Source: Xanthobacter aminoxidans
GTDB lineage: Bacteria; Pseudomonadota; Alphaproteobacteria; Rhizobiales; Xanthobacteraceae
Reading direction: 5' to 3'
NCBI RefSeq assembly: GCF_023571765.1
Contig: NZ_JAMJXC010000027.1
Coordinates: forward strand, 1-46,377
DNA length: 46,377 nucleotides
Shown: piece by piece, positions 1 to 46,377 of the stretch
Layout: every line of letters begins with the position of its first letter
How positions within the stretch are numbered: the stretch's first letter is position 1
Position numbers and translations under genes: made by a program
The notes under the pieces: generated by a model
Database searches by the model: none
What the model saw: only the letters and a program-made list of their open reading frames with translations
Told to the model about the DNA's origin: nothing

Positions 1-1304
1 CTGAAGGCCAGCGTGCAGCCTGTCGTGTTCACCGCCCCTACCGCCTTGCCGGACCATGGTGCCAAATCGGCGGGTCTGGTGGTGGCGCTGCCGGCGGTGG
101 CGATTAGCGACGTGGCGGCCGAGCCTGTCTCGAACTGAGCGCCCCACGCATAAACATCGCCCGCCGCGATGACCGGACGGAACCCCGTCACGCCGGGCGG
201 CGGCGTGCCAGTGAGCGTGAAGCGCTGCCACGTCGTCGTGACGGTAAAATTCTGGTTCGCCGCGACGCCGTCGGGCGTGGAGTAGGCCAGGTACATCTGG
301 ACGGTCTGGTTGGCACCGGTCGCGCTCCGGAGCCACACTGAGAATGTGGCGCGCGACGTGATATTGGTGCCCAGATCGCAGCCCAGATATGAGGCTATCT
401 GGCACCGGTCCGCCGTCATCGCCCCATCGGGGGCGGCGGCTGCATTCGCCGTGATAGTCGAGCCGCCGTCCTTGAACCATCCGGTGCCTGCGAAATCATT
501 GGAATATCGGATGTAATTCGTCGCGGCTCCCTCGAACATCATGTGCCGGCGGCCGGCCGAATGGTCGAATGCCAGGATATTGTCCGGCACCACCTCCACC
601 AGTCCGCTGACACCGATGACGCGCTTGCCGACGCCGGAGCGCGCGAAAAGCTCGCTGGCCGAGATCCCCGAGCCGTTGAGCCGGTACTGGTCGCGCACGA
701 AGTCCGCCACCAGCATGGGTGTGCGGCCGTTGAGAGCGAGCCGGTCGCCCAGCACCCACATGCTCCAGCCGGCCGCCGTGCGCCGCCACATCATGTCGGT
801 ATCGAGCGCCACCACCTGCATGCCCTGCGCGGGCGGGGTGAAGCGCCACGCGGTGCCGCTCCAGATGGCGAGATAGCCGGCATAGCCGACCCACGCGCCC
901 GTGGGCCATGTGCCCACCACATAGAGGTCGCCTTCCACCGGCGCGCCCGGCGGCGTGTCGAGGCCGACCGAAACCGCCGCATAGGTCGCCACGGCATCGT
1001 CGAGAACACGCTGGCGCTCGATCAGCTCGCGCACCCGCTCGGCCACATAGGTGCCGGTGCTGCGCGAGGGCGAATTGTACACGATGATGTAGGATGATCC
1101 CGCAAGCGCTGCCCCAGGCCAGCCATAGGCCAGGGTGAGGTGGGTATTGTCCACCACATCGAGGATCCGCACGGCCCGCCCGCCGGCTTCCAGAGTATCG
1201 CCCGCGACGATGGGCGTGCTCCAGAGCGTACCGGCGCCAATCACGGCGGTGCCACCCGCCGGCACCGTCACGGTGCCGGTCGCATAGAAGTCGCTGAAAG
1301 ACAT
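1..1304 (-). CDS. Tail fibre-like protein with DUF2793 domain (partial, C-terminus outside)
   Basis: The frame is open from an ATG at 1304 to the window edge, giving about 434 residues without a stop. Residues about 115-165 match the DUF2793 pattern of phage tail proteins (TPPGAPVEGDLYVVG, TGAWVGY, WSGTAWRF). After about residue 230 there is a beta-rich module of the type common in phage fibres (GAATNYIRYSNDF, APDGAMTAD, FSVWLRSATGANQ, YAWGAQFETGSAATS), likely carbohydrate-binding. It is the last visible gene of the late tail operon, next to the tip protein, which fits a role in host recognition. The distal receptor-binding part is missing from the window, so the specificity cannot be judged. 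Confidence 0.75.
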   Translation of the reverse strand, partial: MSFSDFYATGTVTVPAGGTAVIGAGTLWSTPIVAGDTLEAGGRAVRILDVVDNTHLTLAYGWPGAALAGSSYIIVYNSPSRSTGTYVAERVRELIERQRVLDDAVATYAAVSVGLDTPPGAPVEGDLYVVGTWPTGAWVGYAGYLAIWSGTAWRFTPPAQGMQVVALDTDMMWRRTAAGWSMWVLGDRLALNGRTPMLVADFVRDQYRLNGSGISASELFARSGVGKRVIGVSGLVEVVPDNILAFDHSAGRRHMMFEGAATNYIRYSNDFAGTGWFKDGGSTITANAAAAPDGAMTADRCQIASYLGCDLGTNITSRATFSVWLRSATGANQTVQMYLAYSTPDGVAANQNFTVTTTWQRFTLTGTPPPGVTGFRPVIAAGDVYAWGAQFETGSAATSLIATAGSATTRPADLAPWSGKAVGAVNTTGCTLAF

Positions 1305-1325
1305 GAAGCGATCCTTGAGCTGCCG

Positions 1326-1751
1326 TCAGGCGCCGGCGGTAACGACAATGCGGCAGCGCGCCACCCGCTGCGGCCATGGCGGAACGATCTCCGCCGTCCA
1401 TGCGCCGGGCCGCGTGGGCATAGCCGCCGCGACGCCACCGCCCACGAGCGCTTCCGGAGCGCCGGGGCCGCCGGCGAACATGCAGGCCGTACCATCCGGC
1501 AGGTTCCGCGCGAGATCCACCCGCTCGCCCACGATGACCATAAGTTCCTCGGCCTCGAGGAGGGGCGCATCCGGCCGGGTCGCCACTACGCCGTCCGCGA
1601 CGTAATGGGTGGCTGGGTCCGGAAGGTCAGCAGGCGCGAGGAGCAACTCCTCCCGCCCGCTGCGCACTGCCGCCAGAGCATCCTCAAGGCGCGTGACGTT
1701 GAGCACCGAAAGGATCTCGCCCGTGCGGTTGTCATACTTGATGAAGATCAT
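1326..1751 (-). CDS. Unknown tail-tip associated protein
   Basis: This 141-residue protein starts with an ATG that overlaps the stop of the J-like gene (ATGA), so the two are translationally coupled. I do not recognise its family. The N-terminus (MIFIKYDNRTGEILSV) looks like a beta-hairpin start, and the C-terminal third is rich in Gly and Ala. Its position between the central tip protein and the DUF2793 fibre suggests a tip accessory, fibre-attachment or chaperone role, but that is inference from position only. Confidence 0.6.
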   Translation of the reverse strand: MIFIKYDNRTGEILSVLNVTRLEDALAAVRSGREELLLAPADLPDPATHYVADGVVATRPDAPLLEAEELMVIVGERVDLARNLPDGTACMFAGGPGAPEALVGGGVAAAMPTRPGAWTAEIVPPWPQRVARCRIVVTAGA

Positions 1752-4700
1752 CGCTTGTACTCGGTCATGGAGATGATGCGCGACCCGTAGAAGCCGGATG
1801 AACCGACGCCGCCGACCACAACGCGATAGGTGGTCGATCCGGATATGTTTGCAGTATCGAGAAACTCCAGAGGAAGCGGATTGCCTCCAAAGTTGATCAT
1901 CATCGTTCCGAACGAATATCCAGCCGGATATGCGCCGATGAACAGCGTTTCGCTGTAGACAACCGTCTCGGCGGCGCCGGCGACCGAGCGATATACTGTG
2001 ACCGGCACTGTCCCGCTGCCGCGATCGGTGTAAGGCATATTCCAGGCGTTCGTGCCGATGTTCGCCCGGATGATGCAGGACGATCCTGCCGTGCGGACGA
2101 TCGATGTCGTGAACACCGTGATCGTCGTCGCCGTGGGGGTGGACGGTGGCGGAAGGGATGTCGTCAGGGTTTCGGTGACGAACGCCGTCACCGCTCCCGG
2201 CGCGATGTTGGTCGTCGCCACGCCGCCGATGATGATCTTGTCGGTGGTGATAGACGATGCCTCAAGATTGATCGTCTTCACAGCGCCAGCGGCGATCTTC
2301 GGTGCGGTGATGGTGCCATCGGCGATGACATCGGCGGCGATGTAGATTTTGGGGGTCGGGCCGGAGCTGTCCACCAGAAAGGCCGCCGTTGGGTTCGCAC
2401 CTCCCGAGGTGATGAGGAAGCGATCGGCGTCAAACCAGACCTCGCTATAGGCTCCGCCGGGGCCAGACTTTGCGACGATCAGCATGCCGGCTTCGGCACC
2501 CTCGGCCATCGCCTTGGCCCGAAAGGCCGCGAGCGCGCCGGCCGGCGTCACGTCCGCCACGAAGCTCACATTGAGGCTGGCACTCAGGCCGCCAACAGTT
2601 GCGGTGAGGTCCGTGATCTGCGCGGCCAGCGCCGTGTCGCCAGATACCCGCGCTCCACTCTCGCTGCTGATAGAAGCCGCGAGGCTCGCATCAGCAGTCT
2701 CCAAGGATGCCTGCAACGTCGTGATCTGCGCGGCCAGCGCTGTGTCGCCAGATACCCGCGCTCCACTCTCGCTGCTGATAGAAGCCGCGAGGCTCGCATC
2801 AGCAGTCTCCAAGGATGCCTGCAACGTCGTGATCTGTGCGGCCAGCGCGCTGTCAGGGCCGACAGCAACGGTGATCTCCTCTTTGAAGTTCGCGACGGCA
2901 GCGCCGATCCGAACTGTGAGCGAGCGAGCGATTTCCTGCCGCTCAAGCATGCCGGCCGCGTCCGCATCCGCAACCACTAATGCAAGCCCAGAAAGCTCAT
3001 TCCGGATCGAGGAAAGGGCGGACTGAACACGTTCGACCACGAGGTCATGGGTTGGCCCCGTGAATTGCTCGGCAGATACCGGGAGCTTGCTGGCATCGAT
3101 GACCGGCGCGGCCACGTCCACCGTCGCCCACGGCCCCTGCGTCGCACCCACGGCGGAGACCTGAAGCCGGAGCGCCGCCGGCTCCACCACCACGGAGAGT
3201 TCCGCCGTCGTCACATCCGGGAGCGAAGCCCAGCTATCTCCTTCGTCGTAGGAGATCCGCACCCGGTAGAAGGTCGCCCCGGATGCAGGAAACCACGAGG
3301 CGGAAAGCACCGGCTCCAACACGTTCTGTTCCACCGTCGCGAGCAATCCCGCGACGATGGGCGCCTTCGGCAGGCTGAGGGATGGCAGGCCCGGAAGGGG
3401 ATCGGGCGCGCCATCGTCGTCATGGACGCGCGGATCATCCACGACGAAGGTCAGGGACACCCGGTCGCCGTTCGGCGCCCCGGACAGGGCGATGCACCGG
3501 CGCTGCCACGCGGATCCCATTCCATGGGCGAAGGTCGGCAGCTCCGATCCTTCGGCACGCGCGAGCACCGCCGCCAGTGTCTGCCCCTGCGCCGTCTCGA
3601 CAATGGCAAGATCCGCCGCATCGAGGACGCAGAGGGCATCCGATCCGCCCCGTGCGCATTTCACCGGTCCAAAGGCCGCGCCCGTCCTGTCCCGCAGCAC
3701 CACGTAGTGCTGCCCCGCGCCCGCCCATGCCGGCGGAGGCTCAAGGGTTAGGGTCGCCCCGGCTCGTGCCGCAACCACGCCGGCGGCGCCCCACGCCCCC
3801 GGCAAGTCGGACTGGATCTGCACGTGCTCGCCGAGGCTGATCAGCCGCCCATCGTGTTCCGTGGTGACCGAGGGGCGCACCCGGCGATAGACGTTCTGCC
3901 GGTAGTGGAAACCGGCCTCGCGATAGGCCTGCGCCCGCTGCGCGATGCCGGGGATCTGCATGCGCATCGGGTTCTCGGCCACGACGGCGGCGGGATACTG
4001 GACCTCCTCGGCCTGCCAGGTGGTCTCATCCACATATTCGACGATGACCGCATCGGCCGCGTCGGAAGAGGCGAACTCATAGTCCACGGCGAAGGTGCCG
4101 CGCACCGTCTCCCGATCCGTGAGCAGCATGCTCGGCACCGCGCGCCATTCGTCGCGCACCAGCGTGAGCATATCGCCGGCCCAACGGTGCTTCGCCCGAA
4201 CCGTCGCCAAGGCCGTGTCGAAGGCCTCCGGGACGCCGACCGAGGACGTGAACTCATAGTCGAAGCAATCGCCCCGCGCCGCCGCCGTCGCCGCCAGCGC
4301 CAACACGCCCTGCAGGTCCACCTTCGCGGCCGACCGACGCGCGCCATAGTCGGTGTTGGTCGCCATGTCCCAGAATGCCCAGGCCGGCGAGCGCGTCGGC
4401 TGTTCCACCCAGGCCGATCCCGACCACACCGGCAGGATCCGGGTCTCGATCACCTTCAGGGCCTGCGCTGCGGCCGAGGTCAGTTGCTGCGTCGCCTTCA
4501 GCCGGAGCGCGATCGTGCTGACGCCGGCGAAAGCCCGCGCCCCCGACAGGAAGGCGCGCAGGCCCATCCACACGATCGTGTCCGAGACGTTGCTGTCCGT
4601 GCTCGGCGCCGAGGACCGCTTCAGGCGAACCTCATAGCGGCCGGGCGCCACCGTCACCTTGAAGCTCCAACGCTTGGGCTTGTTCGTCACGCCGCCGAGG

Positions 4701-5707
4701 CTTTCGGCGAGGAGCTGCGACCACCCGCCCGTGGGGGCGCCAAGGTCGTTCACCGGCCGATACTCCGCCACGATGGGCACGAAGAAGGGCCGCCGGTCGC
4801 CGTCCGAATTCGTCGTGTAGAGGCCGCCCGGCGCGGCGACATCGAGCGCGAGATCCGTGGTGGTGGTGCCCGCCGGCGCCGAGATGAAGCCGCCCACGTA
4901 GCCGTCCGCAGGCTTCGGCAGCTCCTGCCCCGACACCTCCGGCGAGGAATAGACATTGACCGGGAAGAGCGTGACCTCTTCGCCCGGCTCATAGAAGGCG
5001 ACAGACACGCCGGTGAACTCAGGGTTCACGCCCGTCGCCGCGTCCCAAAGGATGGTGTCATCCATGAGGATCTGTTCGCGGCTGTAGCGCCCGCAGCCTT
5101 CGGACAACAGGATGTTCAGATATTCATCGTTGCCGATGTATTCCGACCATGGCACGGCGGCATAGTCGGGAGCCCTCTTCACCCGCCCGTAGCTGACGGG
5201 GATGCTCTGCAGGAGCCGGGCCGAGTTGGCCTGCTTTCCGAAGCTGTAGACCTGTCCGGCGTCGTCATCCTGTCCGCCCGCCTTGGCCTTCACCAGCGTC
5301 GAGACGAGGAACGATCCGCCGATGAGGAAGGCCGCGCTGCCGACACTGGCGGAGATCCCGAGGCCGAGGCCCGCGATCCACGTGCCCACGCCCGGCGCGA
5401 GGAGCGAGAGGCCCACCAGCGCCACGAGGCCGAGCACCTGCTTGTTCTGCGCCCGGCTCCCGCCGAGCGGCCTCGACATGACCACCAGCCGATCCGAGGC
5501 GCGGAGGCGGCGCCGGCGCCAGTCGGCGCGCAGCACCGGCTCGCCGTTGATGGCGACGACGGTCGGCAGGATGTCGGTTGCCCAGGCGCGCGGCGCACCG
5601 CCCGATCGCCGCGCGCGGCGCAGGAAGCCGGCGACCGTTTCGCGCGCACGGGGCTGCGCCCGGCCGAGCACCTGTCCCGGCAGGACGATGTGAACCGCTT
5701 CGTGCAT
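1748..5707 (-). CDS. Host-specificity protein J-like central tail tip protein
   Basis: This is the largest structural protein, 1,319 residues. The start is the ATG at 5707, preceded by GAGGAC at good spacing; an upstream in-frame ATG at 5752 would overlap the previous gene and has no such site. N-terminal region: a small basic beta domain (about 1-80), then hydrophobic segments (about 88-145). The J-like body follows (SIPVSYGRVKRAPDYAA, NILLSEGCGRYSREQILMDD). Next come an Fn3-like part (about 755-850) and a coiled-coil/DUF1983-like part. The C-terminal ~150 residues are Thr/Gly-rich and probably bind the receptor. Within the coiled coil lie two near-identical 36-residue repeats. The order tape measure, two minor tail genes, NlpC/P60, tip protein matches lambda-type and gene-transfer-agent-type tails. 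Confidence 0.9.
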   Translation of the reverse strand: MHEAVHIVLPGQVLGRAQPRARETVAGFLRRARRSGGAPRAWATDILPTVVAINGEPVLRADWRRRRLRASDRLVVMSRPLGGSRAQNKQVLGLVALVGLSLLAPGVGTWIAGLGLGISASVGSAAFLIGGSFLVSTLVKAKAGGQDDDAGQVYSFGKQANSARLLQSIPVSYGRVKRAPDYAAVPWSEYIGNDEYLNILLSEGCGRYSREQILMDDTILWDAATGVNPEFTGVSVAFYEPGEEVTLFPVNVYSSPEVSGQELPKPADGYVGGFISAPAGTTTTDLALDVAAPGGLYTTNSDGDRRPFFVPIVAEYRPVNDLGAPTGGWSQLLAESLGGVTNKPKRWSFKVTVAPGRYEVRLKRSSAPSTDSNVSDTIVWMGLRAFLSGARAFAGVSTIALRLKATQQLTSAAAQALKVIETRILPVWSGSAWVEQPTRSPAWAFWDMATNTDYGARRSAAKVDLQGVLALAATAAARGDCFDYEFTSSVGVPEAFDTALATVRAKHRWAGDMLTLVRDEWRAVPSMLLTDRETVRGTFAVDYEFASSDAADAVIVEYVDETTWQAEEVQYPAAVVAENPMRMQIPGIAQRAQAYREAGFHYRQNVYRRVRPSVTTEHDGRLISLGEHVQIQSDLPGAWGAAGVVAARAGATLTLEPPPAWAGAGQHYVVLRDRTGAAFGPVKCARGGSDALCVLDAADLAIVETAQGQTLAAVLARAEGSELPTFAHGMGSAWQRRCIALSGAPNGDRVSLTFVVDDPRVHDDDGAPDPLPGLPSLSLPKAPIVAGLLATVEQNVLEPVLSASWFPASGATFYRVRISYDEGDSWASLPDVTTAELSVVVEPAALRLQVSAVGATQGPWATVDVAAPVIDASKLPVSAEQFTGPTHDLVVERVQSALSSIRNELSGLALVVADADAAGMLERQEIARSLTVRIGAAVANFKEEITVAVGPDSALAAQITTLQASLETADASLAASISSESGARVSGDTALAAQITTLQASLETADASLAASISSESGARVSGDTALAAQITDLTATVGGLSASLNVSFVADVTPAGALAAFRAKAMAEGAEAGMLIVAKSGPGGAYSEVWFDADRFLITSGGANPTAAFLVDSSGPTPKIYIAADVIADGTITAPKIAAGAVKTINLEASSITTDKIIIGGVATTNIAPGAVTAFVTETLTTSLPPPSTPTATTITVFTTSIVRTAGSSCIIRANIGTNAWNMPYTDRGSGTVPVTVYRSVAGAAETVVYSETLFIGAYPAGYSFGTMMINFGGNPLPLEFLDTANISGSTTYRVVVGGVGSSGFYGSRIISMTEYKR
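2613..2848 (-). repeat. 108-bp tandem repeat inside the tip protein gene
   Basis: Copy 1 (2613-2720) and copy 2 (2721-2828) differ at one base only (gccgt versus gctgt); a third copy starts at 2829 and fades after about 20 bases. The unit encodes 36 residues (ALAAQITTLQASLETADASL and 16 more) that look like a coiled-coil or beta-helical linker. The near identity suggests a recent in-frame duplication that changes the length of the tip stalk. Confidence 0.95.
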
Positions 5708-5714
5708 CGTGTCC

Positions 5715-6137
5715 TCAGATGGGCTCGAAGAACCGCAGGCGCGCCCATCCACGGGCGCGCAGGGTCACCATGGCGTCGAGAGCGACGCCGGCTTCGGCAT
5801 CGGCGTGCAGCACCCGCCCCTCCGGCTGGAGCCAAATGCCCACGTGCGCGCCTTGGGTGACGCGTGCCATGAGCACAAGGGCGCCGTCCGGCGCCGCCAC
5901 GAGGCCCGCCGGATCGGCGGCAAGCTCTCGCCAGTGCCCCCGCTCCGGGTGGGCGGCAAGGGTGTCCACCATCCACCGCCAGGTCACCGCGTCCGGGATC
6001 TCCACCGCAGGGAGGTGGCGCTCCCACAAGGCCGCCTCCACCTCGCACGCGAGGTGCCAGCACGAGGCGCCGGGAGACCATGGCCGGCCGATGAGGCTGG
6101 TGAGGTAGGCCGCGCGGGCCGTCGCGTCCGCCGTCAT
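5715..6137 (-). CDS. NlpC/P60-family tail assembly protein
   Basis: A 140-residue protein of the NlpC/P60 cysteine peptidase type found in tail tips of lambda-like (gpK) and gene-transfer-agent tails. The presumed catalytic Cys26 lies in GASCWHL and His98 in GAHVGIWL, with a further polar residue, His111, in GRVLHAD. The start ATG overlaps the stop of the preceding gene by one base (TGATG). In tailed phages such proteins help open the cell wall during DNA entry or process tip proteins; which applies here is not visible. Confidence 0.85.
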   Translation of the reverse strand: MTADATARAAYLTSLIGRPWSPGASCWHLACEVEAALWERHLPAVEIPDAVTWRWMVDTLAAHPERGHWRELAADPAGLVAAPDGALVLMARVTQGAHVGIWLQPEGRVLHADAEAGVALDAMVTLRARGWARLRFFEPI

Positions 6138-6670
6138 CAGGCGATCAACGAGCTGAATTCCCGGCGCGAATAGATCCGGCGCGGGAACTTCATGTTGGTG
6201 AGATCATCGAATGAGGCGGTGCCTTCGACAGTGGACCCGGCGACCGTCACCTTGCGCAGGAGGAATTCCCACGGCCCGCAGGCCGGCTCGCTCACGTCAT
6301 CCTCGCGGTACTGCCGGAACAGCACCTTGAGATCTGCCCTGTAGCCGATCGCCGCTTCAAGGTAGGGCATCACGTCGCGCGCCACGTTATCGATGACCAC
6401 ACGACACTGCGGCACCTGCTGTTCCGAGAAGTTGGGCGCGTCCGCAGAAAAGGCGATGGGGGTGAACTCCGCCAGCTCGCCGGCATCGAACGTCGCGCCG
6501 GGCTCGATCCCGAAGGTGCGCGGCTCTACATCGCAGACGAAGCGCAGGGGAATGGGCGCGCCGCTCTCAAGGAACGCGGGGTGCTGCAACTCGATCGTGT
6601 CGAAGACGAGCACGCTGTTGGGGCATGAGGCCTCGGCCTCGGCCCATGCCTCAGTCCACAGATCCCCCAT
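6137..6670 (-). CDS. DUF1833-family minor tail protein
   Basis: A 177-residue protein starting at the ATG at 6670, two bases after the stop of the upstream gene. A longer in-frame extension to 6919 lies over the neighbouring gene in another frame and has an Arg/Ser-rich shadow composition, so I reject it. The sequence fits DUF1833: an IELQHPAF beta-hairpin, FTPIAFSAD, a VIDNVARD motif, YRADLKVLFRQYREDD and a C-terminal FPRRIYSRREF. Its place between the tape-measure-proximal minor tail protein and the NlpC/P60 protein corresponds to the lambda L position, a tail-tip baseplate component. Confidence 0.8.
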   Translation of the reverse strand: MGDLWTEAWAEAEASCPNSVLVFDTIELQHPAFLESGAPIPLRFVCDVEPRTFGIEPGATFDAGELAEFTPIAFSADAPNFSEQQVPQCRVVIDNVARDVMPYLEAAIGYRADLKVLFRQYREDDVSEPACGPWEFLLRKVTVAGSTVEGTASFDDLTNMKFPRRIYSRREFSSLIA

Positions 6671-6671
6671 G

Positions 6672-7052
6672 TCAGGACACCACGGATGCGGGGAACACGT
6701 AGAGATCGAAGACGACGCGCACCTTGTCGCCGCTCGCGCTCCACCCGAGCGTTCCGGCGCGCATCTGCACCGTGCGCGCCGCGAACGCCGCGCCGTCGAG
6801 ACTGACGGGCATCGTGAACCGGACGGACGCGCCGAACAGCGATCCCGACACGAACGCGAGGAAGGTCGCGAACTCGGCCGCCGAGAGATCGGCCGACCAT
6901 TTGAGGAGCGGCAGGGCATCGCCGGGGCGCCGCCGCATGCGCACGTTGCCGGCTTCCATCTCGGTTTCCAGCGGATCCCGGATCGGCTTCACATCCCAGG
7001 CGTCCCGCAGCGGCTCATAGGGCACGGAGGCAGGCCAGACGGGAAGGCTCAT
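6672..7052 (-). CDS. Minor tail protein (distal-tail-like, lambda M position)
   Basis: A 126-residue protein whose ATG overlaps the stop of the tape measure gene by 4 nt (ATGA). It starts MSLPVWPASVPYEPLRDAWD, a pattern common to short minor tail proteins right after the tape measure in alphaproteobacterial siphophages, and ends with a strand-rich segment (KVRVVFDLYVFP). I do not assign a Pfam family with certainty. The position suggests the ring protein linking the tail tube to the tip. Confidence 0.7.
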   Translation of the reverse strand: MSLPVWPASVPYEPLRDAWDVKPIRDPLETEMEAGNVRMRRRPGDALPLLKWSADLSAAEFATFLAFVSGSLFGASVRFTMPVSLDGAAFAARTVQMRAGTLGWSASGDKVRVVFDLYVFPASVVS

Positions 7053-9409
7053 CGGCCGACACCCCGCATGGGATTGAGGCCGAAGCGGGCGCGCACGGCC
7101 TGCCCCATTGGCCCCATGGTGGTCATGTCGGCGGCGAAGACCTTGCGCACCATGGCCTCGATATCCGCCGTGGCGTCGCGCAGCGCGGCCCGGAGGTTAT
7201 CCCGGTCGCTGGCGCGCCCGTCGTTCCCGCCGCCGGTCTGGTTGATCACGAAGGAGGGGGAGACGCTCACATTGTTACTGAAGGCGTTGCGGATCATGGT
7301 CTCAGCGGGGGAGATCGGCACGCGCACATCCACCGGGATCCGGCGGCCGTCCGGCAGGGGCACGGCCGCTTCCGGCCCGGCCTCGCCGAAGATCGCCGCG
7401 TTCCGCGAGACGCCGCCACGCGCATACTTCTTCAGCTTGCGGGGGCCTTGCGGGGTCATCACGCCACCATCGGCAAATTTGAAGGAGCCCCCGACCTCTT
7501 TGATGACACCCCCGATAATGCCGCCGCCGCCCGATCCGAGCGGCCCCTCGCCGAGCAAGGCCGCCTTCAGCGCCATTTCCGCGAGGAGCTTGATGCTGTC
7601 CTTCAGCACGTCATTCCAGCTCTTCGTTCCGTCGATCAGACCCATGATCGAGCTTTGCGCGAGATTGCCCACCTCCTGCTGCATCTCGCGCTGGCGCTCC
7701 TGCGACGCCTTCGTCTTCTCAATGGCGGCCGTCACATCGCCATAGCGCGCGGCGAGCATCTGGAGTTGCTGGAGCTGTTCCGGCGAGAGCTTGAGATTGT
7801 GCTCCTGCGCCATGTTGATGGCGTCCATCATGAACTTGTATTCGGCGGCGGCCTGCGTCGTCATGCCGAGCTGCGCCTGTTCCTGCTGAAGATCCCGCAG
7901 GCGCTCCGACATGGTTTTCTGCACATCCTTGAAGCCGTAGCCGATGGAGGGGTCCGGCTTCGTCCCCGGGGGCTTCACCCCCTCAACACTCGCCTTCAAT
8001 TCATCGAGCCGCTTCTGCGCAAGATCGACGGCCGCGATGTACTTTTCCAGCGCCGCCGTCATTTCTGCCGTGTCGGCGGTCGGCATCTTCGCGTTGTACT
8101 TGCCGGCCCACCCGCCCACTTTCTGGTTGGCCGCGACGGCGCGAGCGTATTCCAGTTCGGCCCTTGCATCGGCGAGCGCCTTCTCGGCATTGGTCACGTG
8201 CTGGTCGGCCAGGGCCTTCAGCTCTTCCTTGGCATCAGGCGCGCCAGCTTTGACCCGCGCAATGGCCCCGTCGAGGTCTCCCATCGCGCTCTTGTGCGCC
8301 TCGGCCGCCACCTTCGCTTGGTCCTGCCGGAGAGCGAGCGCGGCAATGGTCCCGACCGCCGCAGCGATGACAATGCCCCAAGGGCCGCCGAGAAGGCTCA
8401 AGGCGGCACTGAGACCGGCCGACGCGAGCGCGGCCGTGCGCTGCGCCGCCGCAACGGCGAGAATGGTGGCATTGAGGGCCGTGATCCTGCCGGCCGCCGT
8501 GACCGCCGCCGCCGCCGCCGAGGCCAGCGACGCGGCGAGAGGACCAAGCACGATGCCGAAGGTGACGGCACCGATCGCGACGCCGATCGCGAGGATTTCC
8601 GTCTTGTACTTCTCCAGCGCGGCGGCGCCTTCGAGGACGCCGGACTTCAGCGCGACCTCGATCTTGAGCGCCAGCATGTCGAACATCTTGGCGACCTTGG
8701 CCGCCTCTTTCGCCACCTCATCCGACATGACGAGACCGAGGCGCCGTGCCTCCTCGCGCGCCTTCGAGATCGAGCCAATCCCTTGATCCATGAACCGCAG
8801 GAACTGCTCGCCGCCGGTGCCACCGAATATCTCATCCGAGATCCGGATCTGCCCCGCCTTGCTGAAGCGCTTCATCTTGTCGATGATCTCTTCGAACAGG
8901 GCGGCGGGATCCTGCAGCTTCTGTTTCAGCTCGCCGGCCGTATAGCCGAGGCGCTTGAACGCCTCCTCGCTCGATCCCGCGCCGGTGCGGATGAACTCAT
9001 CCGCCCGCAGCTGCATTTCCTTCAGGCCATCGGTCAGCGCATCCACGCCGACGCGCGCCTGTTCGGCCGCAAACTTCAGCTCCTGAAAGGGCTCGAAGGC
9101 GACGCCGGCCTTCTGCGCCTCGGCCGCGAGATCCGCCACGGAGGTGGCCGCCGCCTTGAGCGTCGTGATGGCACCGGCGATGCCGCCGCTGGCGATGATG
9201 CCGGCGCCGCCGAGCGCCTCGAAGGCGGAGCTTATCGAGGCCGTGGACCCGTTGAAATAGTTCTTCAGGTTCACGGCATTCTGCTGCGCCCGCTTCTCGA
9301 TCTCCAGAAAGCGGCGGTTGGAGACGGCCTTCGCCTTCTCGAAGTTCTTTTCGAAATCGCGGATCCGCGCCTCAAGGGCAACGACAAGACGTTCCTCTTC
9401 GCCGGCCAT
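7049..9409 (-). CDS. Tail length tape measure protein
   Basis: A 786-residue protein with the usual tape-measure layout. It has a charged N-terminal coiled coil (about 1-50), hydrophobic helices around 265-300 and 330-355 (GPWGIVIAAAVGTIAALAL), long Ala/Lys/Glu-rich coiled coils (about 375-600), and a Gly-rich C-terminal part with FADGGVMTPQGPRKL and GEAGPEAAVPL, a motif seen at the end of many lambda-type tape measures. It lies directly after the tail chaperone, tube and completion genes. The length predicts a tail of roughly 110-120 nm if about 0.15 nm per residue holds, which is a rule of thumb rather than a measurement. Confidence 0.92.
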   Translation of the reverse strand: MAGEEERLVVALEARIRDFEKNFEKAKAVSNRRFLEIEKRAQQNAVNLKNYFNGSTASISSAFEALGGAGIIASGGIAGAITTLKAAATSVADLAAEAQKAGVAFEPFQELKFAAEQARVGVDALTDGLKEMQLRADEFIRTGAGSSEEAFKRLGYTAGELKQKLQDPAALFEEIIDKMKRFSKAGQIRISDEIFGGTGGEQFLRFMDQGIGSISKAREEARRLGLVMSDEVAKEAAKVAKMFDMLALKIEVALKSGVLEGAAALEKYKTEILAIGVAIGAVTFGIVLGPLAASLASAAAAAVTAAGRITALNATILAVAAAQRTAALASAGLSAALSLLGGPWGIVIAAAVGTIAALALRQDQAKVAAEAHKSAMGDLDGAIARVKAGAPDAKEELKALADQHVTNAEKALADARAELEYARAVAANQKVGGWAGKYNAKMPTADTAEMTAALEKYIAAVDLAQKRLDELKASVEGVKPPGTKPDPSIGYGFKDVQKTMSERLRDLQQEQAQLGMTTQAAAEYKFMMDAINMAQEHNLKLSPEQLQQLQMLAARYGDVTAAIEKTKASQERQREMQQEVGNLAQSSIMGLIDGTKSWNDVLKDSIKLLAEMALKAALLGEGPLGSGGGGIIGGVIKEVGGSFKFADGGVMTPQGPRKLKKYARGGVSRNAAIFGEAGPEAAVPLPDGRRIPVDVRVPISPAETMIRNAFSNNVSVSPSFVINQTGGGNDGRASDRDNLRAALRDATADIEAMVRKVFAADMTTMGPMGQAVRARFGLNPMRGVGR

Positions 9410-9729
9410 CAGTCCACTCCCCGTGCAATGGTGCGGATCTCCAGGCCGCGCCTGCGGCCGAGTTCCTTGATTTCCTTGATGTCGTAACCCACCCCGTCGA
9501 AGCGGATGCGGTCACGCGTGGTCACGCCGGCGAGCCAGCGGGTGCGGAAGATCGTGGCGGTGTCGCCCTGCAGGCCGGAGCCCTGCAGGAATTCCGAGGT
9601 GCTGGACTGGATGAGGCTTGCCCACAAGGTCGCCACCGGCGCCCATGTGGTGGTCAGCACCCCGTCTGCGTCCCGCGCCTCGGTTCCGCGCTCGATCGTG
9701 ATGCGCCGGTCCATCTGTCCCGCCTTCAC
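9409..9729 (-). CDS. Phage head closure (head-tail joining) protein
   Basis: A 106-residue protein of the SPP1 gp16/HK97 gp7-like head-closure family. Typical features are the start MKAGQMDRRITIERGTEARD, the central WAPVATLWASLI strand, the GDTATIFRTRW strand and the final RFDGVGYDIKEIKE. Its start overlaps the upstream gene by 4 nt and its stop overlaps the tape measure start. Placement after the tube and terminator genes, rather than next to the connector, is unusual compared with HK97, but the family assignment rests on sequence. Confidence 0.75.
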   Translation of the reverse strand: MKAGQMDRRITIERGTEARDADGVLTTTWAPVATLWASLIQSSTSEFLQGSGLQGDTATIFRTRWLAGVTTRDRIRFDGVGYDIKEIKELGRRRGLEIRTIARGVD

Positions 9730-10133
9730 CGGGCAACCTCCACGAGGCTTTCGACGGTGACGACGCCATGGGAGGTCTCCCCGTCCGGGTCGCGCAGGAG
9801 GCGCGACGACGACACGAGGGCCGTCACCGCCCTGTGCCCGCCTTCAAGCGGCAGCGTCGCGCCTTCCACGGCCGCCACGATGCCGTCTGCGATGTCGCGG
9901 GCGAGCGGCGCATTCTTCGTCCAGACATGCAGCGTGGCGTAGAGGCGCCGCTCGCGCCCGCAGAGGGATTGCGGCTCGCGCACCGACTGCCCTTCTCCGA
10001 ACAGGATCGAGGGGAAGCGCTGCGGCGCGCCGTCCCCATCGACGATGTTGGCGGCCGGCACCAGCGCGAGGAGTTCCGGCGCCGCGAGGAACCGCGCGAG
10101 GAGCGCCCTTTGCAGGGCGCGGTCCGGGGCCAT
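9726..10133 (-). CDS. DUF3168-family tail terminator/completion protein
   Basis: A 135-residue protein with the DUF3168 pattern: an N-terminal helix (ALQRALLARFLAAPELLALV), a FPSILFGEG strand, LYATLHVWTKNAPLARDIAD and a C-terminal strand region. In siphophages this family caps the tail tube at the head end. It starts with an ATG one base into the stop region of the tube gene and is coupled to the head-closure gene. The usual gene order (DUF3168 before the tube) is reversed here. Confidence 0.75.
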   Translation of the reverse strand: MAPDRALQRALLARFLAAPELLALVPAANIVDGDGAPQRFPSILFGEGQSVREPQSLCGRERRLYATLHVWTKNAPLARDIADGIVAAVEGATLPLEGGHRAVTALVSSSRLLRDPDGETSHGVVTVESLVEVAR

Positions 10134-10621
10134 CAGGTGGCGGAGGCGTGCACGACAACCACGTTGGAGTCGATCTCCAGCGTGGACGTGAGCTTGATGG
10201 TGGCGTTCGCCTCATCCATCTGGTCGCTCGCCGACATCACCAGGGCCGTGAAGTAGCGCGCCGAGTTCTTCGGCGAAGCCCCGGCCGCCGGCTTGTCGGC
10301 GAACTCCACCTTGAAGGCGTAGCTGTCACGCGCGGCGGCGGCGGCGCGCAGGGCGAGCTGCCCTTCGTCGCCATAGTCGGCATTCATGATGACTTCCATG
10401 GCGCCCGCATTCTTCACGCCCTTCACCTTGCGGGTGCGCCCCTTACTCAGAACGTTGGACGTGATCAGCTCCGCCGTGTCGCCGAAGGAGCCGATGCTTT
10501 CGACTTCATCGATCTCGGTCCAGTCCTCGGCGGTGAAGTCGGCCGCCACGAAGTCGGCGGGTCCGGGTACCTTGACGGCCCCGATGAAGATCTTCGATCC
10601 GCTCGCGCTGAAGAGTGCCAT
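10133..10621 (-). CDS. Major tail tube protein
   Basis: A 162-residue protein starting MALFSASGSKIFIG, with the pattern of the TP901-1/lambda-V-like tube family: DWTEIDEVESIGSFGDTAE near the N-terminus, a KGVKNAGAMEVIMNADYGDE strand pair and a C-terminal ATIKLTSTLEID. It would polymerise around the tape measure to form the tail tube. It lies between the chaperone pair and the terminator gene, as expected for the tail module. Confidence 0.88.
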   Translation of the reverse strand: MALFSASGSKIFIGAVKVPGPADFVAADFTAEDWTEIDEVESIGSFGDTAELITSNVLSKGRTRKVKGVKNAGAMEVIMNADYGDEGQLALRAAAAARDSYAFKVEFADKPAAGASPKNSARYFTALVMSASDQMDEANATIKLTSTLEIDSNVVVVHASAT

Positions 10622-10632
10622 GGTGTTTGCTC

Positions 10633-10854
10633 CTAACCTTTGGCTGTGAACATCGCGTCGAAGGCCGCCGCCGTCAGCGGAGCCTGTGGCGCGGCCTCCT
10701 TCCGCCCGCCGAACAGGGCGGCGAGCATGTCGATCCGCCCGTCATGGGCGGCGGCGATCTGCGGGATGGGGGTCGCGAGGGCGACGGCCGGGGTCCAGCC
10801 CAGCCAGCCCGTCGCGGCCTTGAAGAGCCATGCGTGATAGTCCGCGTGGCTCAT
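10633..10854 (-). CDS. Tail assembly chaperone, downstream part (lambda T-like)
   Basis: A 73-residue ORF (MSHADYHAWLFKAATGWLGW) whose ATG overlaps the stop of the upstream chaperone gene (ATGA). The TGWLGWTPAVALATPIPQI and GRIDMLAALFG segments look like the short second chaperone downstream of GTA gp10-type genes. It is in the -1 frame relative to the upstream gene, and a slippery heptamer lies just before that gene's stop. It may therefore be made both alone and as the C-terminal extension of a 186-residue fusion (111 + 2 + 73), like lambda G-T. Confidence 0.7.
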   Translation of the reverse strand: MSHADYHAWLFKAATGWLGWTPAVALATPIPQIAAAHDGRIDMLAALFGGRKEAAPQAPLTAAAFDAMFTAKG

Positions 10855-11192
10855 GCGTCGAAAGGGCGGGATCCCGGCTTGTCTTCCGCCTCCGCCTTCG
10901 GGCTGCGCCCGCCATTGGCGAGGAGGATCACGAACCGGATCAGGTCCGGCGCGATGTTCATGACGCCGGCGTCATAGACGCGGGCATCGAGATCGCCGGG
11001 GGCGGACAGGCCGATGCCGGCCCGCGTCACGTCGATCGCCGCCGGGAGGTCATAGGCCTCCAGCTTGTCGATCAACGCCCCGAAGCTCTGGTGCGCCCGG
11101 CACAGTGCCATGGCCGCGCCGAGGGTGGGCGCCAGGGTGAAGGTGTCGCCACCGAGGGCGAGGCTCACGTGGCCGTCGAGAAGGTCTGTCAT
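10851..11192 (-). CDS. Tail assembly chaperone (GTA gp10/gpG-like)
   Basis: A 113-residue protein starting at the ATG at 11192, which overlaps the stop of the gp10-like gene (ATGA); an upstream in-frame start at 11273 would run deep into that gene and is rejected. GDTFTLAPTLGAAMALCRAH and KLEAYDLPAAIDVTRAGI fit the small tail-assembly chaperone family of gene transfer agents and alphaproteobacterial phages. It coats the tape measure during tail assembly and is not expected in the mature virion. Confidence 0.75.
   Translation of the reverse strand: MTDLLDGHVSLALGGDTFTLAPTLGAAMALCRAHQSFGALIDKLEAYDLPAAIDVTRAGIGLSAPGDLDARVYDAGVMNIAPDLIRFVILLANGGRSPKAEAEDKPGSRPFDA
10860..10866 (-). other. Candidate -1 frameshift slippery site C CCT TTC
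   Basis: On the minus strand the chaperone gene reads CGC CCT TTC GAC GCA TGA. The heptamer CCCTTTC has the X XXY YYZ form in the correct frame. A -1 slip there continues as CGA CGC ATG AGC, straight into the 73-residue downstream ORF. The zero-frame stop lies 6 nt beyond the heptamer. Confidence 0.55.
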
Positions 11193-11644
11193 TTGGCGTC
11201 TTTCACCGCTTTGCGGATGGCCCGCTTGATGGCTGAGGCGAGCTTCTTCCGGTGCAGGCGGAAGGCAGGCCAAAAGAAGGGCTCGGCCTTGGTGCCGGGG
11301 TGGCGGGTGCCCTCGAAGAGGCCCCGGTTTTCGTGGGGAGCGGTCCCGAACTCCACCAGGTGGGCGTAGCGCACCTTGGTATTGCCGGCGGTCACAAGCA
11401 CCTGCAGTTCCGGCACCACCTGCCGCCCGCCCGGCTGGGAATAGGCCGGTGTAGAGGAGCCGCCCGGCGTCACGGCGATACTTTCCTTCAGGTCGCCGTC
11501 ATCGACAGGCGCGAGCGCGCGCATGTCGTCCGCGAGCGCATTGCCGGCTTTGAGAAGGGCCGGCTGCACGGCGGCCCGGACATTCTGCGGAATGGCATTG
11601 AGGCGCCGGTTGAGACGGGCAAGCCCGTTGTCCACCTTCGCCAC
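11189..11644 (-). CDS. HK97 gp10-family head-tail protein
   Basis: A 151-residue protein of the HK97 gp10/putative neck family. Diagnostic features are the start region with GLARLNRRLNAIPQNV, the ALADDMRALAPVDDGDLKES segment, KVRYAHLVEFGTAPHENRG and the closing FFWPAFRLHRKKLASAIKRA. The start is GTG at 11644, one base away from the stop of the upstream connector gene; no ATG is suitably placed. The stop overlaps the chaperone start (ATGA). Confidence 0.85.
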   Translation of the reverse strand: MAKVDNGLARLNRRLNAIPQNVRAAVQPALLKAGNALADDMRALAPVDDGDLKESIAVTPGGSSTPAYSQPGGRQVVPELQVLVTAGNTKVRYAHLVEFGTAPHENRGLFEGTRHPGTKAEPFFWPAFRLHRKKLASAIKRAIRKAVKDAK

Positions 11645-11645
11645 G

Positions 11646-12248
11646 CTACACCCGCACCCGCCGGAAATTGGCCGTGAGGCGGTTCGCGCCGAACGGAAGG
11701 TCGGACGCGGAGACGCCGACCGTCACCGCCTCCCGGTTCTCATAGAGGTGGGCGACGATGAGGAGCGCCGCCCGGCGAATGGCGGGCGGAACATCTTCCG
11801 GCGCACCGTACCCCGCCTCGAATGTCACGGACACCGCATCGTCGCGGGGATAGGTGGCAGGCCAGGACTGGCCATAGGCGAGCTTCAGATAGGGGTCTGC
11901 AGAGCCATTCAGCACCCCACCATAGACCTGTGCAGCCAGCGGGCGGGAGACGCCATCCGATCCCCAATAGGTCACGGAGGAGACCGCCCGCACCGGAGCG
12001 AGGGGCAGGCGGATGACGCCGCAGGCTGGGAAGCACGGCAGATCCTGCCGCCATACCTGCGTCACCAGCGTCCGCCCCAGCTCGCCGCTGTACCCGTCCA
12101 GCAAACTTTCCGCCGCCGCGATCAGATCCTCGATCAGGCCATCATCCTCGGACAGGTCCATCTTCAGGGCGAGCTTTGCCTCTTCGACCGTGAGGAGCGG
12201 AAGGGCGGGAGCCGAGACCCTAACGGGCGCCAGCACGTCAGGCCTCAT
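11646..12248 (-). CDS. Head-tail connector (gp6/phiE125 gp8-like)
   Basis: The start chosen is the ATG at 12248 (MRPDVLAPVRV), which overlaps the end of the repeat-protein gene by 11 nt; the longer frame to 12308 is Arg-rich and runs inside that gene. The 200-residue protein has LTVEEAKLALKMDLSEDDGL followed by IEDLIAAAESLLDGYSG, the typical gp6-like N-terminus of the head-tail connector family, and a late AIRRAALLIVAHLYENREAV helix. It would form the ring beneath the portal. Confidence 0.85.
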   Translation of the reverse strand: MRPDVLAPVRVSAPALPLLTVEEAKLALKMDLSEDDGLIEDLIAAAESLLDGYSGELGRTLVTQVWRQDLPCFPACGVIRLPLAPVRAVSSVTYWGSDGVSRPLAAQVYGGVLNGSADPYLKLAYGQSWPATYPRDDAVSVTFEAGYGAPEDVPPAIRRAALLIVAHLYENREAVTVGVSASDLPFGANRLTANFRRVRV

Positions 12249-12636
12249 CGGCCGCCTGCCGCGCCAGTGCCGCCTCGACAATGGCGGCGCCGTCGAGGCG
12301 CGTATCATTCATGTCCGGCTCGCCCACGGTCGGCACGAGCCGCAGAAGCTGGACGGGGATGACCTCTTCAGGCGCCGGGGCCTCGGCGGCTGGGGCGACC
12401 TGTTCGGGCGCCGGAGCCTCGACGGCCGGGGCGACCTCTTCGGGCGCCGGAGCCTCGACGGCCGGGGCGACCTCTTCGGGCGCCGGAGCATCGACGGCCG
12501 GGGCGACCTCTTCGGACGCCGGGGCCTCGGCGGCCGGGGCGACCTCTTCGGGCGCCGGAGCATCGACGGCCGGGGCGACCTCTTCGGGCGCCGGAGCCTC
12601 GGGAGCAATGATCTGGTTTTCTTCGGTCTCGGCCAT
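12238..12636 (-). CDS. Ala/Pro/Glu 12-residue-repeat protein of the head region
   Basis: A 132-residue acidic protein. Residues 18-89 are six 12-residue repeats of the form EEVAPAVEAPAP, followed by a short non-repeat C-terminus (PVQLLRLVPTVGEPDMND, DGAAIVEAALARQAADEA). It begins after GGAGGATCAAG, a good ribosome binding site, 59 bp downstream of the capsid gene, and overlaps the connector gene. Proteins with similar small C-terminal domains lie between capsid and connector in related phages. The repeat arm may be an extended linker or head decoration; the function is unknown. Confidence 0.7.
   Translation of the reverse strand: MAETEENQIIAPEAPAPEEVAPAVDAPAPEEVAPAAEAPASEEVAPAVDAPAPEEVAPAVEAPAPEEVAPAVEAPAPEQVAPAAEAPAPEEVIPVQLLRLVPTVGEPDMNDTRLDGAAIVEAALARQAADEA
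12370..12585 (-). repeat. Six 36-bp tandem repeats (coding)
   Basis: Six direct copies of a 36-bp unit (for example ggggcgacctcttcgggcgc within each copy) encode the 12-residue Ala/Pro/Glu repeats. Copies differ at a few positions (Val/Ala, Asp/Glu, Pro/Ser, one EQ for EE), so the array is older than the near-identical repeat in the tip gene but can still change copy number. Confidence 0.95.
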
Positions 12637-12694
12637 CTTGATCCTCCGAATTGAGCCGGCGGCGCCGGAGCGCCGCCGGAATGCGTGTCCGACC

Positions 12695-13987
12695 TCAGGC
12701 CGAGATCTTCATGGCCTTCATGGGCTCCGGGCTCTGCACCCCGCCGCCCACGCGCTTGCGGGTGTAGAAGCCGACATAGGGCTTGTTCGTGAGGGCATCG
12801 CGCAGGACCGAGATGCCGACGCGATCCACCACCAGGTAGGTGGACGCCATGTCGCCGTAGAGGATCGGGATGTTGCCAGCGGCCACGTTCGGCATGTCCG
12901 GCACGTCCACGATCGCTTCGCCCGCGAGGGTCGAAGGCTGGCCGACCTGATAGGAGGGCTGCCAGAGATAGTTGCCCTGCCCATCCTTCAGCTTGCGCAC
13001 CGCCATGCGGGTGAGCCGGTTCATGTACATCTTCGCCCCGGCGCGGAAGGCATCCGGCAGGGTGTAGATGAGGGTGATGATGCCGTCCGAGGTGATGGCC
13101 GCAGCCTCGCCGGAGTTCACCACCTCGATCGCGCCCCACGGGTGGCGGGCGGCGTTGGCCGCGCCGGTGACATAGGTGAGGATGCCGTAGGGCTTGCCGC
13201 TGCCGTCGCCGGCGAGGAAGGCGATGTTCTCCTGACGCGAGAACTCGGTCTCCACCTCGCTCGCGAGCCAGCCCTCGATATCGACTTCCGCGTCTTCGAG
13301 GAGCGTCTGGGAGGCGAAGGGGAAGGCGTACAGCTCGCCCGGCGTGAAGGTCAGGGGCGCCACCTGCGGCGTGCCGGTGGCGGGGCGCGCGGCGTTCTCG
13401 GCGACCCAGCCCGAACCCACCGTGCGATCGTTGTAGACGCGGGTGAAGCCCGGCTTGCTGATGCTCTGCACCTGCGCGTTCTGCCGGATGGGAGAGATCT
13501 CCTTCAGGCGCGCCGTGATGGTGCGGTCCCACTCGACAGGCGCGAGATAGCCGCCATCCGGGTTGCTGCCGACCGTCATCGCGGCGCGCGGCCCTGCCTT
13601 GTTCAGGGCCTTGATCTGGGCCTCGCCCTCGCCTTCGCGGAAGAAGGCGCCCCACGCGGTGCTGTACTCGGGATCCGCCGGCGCCGCCGCACCGCCGCCC
13701 GCCTTGGCCGTGGCCGCCGCCTGCTGTGCCGAGATGGCATCGAGGGCCTTCTGCGCGGCCTCGATCGCCTGATCGATCTTCTCCAGCTTGGCGTTCACGA
13801 CCGTATCGTCGGCCTTGGCCTTCAGCCGGTCATCGTTGGTCTTCTTGTACTCCTCGAAAGCCTCATTGAGCTTGGCGAGGATCTGCGCCGGGTTGCTGGC
13901 GTCGGCGCGCGGCGCGGCGTGGACGGCGCGGGGAACCGGGGCAAGCGCGGTCGCGCCCATGAGGGCGGAGGTCGAAACGTGATGCAT
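12695..13987 (-). CDS. Major capsid protein, HK97 fold
   Basis: A 430-residue HK97-type capsid protein. Residues about 30-95 form an acidic coiled coil (LAKLNEAFEEYKKTNDDRL), the usual scaffold-like delta domain removed by the prohead protease. The mature part begins around 105-130 and contains GGYLAPVEWDRTI, LEDAEVDIEGWLASEVETEF, FLAGDGSGKPYGILTY and YVGFYTRKRVGGGVQSPEP, all typical of the family. The start ATG follows GAAAGGG. It lies directly after the protease gene, so the two proteins likely work together in prohead maturation. Confidence 0.95.
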   Translation of the reverse strand: MHHVSTSALMGATALAPVPRAVHAAPRADASNPAQILAKLNEAFEEYKKTNDDRLKAKADDTVVNAKLEKIDQAIEAAQKALDAISAQQAAATAKAGGGAAAPADPEYSTAWGAFFREGEGEAQIKALNKAGPRAAMTVGSNPDGGYLAPVEWDRTITARLKEISPIRQNAQVQSISKPGFTRVYNDRTVGSGWVAENAARPATGTPQVAPLTFTPGELYAFPFASQTLLEDAEVDIEGWLASEVETEFSRQENIAFLAGDGSGKPYGILTYVTGAANAARHPWGAIEVVNSGEAAAITSDGIITLIYTLPDAFRAGAKMYMNRLTRMAVRKLKDGQGNYLWQPSYQVGQPSTLAGEAIVDVPDMPNVAAGNIPILYGDMASTYLVVDRVGISVLRDALTNKPYVGFYTRKRVGGGVQSPEPMKAMKISA

Positions 13988-13998
13988 GGCGAACCCTT

Positions 13999-14895
13999 TC
14001 AGGATTTCAGATTGTCAAGGAACGCGGCCGCAAGGCCGGTCCAGTCGTCGCCAGCGCCCGGCGTGGCGTCTTCAGGGGCAGCGCCCGGCGTGCCCTTGAT
14101 CTTGGAAATGCGGCTGCGCGCCTGTGCACGCGTCATACCGCCGGAAACGAGGGTCAGCTCCAGCGCGCGCAGCTCATTGACGGCGCGGTCGGAGGCGCGG
14201 GCGGCATCGTCCACCTTCACCGCATCGGCCGGCAGGAGTGCGTCCGCGAACCCGCGCTCGATCGCGATGGAGCCGGACATGTAGGTTTCGGCGTCCATCC
14301 ACTTCGCGATCGCTGCGGCGTCCTGCCCCGATCGCTGCGCATAGAGATCGGCCATGGCCCGGTCGAAGGGCTCCAGCCAGTCGGCCACCTCGCGCATATC
14401 GTTCCGGTTGCCGGCGGCCACGACCCACGAATTGTGGATCATGATGAAGGAGGCCGCGCCCACCTCGATCCGGTCGCCCGCCATGGCGATGAGGCTGGCG
14501 GCCGAGGCGGCCCAGCCCATGACCTTGACCGTGATGTCCTGCGGATGCTCGCGCAGCACATTGTAGATGGCGAGGCCTTCGAACACGTCGCCGCCCGGCG
14601 AGTTGATCTGCACCTCGACGGGGCGGTCACCGATGGCGCGCAGCTGCTGCGACACCTTCTTCGCGGTCACGCCGCCGCCGCTCCAGAAATCCTCGCCGAT
14701 CATGTCGAACATGGTGATCACGTTGTCGCCCGGCACGAGCGCCCGCACGCCGGCGGCATCCTCGCCCCACCGCTCCAGGGCGGCCGGCGAGGTGAACGCC
14801 TGCACCATGCGCTCGGCCGGGATCGGCATGGCGCCAGGGCGTGCCTTCGCCATGATCCGACCTGTGCAGCAGGCCGGCTTACGCTGCATTCGCAT
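13999..14895 (-). CDS. ClpP-type prohead maturation protease
   Basis: A 298-residue S14-family serine peptidase. The core has VQINSPGGDVFEGLAIYN, the nucleophile in GWAASAASLIAMAG (Ser131) and His154 in FIMIHNSWV, followed by an acidic residue in the helical region. The N-terminal ~30 residues and the Ala/Gly-rich C-terminal tail lie outside the ClpP core. The gene overlaps the end of the portal gene by 17 nt; an ATG two codons in (14889) has better spacing from GCAAGGG and is an equally likely start. Confidence 0.92.
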   Translation of the reverse strand: MRMQRKPACCTGRIMAKARPGAMPIPAERMVQAFTSPAALERWGEDAAGVRALVPGDNVITMFDMIGEDFWSGGGVTAKKVSQQLRAIGDRPVEVQINSPGGDVFEGLAIYNVLREHPQDITVKVMGWAASAASLIAMAGDRIEVGAASFIMIHNSWVVAAGNRNDMREVADWLEPFDRAMADLYAQRSGQDAAAIAKWMDAETYMSGSIAIERGFADALLPADAVKVDDAARASDRAVNELRALELTLVSGGMTRAQARSRISKIKGTPGAAPEDATPGAGDDWTGLAAAFLDNLKS

Positions 14896-16114
14896 TTCCC
14901 TTGCTCCCTTGATCTGCCGAGCCCCCGGCCATCACGTGCGGCGGCGCATCGCGCTCCGGCAGATCCAGCACGTCGCGCACCTCATCCACCCACATCCACG
15001 GCGCACTGCCGCCGGCGCCGAGCGCCTTGGCGAGAAAGTCCGCCTGATCTTTCATTGACCCGCGCAGCAGCGCGCCGGCGTTGAACTTGATGGCCATTTC
15101 GTCCGCCTCGGCATCGGTCAGCAGCGTGCGCTCGCAGGCCTGTTGCCACGCCTCGAACCACGGGTTGAGGGCATAGGTGACGAAGAATTGGCCGAGGGCC
15201 TCGATGCCGGAGCCCCAGCTCGTTTCATCGAGCATGAGGAGCGGGCGCGGGACGCCCGTGACCCGGCCGATCTCCTCGATCTGCATCTTGCGGATCTCGA
15301 CCATCTGCGCGTCGCGGGCCGTCGAGGAGATCGGGACATATTTCATCCCCTCTTCGAGGATGAGGTTGCGCCCCGCCTTGTCGGAGCCGGACTTGCTCTC
15401 AAGGCTCTCCTGCAAGCGCGCATATGCCTCCGGCGACAGGCGCTCGGGATGCTCCAGCGCACCGCCCACCATCGTGCCGTTGCGCATCATGCGGGCGGCG
15501 GCAAGCTCCGCCGCCAGGGCGATGCCCACCGCCTCGGCCGCCTGTTTCACCAGCGAGAGGCCGGAAATGCCGTCGAGGGAAATCCCGCGCAGGTGCAGGA
15601 TGTCCCGCGCGGGATAGCGCACGGCCGCCCCCTTGGCGGGCCGGTACACATAGGACACAGACCAGTCCGCCCCTTGCTCCGGCGTCACGAGGTCCGGATC
15701 CAGCGGCACCATCTGCGTTGGGGTGAGCGCGCCGCCGGCGCGCAGGTTCGGGCTGCGGATCACCAGCGCATAGCCGTTGCCCTTCACCAGGGCGCGCAGC
15801 TGCATCAGGACGCGGAAGTCAAACGCCGTCTGCCACGCATTCGGCCGGCGATGCAGGAGCCGGTACAGCGGATGCGTGTCGCGCTTTTTCTTCGTGTTGG
15901 TGTCGATCAGGTGCAACGGCAACATGCCGATGCTTCCCGAGATGAGAGACACGGCGCGGAACATGGCCGGGTTCTTCAGCGCCTTGTCCACGTTGACGTG
16001 GATGCCCGTCGCCGTCTCCGACACGCCGAACCGCAGCAGCTCGGAAATGAGAGGGTTCGCGACGGCGCCGCCTTCCGCGCGCGCCCGGCGGCGGAACACA
16101 TTCCAAAGGTTCAT
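14879..16114 (-). CDS. Portal protein, HK97 family
   Basis: A 411-residue HK97-type portal protein. The start is the ATG at 16114 (MNLWNVFRRRARAEGG), 7 bp after the terminase stop and preceded by GAGGCGG; the longer frame to 16165 would run into the terminase gene. Family features include NPAMFRAVSLISGSIGMLPL, LLHRRPNAWQTAFDFRVLMQ, ILHLRGISLDGISGLSLVKQ and VTGVPRPLLMLDETSWGSGI. It forms the DNA-entry ring at one vertex and contacts the terminase and the connector. Confidence 0.95.
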   Translation of the reverse strand: MNLWNVFRRRARAEGGAVANPLISELLRFGVSETATGIHVNVDKALKNPAMFRAVSLISGSIGMLPLHLIDTNTKKKRDTHPLYRLLHRRPNAWQTAFDFRVLMQLRALVKGNGYALVIRSPNLRAGGALTPTQMVPLDPDLVTPEQGADWSVSYVYRPAKGAAVRYPARDILHLRGISLDGISGLSLVKQAAEAVGIALAAELAAARMMRNGTMVGGALEHPERLSPEAYARLQESLESKSGSDKAGRNLILEEGMKYVPISSTARDAQMVEIRKMQIEEIGRVTGVPRPLLMLDETSWGSGIEALGQFFVTYALNPWFEAWQQACERTLLTDAEADEMAIKFNAGALLRGSMKDQADFLAKALGAGGSAPWMWVDEVRDVLDLPERDAPPHVMAGGSADQGSKGNANAA

Positions 16115-16121
16115 GCCCGCC

Positions 16122-17837
16122 TCACGCCATGAGAATGCCACGGCTCTCGTAGACCGAGAGCCCACGGGCGACCGGATTGCGGCTCACCATGTCCACCGCG
16201 TTGAAGAAGGCCATGAGCGGGTCGATCTTCGCCGAGGCCTTGCGCTTCTCGATGTAGACGTTGGAGCCACGGTACTCGGCCATGGCATTGCCGACACACC
16301 AGTTGAACAGCCCCGAGCCGCAGTGCTTTAGCGTGCCGTCAGCGAGCATCCGCTCCGCAGCGAAGATCGCCGAAGACAGCTTGTAGCCTTGCGAAACGCT
16401 CATGACCTGTGGATGCACGATGCCGTTTTCGGACAAGGCATAAACCAGAGGCCGGGCCAATGCGGGGTCGAGGCCGATAGCCCCGGTCTTCGGTAGCAGC
16501 CCGTGCAAATCGAGTTTGAGGATGATCTCAACCACCTCTGCGAGATCCTGCTCCACGTGCTGGCACACCACCAGGTCACCAGCCTTCTCGAAGTCCCGCA
16601 GCGTCTCGGCGATTTCCTTATGGGTCTCGAACACCTTGAGCTGCGCCCAGGCGCGCCCCCATACCCGCCACTTCCGCGTCTCCTTATGGCGGCCCGCGAC
16701 GGCGAGGCCGTACAGGTCGTACATGCCGCCGATGTCGCCGCCCACCACCGCCACATCCGATGTCGCGATGATGTTTTCGAGCGTGATGGCGGGATCCGCC
16801 GCCTGTGGCCAGAAATCCGCGCCGACCCACCTGTCATTGTGCATGGCCATGCCGATCTGCACATTGAGGTGCTGGGAGGCCCATTCCTGCGCAGCCTGAT
16901 CACCCTTCTCCTGCGCGGTGCGCCATTCCTTGGCGAGGCGCTCGATCGTGAGCGAGCGGCCGAGATTGGGCAGCACCATCGGCCAATTCTTGGGATCGGC
17001 CCACGGCTTGCCCTCGGCCGTCTGCATCTTCTCCGAGAACTCATAGAGAATGGGGAGCATGCGCACCCCTTCGGTAATCGTCCCGTCGCGCACGCCCCGC
17101 GCATAGGTCAGCTCATCCTTGAAGACGCCGGCGGGTGGCGTCGCCGATTGCGTGGTGATGATGATCAGGAGGCTTTCGGGGTTCGTGATCATGCCGCCCC
17201 GGATCTGGCCGAGAACGCGGCTGGCGTAGCTCGCTGCCGCCATCTCGTGCAGCTCGTCCACGATAGCGAAGGCGGGGATAGAGCCGGTGACCACCTTCGG
17301 GCTGAAGCTCGTGATCTTCAGCTTCACGTTTCGCTTGACCCCCGTGATGGGGTCCACGTGAAGATCGAGGATCGTTTTCTTGTGTTCGATCACGTCGAAG
17401 CGGCGCTTCAGATAGGGATCGAGCCTGATCATGGCCGCCGCCTGCGCGAAGCACTTGTCGGCCACCTCCTGCGTCGGCCCGACGATGACCCCTTCCACGT
17501 TGGGGCGCTGGTTGAGCTGCAGGGCCAACAGGCCGAGCGCGGCGGCGTTCGTTGTCTTCCCGTTCTTCTTCGGCACCAGGTTGAAGATCTCGCCGACGAA
17601 GCGCTCTCCGGTCACCGGATCGATAGAGCCGAAGGCTGCGCGCACAATGTCCCGCATCCACGGCCCGGCCACCTCCGCCATGGTGGGCGTTCCGGGGATG
17701 TCGGGGACGCGCAGCTTGTCGAAGAGGGCCACGGCGCAATCGGCGAGCACCGGATCCAGAGGCAGAGATGGAATGGGCGTGAGACCCTTCCGCAACCTGT
17801 CTTCCCAATCGAGGCAGGCGAAGGACGGCGCGGTCAA
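16122..17837 (-). CDS. Terminase large subunit
   Basis: A 571-residue packaging motor of the Terminase_1 type. The ATPase domain has a deviant Walker A (LVPKKNGKTT, residues about 88-96) and a Walker B ending in AIVDELHEM (about 195-203). The coupling motif is in LLIIITTQSATPPAG. The nuclease domain contains VVGGDIGGMYDLYGLAV and a later acidic residue in GAIGLDPALA. The start overlaps the small terminase stop by 4 nt. Confidence 0.95.
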   Translation of the reverse strand: MTAPSFACLDWEDRLRKGLTPIPSLPLDPVLADCAVALFDKLRVPDIPGTPTMAEVAGPWMRDIVRAAFGSIDPVTGERFVGEIFNLVPKKNGKTTNAAALGLLALQLNQRPNVEGVIVGPTQEVADKCFAQAAAMIRLDPYLKRRFDVIEHKKTILDLHVDPITGVKRNVKLKITSFSPKVVTGSIPAFAIVDELHEMAAASYASRVLGQIRGGMITNPESLLIIITTQSATPPAGVFKDELTYARGVRDGTITEGVRMLPILYEFSEKMQTAEGKPWADPKNWPMVLPNLGRSLTIERLAKEWRTAQEKGDQAAQEWASQHLNVQIGMAMHNDRWVGADFWPQAADPAITLENIIATSDVAVVGGDIGGMYDLYGLAVAGRHKETRKWRVWGRAWAQLKVFETHKEIAETLRDFEKAGDLVVCQHVEQDLAEVVEIILKLDLHGLLPKTGAIGLDPALARPLVYALSENGIVHPQVMSVSQGYKLSSAIFAAERMLADGTLKHCGSGLFNWCVGNAMAEYRGSNVYIEKRKASAKIDPLMAFFNAVDMVSRNPVARGLSVYESRGILMA

Positions 17838-18334
17838 TGCTGCCGCCGGCCTTCGAGGCGCGCATAGATGTCGCCGTAGTCGTCGGGCACGGCTTGGGCA
17901 TCTTGGACGCGCTGTTCCTTCTTGCCCAGGGCCGGCGCCTTCGCGTCGTCGTCATCCTCCGCGCGCGGATGGTTCCGGGGCGCCAGCGGCCCCGCCGCGT
18001 CCAGCCGTTCCAGCAGCAGGCGAACGGACTGGATGTGTCCCTCGCGCGCCTTATGCACGAGCACGTCCATGAGCATGCCCCGGATGTGCACCGCGCCGTC
18101 CATCAGCTCGCGGGAAAAATGTTTGCGCAGGGTCTTCTCATCGATCCCCATGTTCGCGGCGATGGCCTTGTGGGTCCAACCATCCGCGACGCGCACCATT
18201 ACAAACTCTTGATTTTCCTTGTCTTTCTTGAAGCTTGGTCGGCCACGCCGATCCCGAATGGGCTCGATCTCGTTTCCGAACAGATCACACGGGGCGACAT
18301 CAGGGGCCACCCCGCCCGATTTCTCATCAGCCAA
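17834..18334 (-). CDS. Terminase small subunit-like DNA-binding protein
   Basis: A 166-residue protein with a helix-turn-helix at about residues 45-75 (VADGWTHKAIAANMGIDEKT), which suits recognition of the packaging site. Basic and acidic linkers follow and the C-terminus is YGDIYARLEGRRQH. The start appears to be TTG at 18334, preceded by GGAGA at about 10 nt. A GTG 8 codons later is an alternative. The assignment rests on the HTH plus its place directly before the large terminase and after the HNH gene. Confidence 0.75.
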   Translation of the reverse strand: MADEKSGGVAPDVAPCDLFGNEIEPIRDRRGRPSFKKDKENQEFVMVRVADGWTHKAIAANMGIDEKTLRKHFSRELMDGAVHIRGMLMDVLVHKAREGHIQSVRLLLERLDAAGPLAPRNHPRAEDDDDAKAPALGKKEQRVQDAQAVPDDYGDIYARLEGRRQH

Positions 18335-18476
18335 GGAAAAAAATCTCCGAATGGGGGGGCCGCGGGTCCCGGCTGGAGAGGGGTGGGGAGTTTTGACCCC
18401 CCTCCCCTCCCGCCAGACGGCGGCTTACTGTTGTGTTGTTAGGCCTCGCCCGCGCGGCGGCGCGGCGGGCTGGGCA
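18335..18476. other. 142-bp noncoding gap between HNH and terminase genes; possible cos/pac region
   Basis: This is one of the few gene-free stretches in the late block. It has unusual composition: a run of seven G at 18354-18360 and an imperfect GC-rich inverted repeat (gaggggtgggg, then ccccctcccctc) around a gttttgac centre at about 18377-18412. Phages with an HNH gene next to the terminase commonly have their cohesive-end site near here. The exact site cannot be seen. Confidence 0.35.
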
Positions 18477-18833
18477 TCAGCGGGCGCGGCGCTCGGCCGA
18501 TTGCTTCGCACCGTCGTGGCAGGGCTTGCACAGCGTCTGCAGGTTGCCCTCATCCCAGAACAACGCGGGATCCCCGCGATGCGGGCGCACGTGGTCGCAC
18601 ACGAGCTGGCGCCTGTTGGAGATGACCTTCCCGCATGCCGGCATCTGACACCCGAAGAGGTCGCGTGTGAACACCCGCTCGCGCACCTGCTGCCATCGGG
18701 CCGACTTGTACCACGCACGCCAAGGCGCCTCGGCCGCGCGCAGGCGGCTGCGCTTGGCTTCATCGGTGCCTTGTGTCGGAAGACAGCTTGAGGCGGCAGG
18801 CAGGCAAGGCGGCGCGGATTGAAGGCGCGGCAT
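18477..18833 (-). CDS. HNH endonuclease (packaging-associated)
   Basis: A 118-residue HNH protein. The C-terminal half carries CQMPACGKVI, CDHVRPHRGDPALFWDEGNL and QTLCKPCHDGAK: the two Cys pairs that bind structural zinc and the His/Asn residues of the HNH fold. The start ATG follows GAGGGGAACA. Its placement directly upstream of the small terminase is the arrangement known from HK97 (gp74) and many cos phages, where the HNH protein works with the terminase in DNA packaging. Confidence 0.9.
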   Translation of the reverse strand: MPRLQSAPPCLPAASSCLPTQGTDEAKRSRLRAAEAPWRAWYKSARWQQVRERVFTRDLFGCQMPACGKVISNRRQLVCDHVRPHRGDPALFWDEGNLQTLCKPCHDGAKQSAERRAR

Positions 18834-18850
18834 TGTTCCCCTCTAACGCA

Positions 18851-18883
18851 AGAGCCCCGCGCGGCGGAAACCGGCGGGGCTCT
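18851..18883. other. Perfect 10-bp hairpin upstream of HNH gene
   Basis: The arms AGAGCCCCGC (18851-18860) and GCGGGGCTCT (18874-18883) enclose a 13-nt loop. The hairpin lies between the 209-aa gene and the HNH gene. No T-run follows on either strand, so it is not a standard intrinsic terminator. It might be an antiterminator-sensitive or regulatory structure at the early/late junction. Confidence 0.5.
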
Positions 18884-18915
18884 CTCGAAACCTGTTCGTC
18901 TGTGGATGAAGGTAG

Positions 18916-19545
18916 TCAAATTTTCGTCGCATGGTCAAGCGGGATCTTGCAGCCATCCTCGACATAGACGAGAGGCGGCAGGAACCACGGCTCACGAGGG
19001 GCAGACGGGGCAAGGGGATGACTACCCTCCAGCCGCCCCGCAAGCTCGCCGGCGAGCACCGAAAGGGCCTCCCACCAGACGACATATTGGGCGCGGCTGA
19101 ACTCCACCAAAGCGGGATCGACCTTGTGCCGGAGACAGCAGGCGACGGGCCGGCGATCGGTGCCGAGCATCACGCGCACTCGCCCGCGCCGATCCGTGTC
19201 AGCCACCAGCGCCTCGGCCTCGATCCCATGCCATGGCGGACGGCTCCCGCCCTTCGCATGCGCGACCACCAGTCCGAAGGCCTCGGCCGGCAGGCGCAGC
19301 ACCGCGTCGTGGATCACAAGCGCATCGTCCTGCGCCGTCGCACCCATGGCGACCACAAAGCCCGGCGAGCTGTCCACCCGCACCCCAAGCGCGGCGAAGT
19401 CGAGCATCGCATGCGTCGCGGAGCGGAACGACGGCCCGGCCTCGCCCCAAGCGACATCCATCAGCCCGGCCATACGGTCCACGCACTGCACCCGATAGGC
19501 CCAGCCCACAAGCGCCTCGATATCCCCCCCATCGGCCATGCTCAT
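18916..19545 (-). CDS. Unknown conserved-looking early/late junction protein
   Basis: A 209-residue protein I do not recognise. It contains RVQCVDRMAGLMDVAWGEAG, an ACCLRHKVDP segment and a C-terminal WFLPPLVYVEDGCK; there is no signal peptide or membrane helix. The ATG at 19545 sits 4 nt from the first two copies of the TATCCCACC repeat, and the AGGGG that serves as its ribosome binding site is continuous with the repeat. The gene's expression, or a protein bound at the repeats, may be linked to replication. A same-length ORF on the opposite strand is taken as a shadow. Confidence 0.6.
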   Translation of the reverse strand: MSMADGGDIEALVGWAYRVQCVDRMAGLMDVAWGEAGPSFRSATHAMLDFAALGVRVDSSPGFVVAMGATAQDDALVIHDAVLRLPAEAFGLVVAHAKGGSRPPWHGIEAEALVADTDRRGRVRVMLGTDRRPVACCLRHKVDPALVEFSRAQYVVWWEALSVLAGELAGRLEGSHPLAPSAPREPWFLPPLVYVEDGCKIPLDHATKI

Positions 19546-19549
19546 CCCC

Positions 19550-19829
19550 TATCCCACCTATCCCACCTCTAAGAACAAAAGAAAGAAGGTAGGATAGGCA
19601 CAACCCATTGGCGTTGTTCGCAATATCCCACCTATCCCACCTATCCCACCTTCCAAGCCCATTTGAGAAAGTGCTGAGACACGGACCGACCACCCAAACG
19701 TCCTGTTGCGCGCGCGCACGCGCACGGGGGAAATAAGGTGGGATAGGTGGGATAGGTGGGATACGCCATTCAGCAGCAAGGCTTTGCGGCTATCCCACCT
19801 TCCCAGCCTATCCCACCTCAGGTGGGATA
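19550..19829. repeat. Cluster of TATCCCACC iteron-like repeats; candidate replication origin
   Basis: Eleven exact copies of TATCCCACC or its complement lie in 280 bp. Forward: 19550, 19559, 19624, 19633, 19642, 19791, 19809. Reverse: 19737, 19746, 19755, 19821. Degenerate copies lie at 19588 (reverse, one mismatch) and 19800. The forward and reverse triplets form a perfect 27-bp inverted repeat (19624-19650 with 19737-19763). Between them is an alternating GC tract (19707-19723). A hairpin of 11-bp stem and 3-nt loop (19807-19831) follows the PrimPol-helicase stop, with no T-run. Confidence 0.9.
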
Positions 19830-19841
19830 GGGGCGGCGCGG

Positions 19842-22418
19842 CTACGGAGTATCGTCATCGAGATACTCCGCATCGGGGGCGTATCCGTCCGCCGGGCCCC
19901 AATCGATTTCTTGCCCCATCTCCCGCGTGAAGGCGGCACGGCATTCCTCCAGGGGCGGCAGCTGGTAACACCAGACCTGTTTCCGGACGGCGCCTGAATA
20001 GTCGATCATCCGCCGCACCCGCTGGAGGCCCGGCAGGAGCTTCGCAAGCCTGATGCCGAAGGCGGTCATGTCGCTCTTGCGGCGCACGCCCACCTTGTCC
20101 GCATTCGCCACGTAATCATCGAAGAGCGTCGCGCTGGGTAGAAGATCAACCCATTTTTCAGCCGAGGCCGTCGCTGCCCCGGCTAGCAGCCGTTCGTAGA
20201 GCCAACCATCCACACTGTCGAACGAGCGCTGCTTTTGCTCCAGCAAGGCCTTCGTGCGCGGGATCTTCCGGAGATCGACTGTGCTGATATCGAGGGCAAG
20301 GAGATCGTGCAGCAGCGCCTCCCGCCCACCGGCATTTAGTTGCTCATCCATCTCCCGGAAGTAATCCGTCTTCTGCGCGCAGCGTAGGCTGATATCGAGC
20401 ACGCAAAAGCGCCTCTCATCCTTGCCGGCGGGCACCACCCAATCTTCATTGGAGGTCATCATCAGGCGCACGTTGTTGACGATGCGGATCGGATCGACCC
20501 CCTTCGCCTCGATCATCTGGTACTTCGAGGTGACAAGGCCCTTGAGCCGGCCCTCTGCCGCCTTGTCGCCGGCCCACACGGCCTCTTCTGCCTGCAGAAG
20601 AAGACAGCTCGCCATATGGGCATTGAACTGCCCCACCACATAGCGGGGATCATCCACCATGAAATAATGCGCCGAGAACAGCGAGCCGATGACCTCACCC
20701 ACCTTGGTCTTTCCGGTTCCCATCTTGCCGCGTATGACGATGGCGGTGCCGATCCTCTCGCGCGGACGCTGCATCATGTGCGCGAACCACGCCCACACCC
20801 ACCGAAACAGCGCTTCATTTTCTTCGCAGACGTTGGTCAGCACATGGTCGCGAAATATGGCATAGCTGCCGCCGGGCTTCGGCTTCACGGAGAAGCCCCG
20901 CCAGAGGTTGAGATAGCCCGGCGTACCTTTCGCACCGTCCGGATTGGGAAAGAACTCGATCCCGCGATACTGTCGCCGCTTAGGGTGCGTGAACCAACGT
21001 TTCGCATAAGTCATGCCCTTGACCTTGTCATCGGGCGAGACGACTTCCGTATATGTATTCGCGAACCATGAGTTGAAGTCCTGAATACCAACAAACCGCA
21101 TCTGTTCGTCAATGGGCGCATGGGGCTGTTCCTGCATGATCACAGCCTTTCCGCCCATGAGAACCATGGCGAATTCCGCGTTCAGCTCATCGAGGTCAAA
21201 GCCGCAGTCGCGCGCCTGCCGTATCTCGCCCGCGCCGCCCTCCGGCGCCCCGTCGTCGCTATCCTCCTCGCCAGCACCGTCCGGCGCCATGGCCTCCAGA
21301 GCCGCAGTCGCGTCCTCCAACTCGCCCGCGTCTTCCGCTGGAGGCAAACCCTCCTCATCGTCAACAGCCGCTGGCGGCACGAGCACAGCCCCATCCGGGA
21401 GCGGGGGCTCCGGCGCGCGGGTGCCGCCGAATGAGCGCCGCCGCTCCTCGGCCTCGCGCGCAACCTCATCGAGGCGTGCGATCACGTCCGCCGCGTCGCC
21501 GGCGCCGGTGTCGAGGCCGCGCCGGATATCGCGCGACACCCGGTTGCGCCCGTCCTCCCGCATCAGGCCGTTTGCATCGGCCCCATCCTCCAGCGCGGCG
21601 AGCGCCTCGCGTTCAGAGATCGCGCCGGCGGCGACGAAGCGCCCCAGCTGGCAAGCGGCTGTGAACAACGCCGTGCCGCGCGTCCCCTGCGGCGCGCGGG
21701 CGAGATCCGCCGCGATCCGATCGAGGGCCGCGCGCGCATAGCGCCGCTTCGCCTCCTCGCCAGGGCGATCCGAGGCGAGCACACGCGCTGGCCCGCTCTC
21801 GCGCGGTGACAGGGCCGGGCCATCATTGTCATGACGATGCAGCTTGCGATCCGCGATCAGCTTCAGGAGCGCAGGAGGCACCTCCGGCGCCGTCGCCGGG
21901 TCGAAGGGCTCGCCCTCCCACCGATAGGCGTTCCCGTTCGCCAGAACGCTCGGCGGCAGGATGACATAGCCGCCATCACAGCGGATATCGATGTTCTTCA
22001 GCCCAGGCGGATCATTGGGGAAATGAGCGCCCTCCGGCCGGCGGAACCACACATGCCGGCCACCCGATTGCGTGACGGTGCGCGGGCCGGCCGGCAGAGG
22101 CGCGCCGAGCGCCTCGGCAAGACGCGCCTCCACCGCCTCGACGCTCTCGCCCTTGGGATCGAGATCCACCACATAGCCGCCAGCCCAGCCGGGGGCCATG
22201 CCGATCAGGGCGTTGGGCCACCTCGCCCACCACGCGCGGATCTGCGCTTCGTCCGTGGTGGCCTTCAAGGGCCAGCCGGTGCCCTCGATCGGCTTGCCGT
22301 CCGGCCCCTTGTCCGCCACCACCAGAGGCCGCTTCGAGCGCGGCTTATGGGGGTGAGGGTCGCACGGGAAGATCCGCAGGCCGAGCACAACGGCATAGTA
22401 CAGCGCGGCTTCGAGCAT
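19842..22418 (-). CDS. Primase-polymerase/helicase replication protein
   Basis: An 858-residue replication protein. The N-terminal primase-polymerase (PrimPol) domain has the metal-binding VVDLDP motif (Asp85/Asp87), SGGRHVWF (118-125) and IDIRCDGGYVILPPS. An acidic linker follows (about 300-400). The C-terminal DUF5906/SF3-like helicase has Walker A IRGKMGTGKTKVGEV (around 560-570), QAEEAVWAGDK and MMTSNEDWVVPAGKDERRF. I chose the ATG at 22418; a GTG at 22433 overlapping the previous stop is possible. It probably initiates phage DNA synthesis, and the iteron cluster begins 13 bp beyond its stop. Confidence 0.88.
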   Translation of the reverse strand: MLEAALYYAVVLGLRIFPCDPHPHKPRSKRPLVVADKGPDGKPIEGTGWPLKATTDEAQIRAWWARWPNALIGMAPGWAGGYVVDLDPKGESVEAVEARLAEALGAPLPAGPRTVTQSGGRHVWFRRPEGAHFPNDPPGLKNIDIRCDGGYVILPPSVLANGNAYRWEGEPFDPATAPEVPPALLKLIADRKLHRHDNDGPALSPRESGPARVLASDRPGEEAKRRYARAALDRIAADLARAPQGTRGTALFTAACQLGRFVAAGAISEREALAALEDGADANGLMREDGRNRVSRDIRRGLDTGAGDAADVIARLDEVAREAEERRRSFGGTRAPEPPLPDGAVLVPPAAVDDEEGLPPAEDAGELEDATAALEAMAPDGAGEEDSDDGAPEGGAGEIRQARDCGFDLDELNAEFAMVLMGGKAVIMQEQPHAPIDEQMRFVGIQDFNSWFANTYTEVVSPDDKVKGMTYAKRWFTHPKRRQYRGIEFFPNPDGAKGTPGYLNLWRGFSVKPKPGGSYAIFRDHVLTNVCEENEALFRWVWAWFAHMMQRPRERIGTAIVIRGKMGTGKTKVGEVIGSLFSAHYFMVDDPRYVVGQFNAHMASCLLLQAEEAVWAGDKAAEGRLKGLVTSKYQMIEAKGVDPIRIVNNVRLMMTSNEDWVVPAGKDERRFCVLDISLRCAQKTDYFREMDEQLNAGGREALLHDLLALDISTVDLRKIPRTKALLEQKQRSFDSVDGWLYERLLAGAATASAEKWVDLLPSATLFDDYVANADKVGVRRKSDMTAFGIRLAKLLPGLQRVRRMIDYSGAVRKQVWCYQLPPLEECRAAFTREMGQEIDWGPADGYAPDAEYLDDDTP

Positions 22419-22420
22419 GG

Positions 22421-23338
22421 TCACAGGCCGCACCCCGCTTCACAAACCATGAGCAGGCCTTGGCCTGCCTCTTCATCTGTGCGGAGATCAACCTCCTCCA
22501 ATGGCACCCGTGAGCGATGAAGGAATTCCTGTTCCCGCATACCCGGCGTGCAGCGGATAAGCCGGTCGATCTCAACGGCATCGGCCCATGCCTGCGGGTC
22601 ATTGTCGCGAAGCCAGCGCCACTCTGCATTCGACTTGTAGGGGCAGAAGATGCAGGCGCTCTTGGGCGGCACCGGGAAGCCATGGCCCTCCAGCCATGCG
22701 ACGCAATCGCGCCGCGACATCCGCTGTTCCAGCAGCGGATAACGGTTCACCGTCCACGAGGTGAACGCGGCGCCGGCACGCACTACCTCATCGGTGGATA
22801 TGCCGATCCATACCTCACAGGCGCCGGCCGGAATGCGCTGGCGCGGCGCGAAGCCGAGAAGCTCGCGCTGCTTCTTCTCAAGCGGCTCGATCTTAAACTC
22901 GCGGGTGCACTGCCGCCTGCCCTGCCCGCCCCGACCATCCTTTCCGCGTAGAGTGTAGAATGGCGCGCTGACAAACCGATCATTGTTGATGACACCGCGC
23001 CCGGCCGCACGATTGCGAATGCGATCGGAAAGCCGCCCCCCACGGCTCACCCGGTGGGTCTCAACGCGCCCATTGCTGTAGAGGCGGACTTGAGCATCCA
23101 GCCAATCGAGATGGCGCATGGTCGCCTCGCTCTCGTCGCCCACATCAGCGTTGATGATGTGATCAACCCACGGAAGCTCGCCGACGCACATCATCAAGAT
23201 CATGGTGGACGACTGGATGCCTCCACCATTCGACAAGACACGCAGCTTCGCGTCTTCGACAGGCCCCCATGACCAGCCGCCGCGACGGACGCGGGCACGG
23301 TTGGGAGCTTTGGGCGAGGTGAGGACAAGTTCCGTCAC
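22421..23338 (-). CDS. PAPS reductase/DndC-like PP-loop protein
   Basis: A 305-residue member of the phosphoadenosine phosphosulfate reductase superfamily. It has the PP-loop variant LSNGGGIQSSTM near residue 40, RQCTREFKIEPLEK (about 143-156) and a late Cys pair in SACIFCPYKSNAEW, which may bind an iron-sulfur cluster or zinc. The start is GTG at 23338 with AGGAGG upstream; it overlaps the methyltransferase stop (GTGA). In phages such proteins are not thought to serve sulfate assimilation. A role in nucleic acid modification is suggested by the neighbouring methyltransferase but is not proven. Confidence 0.8.
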   Translation of the reverse strand: MTELVLTSPKAPNRARVRRGGWSWGPVEDAKLRVLSNGGGIQSSTMILMMCVGELPWVDHIINADVGDESEATMRHLDWLDAQVRLYSNGRVETHRVSRGGRLSDRIRNRAAGRGVINNDRFVSAPFYTLRGKDGRGGQGRRQCTREFKIEPLEKKQRELLGFAPRQRIPAGACEVWIGISTDEVVRAGAAFTSWTVNRYPLLEQRMSRRDCVAWLEGHGFPVPPKSACIFCPYKSNAEWRWLRDNDPQAWADAVEIDRLIRCTPGMREQEFLHRSRVPLEEVDLRTDEEAGQGLLMVCEAGCGL

Positions 23339-23979
23339 TCCGCCGCCTCCTGAAGAGCCGCAGGCGCCCACTGCGTCGCCATGGCTCGCGCCACGCCGGC
23401 ATAGGTCCGCGAGCGGTTCTTCCAGCGGTCAGGCCCCGGCGATGCCCGATGCACCTGTGACCACGCCTTGTGCTCCGCTGTTCCGCTGGCAGGCGGCACC
23501 AGCCTGTCCGTCGCCACCAGAGGCGAGAGGCCGCGAAGGTAGAGGCAGGTGGCCTTGAACGCCGGCTCGCCGAACCACCAGGGCTGCACCGTCTGCGGCT
23601 TGATCCAGCCGCCAATGCGCTTGCGCGCATGGCTGTGCATGATCGGGTTCTCGACGCAGACACGGGGGATCGGCGCGTTGAGGCAATCGGAGAAGAACGA
23701 AGCCGCCGCATCGAGGTCGGCCCACATCTCCTCTTTCGTGCGTCCCGGCGGCGGAACGTGCAGCCACCTCACGCCGCTGTTGCACAAGCGGGTGCAGGGA
23801 GGGTGCATGACAGCGAGGAGATCCCAGCCATCATGCAAATGGTCGCGCAGGTCGCCGATGATGTGGCGATTGCTCCCGTCCTCAGACGGGAGGAGATCGA
23901 CGGACCAGACATCATGTCCGTTCGCGGCAAAGGCCCGGCGCACGACGCCGGAAGTCTCGCAGCCCACAAGGATATTCAC
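23335..23979 (-). CDS. Cytosine-C5 methyltransferase-like protein
   Basis: A 214-residue protein starting MNILVGCETSGVVRRAFAAN, which matches the SAM-binding motif I of cytosine-C5 DNA methyltransferases. The next parts are DVWSVDLLPSEDGSNRHI and the catalytic-type motif MHPPCTRLCNSG (about 58-69). The C-terminal RTYAGVARAMATQW resembles the end of the fold. It lacks a clear large target recognition domain, so it may be a minimal or degenerate enzyme. It is coupled to the PAPS-reductase-like gene downstream. Confidence 0.75.
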   Translation of the reverse strand: MNILVGCETSGVVRRAFAANGHDVWSVDLLPSEDGSNRHIIGDLRDHLHDGWDLLAVMHPPCTRLCNSGVRWLHVPPPGRTKEEMWADLDAAASFFSDCLNAPIPRVCVENPIMHSHARKRIGGWIKPQTVQPWWFGEPAFKATCLYLRGLSPLVATDRLVPPASGTAEHKAWSQVHRASPGPDRWKNRSRTYAGVARAMATQWAPAALQEAAE

Positions 23980-24167
23980 GCCGCCACCCGCTCAAGAAAG
24001 CGCACGCGCGCCAGTGTCACGACCTCGATCCGGTCCAGCGTCAGAGGCAGGCGCACCCCGCCCTCTGCCAGCACCAAGGGGCTGAAGGGGTGGAGCGTCC
24101 GCACGGGCCATTCCATCCGTTCAATCGGTGGCAACGGCCGCGTGGCATAGCAGGGCGCCCGGCGCAT
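23976..24167 (-). CDS. Small unknown early protein
   Basis: A 63-residue ORF overlapping the methyltransferase start (ATGA) and the stop of the upstream gene (TGATG). The coupling on both sides supports that it is real. The sequence (PLTLDRIEVVTLARVRFLE near the C-terminus) shows no family I know. Confidence 0.55.
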   Translation of the reverse strand: MRRAPCYATRPLPPIERMEWPVRTLHPFSPLVLAEGGVRLPLTLDRIEVVTLARVRFLERVAA

Positions 24168-24655
24168 CAGCCTTGCCCCCGCTCAAGTTCGGCCAAGGCC
24201 CGATCGAGCGTGGCAAGCTCGGCGATCGCATGCTGAACGCGCTCGCGCAGGGCAAGGGCGCGCATCTCGGCCTTCGACACCTCGCCATCGTCCTCCAGCG
24301 CCTCCCCCAGACGCTGCACGACGCTGCCGACATCCTTCGCGATCTCGGATATGTGGCGATACCAGCGCCCCTTGCCGGGATCCCCATGCGGCAGCGGCAC
24401 GAGCACGTGGCCGGCGAGCGCCGCCAGCGCCCGCGTCACGAGCGGGTCGCCAGCGTCGGCTTCGAGATCCGCCACCACGTCCACGGGCACGAAGACGATC
24501 TCTTTCGGGAGCCCGTATTTCGAGAGCGTCTGAAACCCCGTGCGGGTGACGGCAGACGCGCTTTCGACGCCGCCGCAGGCCTCCACAAGGCGCCGCGTGG
24601 CACCCTTCAGGGTCAGATAGTCCGCCTCGCGGTGCGGACGCGCGAGCTTGTTCAT
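24167..24655 (-). CDS. CII-like phage regulatory protein (putative)
   Basis: A 162-residue protein. The N-terminal half (YLTLKGATRRLVEACGGVES, SKYGLPKEIVFVPVDVVADL, AGDPLVTRALAALAGHVLV) has the layout of phage regulatory CII-type proteins: a helical DNA-binding domain followed by a small domain. The C-terminal half is a charged helix (SKAEMRALALRERVQHAIAE) that could oligomerise. As an early gene after cro it could steer the lysis/lysogeny choice. The assignment is from pattern memory and gene position. Confidence 0.5.
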   Translation of the reverse strand: MNKLARPHREADYLTLKGATRRLVEACGGVESASAVTRTGFQTLSKYGLPKEIVFVPVDVVADLEADAGDPLVTRALAALAGHVLVPLPHGDPGKGRWYRHISEIAKDVGSVVQRLGEALEDDGEVSKAEMRALALRERVQHAIAELATLDRALAELERGQG

Positions 24656-24670
24656 GCTGCGGCGCTCCCG

Positions 24671-25141
24671 CTACGATTGAGAGTGGAGAGGGCCGTCGCG
24701 CTCGGCCGAACGTTTCGACCATTCGGCGACGTGATAGGCGACATACCAATCCTCGGCGGTCAGCCCGTCGAGATCGGGAGGGATGACATGACCGGCCGGG
24801 ACAAGGCGCTTGAGGACTTGGAAATTGACCTGCGCGGCGAGGTGCTGGCGCTCAAGCTCATCCTCGTGCACCTCCTCCGGGAGGTTCCCGAAGCCAAGGT
24901 AGCGCTCGCTTTCGCGCAGCCTCAGCTCACGAAGGGCCTTGAGGAATGCCTTGCCCTCGAGAAGGAGAACGGAGCGAAAAAGCTCACGCCCCATATCCGT
25001 CGCAGCGCACAGTGGGCACTGAGCGGCATCGCCGAGGCCCTCGCAGTTCCTGAGGCTGCGGCCGAGATCAAGGAAACCATGGAACTCATCCTTGGTAATC
25101 CTCCGGCCGAAGAGTAGGCGGTGCACGAAATCGCCGCTCAT
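24671..25141 (-). CDS. Unknown early protein
   Basis: A 156-residue protein, mostly helical. It contains a Cys pair (AAQCPLCAATDMG), a charged helix (LKALRELRLRESERYL) and GLTAEDWYVAYHVAEW near the end. The ATG overlaps the cro stop (ATGA). I recognise no family. A longer ORF on the opposite strand (24128-25117) has a shadow-type Arg/His-rich composition and was not chosen. Confidence 0.6.
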   Translation of the reverse strand: MSGDFVHRLLFGRRITKDEFHGFLDLGRSLRNCEGLGDAAQCPLCAATDMGRELFRSVLLLEGKAFLKALRELRLRESERYLGFGNLPEEVHEDELERQHLAAQVNFQVLKRLVPAGHVIPPDLDGLTAEDWYVAYHVAEWSKRSAERDGPLHSQS

Positions 25142-25458
25142 GCGAAACCTCCCGCCCCGTTCGCGGTGACCGCAGGCGATCCATCGGCCAAGCTGGCGTC
25201 ATGACCCGCCGCCGCCTCACCAGCCCCGCCCTCGAAGCAGCTATTGCCGAGCTGCGGAGGGCGGCGGGCATCCTCAGCGAGGCGCTGCAGATCATCGAGA
25301 ACGCCGGCAATTCCGACCTGCACATAAGCCGCGGTCGGTGGGCCACGGGTCTCCCAACGAGAGATGGTTCCTTGGTCCACGCCGAAGCGTGCCCCGAAAG
25401 CCCCTTGGCTTTCGCCAACTGCAGCGCGTGCCGCGCGGATATGGCTCGCTGTGATCAT
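25138..25458 (-). CDS. Cro-like XRE-family repressor
   Basis: A 106-residue protein with one helix-turn-helix at about residues 5-40 (GESQGAFGARFGVDQGTISRW) followed by a short helix and a Gly/Ala-rich tail. It is the first gene of the leftward early operon, divergent from cI, and starts 73 bp from it with three palindromic operators between. That position and the small size make it the Cro analogue. Confidence 0.85.
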   Translation of the reverse strand: MITASHIRAARAAVGESQGAFGARFGVDQGTISRWETRGPPTAAYVQVGIAGVLDDLQRLAEDARRPPQLGNSCFEGGAGEAAAGHDASLADGSPAVTANGAGGFA

Positions 25459-25465
25459 GAGCGTG

Positions 25466-25494
25466 ACGATGCAAAACGCATCGCATCATGTCAA
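25466..25494 (-). promoter_or_regulatory. Leftward early promoter (cro operon)
   Basis: On the minus strand a consensus TTGACA lies at 25494-25489. At 17-nt spacing the -10 position reads CATCGT (25471-25466), which is weak. The -35 box lies next to operator 2 and the -10 overlaps operator 1, as needed for repression by CI. The same layout occurs at the rightward early promoter. Confidence 0.65.
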
Positions 25495-25528
25495 TGCCAA
25501 ATGCATCGTTCTCTTATGCATTCTGCAT
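25469..25528. promoter_or_regulatory. Three CI/Cro operators, ATGC-N5-GCAT
   Basis: Operator 1 is ATGCAAAACGCAT (25469-25481), operator 2 ATGCCAAATGCAT (25494-25506) and operator 3 ATGCATTCTGCAT (25516-25528). Centres are 25 and 22 bp apart, about two helical turns, so bound dimers would lie on one face. Operator 3 ends 3 bp before the cI start codon and may serve autoregulation of cI. Confidence 0.85.
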
Positions 25529-25531
25529 CGC

Positions 25532-26143
25532 ATGAGTGACGCACATACGAGACTAGTGTGGGCGAGGGAAGCCGCCGGGTACGAAAAGGCCGCAGATGCG
25601 GCGCGAGCTATGGGCGTTCCACTCCCCACCTATAACGCACACGAGAATGGCTCTCGTGGGTTCCGCCGCATGGCGCAGCAGTATGCGTCCAAATACCGAG
25701 TTTCATTGGAATGGCTTTTGACTGGCAAGGGACAACCCCGCCCTGGCATGAAAAGGTCTATTCCTGTGGTGGGATACGTTGGGGCAGGCGCTGAGGTTTT
25801 TTCCATCGACGACTCGATCAAGGGCGCAGGCATCGACGAAATCGAACCGCCTCCGGGCGCCAGCTCTAACGCCGTCGCTGTAAAGGTGCGTGGCGATTCA
25901 ATGCGGCCGGCGTTCTACGACGGCGACTACATCATATATGACGACCGGCGCGAGGGAAGTGAGATCGCCCAATATCTAGGTCGCGAATGCGTTGTCCACC
26001 TGATGGATGGAAGAACATTCATCAAAAACTTAAGTGCAGGATCGACCCCGGGCACATGGAGTCTTTGGAGTTACAATGCGGCCCCCATCCAAGATGTCAG
26101 GATTGAGTGGGCAGCCCGCGTTCGATGGGTGGAACGTGCATAG
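25532..26143 (+). CDS. CI-type repressor, HTH plus S24 peptidase
   Basis: A 203-residue repressor. The start is the ATG at 25532 just after operator 3; the longer upstream frame runs through cro and the operators and is rejected. The N-terminal XRE domain spans about 5-65 (ADAARAMGVPLPTYNAHENG). The S24 self-cleaving domain has Ser123 in RGDSMRPAFYDGDYI and Lys165 in RTFIKNL, with Ala85-Gly86 in VGYVGAGAEV as the likely cleavage site. RecA-stimulated self-cleavage, and so induction by DNA damage, is expected from the family. Confidence 0.92.
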   Translation: MSDAHTRLVWAREAAGYEKAADAARAMGVPLPTYNAHENGSRGFRRMAQQYASKYRVSLEWLLTGKGQPRPGMKRSIPVVGYVGAGAEVFSIDDSIKGAGIDEIEPPPGASSNAVAVKVRGDSMRPAFYDGDYIIYDDRREGSEIAQYLGRECVVHLMDGRTFIKNLSAGSTPGTWSLWSYNAAPIQDVRIEWAARVRWVERA

Positions 26144-26215
26144 CCCAAAATGACGATTCGACTCCCCCCGTAACGTCACGCTAGGGTTGCATGAATGACG
26201 GTCGGGAGGGGTGAT

Positions 26216-27373
26216 ATGGACGTCGGGGCAGTGGGGGAGTTTCGCAGCAAGGTCGTGGAATTGGCCCGACGCGCGGTTAACGCAGCACCGCGTTGCGTCA
26301 ATGAAGAATCAACAAAAATGTTTCTTGTCATACCGATGATCTCCCTTCTCGGATATGACCACATGGACCCTAATGAGGTATTCCCGGAACACCACTGCGA
26401 CTTCTCGGAAAAATACAAGAACCGAGTTGATTATGCTATTTTCAAGTCCGGCGAGCCCGTCATTGCAATTGAGAGCAAGCCTGCTGGCGCGCCTAGCCTG
26501 AAAGATGATAGAGGTCAGCTTCGCAGCTACTTCAACGCCGCCCGCACTGTAAAAATGGGGGTCCTTACGGATGGGTTAGTGTGGGAGTTCTACGCGGATT
26601 CCGACGAACCCAATATGATGGACGCCAATCCCTTCCTTAGATTCGATCTCAGCGAAGTGGCAAAGGGAAAAGTAGACGACTCCGCTCTTGAGGGACTACA
26701 TAGTCTCAGCAAATCAGTTTTCGATCCAGAGAACATAGGCGCGGAAGCAAAGCGAAAGCATATTTATAATTCCGTCTTATCGCAGGTAGCTACCATTTTT
26801 GCGGATCCGCCTGAGGAATTTGCGCGACCACTCCTTCGCAAGGCGGGCATAGGGCACATCAATCAAAAGGCGCTCGACGAATACAGGCCTGTAATTCAAG
26901 CCGCATTTCGGGAATTTATAAACCGCCAAATCCTGCATCGGCTCGACCTCCCAAAACCTGATCAGGCAGTCCCTGCGACCGCAGCGGAGCCGCCCGCTCC
27001 TATGCCCGCACCTGCTGATGCGATCGTCACGACCGAGCGAGAGCTTGAGGTTTTCAAATGGGTCCAGCAGCGTTTGGCTTTTCTGGTTCGAGATGATGCG
27101 CTGTTCGCAGAAATAAAGTCCGTTGATTATCGAGACTATCAGGGGAAATTCGTCGTCTTCTATAAAATGGAGCGCAAGGGCCGCATTTTCGAGTTCATTG
27201 AATCTAAGGTTGCGCCTGGGTACCGTTTCATTTTTCCGGAAGATAGCGGCTTGGCTCAAGGCGATATCACCGTTCAGTCGCTTGTTGAAATCGACGCCCC
27301 GCTTATCGCTTCCTTCAAGGCGCGAGTAGCGGCGATTTCGAAGGCTTCAACACCTCAAAGCGGAGCAGCCTAA
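26216..27373 (+). CDS. Stand-alone HsdR N-terminal-like PD-(D/E)XK protein (putative lysogenic conversion gene)
   Basis: A 385-residue protein. The ATG at 26216 is preceded by GGGAGGGG; the ATG at 26195 has no such site. The N-terminal ~110 residues resemble the nuclease domain of type I restriction R subunits: Glu30/31, Asp72 in RVDYAIF, and Glu86-Ser-Lys88 in IAIESKPAG (the E-x-K of PD-(D/E)XK). No helicase domain follows. A Pro/Ala linker near 260-275 leads to a C-terminal domain (about 280-375, FKWVQQRLAFLVRDD) that I cannot name. It follows cI on the same strand, has lower GC than its neighbours and ends at a strong terminator, so it is likely expressed in the lysogen. Confidence 0.8.
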   Translation: MDVGAVGEFRSKVVELARRAVNAAPRCVNEESTKMFLVIPMISLLGYDHMDPNEVFPEHHCDFSEKYKNRVDYAIFKSGEPVIAIESKPAGAPSLKDDRGQLRSYFNAARTVKMGVLTDGLVWEFYADSDEPNMMDANPFLRFDLSEVAKGKVDDSALEGLHSLSKSVFDPENIGAEAKRKHIYNSVLSQVATIFADPPEEFARPLLRKAGIGHINQKALDEYRPVIQAAFREFINRQILHRLDLPKPDQAVPATAAEPPAPMPAPADAIVTTERELEVFKWVQQRLAFLVRDDALFAEIKSVDYRDYQGKFVVFYKMERKGRIFEFIESKVAPGYRFIFPEDSGLAQGDITVQSLVEIDAPLIASFKARVAAISKASTPQSGAA

Positions 27374-27405
27374 GCATAGGCACCCGCATCTAATTTACGC
27401 CGTTT

Positions 27406-27432
27406 AAAACCCGCCCACCGGCGGGTTTTTTT
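27406..27432 (+). terminator. Intrinsic terminator after the lysogeny genes
   Basis: ACCCGCC and GGCGGGT (27409-27415 and 27420-27426) form a 7-bp stem with a 4-nt loop, extended by A-T pairs and followed by seven T (27426-27432). It separates the cI/HsdR-N-like unit from the rightward early promoter. Confidence 0.92.
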
Positions 27433-27485
27433 GCGCTCTCAGGTCGGGCAGCAACGAAGCGAGCCAATGCACTCGCGTCATGACG

Positions 27486-27526
27486 ATGCAAAACGCATTG
27501 ACACAAGACGATGCAAAACGCATCTT
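27486..27526 (+). promoter_or_regulatory. Rightward early promoter with two CI operators
   Basis: Two identical ATGCAAAACGCAT operators lie at 27486-27498 and 27511-27523, 25 bp apart. A consensus -35 TTGACA (27498-27503) begins on the last base of the first. With 17-nt spacing the -10 would be CATCTT (27521-27526), weak and overlapped by the second operator. The block mirrors the operator 2/-35/operator 1 layout of the leftward promoter, so one repressor would shut both early operons. Confidence 0.75.
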
Positions 27527-27555
27527 TCGTGCGGTAACGCCTATCGGAGCCGCCG

Positions 27556-27819
27556 ATGCCCTACTTCCCCGTGCCCAATCTTCCACCCTCAGGAAGCCGC
27601 CGGCCCAAGGCAGTTCAGCCCCTGCAGGGTGACCGCCGCAAAGCCCACCCCGCCTCTACAGCGCAGGATCTCGCCGCTCTCTGCCAAAAGCTCGCATCCA
27701 TGGACGCGGCGACGGAAGAGAACCTCCTGCGCTACGGCTACACGCCGGAACAGCTGAAGACCCTCATGCCCGAGGCGCGCAAGATCCTCGGCCCGGCGCG
27801 CGGGGCGATCCATGGCTGA
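27556..27819 (+). CDS. Unknown small first gene of the rightward early operon
   Basis: An 87-residue protein about 30 bp downstream of the promoter region, with GGAGCCGCCG before the ATG. The N-terminal half is Pro/Arg-rich and likely disordered; the C-terminal half is helical (AQDLAALCQKLASMDAATEE, YGYTPEQLKTLMPEARKIL). No family is recognised. First genes of early operons often counter host functions, but nothing in the sequence proves that here. Confidence 0.65.
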   Translation: MPYFPVPNLPPSGSRRPKAVQPLQGDRRKAHPASTAQDLAALCQKLASMDAATEENLLRYGYTPEQLKTLMPEARKILGPARGAIHG

Positions 27820-28096
27820 GGCCTTCACATCCGCCAGCCAGACGGCGGCGATCCGCGATGAGATGGCCGCGTCCATTTGCGGCCGCACGGCGGTTTCCAG
27901 CCCCAGCCTCCCGGCCGCCGATGCCTACTTGCTCGGCGGCGGGCTTCACCAGGTCACCACCCTCACCCGCGCCGCGTACCAGCGCGGGACGGTGCAGATC
28001 ACGTGCGACACGGACGTGATGCTTCTGCTGTGCCTCTTGGCCGCCGAGGCCCTCGACGCGCGCACGGCGGACGGGGAGGGCACGGCCCATGGCTGA
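27812..28096 (+). CDS. Unknown small early protein
   Basis: A 94-residue ORF overlapping its neighbours by 8 nt at each end. It contains SASQTAAIRDEMAASICGRT, TLTRAAYQRGTVQITCDTDV and a hydrophobic helix LLLCLLAAEAL that is too short and polar-flanked to be a clear membrane span. No family is recognised. Confidence 0.6.
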   Translation: MAEAFTSASQTAAIRDEMAASICGRTAVSSPSLPAADAYLLGGGLHQVTTLTRAAYQRGTVQITCDTDVMLLLCLLAAEALDARTADGEGTAHG

Positions 28097-28385
28097 GGTC
28101 GCCACCACCCGCTCATGGATGCGGCCCGATCCCTCACTGTCCCGTCGCGAGTTGCTGCAGATGGACGCCAGTTGGGCCGGTCTCGCCGGAGGCGTGACGA
28201 ACATCGCCCTCAATGCCGCCGCCGAGCTGGAGGCGATGGCCGATGGTGCCCCCGCCGGCCGTCGCAAGCTGCGCGAGCTGGCCACCCGCCTGCGCGCCGA
28301 GATCGCCGAACTGCGCGATCAACGGCTGAAGGCGGCGGGAGCCCTCGCCGAGCTTAAGAAGGCGGAGGGTGCGGCCCATGGCTAA
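28089..28385 (+). CDS. Unknown helical early protein
   Basis: A 98-residue protein. The C-terminal two thirds is a long helix with heptad-like spacing (RRKLRELATRLRAEIAELRD), likely a coiled coil. The N-terminus has SLSRRELLQMDASWAGLAGG. It overlaps the previous gene by 8 nt and the next small gene by 8 nt. Confidence 0.6.
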   Translation: MAEVATTRSWMRPDPSLSRRELLQMDASWAGLAGGVTNIALNAAAELEAMADGAPAGRRKLRELATRLRAEIAELRDQRLKAAGALAELKKAEGAAHG

Positions 28386-28491
28386 TGGCTTCCTCATCGG
28401 CGCGATTGGCGGCGTCTTCGGTGCGGTTCTGGCGCTTGCCGGGCTTCACCTGTGGCAAGCGATCATCCGCGCCAAGGCCGGGAGCCTCTGA
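28378..28491 (+). CDS. 37-residue single-span membrane protein
   Basis: A short ORF, MANGFLIGAIGGVFGAVLAL followed by AGLHLWQAIIRAKAGSL. Residues about 5-28 form one Gly/Ala-rich membrane helix and the C-terminus is basic, so it would lie inside the cell. Its start overlaps the previous stop by 8 nt, like its neighbours, and the next ATG follows its stop at once. Phage membrane peptides of this kind include holin-like and exclusion proteins; here the function is unknown. Confidence 0.55.
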   Translation: MANGFLIGAIGGVFGAVLALAGLHLWQAIIRAKAGSL

Positions 28492-28492
28492 C

Positions 28493-28960
28493 ATGCCCCA
28501 GCCCATCCGCCCAATCCCCCGCGATGTGGCGTGGCCGCCGCACGGCCTGCAGGGCTTCGGCCCCCGGCCGGCCCCGCGTGGCGTCGTCTACACCGGCGAG
28601 GACAGCAACCACTGCGCCTCAACCCGACTTCAGTGGCCGCAGTCCGGCATATCCCCCGATGTGCTTCGCCGCGCCGCGCGCAACCCGGACGAAGCCCTTG
28701 CCCTATTGGGTGAGCCCCACGGCCCGCGCTTGCCTCGCCGCATGCCGGTCGGCTTCGGCTCCCGGCCGGCGCCGCGTAGCGTCGTCTGCATCGGCGACGG
28801 CTGCGGCCACTGCGCCGCCGAGCGCGGCGAGCCCTACCGGCCGCGCCGCGCCCCCATCGGCTTCGGCGACCCGCCCCGCGCCGAGGCGCGCCTCGCCCCG
28901 CTCTTTCTCGCCGGCGGCGTGCTCGCCGCCCTCCTCATCGCCTTCCTTCGGAGCCTCTAG
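28493..28960 (+). CDS. Unknown membrane-anchored protein with duplicated GFGxRPAPR...HCA motif
   Basis: A 155-residue protein starting at the ATG at 28493, one base after the previous stop; the longer frame to 28385 runs through the 37-residue gene. It has two copies of a 22-residue motif (21-42 and 87-108), each GFG.RPAPR.VV..G followed by HCA, with a partial third GFG copy at 123. A membrane helix at about 130-152 (APLFLAGGVLAALLIAFL) lies at the C-terminus. The paired Cys and His residues could bind metal. No family is known to me. Confidence 0.65.
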   Translation: MPQPIRPIPRDVAWPPHGLQGFGPRPAPRGVVYTGEDSNHCASTRLQWPQSGISPDVLRRAARNPDEALALLGEPHGPRLPRRMPVGFGSRPAPRSVVCIGDGCGHCAAERGEPYRPRRAPIGFGDPPRAEARLAPLFLAGGVLAALLIAFLRSL

Positions 28961-28963
28961 CGC

Positions 28964-29539
28964 ATGCGCCACGCCGCCGACATCTTCATGACCACTGCGT
29001 CGGGCCGGCGGTGGTACCTGCTCGATCCGCGCCCCGGCGATGTGCACTTCCACGACATCGCCTCTCACCTCGCCAAGATCTGCCGTTTCACGGGCGCCAC
29101 CGGGCCGTTCTATTCGGTCGCTCAGCACAGCGTGCTCGTGGCGTCTCTCCTGCCGCCGACCATGCGTCCCTTTGGTCTCCTGCACGATGCATGGAAAGCC
29201 TATCTCGGCGACATCGGGTGGCCCCTTCACGAGGCCTTCAAAAGGTTCGATGCCGATCCCTTTGAGAACCTTCTCCTTCGAACGGACCGCACCATCCACC
29301 GCGCCGCTGGCCTGCCATGGCCGCCGCCGGCGGAAGTGGCAGAGGCCGTGGACCAGGCCGACCAACGGGCCTTCGCCACCGAATGGCGCGACGTGGGGCC
29401 GAGCCCGTCCGAGCCCGCCCCCGTGCCCTGCCGCCCCATCGGCACCCGCATCCGCCCGCAGCCGTGGCCGAAGGCCGAGGAAGCCTTTGTCGAAGAGCTG
29501 CGCATCCACCTCCCCGCCACCCTCCGGAGCGTCGCATGA
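28964..29539 (+). CDS. HD-domain phosphohydrolase (YfbR-like)
   Basis: A 191-residue HD-family protein. Metal ligands appear as His55 in SVAQHSVLVA, His74-Asp75 in LLHDAWKAYLGDI, and an Asp in the EAVDQADQRA helix. The family includes 5'-deoxynucleotidases such as YfbR, which hydrolyse dNMPs, and phage versions are common. A role in nucleotide pool control during phage replication fits its place ahead of the replication genes. The C-terminal ~50 residues are Pro-rich and extra to the core. Confidence 0.8.
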   Translation: MRHAADIFMTTASGRRWYLLDPRPGDVHFHDIASHLAKICRFTGATGPFYSVAQHSVLVASLLPPTMRPFGLLHDAWKAYLGDIGWPLHEAFKRFDADPFENLLLRTDRTIHRAAGLPWPPPAEVAEAVDQADQRAFATEWRDVGPSPSEPAPVPCRPIGTRIRPQPWPKAEEAFVEELRIHLPATLRSVA

Positions 29540-30381
29540 ACCCCGCGATTAACAACCGTCAGCTCCTATCCTACATCGAGCGGCTGGAGCGCCTCGAAGA
29601 GGACAAGAAGGAGATCGCCGCCGACATTCGCGACGTGAAGACCGAAGCGAAATCGGCCGGGTTCGATCTCAAGTATATTGCCCGTGTCATGGCCGAACGG
29701 CGCATGACCCCCGAGGAGCGCCGCACCGAGCGCGCGATGCTGGACATCTACCGTGCCGGCGTCGGCATCCTCGACGGCACACCCCTCGGCGATGCGGCCC
29801 GCGACCGCATGATGGAGGACGATCCCAACGCCCCGCCGCCGGCGCCCGCGCCGGAGCCGGACGGCACCCGCACCGCCGCCGAGGCCCGCGAGGAGGGTGC
29901 GCAGGCGCACCGCGACGGCGCCCGCATCATCGACAACCCCTATACCGCCGGCGACCCCCGCCGTGCGGCATGGGATGAGGGCTTCTGCGCCGCGTCGGGA
30001 TCGGACGGCATGGATATCCCGGAAGCGTGGCGCCGCAAGCCGAAGGCCAAGGCGAACGCCAAAACCGCCGCCGCACCCGCCGAGGAGGCTCCCGAGCCCG
30101 CCACCGATCCCGATCAGGAGGCCCTGCCCTTCGAGCCGCAGGAGCCGGCCGCCGCCGCCGATGGTGAGGTTGCGCCCGCCAGTTCCGAGGATGCGGATCC
30201 CGCCACCCGCCTCGACGCGCTGGTGAGACAGACGCGCAGCAAGGCGAGTGACGCCAAGGCGAAGCCGGCCAAGGCGCCGAAGGAACCGAAAGCCGCCAAG
30301 CCCAAGGTTCCCAAGGCCCCGAAGGCGGCGGCGCCGCGCACGAAGCGCCGGCCGGCCGGAAGCGGGGAGGCGCGCCCGTGA
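29536..30381 (+). CDS. GapR (DUF2312)-RMF-like fusion with basic tail
   Basis: A 281-residue protein; the ATG at 29536 overlaps the previous stop (ATGA), and the longer frame is rejected. Residues about 6-80 match GapR/DUF2312 (SYIERLERLEEDKKEIAADI, SAGFDLKYIARVM), a protein that binds AT-rich overtwisted DNA in Caulobacter. After a Pro-rich linker, 114-155 fit the ribosome-modulation-factor-like pattern (EEGAQAHRDGARIIDNPY, AAWDEGFCAA). The last ~55 residues are Lys/Pro/Ala-rich (PKAAKPKVPKAPKAAAPRTK), like histone H1 tails. It could act on phage or host DNA structure. Confidence 0.8.
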   Translation: MNPAINNRQLLSYIERLERLEEDKKEIAADIRDVKTEAKSAGFDLKYIARVMAERRMTPEERRTERAMLDIYRAGVGILDGTPLGDAARDRMMEDDPNAPPPAPAPEPDGTRTAAEAREEGAQAHRDGARIIDNPYTAGDPRRAAWDEGFCAASGSDGMDIPEAWRRKPKAKANAKTAAAPAEEAPEPATDPDQEALPFEPQEPAAAADGEVAPASSEDADPATRLDALVRQTRSKASDAKAKPAKAPKEPKAAKPKVPKAPKAAAPRTKRRPAGSGEARP

Positions 30382-31307
30382 GCGAACCCGCCCGCCGCGC
30401 CCCTCGCCCCGACATCACGGCAGGCCTCGATCGGCTGGAGAAGTTCGCGCAGATCCTGCATCCCAAAGACGCGGAAGAACCCATCCTCGCCGCAGCGCCG
30501 CGCATCGCCATCTATGAATGGCTGCTGGAGCTGAACGCCCGCGCGGAGCTGAAAAGCGTGGGGGTGAAGCCCCGCGCGACTGCGCTCCTCTACGGCCCGC
30601 CCGGCACCGGCAAGACGACGCTCGCGCATCATCTCGCCGCCCGCCTCGGCCTGCCGCTGGTGGCCGTCCAGGCCGAGCGGCTCACATCCATGTACTCCAA
30701 TGCCAGCGCGGCGAACCTCGGCGAGCTGTTCGATGCGCTCGCGCAGGTGCGGGGCAGCTGCGTCCTGTTGCTGGACGAAATCGACGCCATCGGCAGCAAG
30801 CGCATCAGCCACGAGGACTCTGCGTCGCGCGACCGCAACATGGTGCTCACCACCCTCCTCACCCGGATCGAGGGCTTCGAGGGCATCGCCCTCGCTGCCA
30901 CGAACCGCAAGGAGGATCTGGACAGCGCCCTGTGGCGGCGGTTCGGCATGCAGATCTCGGTGGACCTTCCGGCCGTCGAGGAGCGCTTTGCCATCCTGAA
31001 GCGCTACGGGGTGCCCTTCGAGTTCGAGGAAGAGACCCTCGATCTTCTCGTGGACCTGACGGCCGGTTCCTCCCCTGCCCTCCTGCGCCAGCTCATGGAA
31101 GGGCTGAAGCGCGCCATCGTGCTCGCCCCGCGCTTCCGCCGGCCGGTGGGCGATCTGGTGGATGTGCTGCGCGGCGTCACCGCCGCCGTGGCGCCCCATC
31201 CGGGGCTGCCCCAGCCGCCCCTATGGAAGAGCTTCGAGGGCCACGCGGAGGCGCTCGCCGCGCTGCCGTGGCCACCGACCCGGCCGGCGAGGAAGGGAGC
31301 CGCGTGA
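30378..31307 (+). CDS. AAA+ ATPase (FtsH/Cdc48-type core)
   Basis: A 309-residue AAA+ ATPase. Walker A is GPPGTGKTT (73-81), Walker B SCVLLLDEIDAIGSKR (about 129-144), sensor 1 AATNRKEDLD, and the arginine finger region ALWRRFG. The N-terminal ~60 residues are helical. The start is GTG overlapping the previous stop (GTGA), and the stop overlaps the clamp start. There is no peptidase domain. Because the next gene is a sliding clamp, it may load or remodel the clamp, but the motifs are closer to unfoldase-type AAA than to DnaX. Confidence 0.85.
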   Translation: MSEPARRAPRPDITAGLDRLEKFAQILHPKDAEEPILAAAPRIAIYEWLLELNARAELKSVGVKPRATALLYGPPGTGKTTLAHHLAARLGLPLVAVQAERLTSMYSNASAANLGELFDALAQVRGSCVLLLDEIDAIGSKRISHEDSASRDRNMVLTTLLTRIEGFEGIALAATNRKEDLDSALWRRFGMQISVDLPAVEERFAILKRYGVPFEFEEETLDLLVDLTAGSSPALLRQLMEGLKRAIVLAPRFRRPVGDLVDVLRGVTAAVAPHPGLPQPPLWKSFEGHAEALAALPWPPTRPARKGAA

Positions 31308-32482
31308 TGCGCAGCTCTGTCCTGACAGAGGAGAAGCTCACGGCGAGCCTGCCGGCGAAGGTGGTATCCGCCGCGCTCGATCATGCCGCGCGGCTGGTAC
31401 CCGGCAAGACGACGATCCCGATCCTCTCCAACGTGCTGATCGACGCCCGCCGCAGAGCGGACGGCACCGGCGAGCTTTTGGTGATCAGCACCAACCTCGA
31501 TCAGTCCGTGACCCTTCGGGTACCGGCCGAGGTGACAGCACCGGGCTCGGCCACCGTACCGGCGAAGATCCTCGCCGAGACCATGAAGAAGGCGCCCGAC
31601 AACGCGACGGCCACCTTCAAGGCGAAGGACGGCGAGCTGCACCTCTCCTATGGCCGCAGCCGTTTCCGGCTCGCCACGCTGCCGGCGGCGGACTTCCCGA
31701 CCTTCGGCACCCCGCTCGATCCCGTGCCCCAGGTGGGCGAGGGCAAGGCGGTTTTCACGCTGGATGCCGGCACCCTGTGCGACATGCTTGACGCGGTAGA
31801 GGCCGCCATATCGAAGGAGGCGACCCGCTATTACCTGTGCGGCGTCTATCTGCATCGCCATGGTGACCGGCTGCGCGCCGTTGCCACCAACGGCCATGTG
31901 CTCGCCTTGCGCGAGGTGCCCGCGCCGGAAGGCTCCCAAGCCTTGGCCGGCGGCATCCTCCCGCCGGACCTGTCCCGCATCGCCTGCAGCCTGTGGGCGA
32001 AGTCGAAGGATGTGCTGAAGATCTCCATCGACAAGTCCCGCGTCCTCATCGAGGGCGAGGCCGTGGCGGTGTGCAGCAAGCTCATCGACGGCACCTATCC
32101 CGACTATGAGCGCGTGGTGCCCAAGGGCGGCACGTCCACGCTTGCCATCCCCGCCGCGCCGCTCGCCAGCGCCATCGAACGCATCGTCACGGTGGACACC
32201 GGCAAGACGCGCTCGATCAAGATGAGCATGGATGGGGGCGAGATCTCGCTCGCCGCCCGCCACGAGGGATCGGACGCCAGTGAGACGCTGGACGGCGCCA
32301 CCCCGACCGAGATCGCGGACGGTTACGCCATCGGCTTTTCCGCCCGCTACGCCCTCGACGCCCTGCGCTCCCTGCCGGGCGAGGCCGTCGAGATCCAGAT
32401 GTCCACCCCCGGCGATCCCATGCTCTGGCGCAACCCGGCCGAGGCCGGCGCCCTGTGGGTCGTCATGCCTCTGAGAGTGTGA
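31307..32482 (+). CDS. dnaN: DNA polymerase III beta sliding clamp (phage DnaN)
   Basis: A 391-residue DnaN homologue, somewhat longer than the usual 365-380. Typical pieces are ALDHAARLVPGKTTIPILSN, LAETMKKAPDNATATFKAKD, FRLATLPAADFPTFG, RYYLCGVYLHRHGDRLRAVA, LIDGTYPDYERVVPK and the C-terminal AGALWVVMPLRV, the equivalent of the usual MPMRL. The ATG overlaps the previous stop (TGATG). No phage polymerase is visible, so the clamp may tether a host polymerase, or repair polymerases, to the phage fork. Confidence 0.92.
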   Translation: MRSSVLTEEKLTASLPAKVVSAALDHAARLVPGKTTIPILSNVLIDARRRADGTGELLVISTNLDQSVTLRVPAEVTAPGSATVPAKILAETMKKAPDNATATFKAKDGELHLSYGRSRFRLATLPAADFPTFGTPLDPVPQVGEGKAVFTLDAGTLCDMLDAVEAAISKEATRYYLCGVYLHRHGDRLRAVATNGHVLALREVPAPEGSQALAGGILPPDLSRIACSLWAKSKDVLKISIDKSRVLIEGEAVAVCSKLIDGTYPDYERVVPKGGTSTLAIPAAPLASAIERIVTVDTGKTRSIKMSMDGGEISLAARHEGSDASETLDGATPTEIADGYAIGFSARYALDALRSLPGEAVEIQMSTPGDPMLWRNPAEAGALWVVMPLRV

Positions 32483-32485
32483 CCC

Positions 32486-33052
32486 ATGAGCGAACAGGCA
32501 GAACCGCGCCGCTGGTGGCCGGATTTCATGTGCGACGAAACCATGCCGCCGGCGAAGGCCAGCCCGGCCGAATGGCTGGAGATGGACGCCGGGGCCATCA
32601 TCCTCGGACGGTTGATCGAGGAGGATGACGGCTTTCGCTTCTCCGGCGAGACGGTCGCGCCGGGCCAAGTGGTCGAGATGCACTATTGCGACTATCTCGG
32701 CGCGCTGGACGTGGCGCTTGCCGAGGATGGCAGCTTCACGGTGCAAGGGGTGCCGCCGGAAGGCTTCACCCAATGTTGGAACAGGGACGAGCCGGAGAGC
32801 TGCGGCGACAACCTTCTTGAGATGATCGCCCGCGAGCGCGACCTCGATACATCCGCCCGCACCATTGAGGCGGGGTTCGTGCGCTGGGGTGCGGACTTCT
32901 TCGTCGTCACCTTGAAAGACGGCGTGCCCGGCCTTGATCGGGTGCCGGTCAACACGATGTGGCTCTGTGAAAGCTGCGGCGTCGCTTCCAGCGCTGGCCC
33001 ATGCCAATGCGCGGCCAGCGCGGCCCACCCCACGGACAAGGCGGGCATGTGA
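32486..33052 (+). CDS. Unknown early protein with C-terminal Cys cluster
   Basis: A 188-residue acidic protein directly after the clamp gene. Residues about 50-90 are strand-rich (GFRFSGETVAPGQVVEMHYC). Near the end is MWLCESCGVASSAGPCQCAA, whose four Cys could form a zinc knuckle. I do not recognise the family. Confidence 0.65.
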   Translation: MSEQAEPRRWWPDFMCDETMPPAKASPAEWLEMDAGAIILGRLIEEDDGFRFSGETVAPGQVVEMHYCDYLGALDVALAEDGSFTVQGVPPEGFTQCWNRDEPESCGDNLLEMIARERDLDTSARTIEAGFVRWGADFFVVTLKDGVPGLDRVPVNTMWLCESCGVASSAGPCQCAASAAHPTDKAGM

Positions 33053-33246
33053 TGGCCCGCGCCAAGTCCACCCGCGCCGAACAATGGCGTCCCCACCTCA
33101 CGGAAGAGGAGGCCGCCACCCTCGCACGCGCGGAAGCCGCCAAGGAAAGCTGGCGCCTTCTGAAGCACCAGCGCGCCCTCATCATCTCTCGCGCCTCCAC
33201 CCGCGCCCGCCGCGCTGGAGAAGCCCAGCCCAGGAAGGAGGCCTGA
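33052..33246 (+). CDS. Small basic early protein
   Basis: A 64-residue, Arg/Lys-rich helical protein (HLTEEEAATLARAEAAKESW) starting at the ATG at 33052 that overlaps the previous stop (TGATG). An upstream in-frame start at 33001 is inside that gene. It lies just ahead of ssb. Function unknown. Confidence 0.6.
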   Translation: MARAKSTRAEQWRPHLTEEEAATLARAEAAKESWRLLKHQRALIISRASTRARRAGEAQPRKEA

Positions 33247-33249
33247 CCC

Positions 33250-33699
33250 ATGGCCGGCGTCAACAAAGTCATTCTCGTGGGCTATCTCGGCCGCGATCCC
33301 GAGATCGCCACCACGCAATCCGGCTCGAAGCTGGCGACCCTCAATGTCGCCACCTCCGAAAGCTGGCGCGACAAGGCCACGGGCGAGCGCCGGGAGCGCA
33401 CCGAGTGGCACCGCGTCGTCATCTACAATGACACGTTCGTGGGCGTGGCCGAGCGCTTCCTGAAGAAGGGCTCGCACGTCTTCGTTGAAGGGCAGCTCGG
33501 CACTCGCAAGTGGACCGACAAGCAAGGGGCGGAGCGCTACACCACCGAGATCGTCATGCGCCCCTATCGCGGGGATCTCGCCATCCTTGATCGGGCCGAG
33601 AAGGCTCCGGCGCCGGATGAGAACGCCTACGGCTCCACCCGCACCCGCGACGCCGCCCCGGCCCCGGCCGATGGGGTGGATGACGAAATCCCGTTCTGA
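33250..33699 (+). CDS. ssb: Single-stranded DNA-binding protein
   Basis: A 149-residue bacterial-type SSB. The OB fold spans about 1-110 (VNKVILVGYLGRDPEIATTQ, TEWHRVVIYNDTFVGVAERF, KGSHVFVEGQLGTRKWTDKQ). A short flexible linker ends in the acidic tip DDEIPF, which recruits partner replication proteins. It is 3 bp after the preceding gene, in the rightward replication operon. Confidence 0.95.
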   Translation: MAGVNKVILVGYLGRDPEIATTQSGSKLATLNVATSESWRDKATGERRERTEWHRVVIYNDTFVGVAERFLKKGSHVFVEGQLGTRKWTDKQGAERYTTEIVMRPYRGDLAILDRAEKAPAPDENAYGSTRTRDAAPAPADGVDDEIPF

Positions 33700-33708
33700 G
33701 GTGCGGCG

Positions 33709-34020
33709 ATGGCTGAAGCAAAAAACCGCGCTGTGGTGCACTTCTCCACTACGCTCACCCTAAACGAAACCGAGATCAGGGCTCTTGAAGCCATGATCGG
33801 CTACGGCGCCGACGCTTTTCTAAAGGCCTTCAAGGAAAAACTAGGAGAAAGCTACATCCGCAACCACGAAGGGGGTATACGCTCGCTATTCGCTTCGATC
33901 GGGCGCGAAGTTCTTCCAGCCCTTCGTGAGATCACTATCGCGCGCGAGTTGCTCGAAGCCGCCGCGACCGAAAGGGTTCAACGTCGGCAGGCCCCGGGTG
34001 CCGGATGGGGGCCAGCATGA
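33709..34020 (+). CDS. Unknown small early protein
   Basis: A 103-residue protein with GAGGTGCGGCG before the ATG. It starts with a short strand segment (RAVVHFSTTLTLNETEIRAL) followed by helices (KAFKEKLGESYIRNHEGGIR). Base composition is slightly lower in GC than the genes around it. No family is recognised. Confidence 0.6.
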   Translation: MAEAKNRAVVHFSTTLTLNETEIRALEAMIGYGADAFLKAFKEKLGESYIRNHEGGIRSLFASIGREVLPALREITIARELLEAAATERVQRRQAPGAGWGPA

Positions 34021-34256
34021 CGAGCCCCAATGAATGCCGTACCCAGGCACGCGCGATCATGATCGGCGATCGGTTCTTCTGCCGCTTTGGCAAGGTGGGA
34101 CAGGTCCAAACGGCATGGTCGCTCGCCGGCGCACAACTCTACCTGCCCGATACCCACCACCATATCAACGCCGACACCAGTCGGCTCGATCGGCTTGCGA
34201 AGAAATATCGCATCGTCATGGTGCAGCTCGCAGAAGAGAAGGGCGCCACACCATGA
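34017..34256 (+). CDS. Unknown small early protein
   Basis: A 79-residue protein starting at the ATG that overlaps the previous stop (ATGA at 34017). It includes GDRFFCRFGKVGQVQTAWSL and a His-rich stretch, LYLPDTHHHINADTSRLD. The fold could be a small beta domain. No family is recognised. Confidence 0.6.
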   Translation: MTSPNECRTQARAIMIGDRFFCRFGKVGQVQTAWSLAGAQLYLPDTHHHINADTSRLDRLAKKYRIVMVQLAEEKGATP

Positions 34257-34648
34257 CCCCTTTTGAACGCGCCCTCGGCATCGTCACCGAATATGAGACC
34301 GCCGGCGAAACCAGCGCCGCGCGGATGCTCCTCTTCACCCGCATCGAGGATCTATGCGAGGTGGCCGAGGCCGGCCGGCGGCTGGTGGACCGGCTCGCGG
34401 CGGCATGGGACATTTTGGCGGGGAATTCCGCCGAGGCCGCCATGACGAAGATATTCCTGCCGCTCCGCGTCATCGAGCATACGGAAAGCTTCGCCATCGA
34501 GGACGCAGCCGGAACGTCGATCGCCTACGTCTATTACGACGATGGCGATGCCGTCCGCCGAGCCGTCCGCAAGCGCTTGACCAAGGAGCAGGCCCGCCAG
34601 GTGGCCGAGCGCATCAGGGCCTTGGGGGACAAGAATGGCCCGGCATGA
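34253..34648 (+). CDS. Unknown early protein
   Basis: A 131-residue protein coupled to the previous gene (ATGA). The N-terminal part is helical (FERALGIVTEYETAGETSAA) and the middle is strand-rich (ESFAIEDAAGTSIAYVYYDD), ending in a basic helix. Only its position between ssb and int supports a phage role. Confidence 0.6.
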   Translation: MTPFERALGIVTEYETAGETSAARMLLFTRIEDLCEVAEAGRRLVDRLAAAWDILAGNSAEAAMTKIFLPLRVIEHTESFAIEDAAGTSIAYVYYDDGDAVRRAVRKRLTKEQARQVAERIRALGDKNGPA

Positions 34649-34886
34649 CATCCTACCCATCAGCCTGCCCCCGCGCGGCCTCTCCCGCACCGAGGCTGCG
34701 GCATATATCGGCGTGTCCGCCGGCACCTTCGATCAGTTGGTGAAGGACGGCCGCATGCCGCCAGCGAAGAGGATCAACTCCCGCACTGTGTGGGATCGCA
34801 GGAAACTTGACGCAGCGTTCGATGCGTTGCCCGATGGCGCACAAGAGGAAAACCGCGACGATCCGTGGGCACGGGTGGCGGTATGA
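34635..34886 (+). CDS. Excisionase-like helix-turn-helix protein
   Basis: An 83-residue protein with a MerR/AlpA-type winged HTH: LSRTEAAAYIGVSAGTFDQL, then KDGRMPPAKRINSRTVWDRR. It overlaps the previous gene by 14 nt and the integrase start by 4 nt. Small proteins of this kind directly before int are usually excisionases or directionality factors, so xis is the most likely role. Confidence 0.75.
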   Translation: MARHDILPISLPPRGLSRTEAAAYIGVSAGTFDQLVKDGRMPPAKRINSRTVWDRRKLDAAFDALPDGAQEENRDDPWARVAV

Positions 34887-36007
34887 AGAGCGGCGCACCC
34901 ATGCTGGACCGGCTGCAATACGTCTATGAGGACATGGACCGCCACGGGAACGTGCGGATCTATGTGTGGCGCGGCAAGGGTCACAAGAAGTTCCGCATCC
35001 GCGAGCGCCCCGGCACCCCGGAATTCCGCAAGGCCTATGATGAGGCGATTGCGCGCGCCTTCTCCCCCGTCCCCATCGAGCCGGAGGAGACGGAAGAGAA
35101 GTCCCGCGACCGCACCCCAAAGCCCGGCACGTTCCGGTGGATGTGCATTCGGTTCATGGCCGAGAGCGCGGACCACAAGCGCGACAGCGCGCGCACCCGC
35201 CATGTCCGCAAGCTCATTCTGGAAAGCATGTTCGAGGAGCCGACCGAGCCCGGCGCCAAGACCTTCTATGCGGACTTTCCCCTTGATCGACTCTCGGTCA
35301 AGGCGATCCGCGTGCTGCGCGATCGCAAGCTCGCCGCGCCGGAGGCCGGCAACAGCCGAATCAAGGTGCTCCGGAAGGTGTTCAATTGGGCGATCGCCGA
35401 TGAACTCCCCGGCATCACGGTCAACCTTGCCCGCGACGTGCCCTATTTCACGGCGGCCGGTAACGGCTGGCACACATGGACCGTGGACGAGATCGAGCAA
35501 TATGAGGCACGGCACCCCCTCGGCTCCAAGGCCCGCCTCGCGCTCGCGCTTCTCCTCTACACCGGCGTGCGGCGCTCCGATGTGGTCCAGCTCGGCCGCC
35601 AGATGATCCGGAACGGATGGCTGCGCTTCACGGAGATGAAGGGCCGCCGCCACCTCGTGAAAGAGCGGGAGATCCCCGTCCTGCCGCGGCTCCAGGCGGT
35701 CATAGACGCCACGCCCGGAAGCCACATGACCTTCCTCGTGACGGAATTCGGCGCGCCCTTCAGCGACGCCGGGTTTGGCAACTGGTTTCGCGATCGATGC
35801 GACGAAGCTGGCCTGCCCCAGTGCTCGGCCCACGGCCTGCGCAAGGCCGGCGCCACGATCGCCGCCGAGAACGGCGCGACCGAGCATCAGCTCATGGCGA
35901 TCTATGGATGGGAGAGCCCCAAGCAGGCCGCCCGCTATACCAGGAAGGCGAACCGCAAGCGCCTCGCCGGCGACGCGATGCACCTCGTGGCGCCGATCAA
36001 AGAGTGA
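34883..36007 (+). CDS. int: Tyrosine-family integrase
   Basis: A 374-residue tyrosine recombinase. The start at 34883 overlaps the excisionase-like stop (ATGA). The N-terminal arm- and core-binding part is about 1-210. The catalytic domain has Arg in LLLYTGVRRSDVVQL (about 229), the His-x-x-Arg motif SAHGLRKAGATIA (about 316-319) and Tyr in QAARYTRKANR (about 350). The gene ends 89 bp from the 3' end of tRNA-Phe, the usual arrangement for a prophage that recombines at a tRNA. Confidence 0.95.
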   Translation: MKSGAPMLDRLQYVYEDMDRHGNVRIYVWRGKGHKKFRIRERPGTPEFRKAYDEAIARAFSPVPIEPEETEEKSRDRTPKPGTFRWMCIRFMAESADHKRDSARTRHVRKLILESMFEEPTEPGAKTFYADFPLDRLSVKAIRVLRDRKLAAPEAGNSRIKVLRKVFNWAIADELPGITVNLARDVPYFTAAGNGWHTWTVDEIEQYEARHPLGSKARLALALLLYTGVRRSDVVQLGRQMIRNGWLRFTEMKGRRHLVKEREIPVLPRLQAVIDATPGSHMTFLVTEFGAPFSDAGFGNWFRDRCDEAGLPQCSAHGLRKAGATIAAENGATEHQLMAIYGWESPKQAARYTRKANRKRLAGDAMHLVAPIKE

Positions 36008-36096
36008 ACAAATCTTTCCCACTCTGCCTTACCCACCGTGTCCAGTGAGAAAGATAAAGCGAAAATCTCAATGATTTCAGGGGCTTAGGAAAATGA

Positions 36097-36140
36097 TGGT
36101 GCCCAGGGGCGGAATCGAACCACCGACACTGCGATTTTCA
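36097..36140. other. Candidate attachment site within tRNA-Phe 3' half
   Basis: The 3' half of the tRNA gene, from the CCA end (36097) to the anticodon loop, faces the integrase and would be the bacterial/phage common core. The second copy should flank the prophage left of position 1, so the core length cannot be read here. Confidence 0.5.
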
Positions 36141-36172
36141 GTCGCATGCTCTACCAACTGAGCTACCTGGGC
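36097..36172 (-). tRNA. tRNA-Phe(GAA)
   Basis: On the minus strand the 76-nt gene starts GCCCAGGTAGCTCAGTTGG. The anticodon arm is GCGACTGAAAATCGC (anticodon GAA), the T arm GGTTCGATTCC, the acceptor 3' strand CCTGGGC, the discriminator A and an encoded CCA. All four arms pair. The gene is intact despite the prophage inserted at its 3' end, so integration regenerates the tRNA. Confidence 0.97.
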
Positions 36173-36578
36173 ATCCGCCGGGCCGAGGCCCGGGTCCGGA
36201 GGGGCGTCAACCCCTTCGGAGCGGCGAGTGTATAGGGAGGAAATCGGGTCGTGTCCAGAGCCGGCATGCAGTCTGTAGGGCGGCGCGCGGGAGCTGTGGA
36301 CAAGCCACGGCGGTGATCGCCTCGATGCGTTTCGGGACAAGCGTTTCCGCCCCCCTGTCACCGGACACGCACGCGATCGCGGGACGGACGCCCGCCGTCC
36401 TGCGCGGGTTGCAGACAGCCTCTTTTCTCCACCCGCGTGCCATCGCGCGAGTCGCCAACGGTGCGATGCATTCTTGCGCGGAAGCTGGCACAATGGCCGG
36501 CAAATCACCGCCCGGACGCAGCATCACGGCTGGGGCGGATATGCGGGAACGACGGGGGATGGTGTGCCCGAGCGCAAG
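36173..36578. other. About 400 bp without a supported gene
   Basis: This lies between the tRNA 5' end and the XRE-cupin regulator. It should hold the tRNA-Phe promoter on the minus strand and the regulator promoter on the plus strand. Open frames here are short and have no recognisable sequence. I see no clear hairpin or repeat. Confidence 0.6.
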
Positions 36579-37235
36579 ATGAAGAGCGTCGCCGAGCCGA
36601 AGAGCGTCGACCAGGAGACTGCCGACTATGTCACCGGGTCCAGCGCCCCCGCAGCGGAGGCGGTCACGCTGGAGGAGGCTCTGGGCGTGCAGGTGCGCTC
36701 CATCCGCCGCGAGCTGGACCTGACGGTTTCCGACCTCGCGGGCGCGGCCGGCATCTCGGTGGGCATGCTGTCGAAGATCGAGAACGGGCAGATCTCCCCC
36801 TCCCTCGCCACGCTGCAATCCATCTCCAAGGCGCTCAACGTGCCGCTCACCACGCTGTTCTCCGCCTTCGAGGAGCGGCGCGACTGCTCCTTCGTGAAGG
36901 CGCAGCAGGGCGTCATCATCGAGCGGCGCGGCACCAAGGTCGGCCATCAGTACGAACTGCTGGGCCACGGCCTCGGCGGCGACATCGTGGTGGAGCCCTA
37001 CCTCATCACCCTGACGGAGGAGGCGGCGCCCTACACGGGCTTCCGCCATGCGGGCGTGGAGTTCATCTACATGCTCTCCGGCGAGGTGCTCTACCGCCAC
37101 GCGGACCGCACCTATCACCTGCGCGCCGGCGATGCGCTGATGTTCGATTCCGGTGCCGCCCATGGCCCGGAAGACCTCATCAAGGCGCCCATGACCTACC
37201 TGTCCATCATCGTCTACGGCCGTGACCGGCACTGA
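36579..37235 (+). CDS. XRE-cupin transcriptional regulator
   Basis: A 218-residue regulator starting at the ATG at 36579; a GTG at 36564 is possible and the frame to 36474 is less likely. The XRE HTH is about 31-95 (VRSIRRELDLTVSDLAGAAG, ENGQISPSLATLQSISKALN). The C-terminal cupin (about 120-215) has YTGFRHAGVEFIYMLSGEVL and LRAGDALMFDSGAAHG. Regulators of this type often sit beside amine, glutamine or GOGAT-like genes and sense a small molecule through the cupin. It is co-directional with glxB, 147 bp upstream. Confidence 0.85.
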   Translation: MKSVAEPKSVDQETADYVTGSSAPAAEAVTLEEALGVQVRSIRRELDLTVSDLAGAAGISVGMLSKIENGQISPSLATLQSISKALNVPLTTLFSAFEERRDCSFVKAQQGVIIERRGTKVGHQYELLGHGLGGDIVVEPYLITLTEEAAPYTGFRHAGVEFIYMLSGEVLYRHADRTYHLRAGDALMFDSGAAHGPEDLIKAPMTYLSIIVYGRDRH

Positions 37236-37280
37236 GCCGGCGCGCCCTTCTCACCCTGACGATCGGCGAAGTTTTCCTCC

Positions 37281-37333
37281 AGAGAAAATTATATTCTCTT
37301 CCGATTGACGCCCTCGCCTAACGGGCGTACTCC
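37281..37333 (+). promoter_or_regulatory. Putative glxB promoter with upstream inverted repeat
   Basis: The palindrome AGAGAA-N7-TTCTCT (37281-37299) lies in an AT-rich patch just before a -35-like TTGACG (37305-37310). A -10-like TACTCC follows at 17-nt spacing (37328-37333). The repeat is a plausible operator for the adjacent XRE-cupin regulator. It lies upstream of the -35, which suggests activation rather than simple block. Confidence 0.55.
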
Positions 37334-37382
37334 TTGTGACAAGGCCGCAGCGGCGGCCCGCAATGGAGTAAAATCGAACGCC

Positions 37383-38282
37383 ATGTGCGGCATCGTCGGA
37401 CTTTTCCTCAAGGACCCGAAGCTCGAAGGCGAGCTGGGTGCCATGCTCGCGTCCATGCTCTGCGTCATGACTGATCGCGGCCCCGACAGCGCGGGCTTCG
37501 CGGTCTACGGCGCCGGCGGCAAGGACAGTGTGAAGCTCTCCCTGCGCGCCGCCCGGGGCTATGATTTCGAGGGCCTCGCCGCCGGCCTGTCCGGCCCGGC
37601 GAACGGCATGCCCGCCCTCGTCCTCCACGGCACCCATGCGGTGGTGGAAATCCCGCAGGTGCGTGAGGCCGCCGTGCGCGCCTTCCTCGCCGAGCGCCAT
37701 CCCGAGGTGGCGGTGGTGGGCACCGGCTCCCGCATGGAAATCTTCAAGGAGGTCGGCCTGCCCTCCTCCGTGGCGCAGACCTTCGGCCTGGCGCAGATGC
37801 GCGGCACCCACGGCATCGGCCACACCCGCATGGCCACCGAGAGCGCGGTGACCACCGCTGGCGCGCATCCCTTCTCCACCGGCGCCGACCAGTGCCTCGT
37901 GCACAACGGCTCGCTGTCCAACCACAACGCCCTGCGCCGGCAGCTGAAGCGCGAAGGCATCGCCATCGAGACCGAGAACGACAGCGAGGTGGCCGCCGGC
38001 TATCTCACCTGGCGGATGCGGGAAGGCGCCTCGCTCGGGCAGGCTCTGGAAGCCGGCCTGAAGGACCTCGACGGCTTCTTCACCTTTGTGGTGGGCACCG
38101 AGAGCGGCTTCGGCGTGCTGCGTGATCCCATCGCCTGCAAGCCCGCCGTGATGGCCGAGACCGACCAGTATGTCGCCTTCGGCTCGGAATACCGCGCGCT
38201 CGTCGACCTGCCCGGCATCGCCAAGGCCAAGGTCTTCGAGCCCGAGCCCGCCACCGTGTATTTCTGGGAGCGCGCACAGTGA
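37383..38282 (+). CDS. glxB: Class II glutamine amidotransferase GlxB/MgsA-like
   Basis: A 299-residue protein beginning Met-Cys-Gly-Ile-Val, with Cys2 as the N-terminal nucleophile of class II (Ntn) glutamine amidotransferases. Further motifs are MTDRGPDSAGFAVYG, RGTHGIGHTRMATESAVTT and CLVHNGSLSNHNALRR. The start at 37383 is fixed by the Cys. It corresponds to the amidotransferase part of glutamate synthase split into three genes. In the N-methylglutamate pathway this is MgsA, and in rhizobia GlxB. It overlaps glxC by 4 nt. Confidence 0.9.
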   Translation: MCGIVGLFLKDPKLEGELGAMLASMLCVMTDRGPDSAGFAVYGAGGKDSVKLSLRAARGYDFEGLAAGLSGPANGMPALVLHGTHAVVEIPQVREAAVRAFLAERHPEVAVVGTGSRMEIFKEVGLPSSVAQTFGLAQMRGTHGIGHTRMATESAVTTAGAHPFSTGADQCLVHNGSLSNHNALRRQLKREGIAIETENDSEVAAGYLTWRMREGASLGQALEAGLKDLDGFFTFVVGTESGFGVLRDPIACKPAVMAETDQYVAFGSEYRALVDLPGIAKAKVFEPEPATVYFWERAQ

Positions 38283-38986
38283 ACGCCATTGCGCCGGACG
38301 TGACCTTCGACCTCGCCACCACGCCGCTGCGCGAGCTGAACGAGGCCCTTCACAAGGCCACCGCTGAATCCAACGCCCGCCGCTGGCGGGTGCTGAACCC
38401 CAACGGCCGCCACGCGGTGGCGGTGGGCCTGGCCATGCCCCTCACCGTCGAGATCGAGGGCAATGTCGGCTACTACTGCGCCGGCATGAATGCGGAAGCC
38501 TCCGTCATCATCCACGGCAATGCCGGTCAGGGCGTCGCCGAGAACATGATGAGCGGCTTCGTGCATGTGCGCGGCGATGCCAGCCAGTCGGCCGGCGCCA
38601 CCGCCCATGGCGGCATGCTCGTGGTGGATGGCAATGCCTCCGCCCGCTGCGGCATCTCCATGAAGGGCGTGGACATCGTCGTGAAGGGCTCCATCGGCCA
38701 CATGAGCGCGTTCATGGGGCAGTCCGGCTCCCTCGTGGTGCTGGGCGATGCCGGCGAGGCGCTGGGCGACAGCCTCTACGAGGCCAAGCTCTTCGTTCGC
38801 GGCACGGTGAAGAGCCTGGGCGCGGACTGCATCGAGAAGGAGATGCGGGACGAGCACAAGGCGCTCTTGGCCCAGAAGCTGAAGGCCGCCGGCCTCGAAG
38901 GCGCGGTCGATGTCTCGGAGTTCAAGCGCTACGGCTCCGCCCGCCAGCTCTACAACTTCCACGTGGACAACGCGTCCGCCTACTGA
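38279..38986 (+). CDS. glxC: GlxC/MgsB-like glutamate synthase C-terminal domain protein
   Basis: A 235-residue protein of the GltB C-terminal (GXGXG) right-handed beta-helix type. Runs such as GNVGYYCAGMNAEASVIIHG, GNAGQGVAENMMSG and GGMLVVDGNASARCGISMKG show the repeated Gly pattern. The start is GTG overlapping the glxB stop (GTGA). It would be the middle subunit of the three-part N-methylglutamate synthase/GOGAT-like enzyme. A 72-bp gap with GAGGA at its end precedes glxD. Confidence 0.9.
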   Translation: MNAIAPDVTFDLATTPLRELNEALHKATAESNARRWRVLNPNGRHAVAVGLAMPLTVEIEGNVGYYCAGMNAEASVIIHGNAGQGVAENMMSGFVHVRGDASQSAGATAHGGMLVVDGNASARCGISMKGVDIVVKGSIGHMSAFMGQSGSLVVLGDAGEALGDSLYEAKLFVRGTVKSLGADCIEKEMRDEHKALLAQKLKAAGLEGAVDVSEFKRYGSARQLYNFHVDNASAY

Positions 38987-39058
38987 CGCGCGCCGCCGTC
39001 GCGCCCGCCACGGGCGGGACGCACCGACCGCAGTTGAACTTTTCCGGGTGAGGACCCC

Positions 39059-40396
39059 ATGACCGCCCACAACAACACGCCGCGCACCCCGCCGCGCTTC
39101 TCCGCCACCTTCGATCCGGCGACACTGGCCGAGATCCGCCGGGCCGCGGCGACCGGCATCTATGACATCCGTGGCGCCGGCACCAAGCGCAAGCTGCCCC
39201 ACTTCGACGATCTGCTCTTCCTCGGCGCCTCCATGTCGCGCTACCCGCTGGAGGGCTATCGCGAGAAGTGCGGCACCGAGGTCACCCTCGGCACCCGCTT
39301 CGCCAAGAAGCCGATCACGCTGAAGACCCCCGTCACCATCGCCGGCATGAGCTTCGGTGCGCTCTCCGCGCAGGCGAAGGAAGCGCTGGGACGTGGCGCC
39401 TCCACGGTGGGCACCTCAACCACCACCGGCGACGGCGGCATGACGCCGGAGGAGCGCGGCCAGTCCAAGACCCTCGTCTACCAGTACCTGCCGTCCCGCT
39501 ACGGCATGAACCCGGTGGACCTGCGCAAGGCCGACGCCATCGAGATCGTCATCGGCCAGGGCGCCAAGCCCGGCGGCGGCGGCATGCTGCTCGGCCAGAA
39601 GATTTCCGATCGCGTGGCCGCCATGCGCACCCTGCCCAAGGGCATCGACCAGCGCTCGGCCTGCCGCCATCCCGACTGGACCGGCCCGGACGACCTTGAG
39701 ATCAAGATCGAGGAGCTGCGCGAGATCACCGACTGGGAGAAGCCGATCTATGTGAAGGTCGGCGCCTCGCGGCCCTATTACGACACCGCGCTGGCGGTGA
39801 AGGCGGGCGCCGACGTGGTGGTGCTCGACGGCATGCAGGGCGGCACCGCGGCGACGCAGGACGTGTTCATCGAGCACGTGGGCATCCCGATCCTCGCCGC
39901 CATCCGCCCGGCCGTGCAGGCGCTCCAAGACCTCGACATGCACCGCAAGGTGCAGCTCATCGTCTCCGGCGGCATCCGCACCGGCGCGGACGTGGCCAAG
40001 GCGCTGGCCCTCGGCGCCGACGCAGTGGCCATCGGCACGGCGGCCCTCGTCGCGCTCGGCGACAACGATCCCCAGTGGGAAGACGAATACCAGGCGCTCG
40101 GCACCACGGCCGGAGCCTATGACGACTGGCACGAGGGCCGCGACCCCGCCGGCATCACCACCCAGGACCCCGAGCTGTCCAAGCGGCTCGATCCGGTGAA
40201 GGCCGGCCGCCGCCTCGCCAACTATCTCTCGGTGATGACGCTGGAGGCGCAGACCATTGCCCGCGCCTGCGGCAAGAGCCACCTGCACAATCTGGAGCCG
40301 GAAGACCTCGTGGCGCTGACCGTGGAGGCCGCCGCCATGGCCGGCGTTCCGCTGGCCGGCACCTCCTGGGTGCCCGGCAGGACCGGCGGATACTGA
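39059..40396 (+). CDS. glxD: GlxD/MgsC-like FMN-binding glutamate synthase domain protein
   Basis: A 445-residue protein of the FMN-binding GltS/GltB central domain family. Key parts are VTIAGMSFGALSAQAKEALG, TGDGGMTPEERGQSK, GQGAKPGGGGMLLGQKI, LDGMQGGTAATQDVFIEHVG and the FMN phosphate site SGGIRTGADVAKALALGADA. It would carry the synthase active site, fed with ammonia or methylamine from the GlxB side. The GltB C-terminal beta-helix is absent because it is GlxC. Confidence 0.92.
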   Translation: MTAHNNTPRTPPRFSATFDPATLAEIRRAAATGIYDIRGAGTKRKLPHFDDLLFLGASMSRYPLEGYREKCGTEVTLGTRFAKKPITLKTPVTIAGMSFGALSAQAKEALGRGASTVGTSTTTGDGGMTPEERGQSKTLVYQYLPSRYGMNPVDLRKADAIEIVIGQGAKPGGGGMLLGQKISDRVAAMRTLPKGIDQRSACRHPDWTGPDDLEIKIEELREITDWEKPIYVKVGASRPYYDTALAVKAGADVVVLDGMQGGTAATQDVFIEHVGIPILAAIRPAVQALQDLDMHRKVQLIVSGGIRTGADVAKALALGADAVAIGTAALVALGDNDPQWEDEYQALGTTAGAYDDWHEGRDPAGITTQDPELSKRLDPVKAGRRLANYLSVMTLEAQTIARACGKSHLHNLEPEDLVALTVEAAAMAGVPLAGTSWVPGRTGGY

Positions 40397-40407
40397 TCCG
40401 AACCTTC

Positions 40408-40439
40408 AAGCCGCGCCGCTCGACCGGCGCGGCTTTTTT
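40408..40439 (+). terminator. Intrinsic terminator between glxD and glnT/gmaS-like gene
   Basis: AAGCCGCGCCG and CGGCGCGGCTT (40408-40418, 40425-40435) form a perfect 11-bp stem with a 6-nt loop and a run of six T. It lies 37 bp before the synthetase start codon. That gene must therefore depend on read-through or on its own promoter. Confidence 0.9.
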
Positions 40440-40475
40440 CAAAGAATACCGCTTCCAAATTCCGGGGAATTTCGC

Positions 40476-41831
40476 ATGGACCACTTCCGTACGCCGCTCC
40501 GCGAGGCCGAAGGCCGCGCTTCCGCCGCTGCCCAGATCGACCTCGCCAAGGTCGCGAAGGACCGCGGCATCAAGTATTTCCTGATCTCCTACGTGGACCT
40601 GTTCGGTGGCCTGCGCGCGAAGCTCGTGCCCGCCTCCGCCATCGGCCCCATGCAGAAGGAAGGCGCCGGCTTCGCCGGCTTCGCCACCTGGCTCGACATG
40701 TCGCCGGCCGATCCCGACCTGTTCGCCGTGCCGGACCCGACCAGCCTCATCCAGCTGCCCTGGAAGGAAGAGATCGGCTGGCTCGCCGCCGACCTCTACA
40801 TGGGCGGCAAGGAAGTGGAGCAGGCGCCCCGCACGCTGCTGAAGAAGCAGCTCGCCGCCGCTGCGCGCCTCGGCTACGAGATCAAGACGGGCGTCGAGTG
40901 CGAATACTTCCTCATCACCCAGGACGGCAAGTCCATCTCGGACACCGCCGACACCGCCGAGAAGCCTTGCTACGATCAGGCCGCCCTCATGCGCCGCTAT
41001 GATGTCATCAAGGACATCTGCGACGCCATGCTCAAGCTCGGCTGGGGCGCGTACCAGAACGACCATGAGGACGCCAACGGCCAGTTCGAGATGAACTGGA
41101 ACTACGACAACGCGCTTCTCACCGCCGACCGCCATGTCTTCTTCAAATACATGGTGAAGTCGATCGCGGAGCAGCACGGCCTGCGCGCGACCTTCATGCC
41201 GAAGCCGTTCATCAACCTCACCGGCTCGGGCTGCCACGCCCATGTGTCCATGTGGCAGAAGGGCAAGAATGCCTTCTCCGATCCCAAGGGCGAGCTGGGC
41301 GTCTCCGAGCTGGGCTACCACTTCATCGGCGGCCTCATCCACAATGCGGACGCGCTCTGCGCCCTCACCAACCCGACGGTGAATTCCTACAAGCGCATCA
41401 ACGCCCCGCGCACCATCTCCGGCGCCACCTGGGCGCCGAACACCGTCACCTACACCGGCAACAACCGCACCCACATGATCCGCATTCCCGATGCGGGCCG
41501 GTTCGAGTTCCGCCTCGCCGACGGCGCGGCCAACCCCTACCTGCTCCAGGCGGGCCTCGCGGCCGCCGGCCTCGACGGCATCGAGAACAAGCGCGATCCG
41601 GGCAAGCGCCTCGACATCAACATGTACACCGACGGGCACAAGGTGAAGGGCGCCAAGCGCCTGCCGCTCAACCTGCTCGACGCCATGCGCGCGCTGGAGA
41701 AGTCCAAGGTTCTGACGGATCGCCTCGGCAAGCCGTTCGTGGACGGCTACCTGAAGCTGAAGACCGTGGAATGGAACGCCTTCTCCCGTCACCTCACCCA
41801 ATGGGAAAGGGACAACACCCTCGACATCTGA
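40476..41831 (+). CDS. gmaS: Type III glutamine synthetase homologue (GlnT/GmaS-like)
   Basis: A 451-residue member of the glutamine synthetase superfamily. It has SYVDLFGGLRAKLVPASAIG near the N-terminus, HEDANGQFEMNWNYDNALL, KPFINLTGSGCHAHVSMW (ATP site), GNNRTHMIRIP and RFEFRLADGAANPYLLQAGL. Length and pattern fit the GlnT/gamma-glutamylmethylamide synthetase group, which ligates glutamate with methylamine or ammonia using ATP. The linked glxBCD genes favour GmaS, but GlnT activity cannot be excluded. GGGGAA precedes the ATG. Confidence 0.85.
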   Translation: MDHFRTPLREAEGRASAAAQIDLAKVAKDRGIKYFLISYVDLFGGLRAKLVPASAIGPMQKEGAGFAGFATWLDMSPADPDLFAVPDPTSLIQLPWKEEIGWLAADLYMGGKEVEQAPRTLLKKQLAAAARLGYEIKTGVECEYFLITQDGKSISDTADTAEKPCYDQAALMRRYDVIKDICDAMLKLGWGAYQNDHEDANGQFEMNWNYDNALLTADRHVFFKYMVKSIAEQHGLRATFMPKPFINLTGSGCHAHVSMWQKGKNAFSDPKGELGVSELGYHFIGGLIHNADALCALTNPTVNSYKRINAPRTISGATWAPNTVTYTGNNRTHMIRIPDAGRFEFRLADGAANPYLLQAGLAAAGLDGIENKRDPGKRLDINMYTDGHKVKGAKRLPLNLLDAMRALEKSKVLTDRLGKPFVDGYLKLKTVEWNAFSRHLTQWERDNTLDI

Positions 41832-41856
41832 GCCCTGCTCTGTCGGTTGTCCCCGG

Positions 41857-41897
41857 GAGCCCGGCGCATTCCCCTGCGCCGGGCTCTCACCTTTTTT
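41857..41897 (+). terminator. Intrinsic terminator after gmaS-like gene
   Basis: GAGCCCGGCGCA and TGCGCCGGGCTC (41857-41868, 41875-41886) form a perfect 12-bp stem with a 6-nt loop, followed within 5 nt by six T (41892-41897). It also separates this operon from the convergent cupin gene. Confidence 0.92.
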
Positions 41898-41904
41898 GAG
41901 CACC

Positions 41905-42345
41905 TCACTCCGGCGCGGGCGTCGCCAGCGGCTTGTCCTTCTCGACGATGTAGGTGATGGCGAGCTTCGTCTTGTCGCCCCCCACCTGGAAGGCGTGCGG
42001 CACTTCGGGCGGAATCTGGAAGCCGTCGCCCGGCGCCAGCGTGCGGTCAGGCTGGCCCTTCACCGAGAGCACGCCGCCCCCGGCCATGAGATAGGTGCTC
42101 TCGACGCCCGGATGGGTGTGACGCGCCACCTTGAGCCCGCCGTCGAACTCCGCCTCCATCAGAATGGCGACATACTTGTCGCCCGGCATGTCGGTGCGGC
42201 CGAGCACCTTGCGCGAGATTCCGGCGGGCGCCGCGGCGGGTGCTGATTGGCCCTGTGCCATGGCCTGCGTGCCGCCGACCTGCGTCGCGGCGAACCCCGC
42301 CAGCGAGCAGATGGCGCAGGAGATGAACCGGCGTCGAGCGAGCAT
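41905..42345 (-). CDS. Exported cupin-domain protein
   Basis: A 146-residue protein with a Tat/Sec-type signal (LARRRFISCAICSLAGFAAT; twin Arg before a hydrophobic stretch, cleavage near AMAQ at about 31). The cupin barrel has the metal-binding set in ARHTHPGVESTYLMAGG (His, His, Glu) and a later His in IPPEVPHAFQVGG. It is a small periplasmic cupin of unknown substrate and is convergent with the synthetase gene. Confidence 0.85.
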   Translation of the reverse strand: MLARRRFISCAICSLAGFAATQVGGTQAMAQGQSAPAAAPAGISRKVLGRTDMPGDKYVAILMEAEFDGGLKVARHTHPGVESTYLMAGGGVLSVKGQPDRTLAPGDGFQIPPEVPHAFQVGGDKTKLAITYIVEKDKPLATPAPE

Positions 42346-42447
42346 GATCCTGTCCTCCCAATATTGGCCCGCGCGCCGCGCAGGCCCCTCAGGATAACGG
42401 GATTTCCGCGCGCGGCGAGTGGCTGCACCACCGGCCCGGACGCAACG

Positions 42448-42481
42448 AAAAAGGCGCCGCCCCGGCCGGGGTCGGCGCCTT
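42448..42481 (-). terminator. Intrinsic terminator after the OmpA-like gene
   Basis: On the minus strand AAGGCGCC and GGCGCCTT flank a GC-rich CCCCGGCCGGGG inner palindrome, and five T follow (42452-42448). It lies 23 bp downstream of the OmpA-like stop codon. Confidence 0.85.
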
Positions 42482-42504
42482 CTTCATGCAGGATCGTCGG
42501 GGCT

Positions 42505-43116
42505 TCAGCGCTGGGCGACGTAAGGCGCGAGGCGGCCCACGGTGAAGATCTGGACGCGCCGGTTGATGGGATCAGTCGGCCGCTTGGGATCGAGCAGCAC
42601 TTCCTCGCCCAGCCCCACCGCCTCGAGGCGGGTGGGATTGATGTTGAACACGCTGACCAGCGCGCTCACCACCGCATCGGCGCGGGCCTGGCTGAGCTTG
42701 AGGTTCACCTCGCGCGGGCCGGTGACATCCGTGTTGCCGGTGACGATGAACTTGTAGCCGTGCAGGATGGGGTTGTGCATGGCATCGGCGATGGCGCCTA
42801 GCGTGCCGTAGGACGACGGCTCGATGATCGCCGAACCGAGGCGGAACTGGATCTGCACGTTGATCTGCGGCAACTGGTCGAGCTTCAGCGCCAGCGAGGG
42901 ACGGCTGAGCTGCTCGCCCGGATTCTGCGCCATGTGGGTCTGGACCATGGAGCGCAGCTGCTGCGCGGTGATGGTCGGGGCCTTTTCGCTCAGGCCTTGC
43001 AGCCCCTGGAGGATCTGGCCATCGGAGAGGGCGGTCTGGGCATAGGCGGGGGCGATCGCCGGCACGGCGGCAGCGAGCAGCGCGGCCAGTGCAAGGCGGG
43101 TCAAAGGCGATGTCAT
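42505..43116 (-). CDS. OmpA-family C-terminal domain protein
   Basis: A 203-residue exported protein starting at the ATG at 43116 after GAAGGACG; the longer frame runs into the next gene. The signal peptide is about 1-26 (TRLALAALLAAAVPAIAPAY). After a helical middle part, the OmpA-like peptidoglycan-binding domain spans about 95-195 (VQIQFRLGSAIIEPSSYGTL, FIVTGNTDVTG, NLKLSQARADAVVSAL, NRRVQIFTVG). It likely links the outer layer or a lipoprotein to the cell wall. Confidence 0.88.
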   Translation of the reverse strand: MTSPLTRLALAALLAAAVPAIAPAYAQTALSDGQILQGLQGLSEKAPTITAQQLRSMVQTHMAQNPGEQLSRPSLALKLDQLPQINVQIQFRLGSAIIEPSSYGTLGAIADAMHNPILHGYKFIVTGNTDVTGPREVNLKLSQARADAVVSALVSVFNINPTRLEAVGLGEEVLLDPKRPTDPINRRVQIFTVGRLAPYVAQR

Positions 43117-43160
43117 CGCGAAACGTCCTTCGTTCGAGTGCGAGGATGTGAGGAGGACGC

Positions 43161-43580
43161 TCAGCGGTAGCCGGCGTTGGTGATCGCGGCGTTGCACTTG
43201 TCGCTCACCACCCGCGTCGCCTGGAGCAGGCAGGAGAGCAGGTTGCCGTCCTGGGGCACCATGCCGGGGCACAGGCGCGCCGTGTCCGCCGAGCAGACTT
43301 CCTGGATGGAATCCTGCGCCGCATCCCGCTCGGCGATGGAGGCCTTCGCCGTCGCATAGTCGGCTTTACACTTGGCGCTGACCTGATTGATCTTCCCATC
43401 CATGCAGGCGAGCAGCTTGCCCTCGCCCAGATTCACATTCGAACAGAACTTGTTGATGTCCGCGCCGCAGCTGCGCGCCAGAAGGGCGCCGGCCTGCGCA
43501 TAGCTCATGGTCTGCGCGCCTGCCGCAGAGGCAGACCCAGCCAGGATTACCGCTGCAAATAGAACTCCGCCGATCCGCAT
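43161..43580 (-). CDS. Exported cysteine-rich repeat protein
   Basis: A 139-residue protein with a signal peptide at about 1-22 (GGVLFAAVILAGSASAAGAQ). Two Cys-rich repeats follow: CGADINKFCSNVNLGEGKLL with CMDG and KCKADY, and CSADTARLCPGMVPQDGNLL with CLLQ and KCNAAI. The spacing matches the cysteine-rich GLG1-type repeat. Disulfide bonding in the periplasm is expected; the function is unknown. It may be co-transcribed with the OmpA-like gene 44 bp downstream. Confidence 0.82.
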   Translation of the reverse strand: MRIGGVLFAAVILAGSASAAGAQTMSYAQAGALLARSCGADINKFCSNVNLGEGKLLACMDGKINQVSAKCKADYATAKASIAERDAAQDSIQEVCSADTARLCPGMVPQDGNLLSCLLQATRVVSDKCNAAITNAGYR

Positions 43581-43786
43581 TGTTGCCCCACCCCGTCTTC
43601 AAATGAATGCCCCGACACGACGTAGGGGTATCATCAAACGGTCGCAGCCGACAGCGGGCGGTGGTGCCTCCGGGATCGGACTTTTCAGTACAAACTTAAC
43701 GTCAGGCCGAAAACTCGACTTTCACAGCTAGGCAATTGGCCGCCACGAAGCTTGGCCTTCAGCAGTTCCACGCGTTGCCGCGCCTT

Positions 43787-44749
43787 CTATCCGAGCGTGT
43801 CGCCCACCCATGGCAGGGTGGCGCGCAGGACGGGCAGAACCGCTTCGTCCAGGGTCTGCCGGCAGAAGCCAGCGACCTCCCGCGGCAGGCGGCCGAGTTC
43901 CTGCCGGCGGCCGATCAGCGTCAGGCTGCGGGAGAAGGCCGGACCCGGCAGTGGCGCGTAACGGACCCGGTCGCGATCCAGCCCCGCCTCGAAGATGCAG
44001 AGCGGCGTCGTCACCGCGAACCCCTCCCCCGCCGCCACCATGGCCGAGACGCCGAAGGGCGTGTCGAACTCCAGCCGGCGCGGCAGATCGAGCTTGAGGC
44101 GCCTCAGGTGCCGGTCCACCTCGATGCCGGTGCGCGAGCGGGCCGAGAAGCGCACCAGCGGCAGACGCTGCGCGAGGCGCGCCACCTCCTCCACCCGCTC
44201 GGGCGCCGTCTCACCGGCGGGGAGCAGCAGCACATAGGGCTCGGTCAGAAGCGGGAAGCGCTCCAGCCCCTCGATGTCGGCGAGTTCGTCCACGCCCACG
44301 AGCAGATCGAGCTGGCGGGAGAGCAGCGCGCTCGCATGGGCCGCCGTGAGGCCGGCGAGCAGCGACACTTCCTCCGCCACCGCGCACAGCCGCCCGGCCA
44401 GCGGCGCAGAGAGGGCGCGAGAGAGGGAATCGACGAGGCCGGCGCGGATCAAAGGCAGGCGGCCGTGCTCGGTCTCCTTCAGCGCCGGCACGATCTGCCG
44501 GGCCTCGGAGAGCAGCGCGCTCGCCTTCTGCCTGAGCACGCCGCCCGCGGCCGTCAACCCCAGCGGCCGCACGCTGCGATCGAACAATGCGACGCCCATG
44601 CGCGTCTCCAGCTCCGCCACCGCCTGCGACACCGCCGGCTGGGTGAGCCCGAGACGCCGCGCCGCGCCGGCCATGGCGCCGGCCTCGCAGACGGCGAGGA
44701 AGATTTCCAGCGCCTTCAGATCGAACGGCAGAAGCTCGCGCACCGTCAT
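43787..44749 (-). CDS. LysR-family transcriptional regulator
   Basis: A 320-residue LysR protein starting at the ATG at 44749; an upstream in-frame ATG at 44821 would extend into the shared promoter. The winged HTH is about 8-65 (LKALEIFLAVCEAGAMAGAA, LTQPAVSQAVAELETRMGVA). The C-terminal two-lobe ligand domain is about 95-300. It is divergent from the sarcosine-oxidase-like gene across 115 bp, which contains an AT-rich tract with TTATATTACC, so it probably controls that gene. The 206 bp between its stop and the Cys-rich gene holds nothing I can support. Confidence 0.9.
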   Translation of the reverse strand: MTVRELLPFDLKALEIFLAVCEAGAMAGAARRLGLTQPAVSQAVAELETRMGVALFDRSVRPLGLTAAGGVLRQKASALLSEARQIVPALKETEHGRLPLIRAGLVDSLSRALSAPLAGRLCAVAEEVSLLAGLTAAHASALLSRQLDLLVGVDELADIEGLERFPLLTEPYVLLLPAGETAPERVEEVARLAQRLPLVRFSARSRTGIEVDRHLRRLKLDLPRRLEFDTPFGVSAMVAAGEGFAVTTPLCIFEAGLDRDRVRYAPLPGPAFSRSLTLIGRRQELGRLPREVAGFCRQTLDEAVLPVLRATLPWVGDTLG

Positions 44750-44864
44750 CCCCACAGAATAAGCAGGATTTATATTACCTGTGGTTTTCGGCGGGGCTAT
44801 ATCTTTTCCAAAGGGGTGCATCGGCGTCCGCGCCGAGGGGTTCCCAAGGGTCCCGAGGGGTTCA

Positions 44865-46118
44865 ATGTCCCGCTATTCCGTATTCAGCCTGATCGCCAAC
44901 GCGCTCAACGGCCAGAAGGGCTGGACGCCCGCCTGGCGCGATGCGGTGCCGAAGCCCTCTTATGACGTCATCATCGTCGGCGGCGGCGGCCATGGCCTCG
45001 CGACTGCCTACTACCTCGCCAAGGAGCACGGCATCCGCAACATCGCGGTGCTGGAGAAGGGGCATATCGGCTCCGGCAATGCGGGGCGCAACACCACCAT
45101 CATCCGCTCCAACTACCTGCTGCCCGGCAACGAGCCCTTCTACGAGTGGTCCATGAAGTTGTGGGAGGGCCTGGAGCAGGACCTCAACTACAACGCCATG
45201 GTCTCCCAGCGCGGCATCATCAATCTCTACCACTCGGACGGCCAGCGCGACGCCTACGCCCGGCGCGGCAACGCCATGCGCCTCGCCGGCGCCGATTCCG
45301 AACTGCTCGACCGCGAGCAGGTGAAGGCGCTCTGCCCCTTCCTCGATTTCGACAATTCCCGCTTCCCCATCAAGGGCGGGCTGATGCAGGCCCGCGCCGG
45401 CACCGCGCGCCACGATGCCGTGGTGTGGGGCTATGCCCGCGCCGCCGACCGGCTGGGCGTGGACATCGTGCAGAATTGCGAAGTCACCGGCTTCATCCGC
45501 GAGGGTGACGCCGTGGTGGGCGTGGAGACCAATCGCGGACCCATCCGCGCCGACAAGGTCGGCCTCGCGGTGGCCGGCTCCACATCGCGGCTGACCAGGC
45601 ATCTCGGCCTGCGCCTGCCCATCGAGAGCCATGTGCTGCAGGCCTTCGTCTCGGAAGGGCTGAAGCCGCTGGTGCCGGGCGTCATCACCTTCGGCATGGG
45701 GCATTTCTACGTCAGCCAGTCGGACAAGGGCGGCCTCGTCTTCGGCGGCGACATCGACGGCTACAATTCATACGCCCAGCGCGGCAACCTCCCCGTGGTG
45801 GAGGATGTGGCCGAGGGCGGCATGGCGCTGATGCCGCTCATCGGGCGGCTGCGCATGCTGCGCTCGTGGGGCGGCCTCGTGGACATGTCCATGGACGGCT
45901 CGCCCATCATCGACGTGGGTCCCCTGCCCGGCCTGTTCCTCAACACCGCGTGGAACTACGGGGGCTTCAAGGCGACGCCGGCCTCCGGCTGGTGCTTCGC
46001 CTGGACCATCGCCAAGGAAGAGGCGCACCGCTTCAACGCCGCCTTCCGCCTGGACCGCTTCCGCACCGGCCATGTGATCGACGAAAAGGGAGTCGGCGCC
46101 CAGCCGAATTTGCACTGA
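44865..46118 (+). CDS. Sarcosine oxidase beta-like FAD protein (MgdA/SoxB-like)
   Basis: A 417-residue FAD-dependent oxidoreductase of the DAO/sarcosine oxidase beta type. The start at 44865 follows GAGGGG. The dinucleotide site is DVIIVGGGGHGLATAYYLAK. The SoxB pattern GSGNAGRNTTIIRSNYL covers the covalent-flavin region, and WNYGGFKATPASGWCFAW closes the C-terminal FAD motif. Heterotetrameric enzymes normally encode the delta, alpha and gamma subunits directly after beta, but none follows in the remaining 259 bp. It may be the dehydrogenase subunit for N-methylglutamate with its partners elsewhere, or a stand-alone amine oxidase. Confidence 0.85.
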   Translation: MSRYSVFSLIANALNGQKGWTPAWRDAVPKPSYDVIIVGGGGHGLATAYYLAKEHGIRNIAVLEKGHIGSGNAGRNTTIIRSNYLLPGNEPFYEWSMKLWEGLEQDLNYNAMVSQRGIINLYHSDGQRDAYARRGNAMRLAGADSELLDREQVKALCPFLDFDNSRFPIKGGLMQARAGTARHDAVVWGYARAADRLGVDIVQNCEVTGFIREGDAVVGVETNRGPIRADKVGLAVAGSTSRLTRHLGLRLPIESHVLQAFVSEGLKPLVPGVITFGMGHFYVSQSDKGGLVFGGDIDGYNSYAQRGNLPVVEDVAEGGMALMPLIGRLRMLRSWGGLVDMSMDGSPIIDVGPLPGLFLNTAWNYGGFKATPASGWCFAWTIAKEEAHRFNAAFRLDRFRTGHVIDEKGVGAQPNLH

Positions 46119-46295
46119 TGGGCGGGCTGTTCAATTCCCGTGCCCCGGACCAGCGACGGCGCCGCCGGAGCGCCGAGCCGGGGCCCAGCGCAGGACTCCC
46201 GCGCAGCGGACATGCTCCGCGCGTCTCCCCGCTCATGCCGCCTGCGGCGAACTTGTGCGCTGGGCCCCTGTGTGTTGGGGATGTGTCAGGATGGG

Positions 46296-46361
46296 AGCGG
46301 GCGGGAGATCGTTGGGCCCCAGGTCTTGAAGACCGTGAGCCGGCACGGATCCCCGCCCGCT
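46296..46361. other. Cloverleaf-like nested palindrome at the window end
   Basis: AGCGGGCGGGAGAT (46296-46309) pairs with ATCCCCGCCCGCT (46349-46361), with one bulge. Inside are GGTCTTGAAGACC (46322-46334) and CCGTG-N6-CACGG (46333-46348), which overlap at two bases and so may compete. On the minus strand the middle hairpin shows TCA in an anticodon-like loop, but there is no normal T arm. No gene is visible from 46119 to the end. Confidence 0.4.
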
Positions 46362-46377
46362 TGAACACACCCAGCCT

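What the first reader, a model, noticed from the sequence alone, without database searches (positions are those of the whole stretch)
19550..19829. Symmetric iteron cluster beside a PrimPol-helicase: candidate phage origin
Eleven exact 9-mers (TATCCCACC or its complement) occur in 280 bp. Two triplets form a perfect 27-bp inverted repeat about a GC-alternating tract. A further pair forms a hairpin with an 11-bp stem right after the PrimPol-helicase stop. Direct 9-bp spacing (nearly one helical turn) is unlike chance. Primase-helicase initiators often act at repeats near their gene, so this may be the origin, or a binding site for an unknown factor such as the neighbouring 209-aa protein, whose ribosome binding site merges with the first repeats.
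Basis: partly seen in the sequence, partly recalled or inferred. Interest (0 to 1): 0.85.

Follow-up and report, generated by a model that had tools for sequence, protein, structure and literature searches.

The report
Phage origin read by its helicase
A dozen copies of one 9-letter DNA word beside a prophage's primase-helicase gene look like the phage's replication start site, and comparing relatives points to amino acids of that helicase that probably read the letters, so a start site and its reader can be seen evolving together.

Summary
The repeats are real: 11 exact TATCCCACC, plus a twelfth with one mismatch, lie in 280 bp just 3' of the primase-helicase stop. Of 145 distinct regions 3' of homologous genes (window included), 121 have a 9-bp iteron cluster and 97 fit one 12-site plan: pair, inverted single, triplet, gap, mirror image; shuffles gave 0 of 460. 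The plan is kept while the word changes: 58 words in 92 loci. Iteron sequence covaries mainly with helicase residues 741-835, modelled as a winged helix. Residue 790, in its recognition helix, with iteron base 8 ranks first of 2760 pairs in a tree-aware test. Primase type and downstream gene vary while helicase and array stay. Best explanation: an SF3-helicase replication origin, six sites per half, bound by that protein's winged helix. It works like SaPI/PICI, P4 and SCCmec origins, but belongs to a prophage with its own head and tail genes, and its gap begins with a purine-pyrimidine alternating tract rather than being AT-rich. No binding or replication was measured.

The parts
19842..22433 (-). 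Initiator: PrimPol (res 10-184), SF3-type helicase (DUF5906, res 568-675), C-terminal winged helix (about res 741-835; recognition helix 789-799, wing strands 804-813 and 816-824)
   Evidence: Pfam/PHROG; AlphaFold2 of res 404-863, mean pLDDT 94; Foldseek to NrS-1 CTR and SaPI5 primase-helicase/PriRep1
19821..19829 (-). iteron 1 (primase-side pair; hairpin partner of iteron 2)
   Evidence: exact match; model fit
19809..19817 (+). iteron 2 (primase-side pair, turned-round variant seen in 23 of 70 strict fits)
19791..19799 (+). iteron 3 (primase-side single, inverted)
19737..19763 (-). iterons 4-6 (primase-side triplet, 9-bp tandem)
19707..19726 (.). 20-base purine/pyrimidine alternating tract (possible Z-DNA-prone or easily opened element; function a guess)
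   Evidence: shuffle p 0.001; runs longer than in shuffles at p<0.05 in 71 of 92 loci
19624..19650 (+). iterons 7-9 (distal triplet, 9-bp tandem; perfect inverted repeat of 19737-19763)
19588..19596 (-). iteron 10 (distal single, inverted; TATCCTACC, one mismatch)
   Evidence: model fit
19568..19587 (.). T-rich (primase strand) stretch between iteron 10 and iterons 11-12; in relatives the most AT-rich of the nine segments compared (mean 70% AT, 65 loci)
19550..19567 (+). iterons 11-12 (distal pair)
18916..19545 (-). 209-aa protein (phrog_9306, unknown function); neighbour, not the likely binder

Best explanation
The 280-bp array is the replication origin of a temperate tailed phage. The primase-helicase encoded just upstream is its initiator. 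Each protomer's C-terminal winged helix recognises one 9-bp iteron: the start of the recognition helix (residue 790) reads base 8, and wing residues (819, 807 and perhaps 808) read bases 1-3. Six iterons on each side (pair, inverted single, triplet) assemble one hexameric SF3 helicase per half, so that two rings face each other across the central gap. ATP-driven action of the two rings opens the gap, and the PrimPol domain primes synthesis in both directions. Shown by sequence here: the array, its fixed geometry, its link to the helicase rather than to the primase or the next gene, and covariation with the winged helix, strong for residue 790 and weaker for the wing residues. Inferred: direct binding, six protomers per half, bidirectional firing, and any melting role of the alternating or T-rich stretches.
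For: Position: 121 of 145 distinct regions 3' of the helicase gene score >=4 for a 9-mer cluster, against 51 of 866 windows elsewhere in the same loci. Geometry: 97 of 145 fit the 12-site plan with <=24 of 48 possible mismatches, 70 with <=16; the window has 1; shuffles of the 92 non-redundant fitted loci 0 of 460. Blind test: of 9 viral stretches fetched only by the 18-bp tandem, 5 have a cluster and these 5 encode a homolog of part of the primase-helicase; in the other 4 stretches there is one tandem pair and no homolog. Reader: partial Mantel 786-835 r 0.337 and 741-785 0.172, 0 of 300 permutations each; 404-540 and 541-700 slightly negative. Residue 790 x base 8: 14 branches with both changes (23 changes each, 182 branches), nominal p 1.4e-9, rank 1 of 2760; still top in 58 loci at 75% non-redundancy and without the window and L112. 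Residue 819 x base 2 is rank 2: Arg goes with G in 83 of 85; the 3 Gln loci, the window among them, have A, A and T. L001, fetched by DNA alone, also has T790 and Q819. Modularity: same helicase and array with AEP PrimPol or DnaG-type primase. Structure: NrS-1 CTR and SaPI5/PriRep1 are the top folds. A 9.7-kb Roseomonas plasmid carries a 33%-identical initiator with a clear array (score 9.2) directly downstream.
Against: No binding or replication data. 24 of 145 regions have no cluster: 16 of 34 with identity below 40% or no BLASTP hit, 1 of 2 at 40-45%, 1 of 13 at 45-50%, and 6 of 96 at >=50%; the virulent phages YuA, RHph_I65 and FP1 have none beside the gene. Of three plasmids read, one has a clear array, one (M. 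nodulans, 3.2) stays below my threshold and one (Rhizobium pTH2c, 2.6) has none. Residues 701-740 also correlate a little (0.105, 14 of 300 permutations), and ranks 3, 6 and 8 of the tree test are residues outside the winged helix (528, 432, 414); 808 x base 1 is not in its top 20. In 17 held-out loci the relations for 807, 808 and 819 did not beat the commonest base (10, 10, 14 right against 12, 10, 14); only 790 did, 14 against 11. L001 has K807, which does not fit its word. GC skew shows no switch at 19.7 kb. The spacing ranges were set after looking, and the shuffle null did not re-optimise the word.
Confidence: 0.86

Rival explanations
1. The array is a regulatory or incompatibility site: the initiator binds it mainly to repress its own or the late genes (copy control, immunity), while replication starts elsewhere, for example inside the primase gene or at another region.
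For: It lies between the primase and the next gene on the same strand, and the distal pair abuts the start region of the 209-aa gene. P4 has both an ori and a separate cis region (crr) with the same repeats, crr directly 3' of the alpha gene.
Against: Palindromic 12-site plan around a gap; no second cluster of this 9-mer in the window; the Roseomonas plasmid has the same kind of array directly 3' of the same gene.
Confidence: 0.09
2. The array is a packaging (pac/cos) site recognised by the small terminase, whose gene lies about 1.2 kb further along the same strand.
For: TerS-like and TerL genes at 17834-18334 and 16122-17837; repeats near terminase genes are common in phages (recalled).
Against: Iteron sequence tracks residues of the helicase winged helix. 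The next gene differs between loci: 96 downstream ORFs form 47 clusters. A similar array occurs on a small plasmid.
Confidence: 0.02
3. The 209-aa neighbour (phrog_9306) binds the repeats as an independent factor.
For: Adjacent gene, and homologs follow in 11 of 145 loci, 9 of the 97 with a 12-site fit.
Against: No homolog found downstream of most arrays; the covariation tested is with the helicase (covariation with the 209-aa protein was not tested). Its own structure prediction is poor (mean pLDDT 69), so a DNA-binding fold is neither shown nor excluded.
Confidence: 0.02
4. The iterons are priming templates for the PrimPol domain rather than landing sites for the helicase.
For: The SCCmec primase-polymerase primes efficiently on its own iteron region (PMC7581432, passages).
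Against: Loci with DnaG-type primases keep the same array; the residue covariation lies in the winged helix rather than the helicase core. The PrimPol domain itself was not in the covariation test. It could still be a second role.
Confidence: 0.04

Closest known systems
PICI/SaPI rep-ori replicons (PMC6092414, passages; PMC7581432, passages)
   Same: Origin directly 3' of the initiator helicase gene; two sets of iterons flanking a central region; the C-terminal domain of SaPI Rep recognises the origin, apparently as two hexamers.
   Different: Here in a prophage with its own terminase, head and tail genes, not a satellite. The gap begins with a GC-rich alternating tract; PICI gaps are described as AT-rich. 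[quoted passage not shown] The 6+6 geometry and the residue-to-base relation are additions made here; PICI arrays themselves were not compared base by base.
Phage P4 alpha / ori / crr (record annotation)
   Same: crr lies directly 3' of the alpha gene; P4 ori has six type-1 repeats in the orientations - - - + - -, the same pattern as one half of this array.
   Different: Spacings differ (10, 11, 22, 43, 10); P4 separates ori from crr by about 4.7 kb; iteron TGTTCACC; bacterial-type primase according to PMC4234260 (passage).
SCCmec Cch2 primase-helicase module (PMC7581432, passages)
   Same: D5-like helicase whose isolated C-terminal domain binds the putative origin, with short direct repeats, downstream of its gene.
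   Different: Only three iterons of 5 nt were found there; no 12-site palindromic plan is mentioned in the passages seen.
NrS-1 phage polymerase C-terminal region (PDB 6k9c, 6lrb, 6k9e)
   Same: Best structural and sequence match of the helicase part (hmmsearch E 2.6e-24; Foldseek E 3.8e-19); ring-shaped (title and passages of PMC7102993).
   Different: The terms wing, HTH and replication origin do not occur in the main text of PMC7102993; the hmmsearch match stops at profile position 364 of 444, before most of the winged helix.
pRN1 ORF904 and Bordetella phage BIP-1 (PMC4234260, passages)
   Same: PrimPol + SF3 helicase + C-terminal winged helix; for pRN1 an essential cis region 3' of the gene.
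   Different: There the cis element is described as a long stem-loop without iterons. In the related phage BPP-1 I find two inverted pairs of a 9-mer (TTGCCTCGT) 3' of the primase.

Membership tests
SF3/D5-type primase-helicase initiator family (NrS-1, SaPI5 Rep, Cch2 kind) | Helicase core homologous by sequence or fold | tested here: met
   PF19263 E 1.8e-21; NrS-1 CTR and SaPI5/PriRep1 top Foldseek matches
SF3/D5-type primase-helicase initiator family (NrS-1, SaPI5 Rep, Cch2 kind) | C-terminal winged helix | tested here: met
   AlphaFold2 helix, helix, two-strand hairpin at res 767-824, block mean pLDDT 93 or more; the reading as winged helix is mine, no separate fold search of this domain was run
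SF3/D5-type primase-helicase initiator family (NrS-1, SaPI5 Rep, Cch2 kind) | Hexameric ring that binds and opens its origin | not testable with these tools
   needs protein
PICI/SaPI-type origin | Immediately 3' of the initiator gene | tested here: met
   in relatives
PICI/SaPI-type origin | Two sets of iterons flanking a central region | tested here: met
PICI/SaPI-type origin | Central region AT-rich | tested here: not met
   mean AT 35% in the first 30 bp of the gap (66 loci), 41% in its middle (61), 58% in its last 20 bp (66), coding DNA 36%; alternating GC-rich tract near its start. A short AT-rich piece beside the distal triplet could still be the melting site.
PICI (the element) | Satellite without its own full virion genes | tested here: not met
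   terminase, portal, protease, major head, major tail, tape measure and tail fibre genes present
Iteron plasmid Rep (RepA type; definition recalled) | Initiator without helicase or primase domains, iterons usually upstream of its gene | tested here: not met
   primase-helicase protein, array downstream

The most novel reading that the evidence does not exclude
A widespread class of phage (and some plasmid) origins is a palindromic twelve-site landing pad, six sites per half for one helicase ring each, whose 9-bp word is set by a few residues of the initiator's winged helix. Changes in those residues and in the whole set of sites have evolved together many times, so related phages can hold separate origin specificities. 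In the phages the purine-pyrimidine alternating tract would be a strand-opening element of a new sort in place of the usual AT-rich one.
Probability: 0.35. Interest if true: 0.85.

Novelty: new variant of a known kind. Interest (0 to 1): 0.74.

Why it matters
To my knowledge the origins of most temperate phages outside a few models are unmapped (recalled). Here comparison alone predicts the origin, the initiator, the DNA-binding domain and a residue that reads one base, and gives dozens of natural protein/site pairs with which to test how an origin and its initiator change specificity together, a step that seems to need many sites to change at once. If the 6+6 plan reflects two helicase rings, it is a bacterial counterpart to viral double-hexamer origins. 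It also suggests that an organisation described as special to PICIs is shared by phages with their own virion genes and by at least one small plasmid.

Tried and rejected
Considered and dropped: chance repeats; terminase site; 209-aa binder (AlphaFold2 too poor to judge); PrimPol as the sequence reader. GC skew gave no switch. Helical phasing of the gap between triplets: no clear period (Rayleigh R 0.04-0.23 at 9.5-11.5 bp). A search of 296 family genomes for the exact 18-mer found only the window's own genome; I take this to be because the word changes between phages. The alternating tract is not universal: 21 of 92 loci do not reach p<0.05, and in two small plasmids the longest alternating run is 7 and 6 bases. 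Virulent relatives YuA, RHph_I65, FP1: no array.

Rows dropped before counts: loci with an incomplete ORF, under 250 bp downstream, or the same first 250 bp were removed (163 entries, window included, to 145). The loci L010-L027 were read but not put into the 163; at least some are the same contigs fetched again. For covariation, regions without a 12-site fit at <=24 mismatches were left out (145 to 97) and proteins at least 93% identical collapsed (97 to 92), so these statistics describe loci where the array is clear; '92 of 92 at <=24' is by construction. Two of the 92 (L051, L091) have gaps at residue 790. Held-out test: 34 loci tried, 9 without array, 8 at least 93% identical to training, 17 counted; one of the 14 correct calls rests on a gap in the alignment (L292). 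Plasmids: 7 records matched, 3 were read. Primases scanned: 10, chosen by me. Confidence in the best explanation was lowered from 0.87 to 0.86 on re-checking the plasmids.

Full report
What is there. Eleven exact TATCCCACC and a twelfth with one mismatch (TATCCTACC, 19588-19596, minus) lie between 19550 and 19829. Dinucleotide shuffles of the window give 0.08 exact matches on average. The window is the whole contig C23 of its genome. It holds a tailed prophage with terminase, portal, protease, major head and tail genes, a repressor and an SSB, and an integrase next to a tRNA-Phe, followed by ordinary bacterial genes; its other end is not in the contig or was not found. The array follows the stop of an 863-aa protein with PrimPol and DUF5906 helicase domains.

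Relatives. Protein searches brought in homologous loci from viral contigs and genomes. A script took the DNA 3' of each stop: 163 entries, window included, gave 145 distinct regions, and the best repeated 9-mer was scored with at most one mismatch. 121 of 145 reach a score of 4 and 109 reach 5; among 866 equal windows elsewhere in the same loci the numbers are 51 and 18; 73 shuffled regions peak at 3.2. At 50% identity or more to the window's helicase, 90 of 96 have a cluster; at 45-50%, 12 of 13; at 40-45%, 1 of 2; below 40% or without a BLASTP hit, 18 of 34. Three virulent phages (YuA, RHph_I65, FP1) have none there.

Geometry. In the primase direction the plan is pair, inverted single, triplet, gap, then the mirror image. 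110 of 121 regions can be fitted, 97 with at most 24 of 48 possible mismatches, 70 with at most 16; the window has 1. In the 70, both tandem steps are 9 bp in 62 distal and 64 primase-side triplets; triplet to single is 34-37 on the distal side in 62 and 33-37 on the primase side in 68; distal single to pair is 17-22 in 36 and 27-31 in 34, that is, two classes about one helical turn apart. I set the allowed ranges, so the two classes are partly imposed; the peaks at 35-36, 19-20 and 29-30 inside them are not. In 23 of 70, as in the window, the second primase-side site is turned round. Shuffles of the 92 non-redundant fitted regions, five each, with eleven words to choose from, gave 0 of 460 fits at 24 or less; this null did not re-run the search for the best word.

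A blind test. Nine viral stretches were fetched only because they hold TATCCCACCTATCCCACC. Five have a cluster, and these five encode a homolog of part of the window's primase-helicase; the other four stretches have a single tandem pair and no homolog (only 4-12 kb of each contig was held). One of the five (L001) has the same helicase type, with the array beside it; the other four match only the PrimPol part at the cut-off used and have alternating runs of 20-29 bases between their repeats.

The word changes, the plan stays. In 92 non-redundant loci there are 58 different consensus words, roughly [T/G/C]G[T/C]CC-N-A-[C/G]-C. Iteron distance correlates with helicase distance, beyond the rest of the protein, towards the C-terminus: residues 786-835 partial r 0.337 and 741-785 0.172, each 0 of 300 permutations; 701-740 0.105 (14 of 300); 404-540, 541-700 and 836-850 are slightly negative. 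Single columns: residue 790 stands out (0.519, next 0.23, of 347 columns). Residue against base: 790 with base 8 has the highest normalised mutual information, still so in 66 strict loci, in 58 loci at 75% non-redundancy and without the window and L112. On a tree built from residues 404-740, 14 of the 23 changes at residue 790 fall on the same branches as changes at base 8 (23 of them), nominal p 1.4e-9, rank 1 of 2760 pairs. Thr goes with C (46 of 48), Ala with G (8 of 8), Glu with G (5 of 5), Asn with G or A (10 of 10), Lys with T (2 of 2). Residue 819 with base 2 is second: Arg with G in 83 of 85; the only three Gln loci, the window included, have A, A and T. Residue 807 with base 3 ranks fifth: Arg with T 60 of 62, Lys with C 11 of 19. 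Pro808 goes with G at base 1 in 22 of 26, but this pair is not among the top 20 of the tree test. Ranks 3, 6 and 8 of that test are residues 528, 432 and 414, outside the winged helix, so single pairs below the top two should not be leaned on.

Held-out check. With the table frozen, 34 further loci were tried: 9 had no array, 8 were near-copies of training loci, 17 counted. Base 8 from residue 790: 14 of 17, against 11 for always guessing C; all six loci without C at base 8 were called correctly, and 8 of 11 with C. The other three relations did not beat the commonest base (807: 10 against 12; 808: 10 against 10; 819: 14 against 14), so they are weaker. L001, found by DNA alone, has T790 and Q819 as its word predicts, but K807, which does not fit.

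Structure. AlphaFold2 on residues 404-863 with 67 sequences gives mean pLDDT 94 and ends in helix, helix, two-strand hairpin, helix, which I read as a winged helix. Residue 790 is the second residue of its recognition helix; 807, 808 and 819 lie in the two wing strands (residue numbers are model numbers plus 403). Best solved folds are NrS-1 C-terminal region and SaPI5 primase-helicase/PriRep1; by sequence profile only NrS-1 is clear.

What travels with the array. Upstream or fused primases are of two unrelated kinds: Prim-Pol (window, L047, L091) or zinc-ribbon/TOPRIM/DUF7146 types (L038, L052, L064, L069, L083, L124, L136, L162), from ten relatives that I chose to scan. Downstream ORFs fall into 47 clusters among 96; homologs of the 209-aa protein follow in 11 of 145. 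So the array belongs to helicase plus winged helix. Seven plasmid records have a distant homolog and I read three. The 9.7-kb Roseomonas plasmid has a clear array directly downstream (score 9.2), with two inverted groups; the 9.8-kb Methylobacterium nodulans plasmid has a degenerate set of 9-bp repeats in two inverted groups, below my threshold (3.2); the 98-kb Rhizobium plasmid has none (2.6). In the first two the annotated genes suggest no other initiator, though plasmid gene tables here are incomplete; this fits a self-sufficient replicon.

The middle. The gap between triplets usually holds a strictly alternating purine-pyrimidine run: median 14 bases against a mean of 6.6 in shuffles of the same gap; 71 of 92 loci at p<0.05 against shuffles and 72 of 92 against windows of the same locus; starting within 19 bp of the primase-side triplet in 79 of 92; 80% GC. 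The last 20 bp of the gap are 58% AT and the stretch between the distal single and pair 70% AT, so AT-rich melting sites are still available. Z-DNA formation or easy opening of alternating steps are guesses; in the two small plasmids the longest run is 7 and 6.

How it probably works. One protomer per iteron, six per half, two rings facing across the gap, opening by ATP hydrolysis, then priming by the PrimPol domain. [quoted passage not shown] For pRN1-like proteins a stem-loop was proposed instead (PMC4234260, passages). P4 ori has six repeats in the orientation pattern of one half of this array.

Novelty. In ten paper searches none of the listed titles or abstract openings describes this plan in full phages or a residue-to-base relation for this family; I read passages of six papers only, and the library holds open-licence PMC papers only, so this is not proof. 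I call it a new variant of a known kind: it works like a SaPI/PICI or P4 origin, and differs in the central element, in belonging to phages with their own virion genes, and in a legible protein-DNA relation.

Noticed in passing
window 36097-36172 (-), integrase 34865-36007 (+): tRNA-Phe directly after the integrase gene, with host-type genes beyond: a likely attachment site; the other prophage end was not looked for.
   Followed up: no
window 25768-25776 (-): The only other exact TATCCCACC of the window lies inside the CI-like repressor gene 25364-26143; probably chance, as 26 further copies are scattered over the rest of the 5.8-Mb genome.
   Followed up: partly
L303 9310-9413 and 4291-4590 (phage P4): P4 ori's six type-1 repeats have the orientation pattern triplet, inverted single, pair, the same as one half of the window array, with other spacings; crr lies 3' of the alpha gene.
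   Followed up: partly
L301 (BPP-1), about 470-570 bp 3' of primase bbp29: Two tandem TTGCCTCGT facing two inverted copies 68 bp apart around an alternating CATACGTGTACATG: a possible small version of the same kind of origin in a well-studied phage.
   Followed up: partly
L003-L006, intergenic regions 3' of the PrimPol protein: Phage contigs that match only the PrimPol part have TATCCCACC-like repeats with 20-29-base strictly alternating tracts that are not only GC; in L005 the inner groups point outward.
   Followed up: partly
L175, 3' of the helicase stop: Triplets spaced 10 bp instead of 9, iteron TGACATACC: a variant period.
   Followed up: no
L304 (9.7-kb Roseomonas plasmid), L305 (9.8-kb Methylobacterium nodulans plasmid): Small plasmids with the DUF5906 initiator; the array downstream is clear in the first and degenerate (below threshold) in the second, and neither has the alternating tract.
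   Followed up: partly
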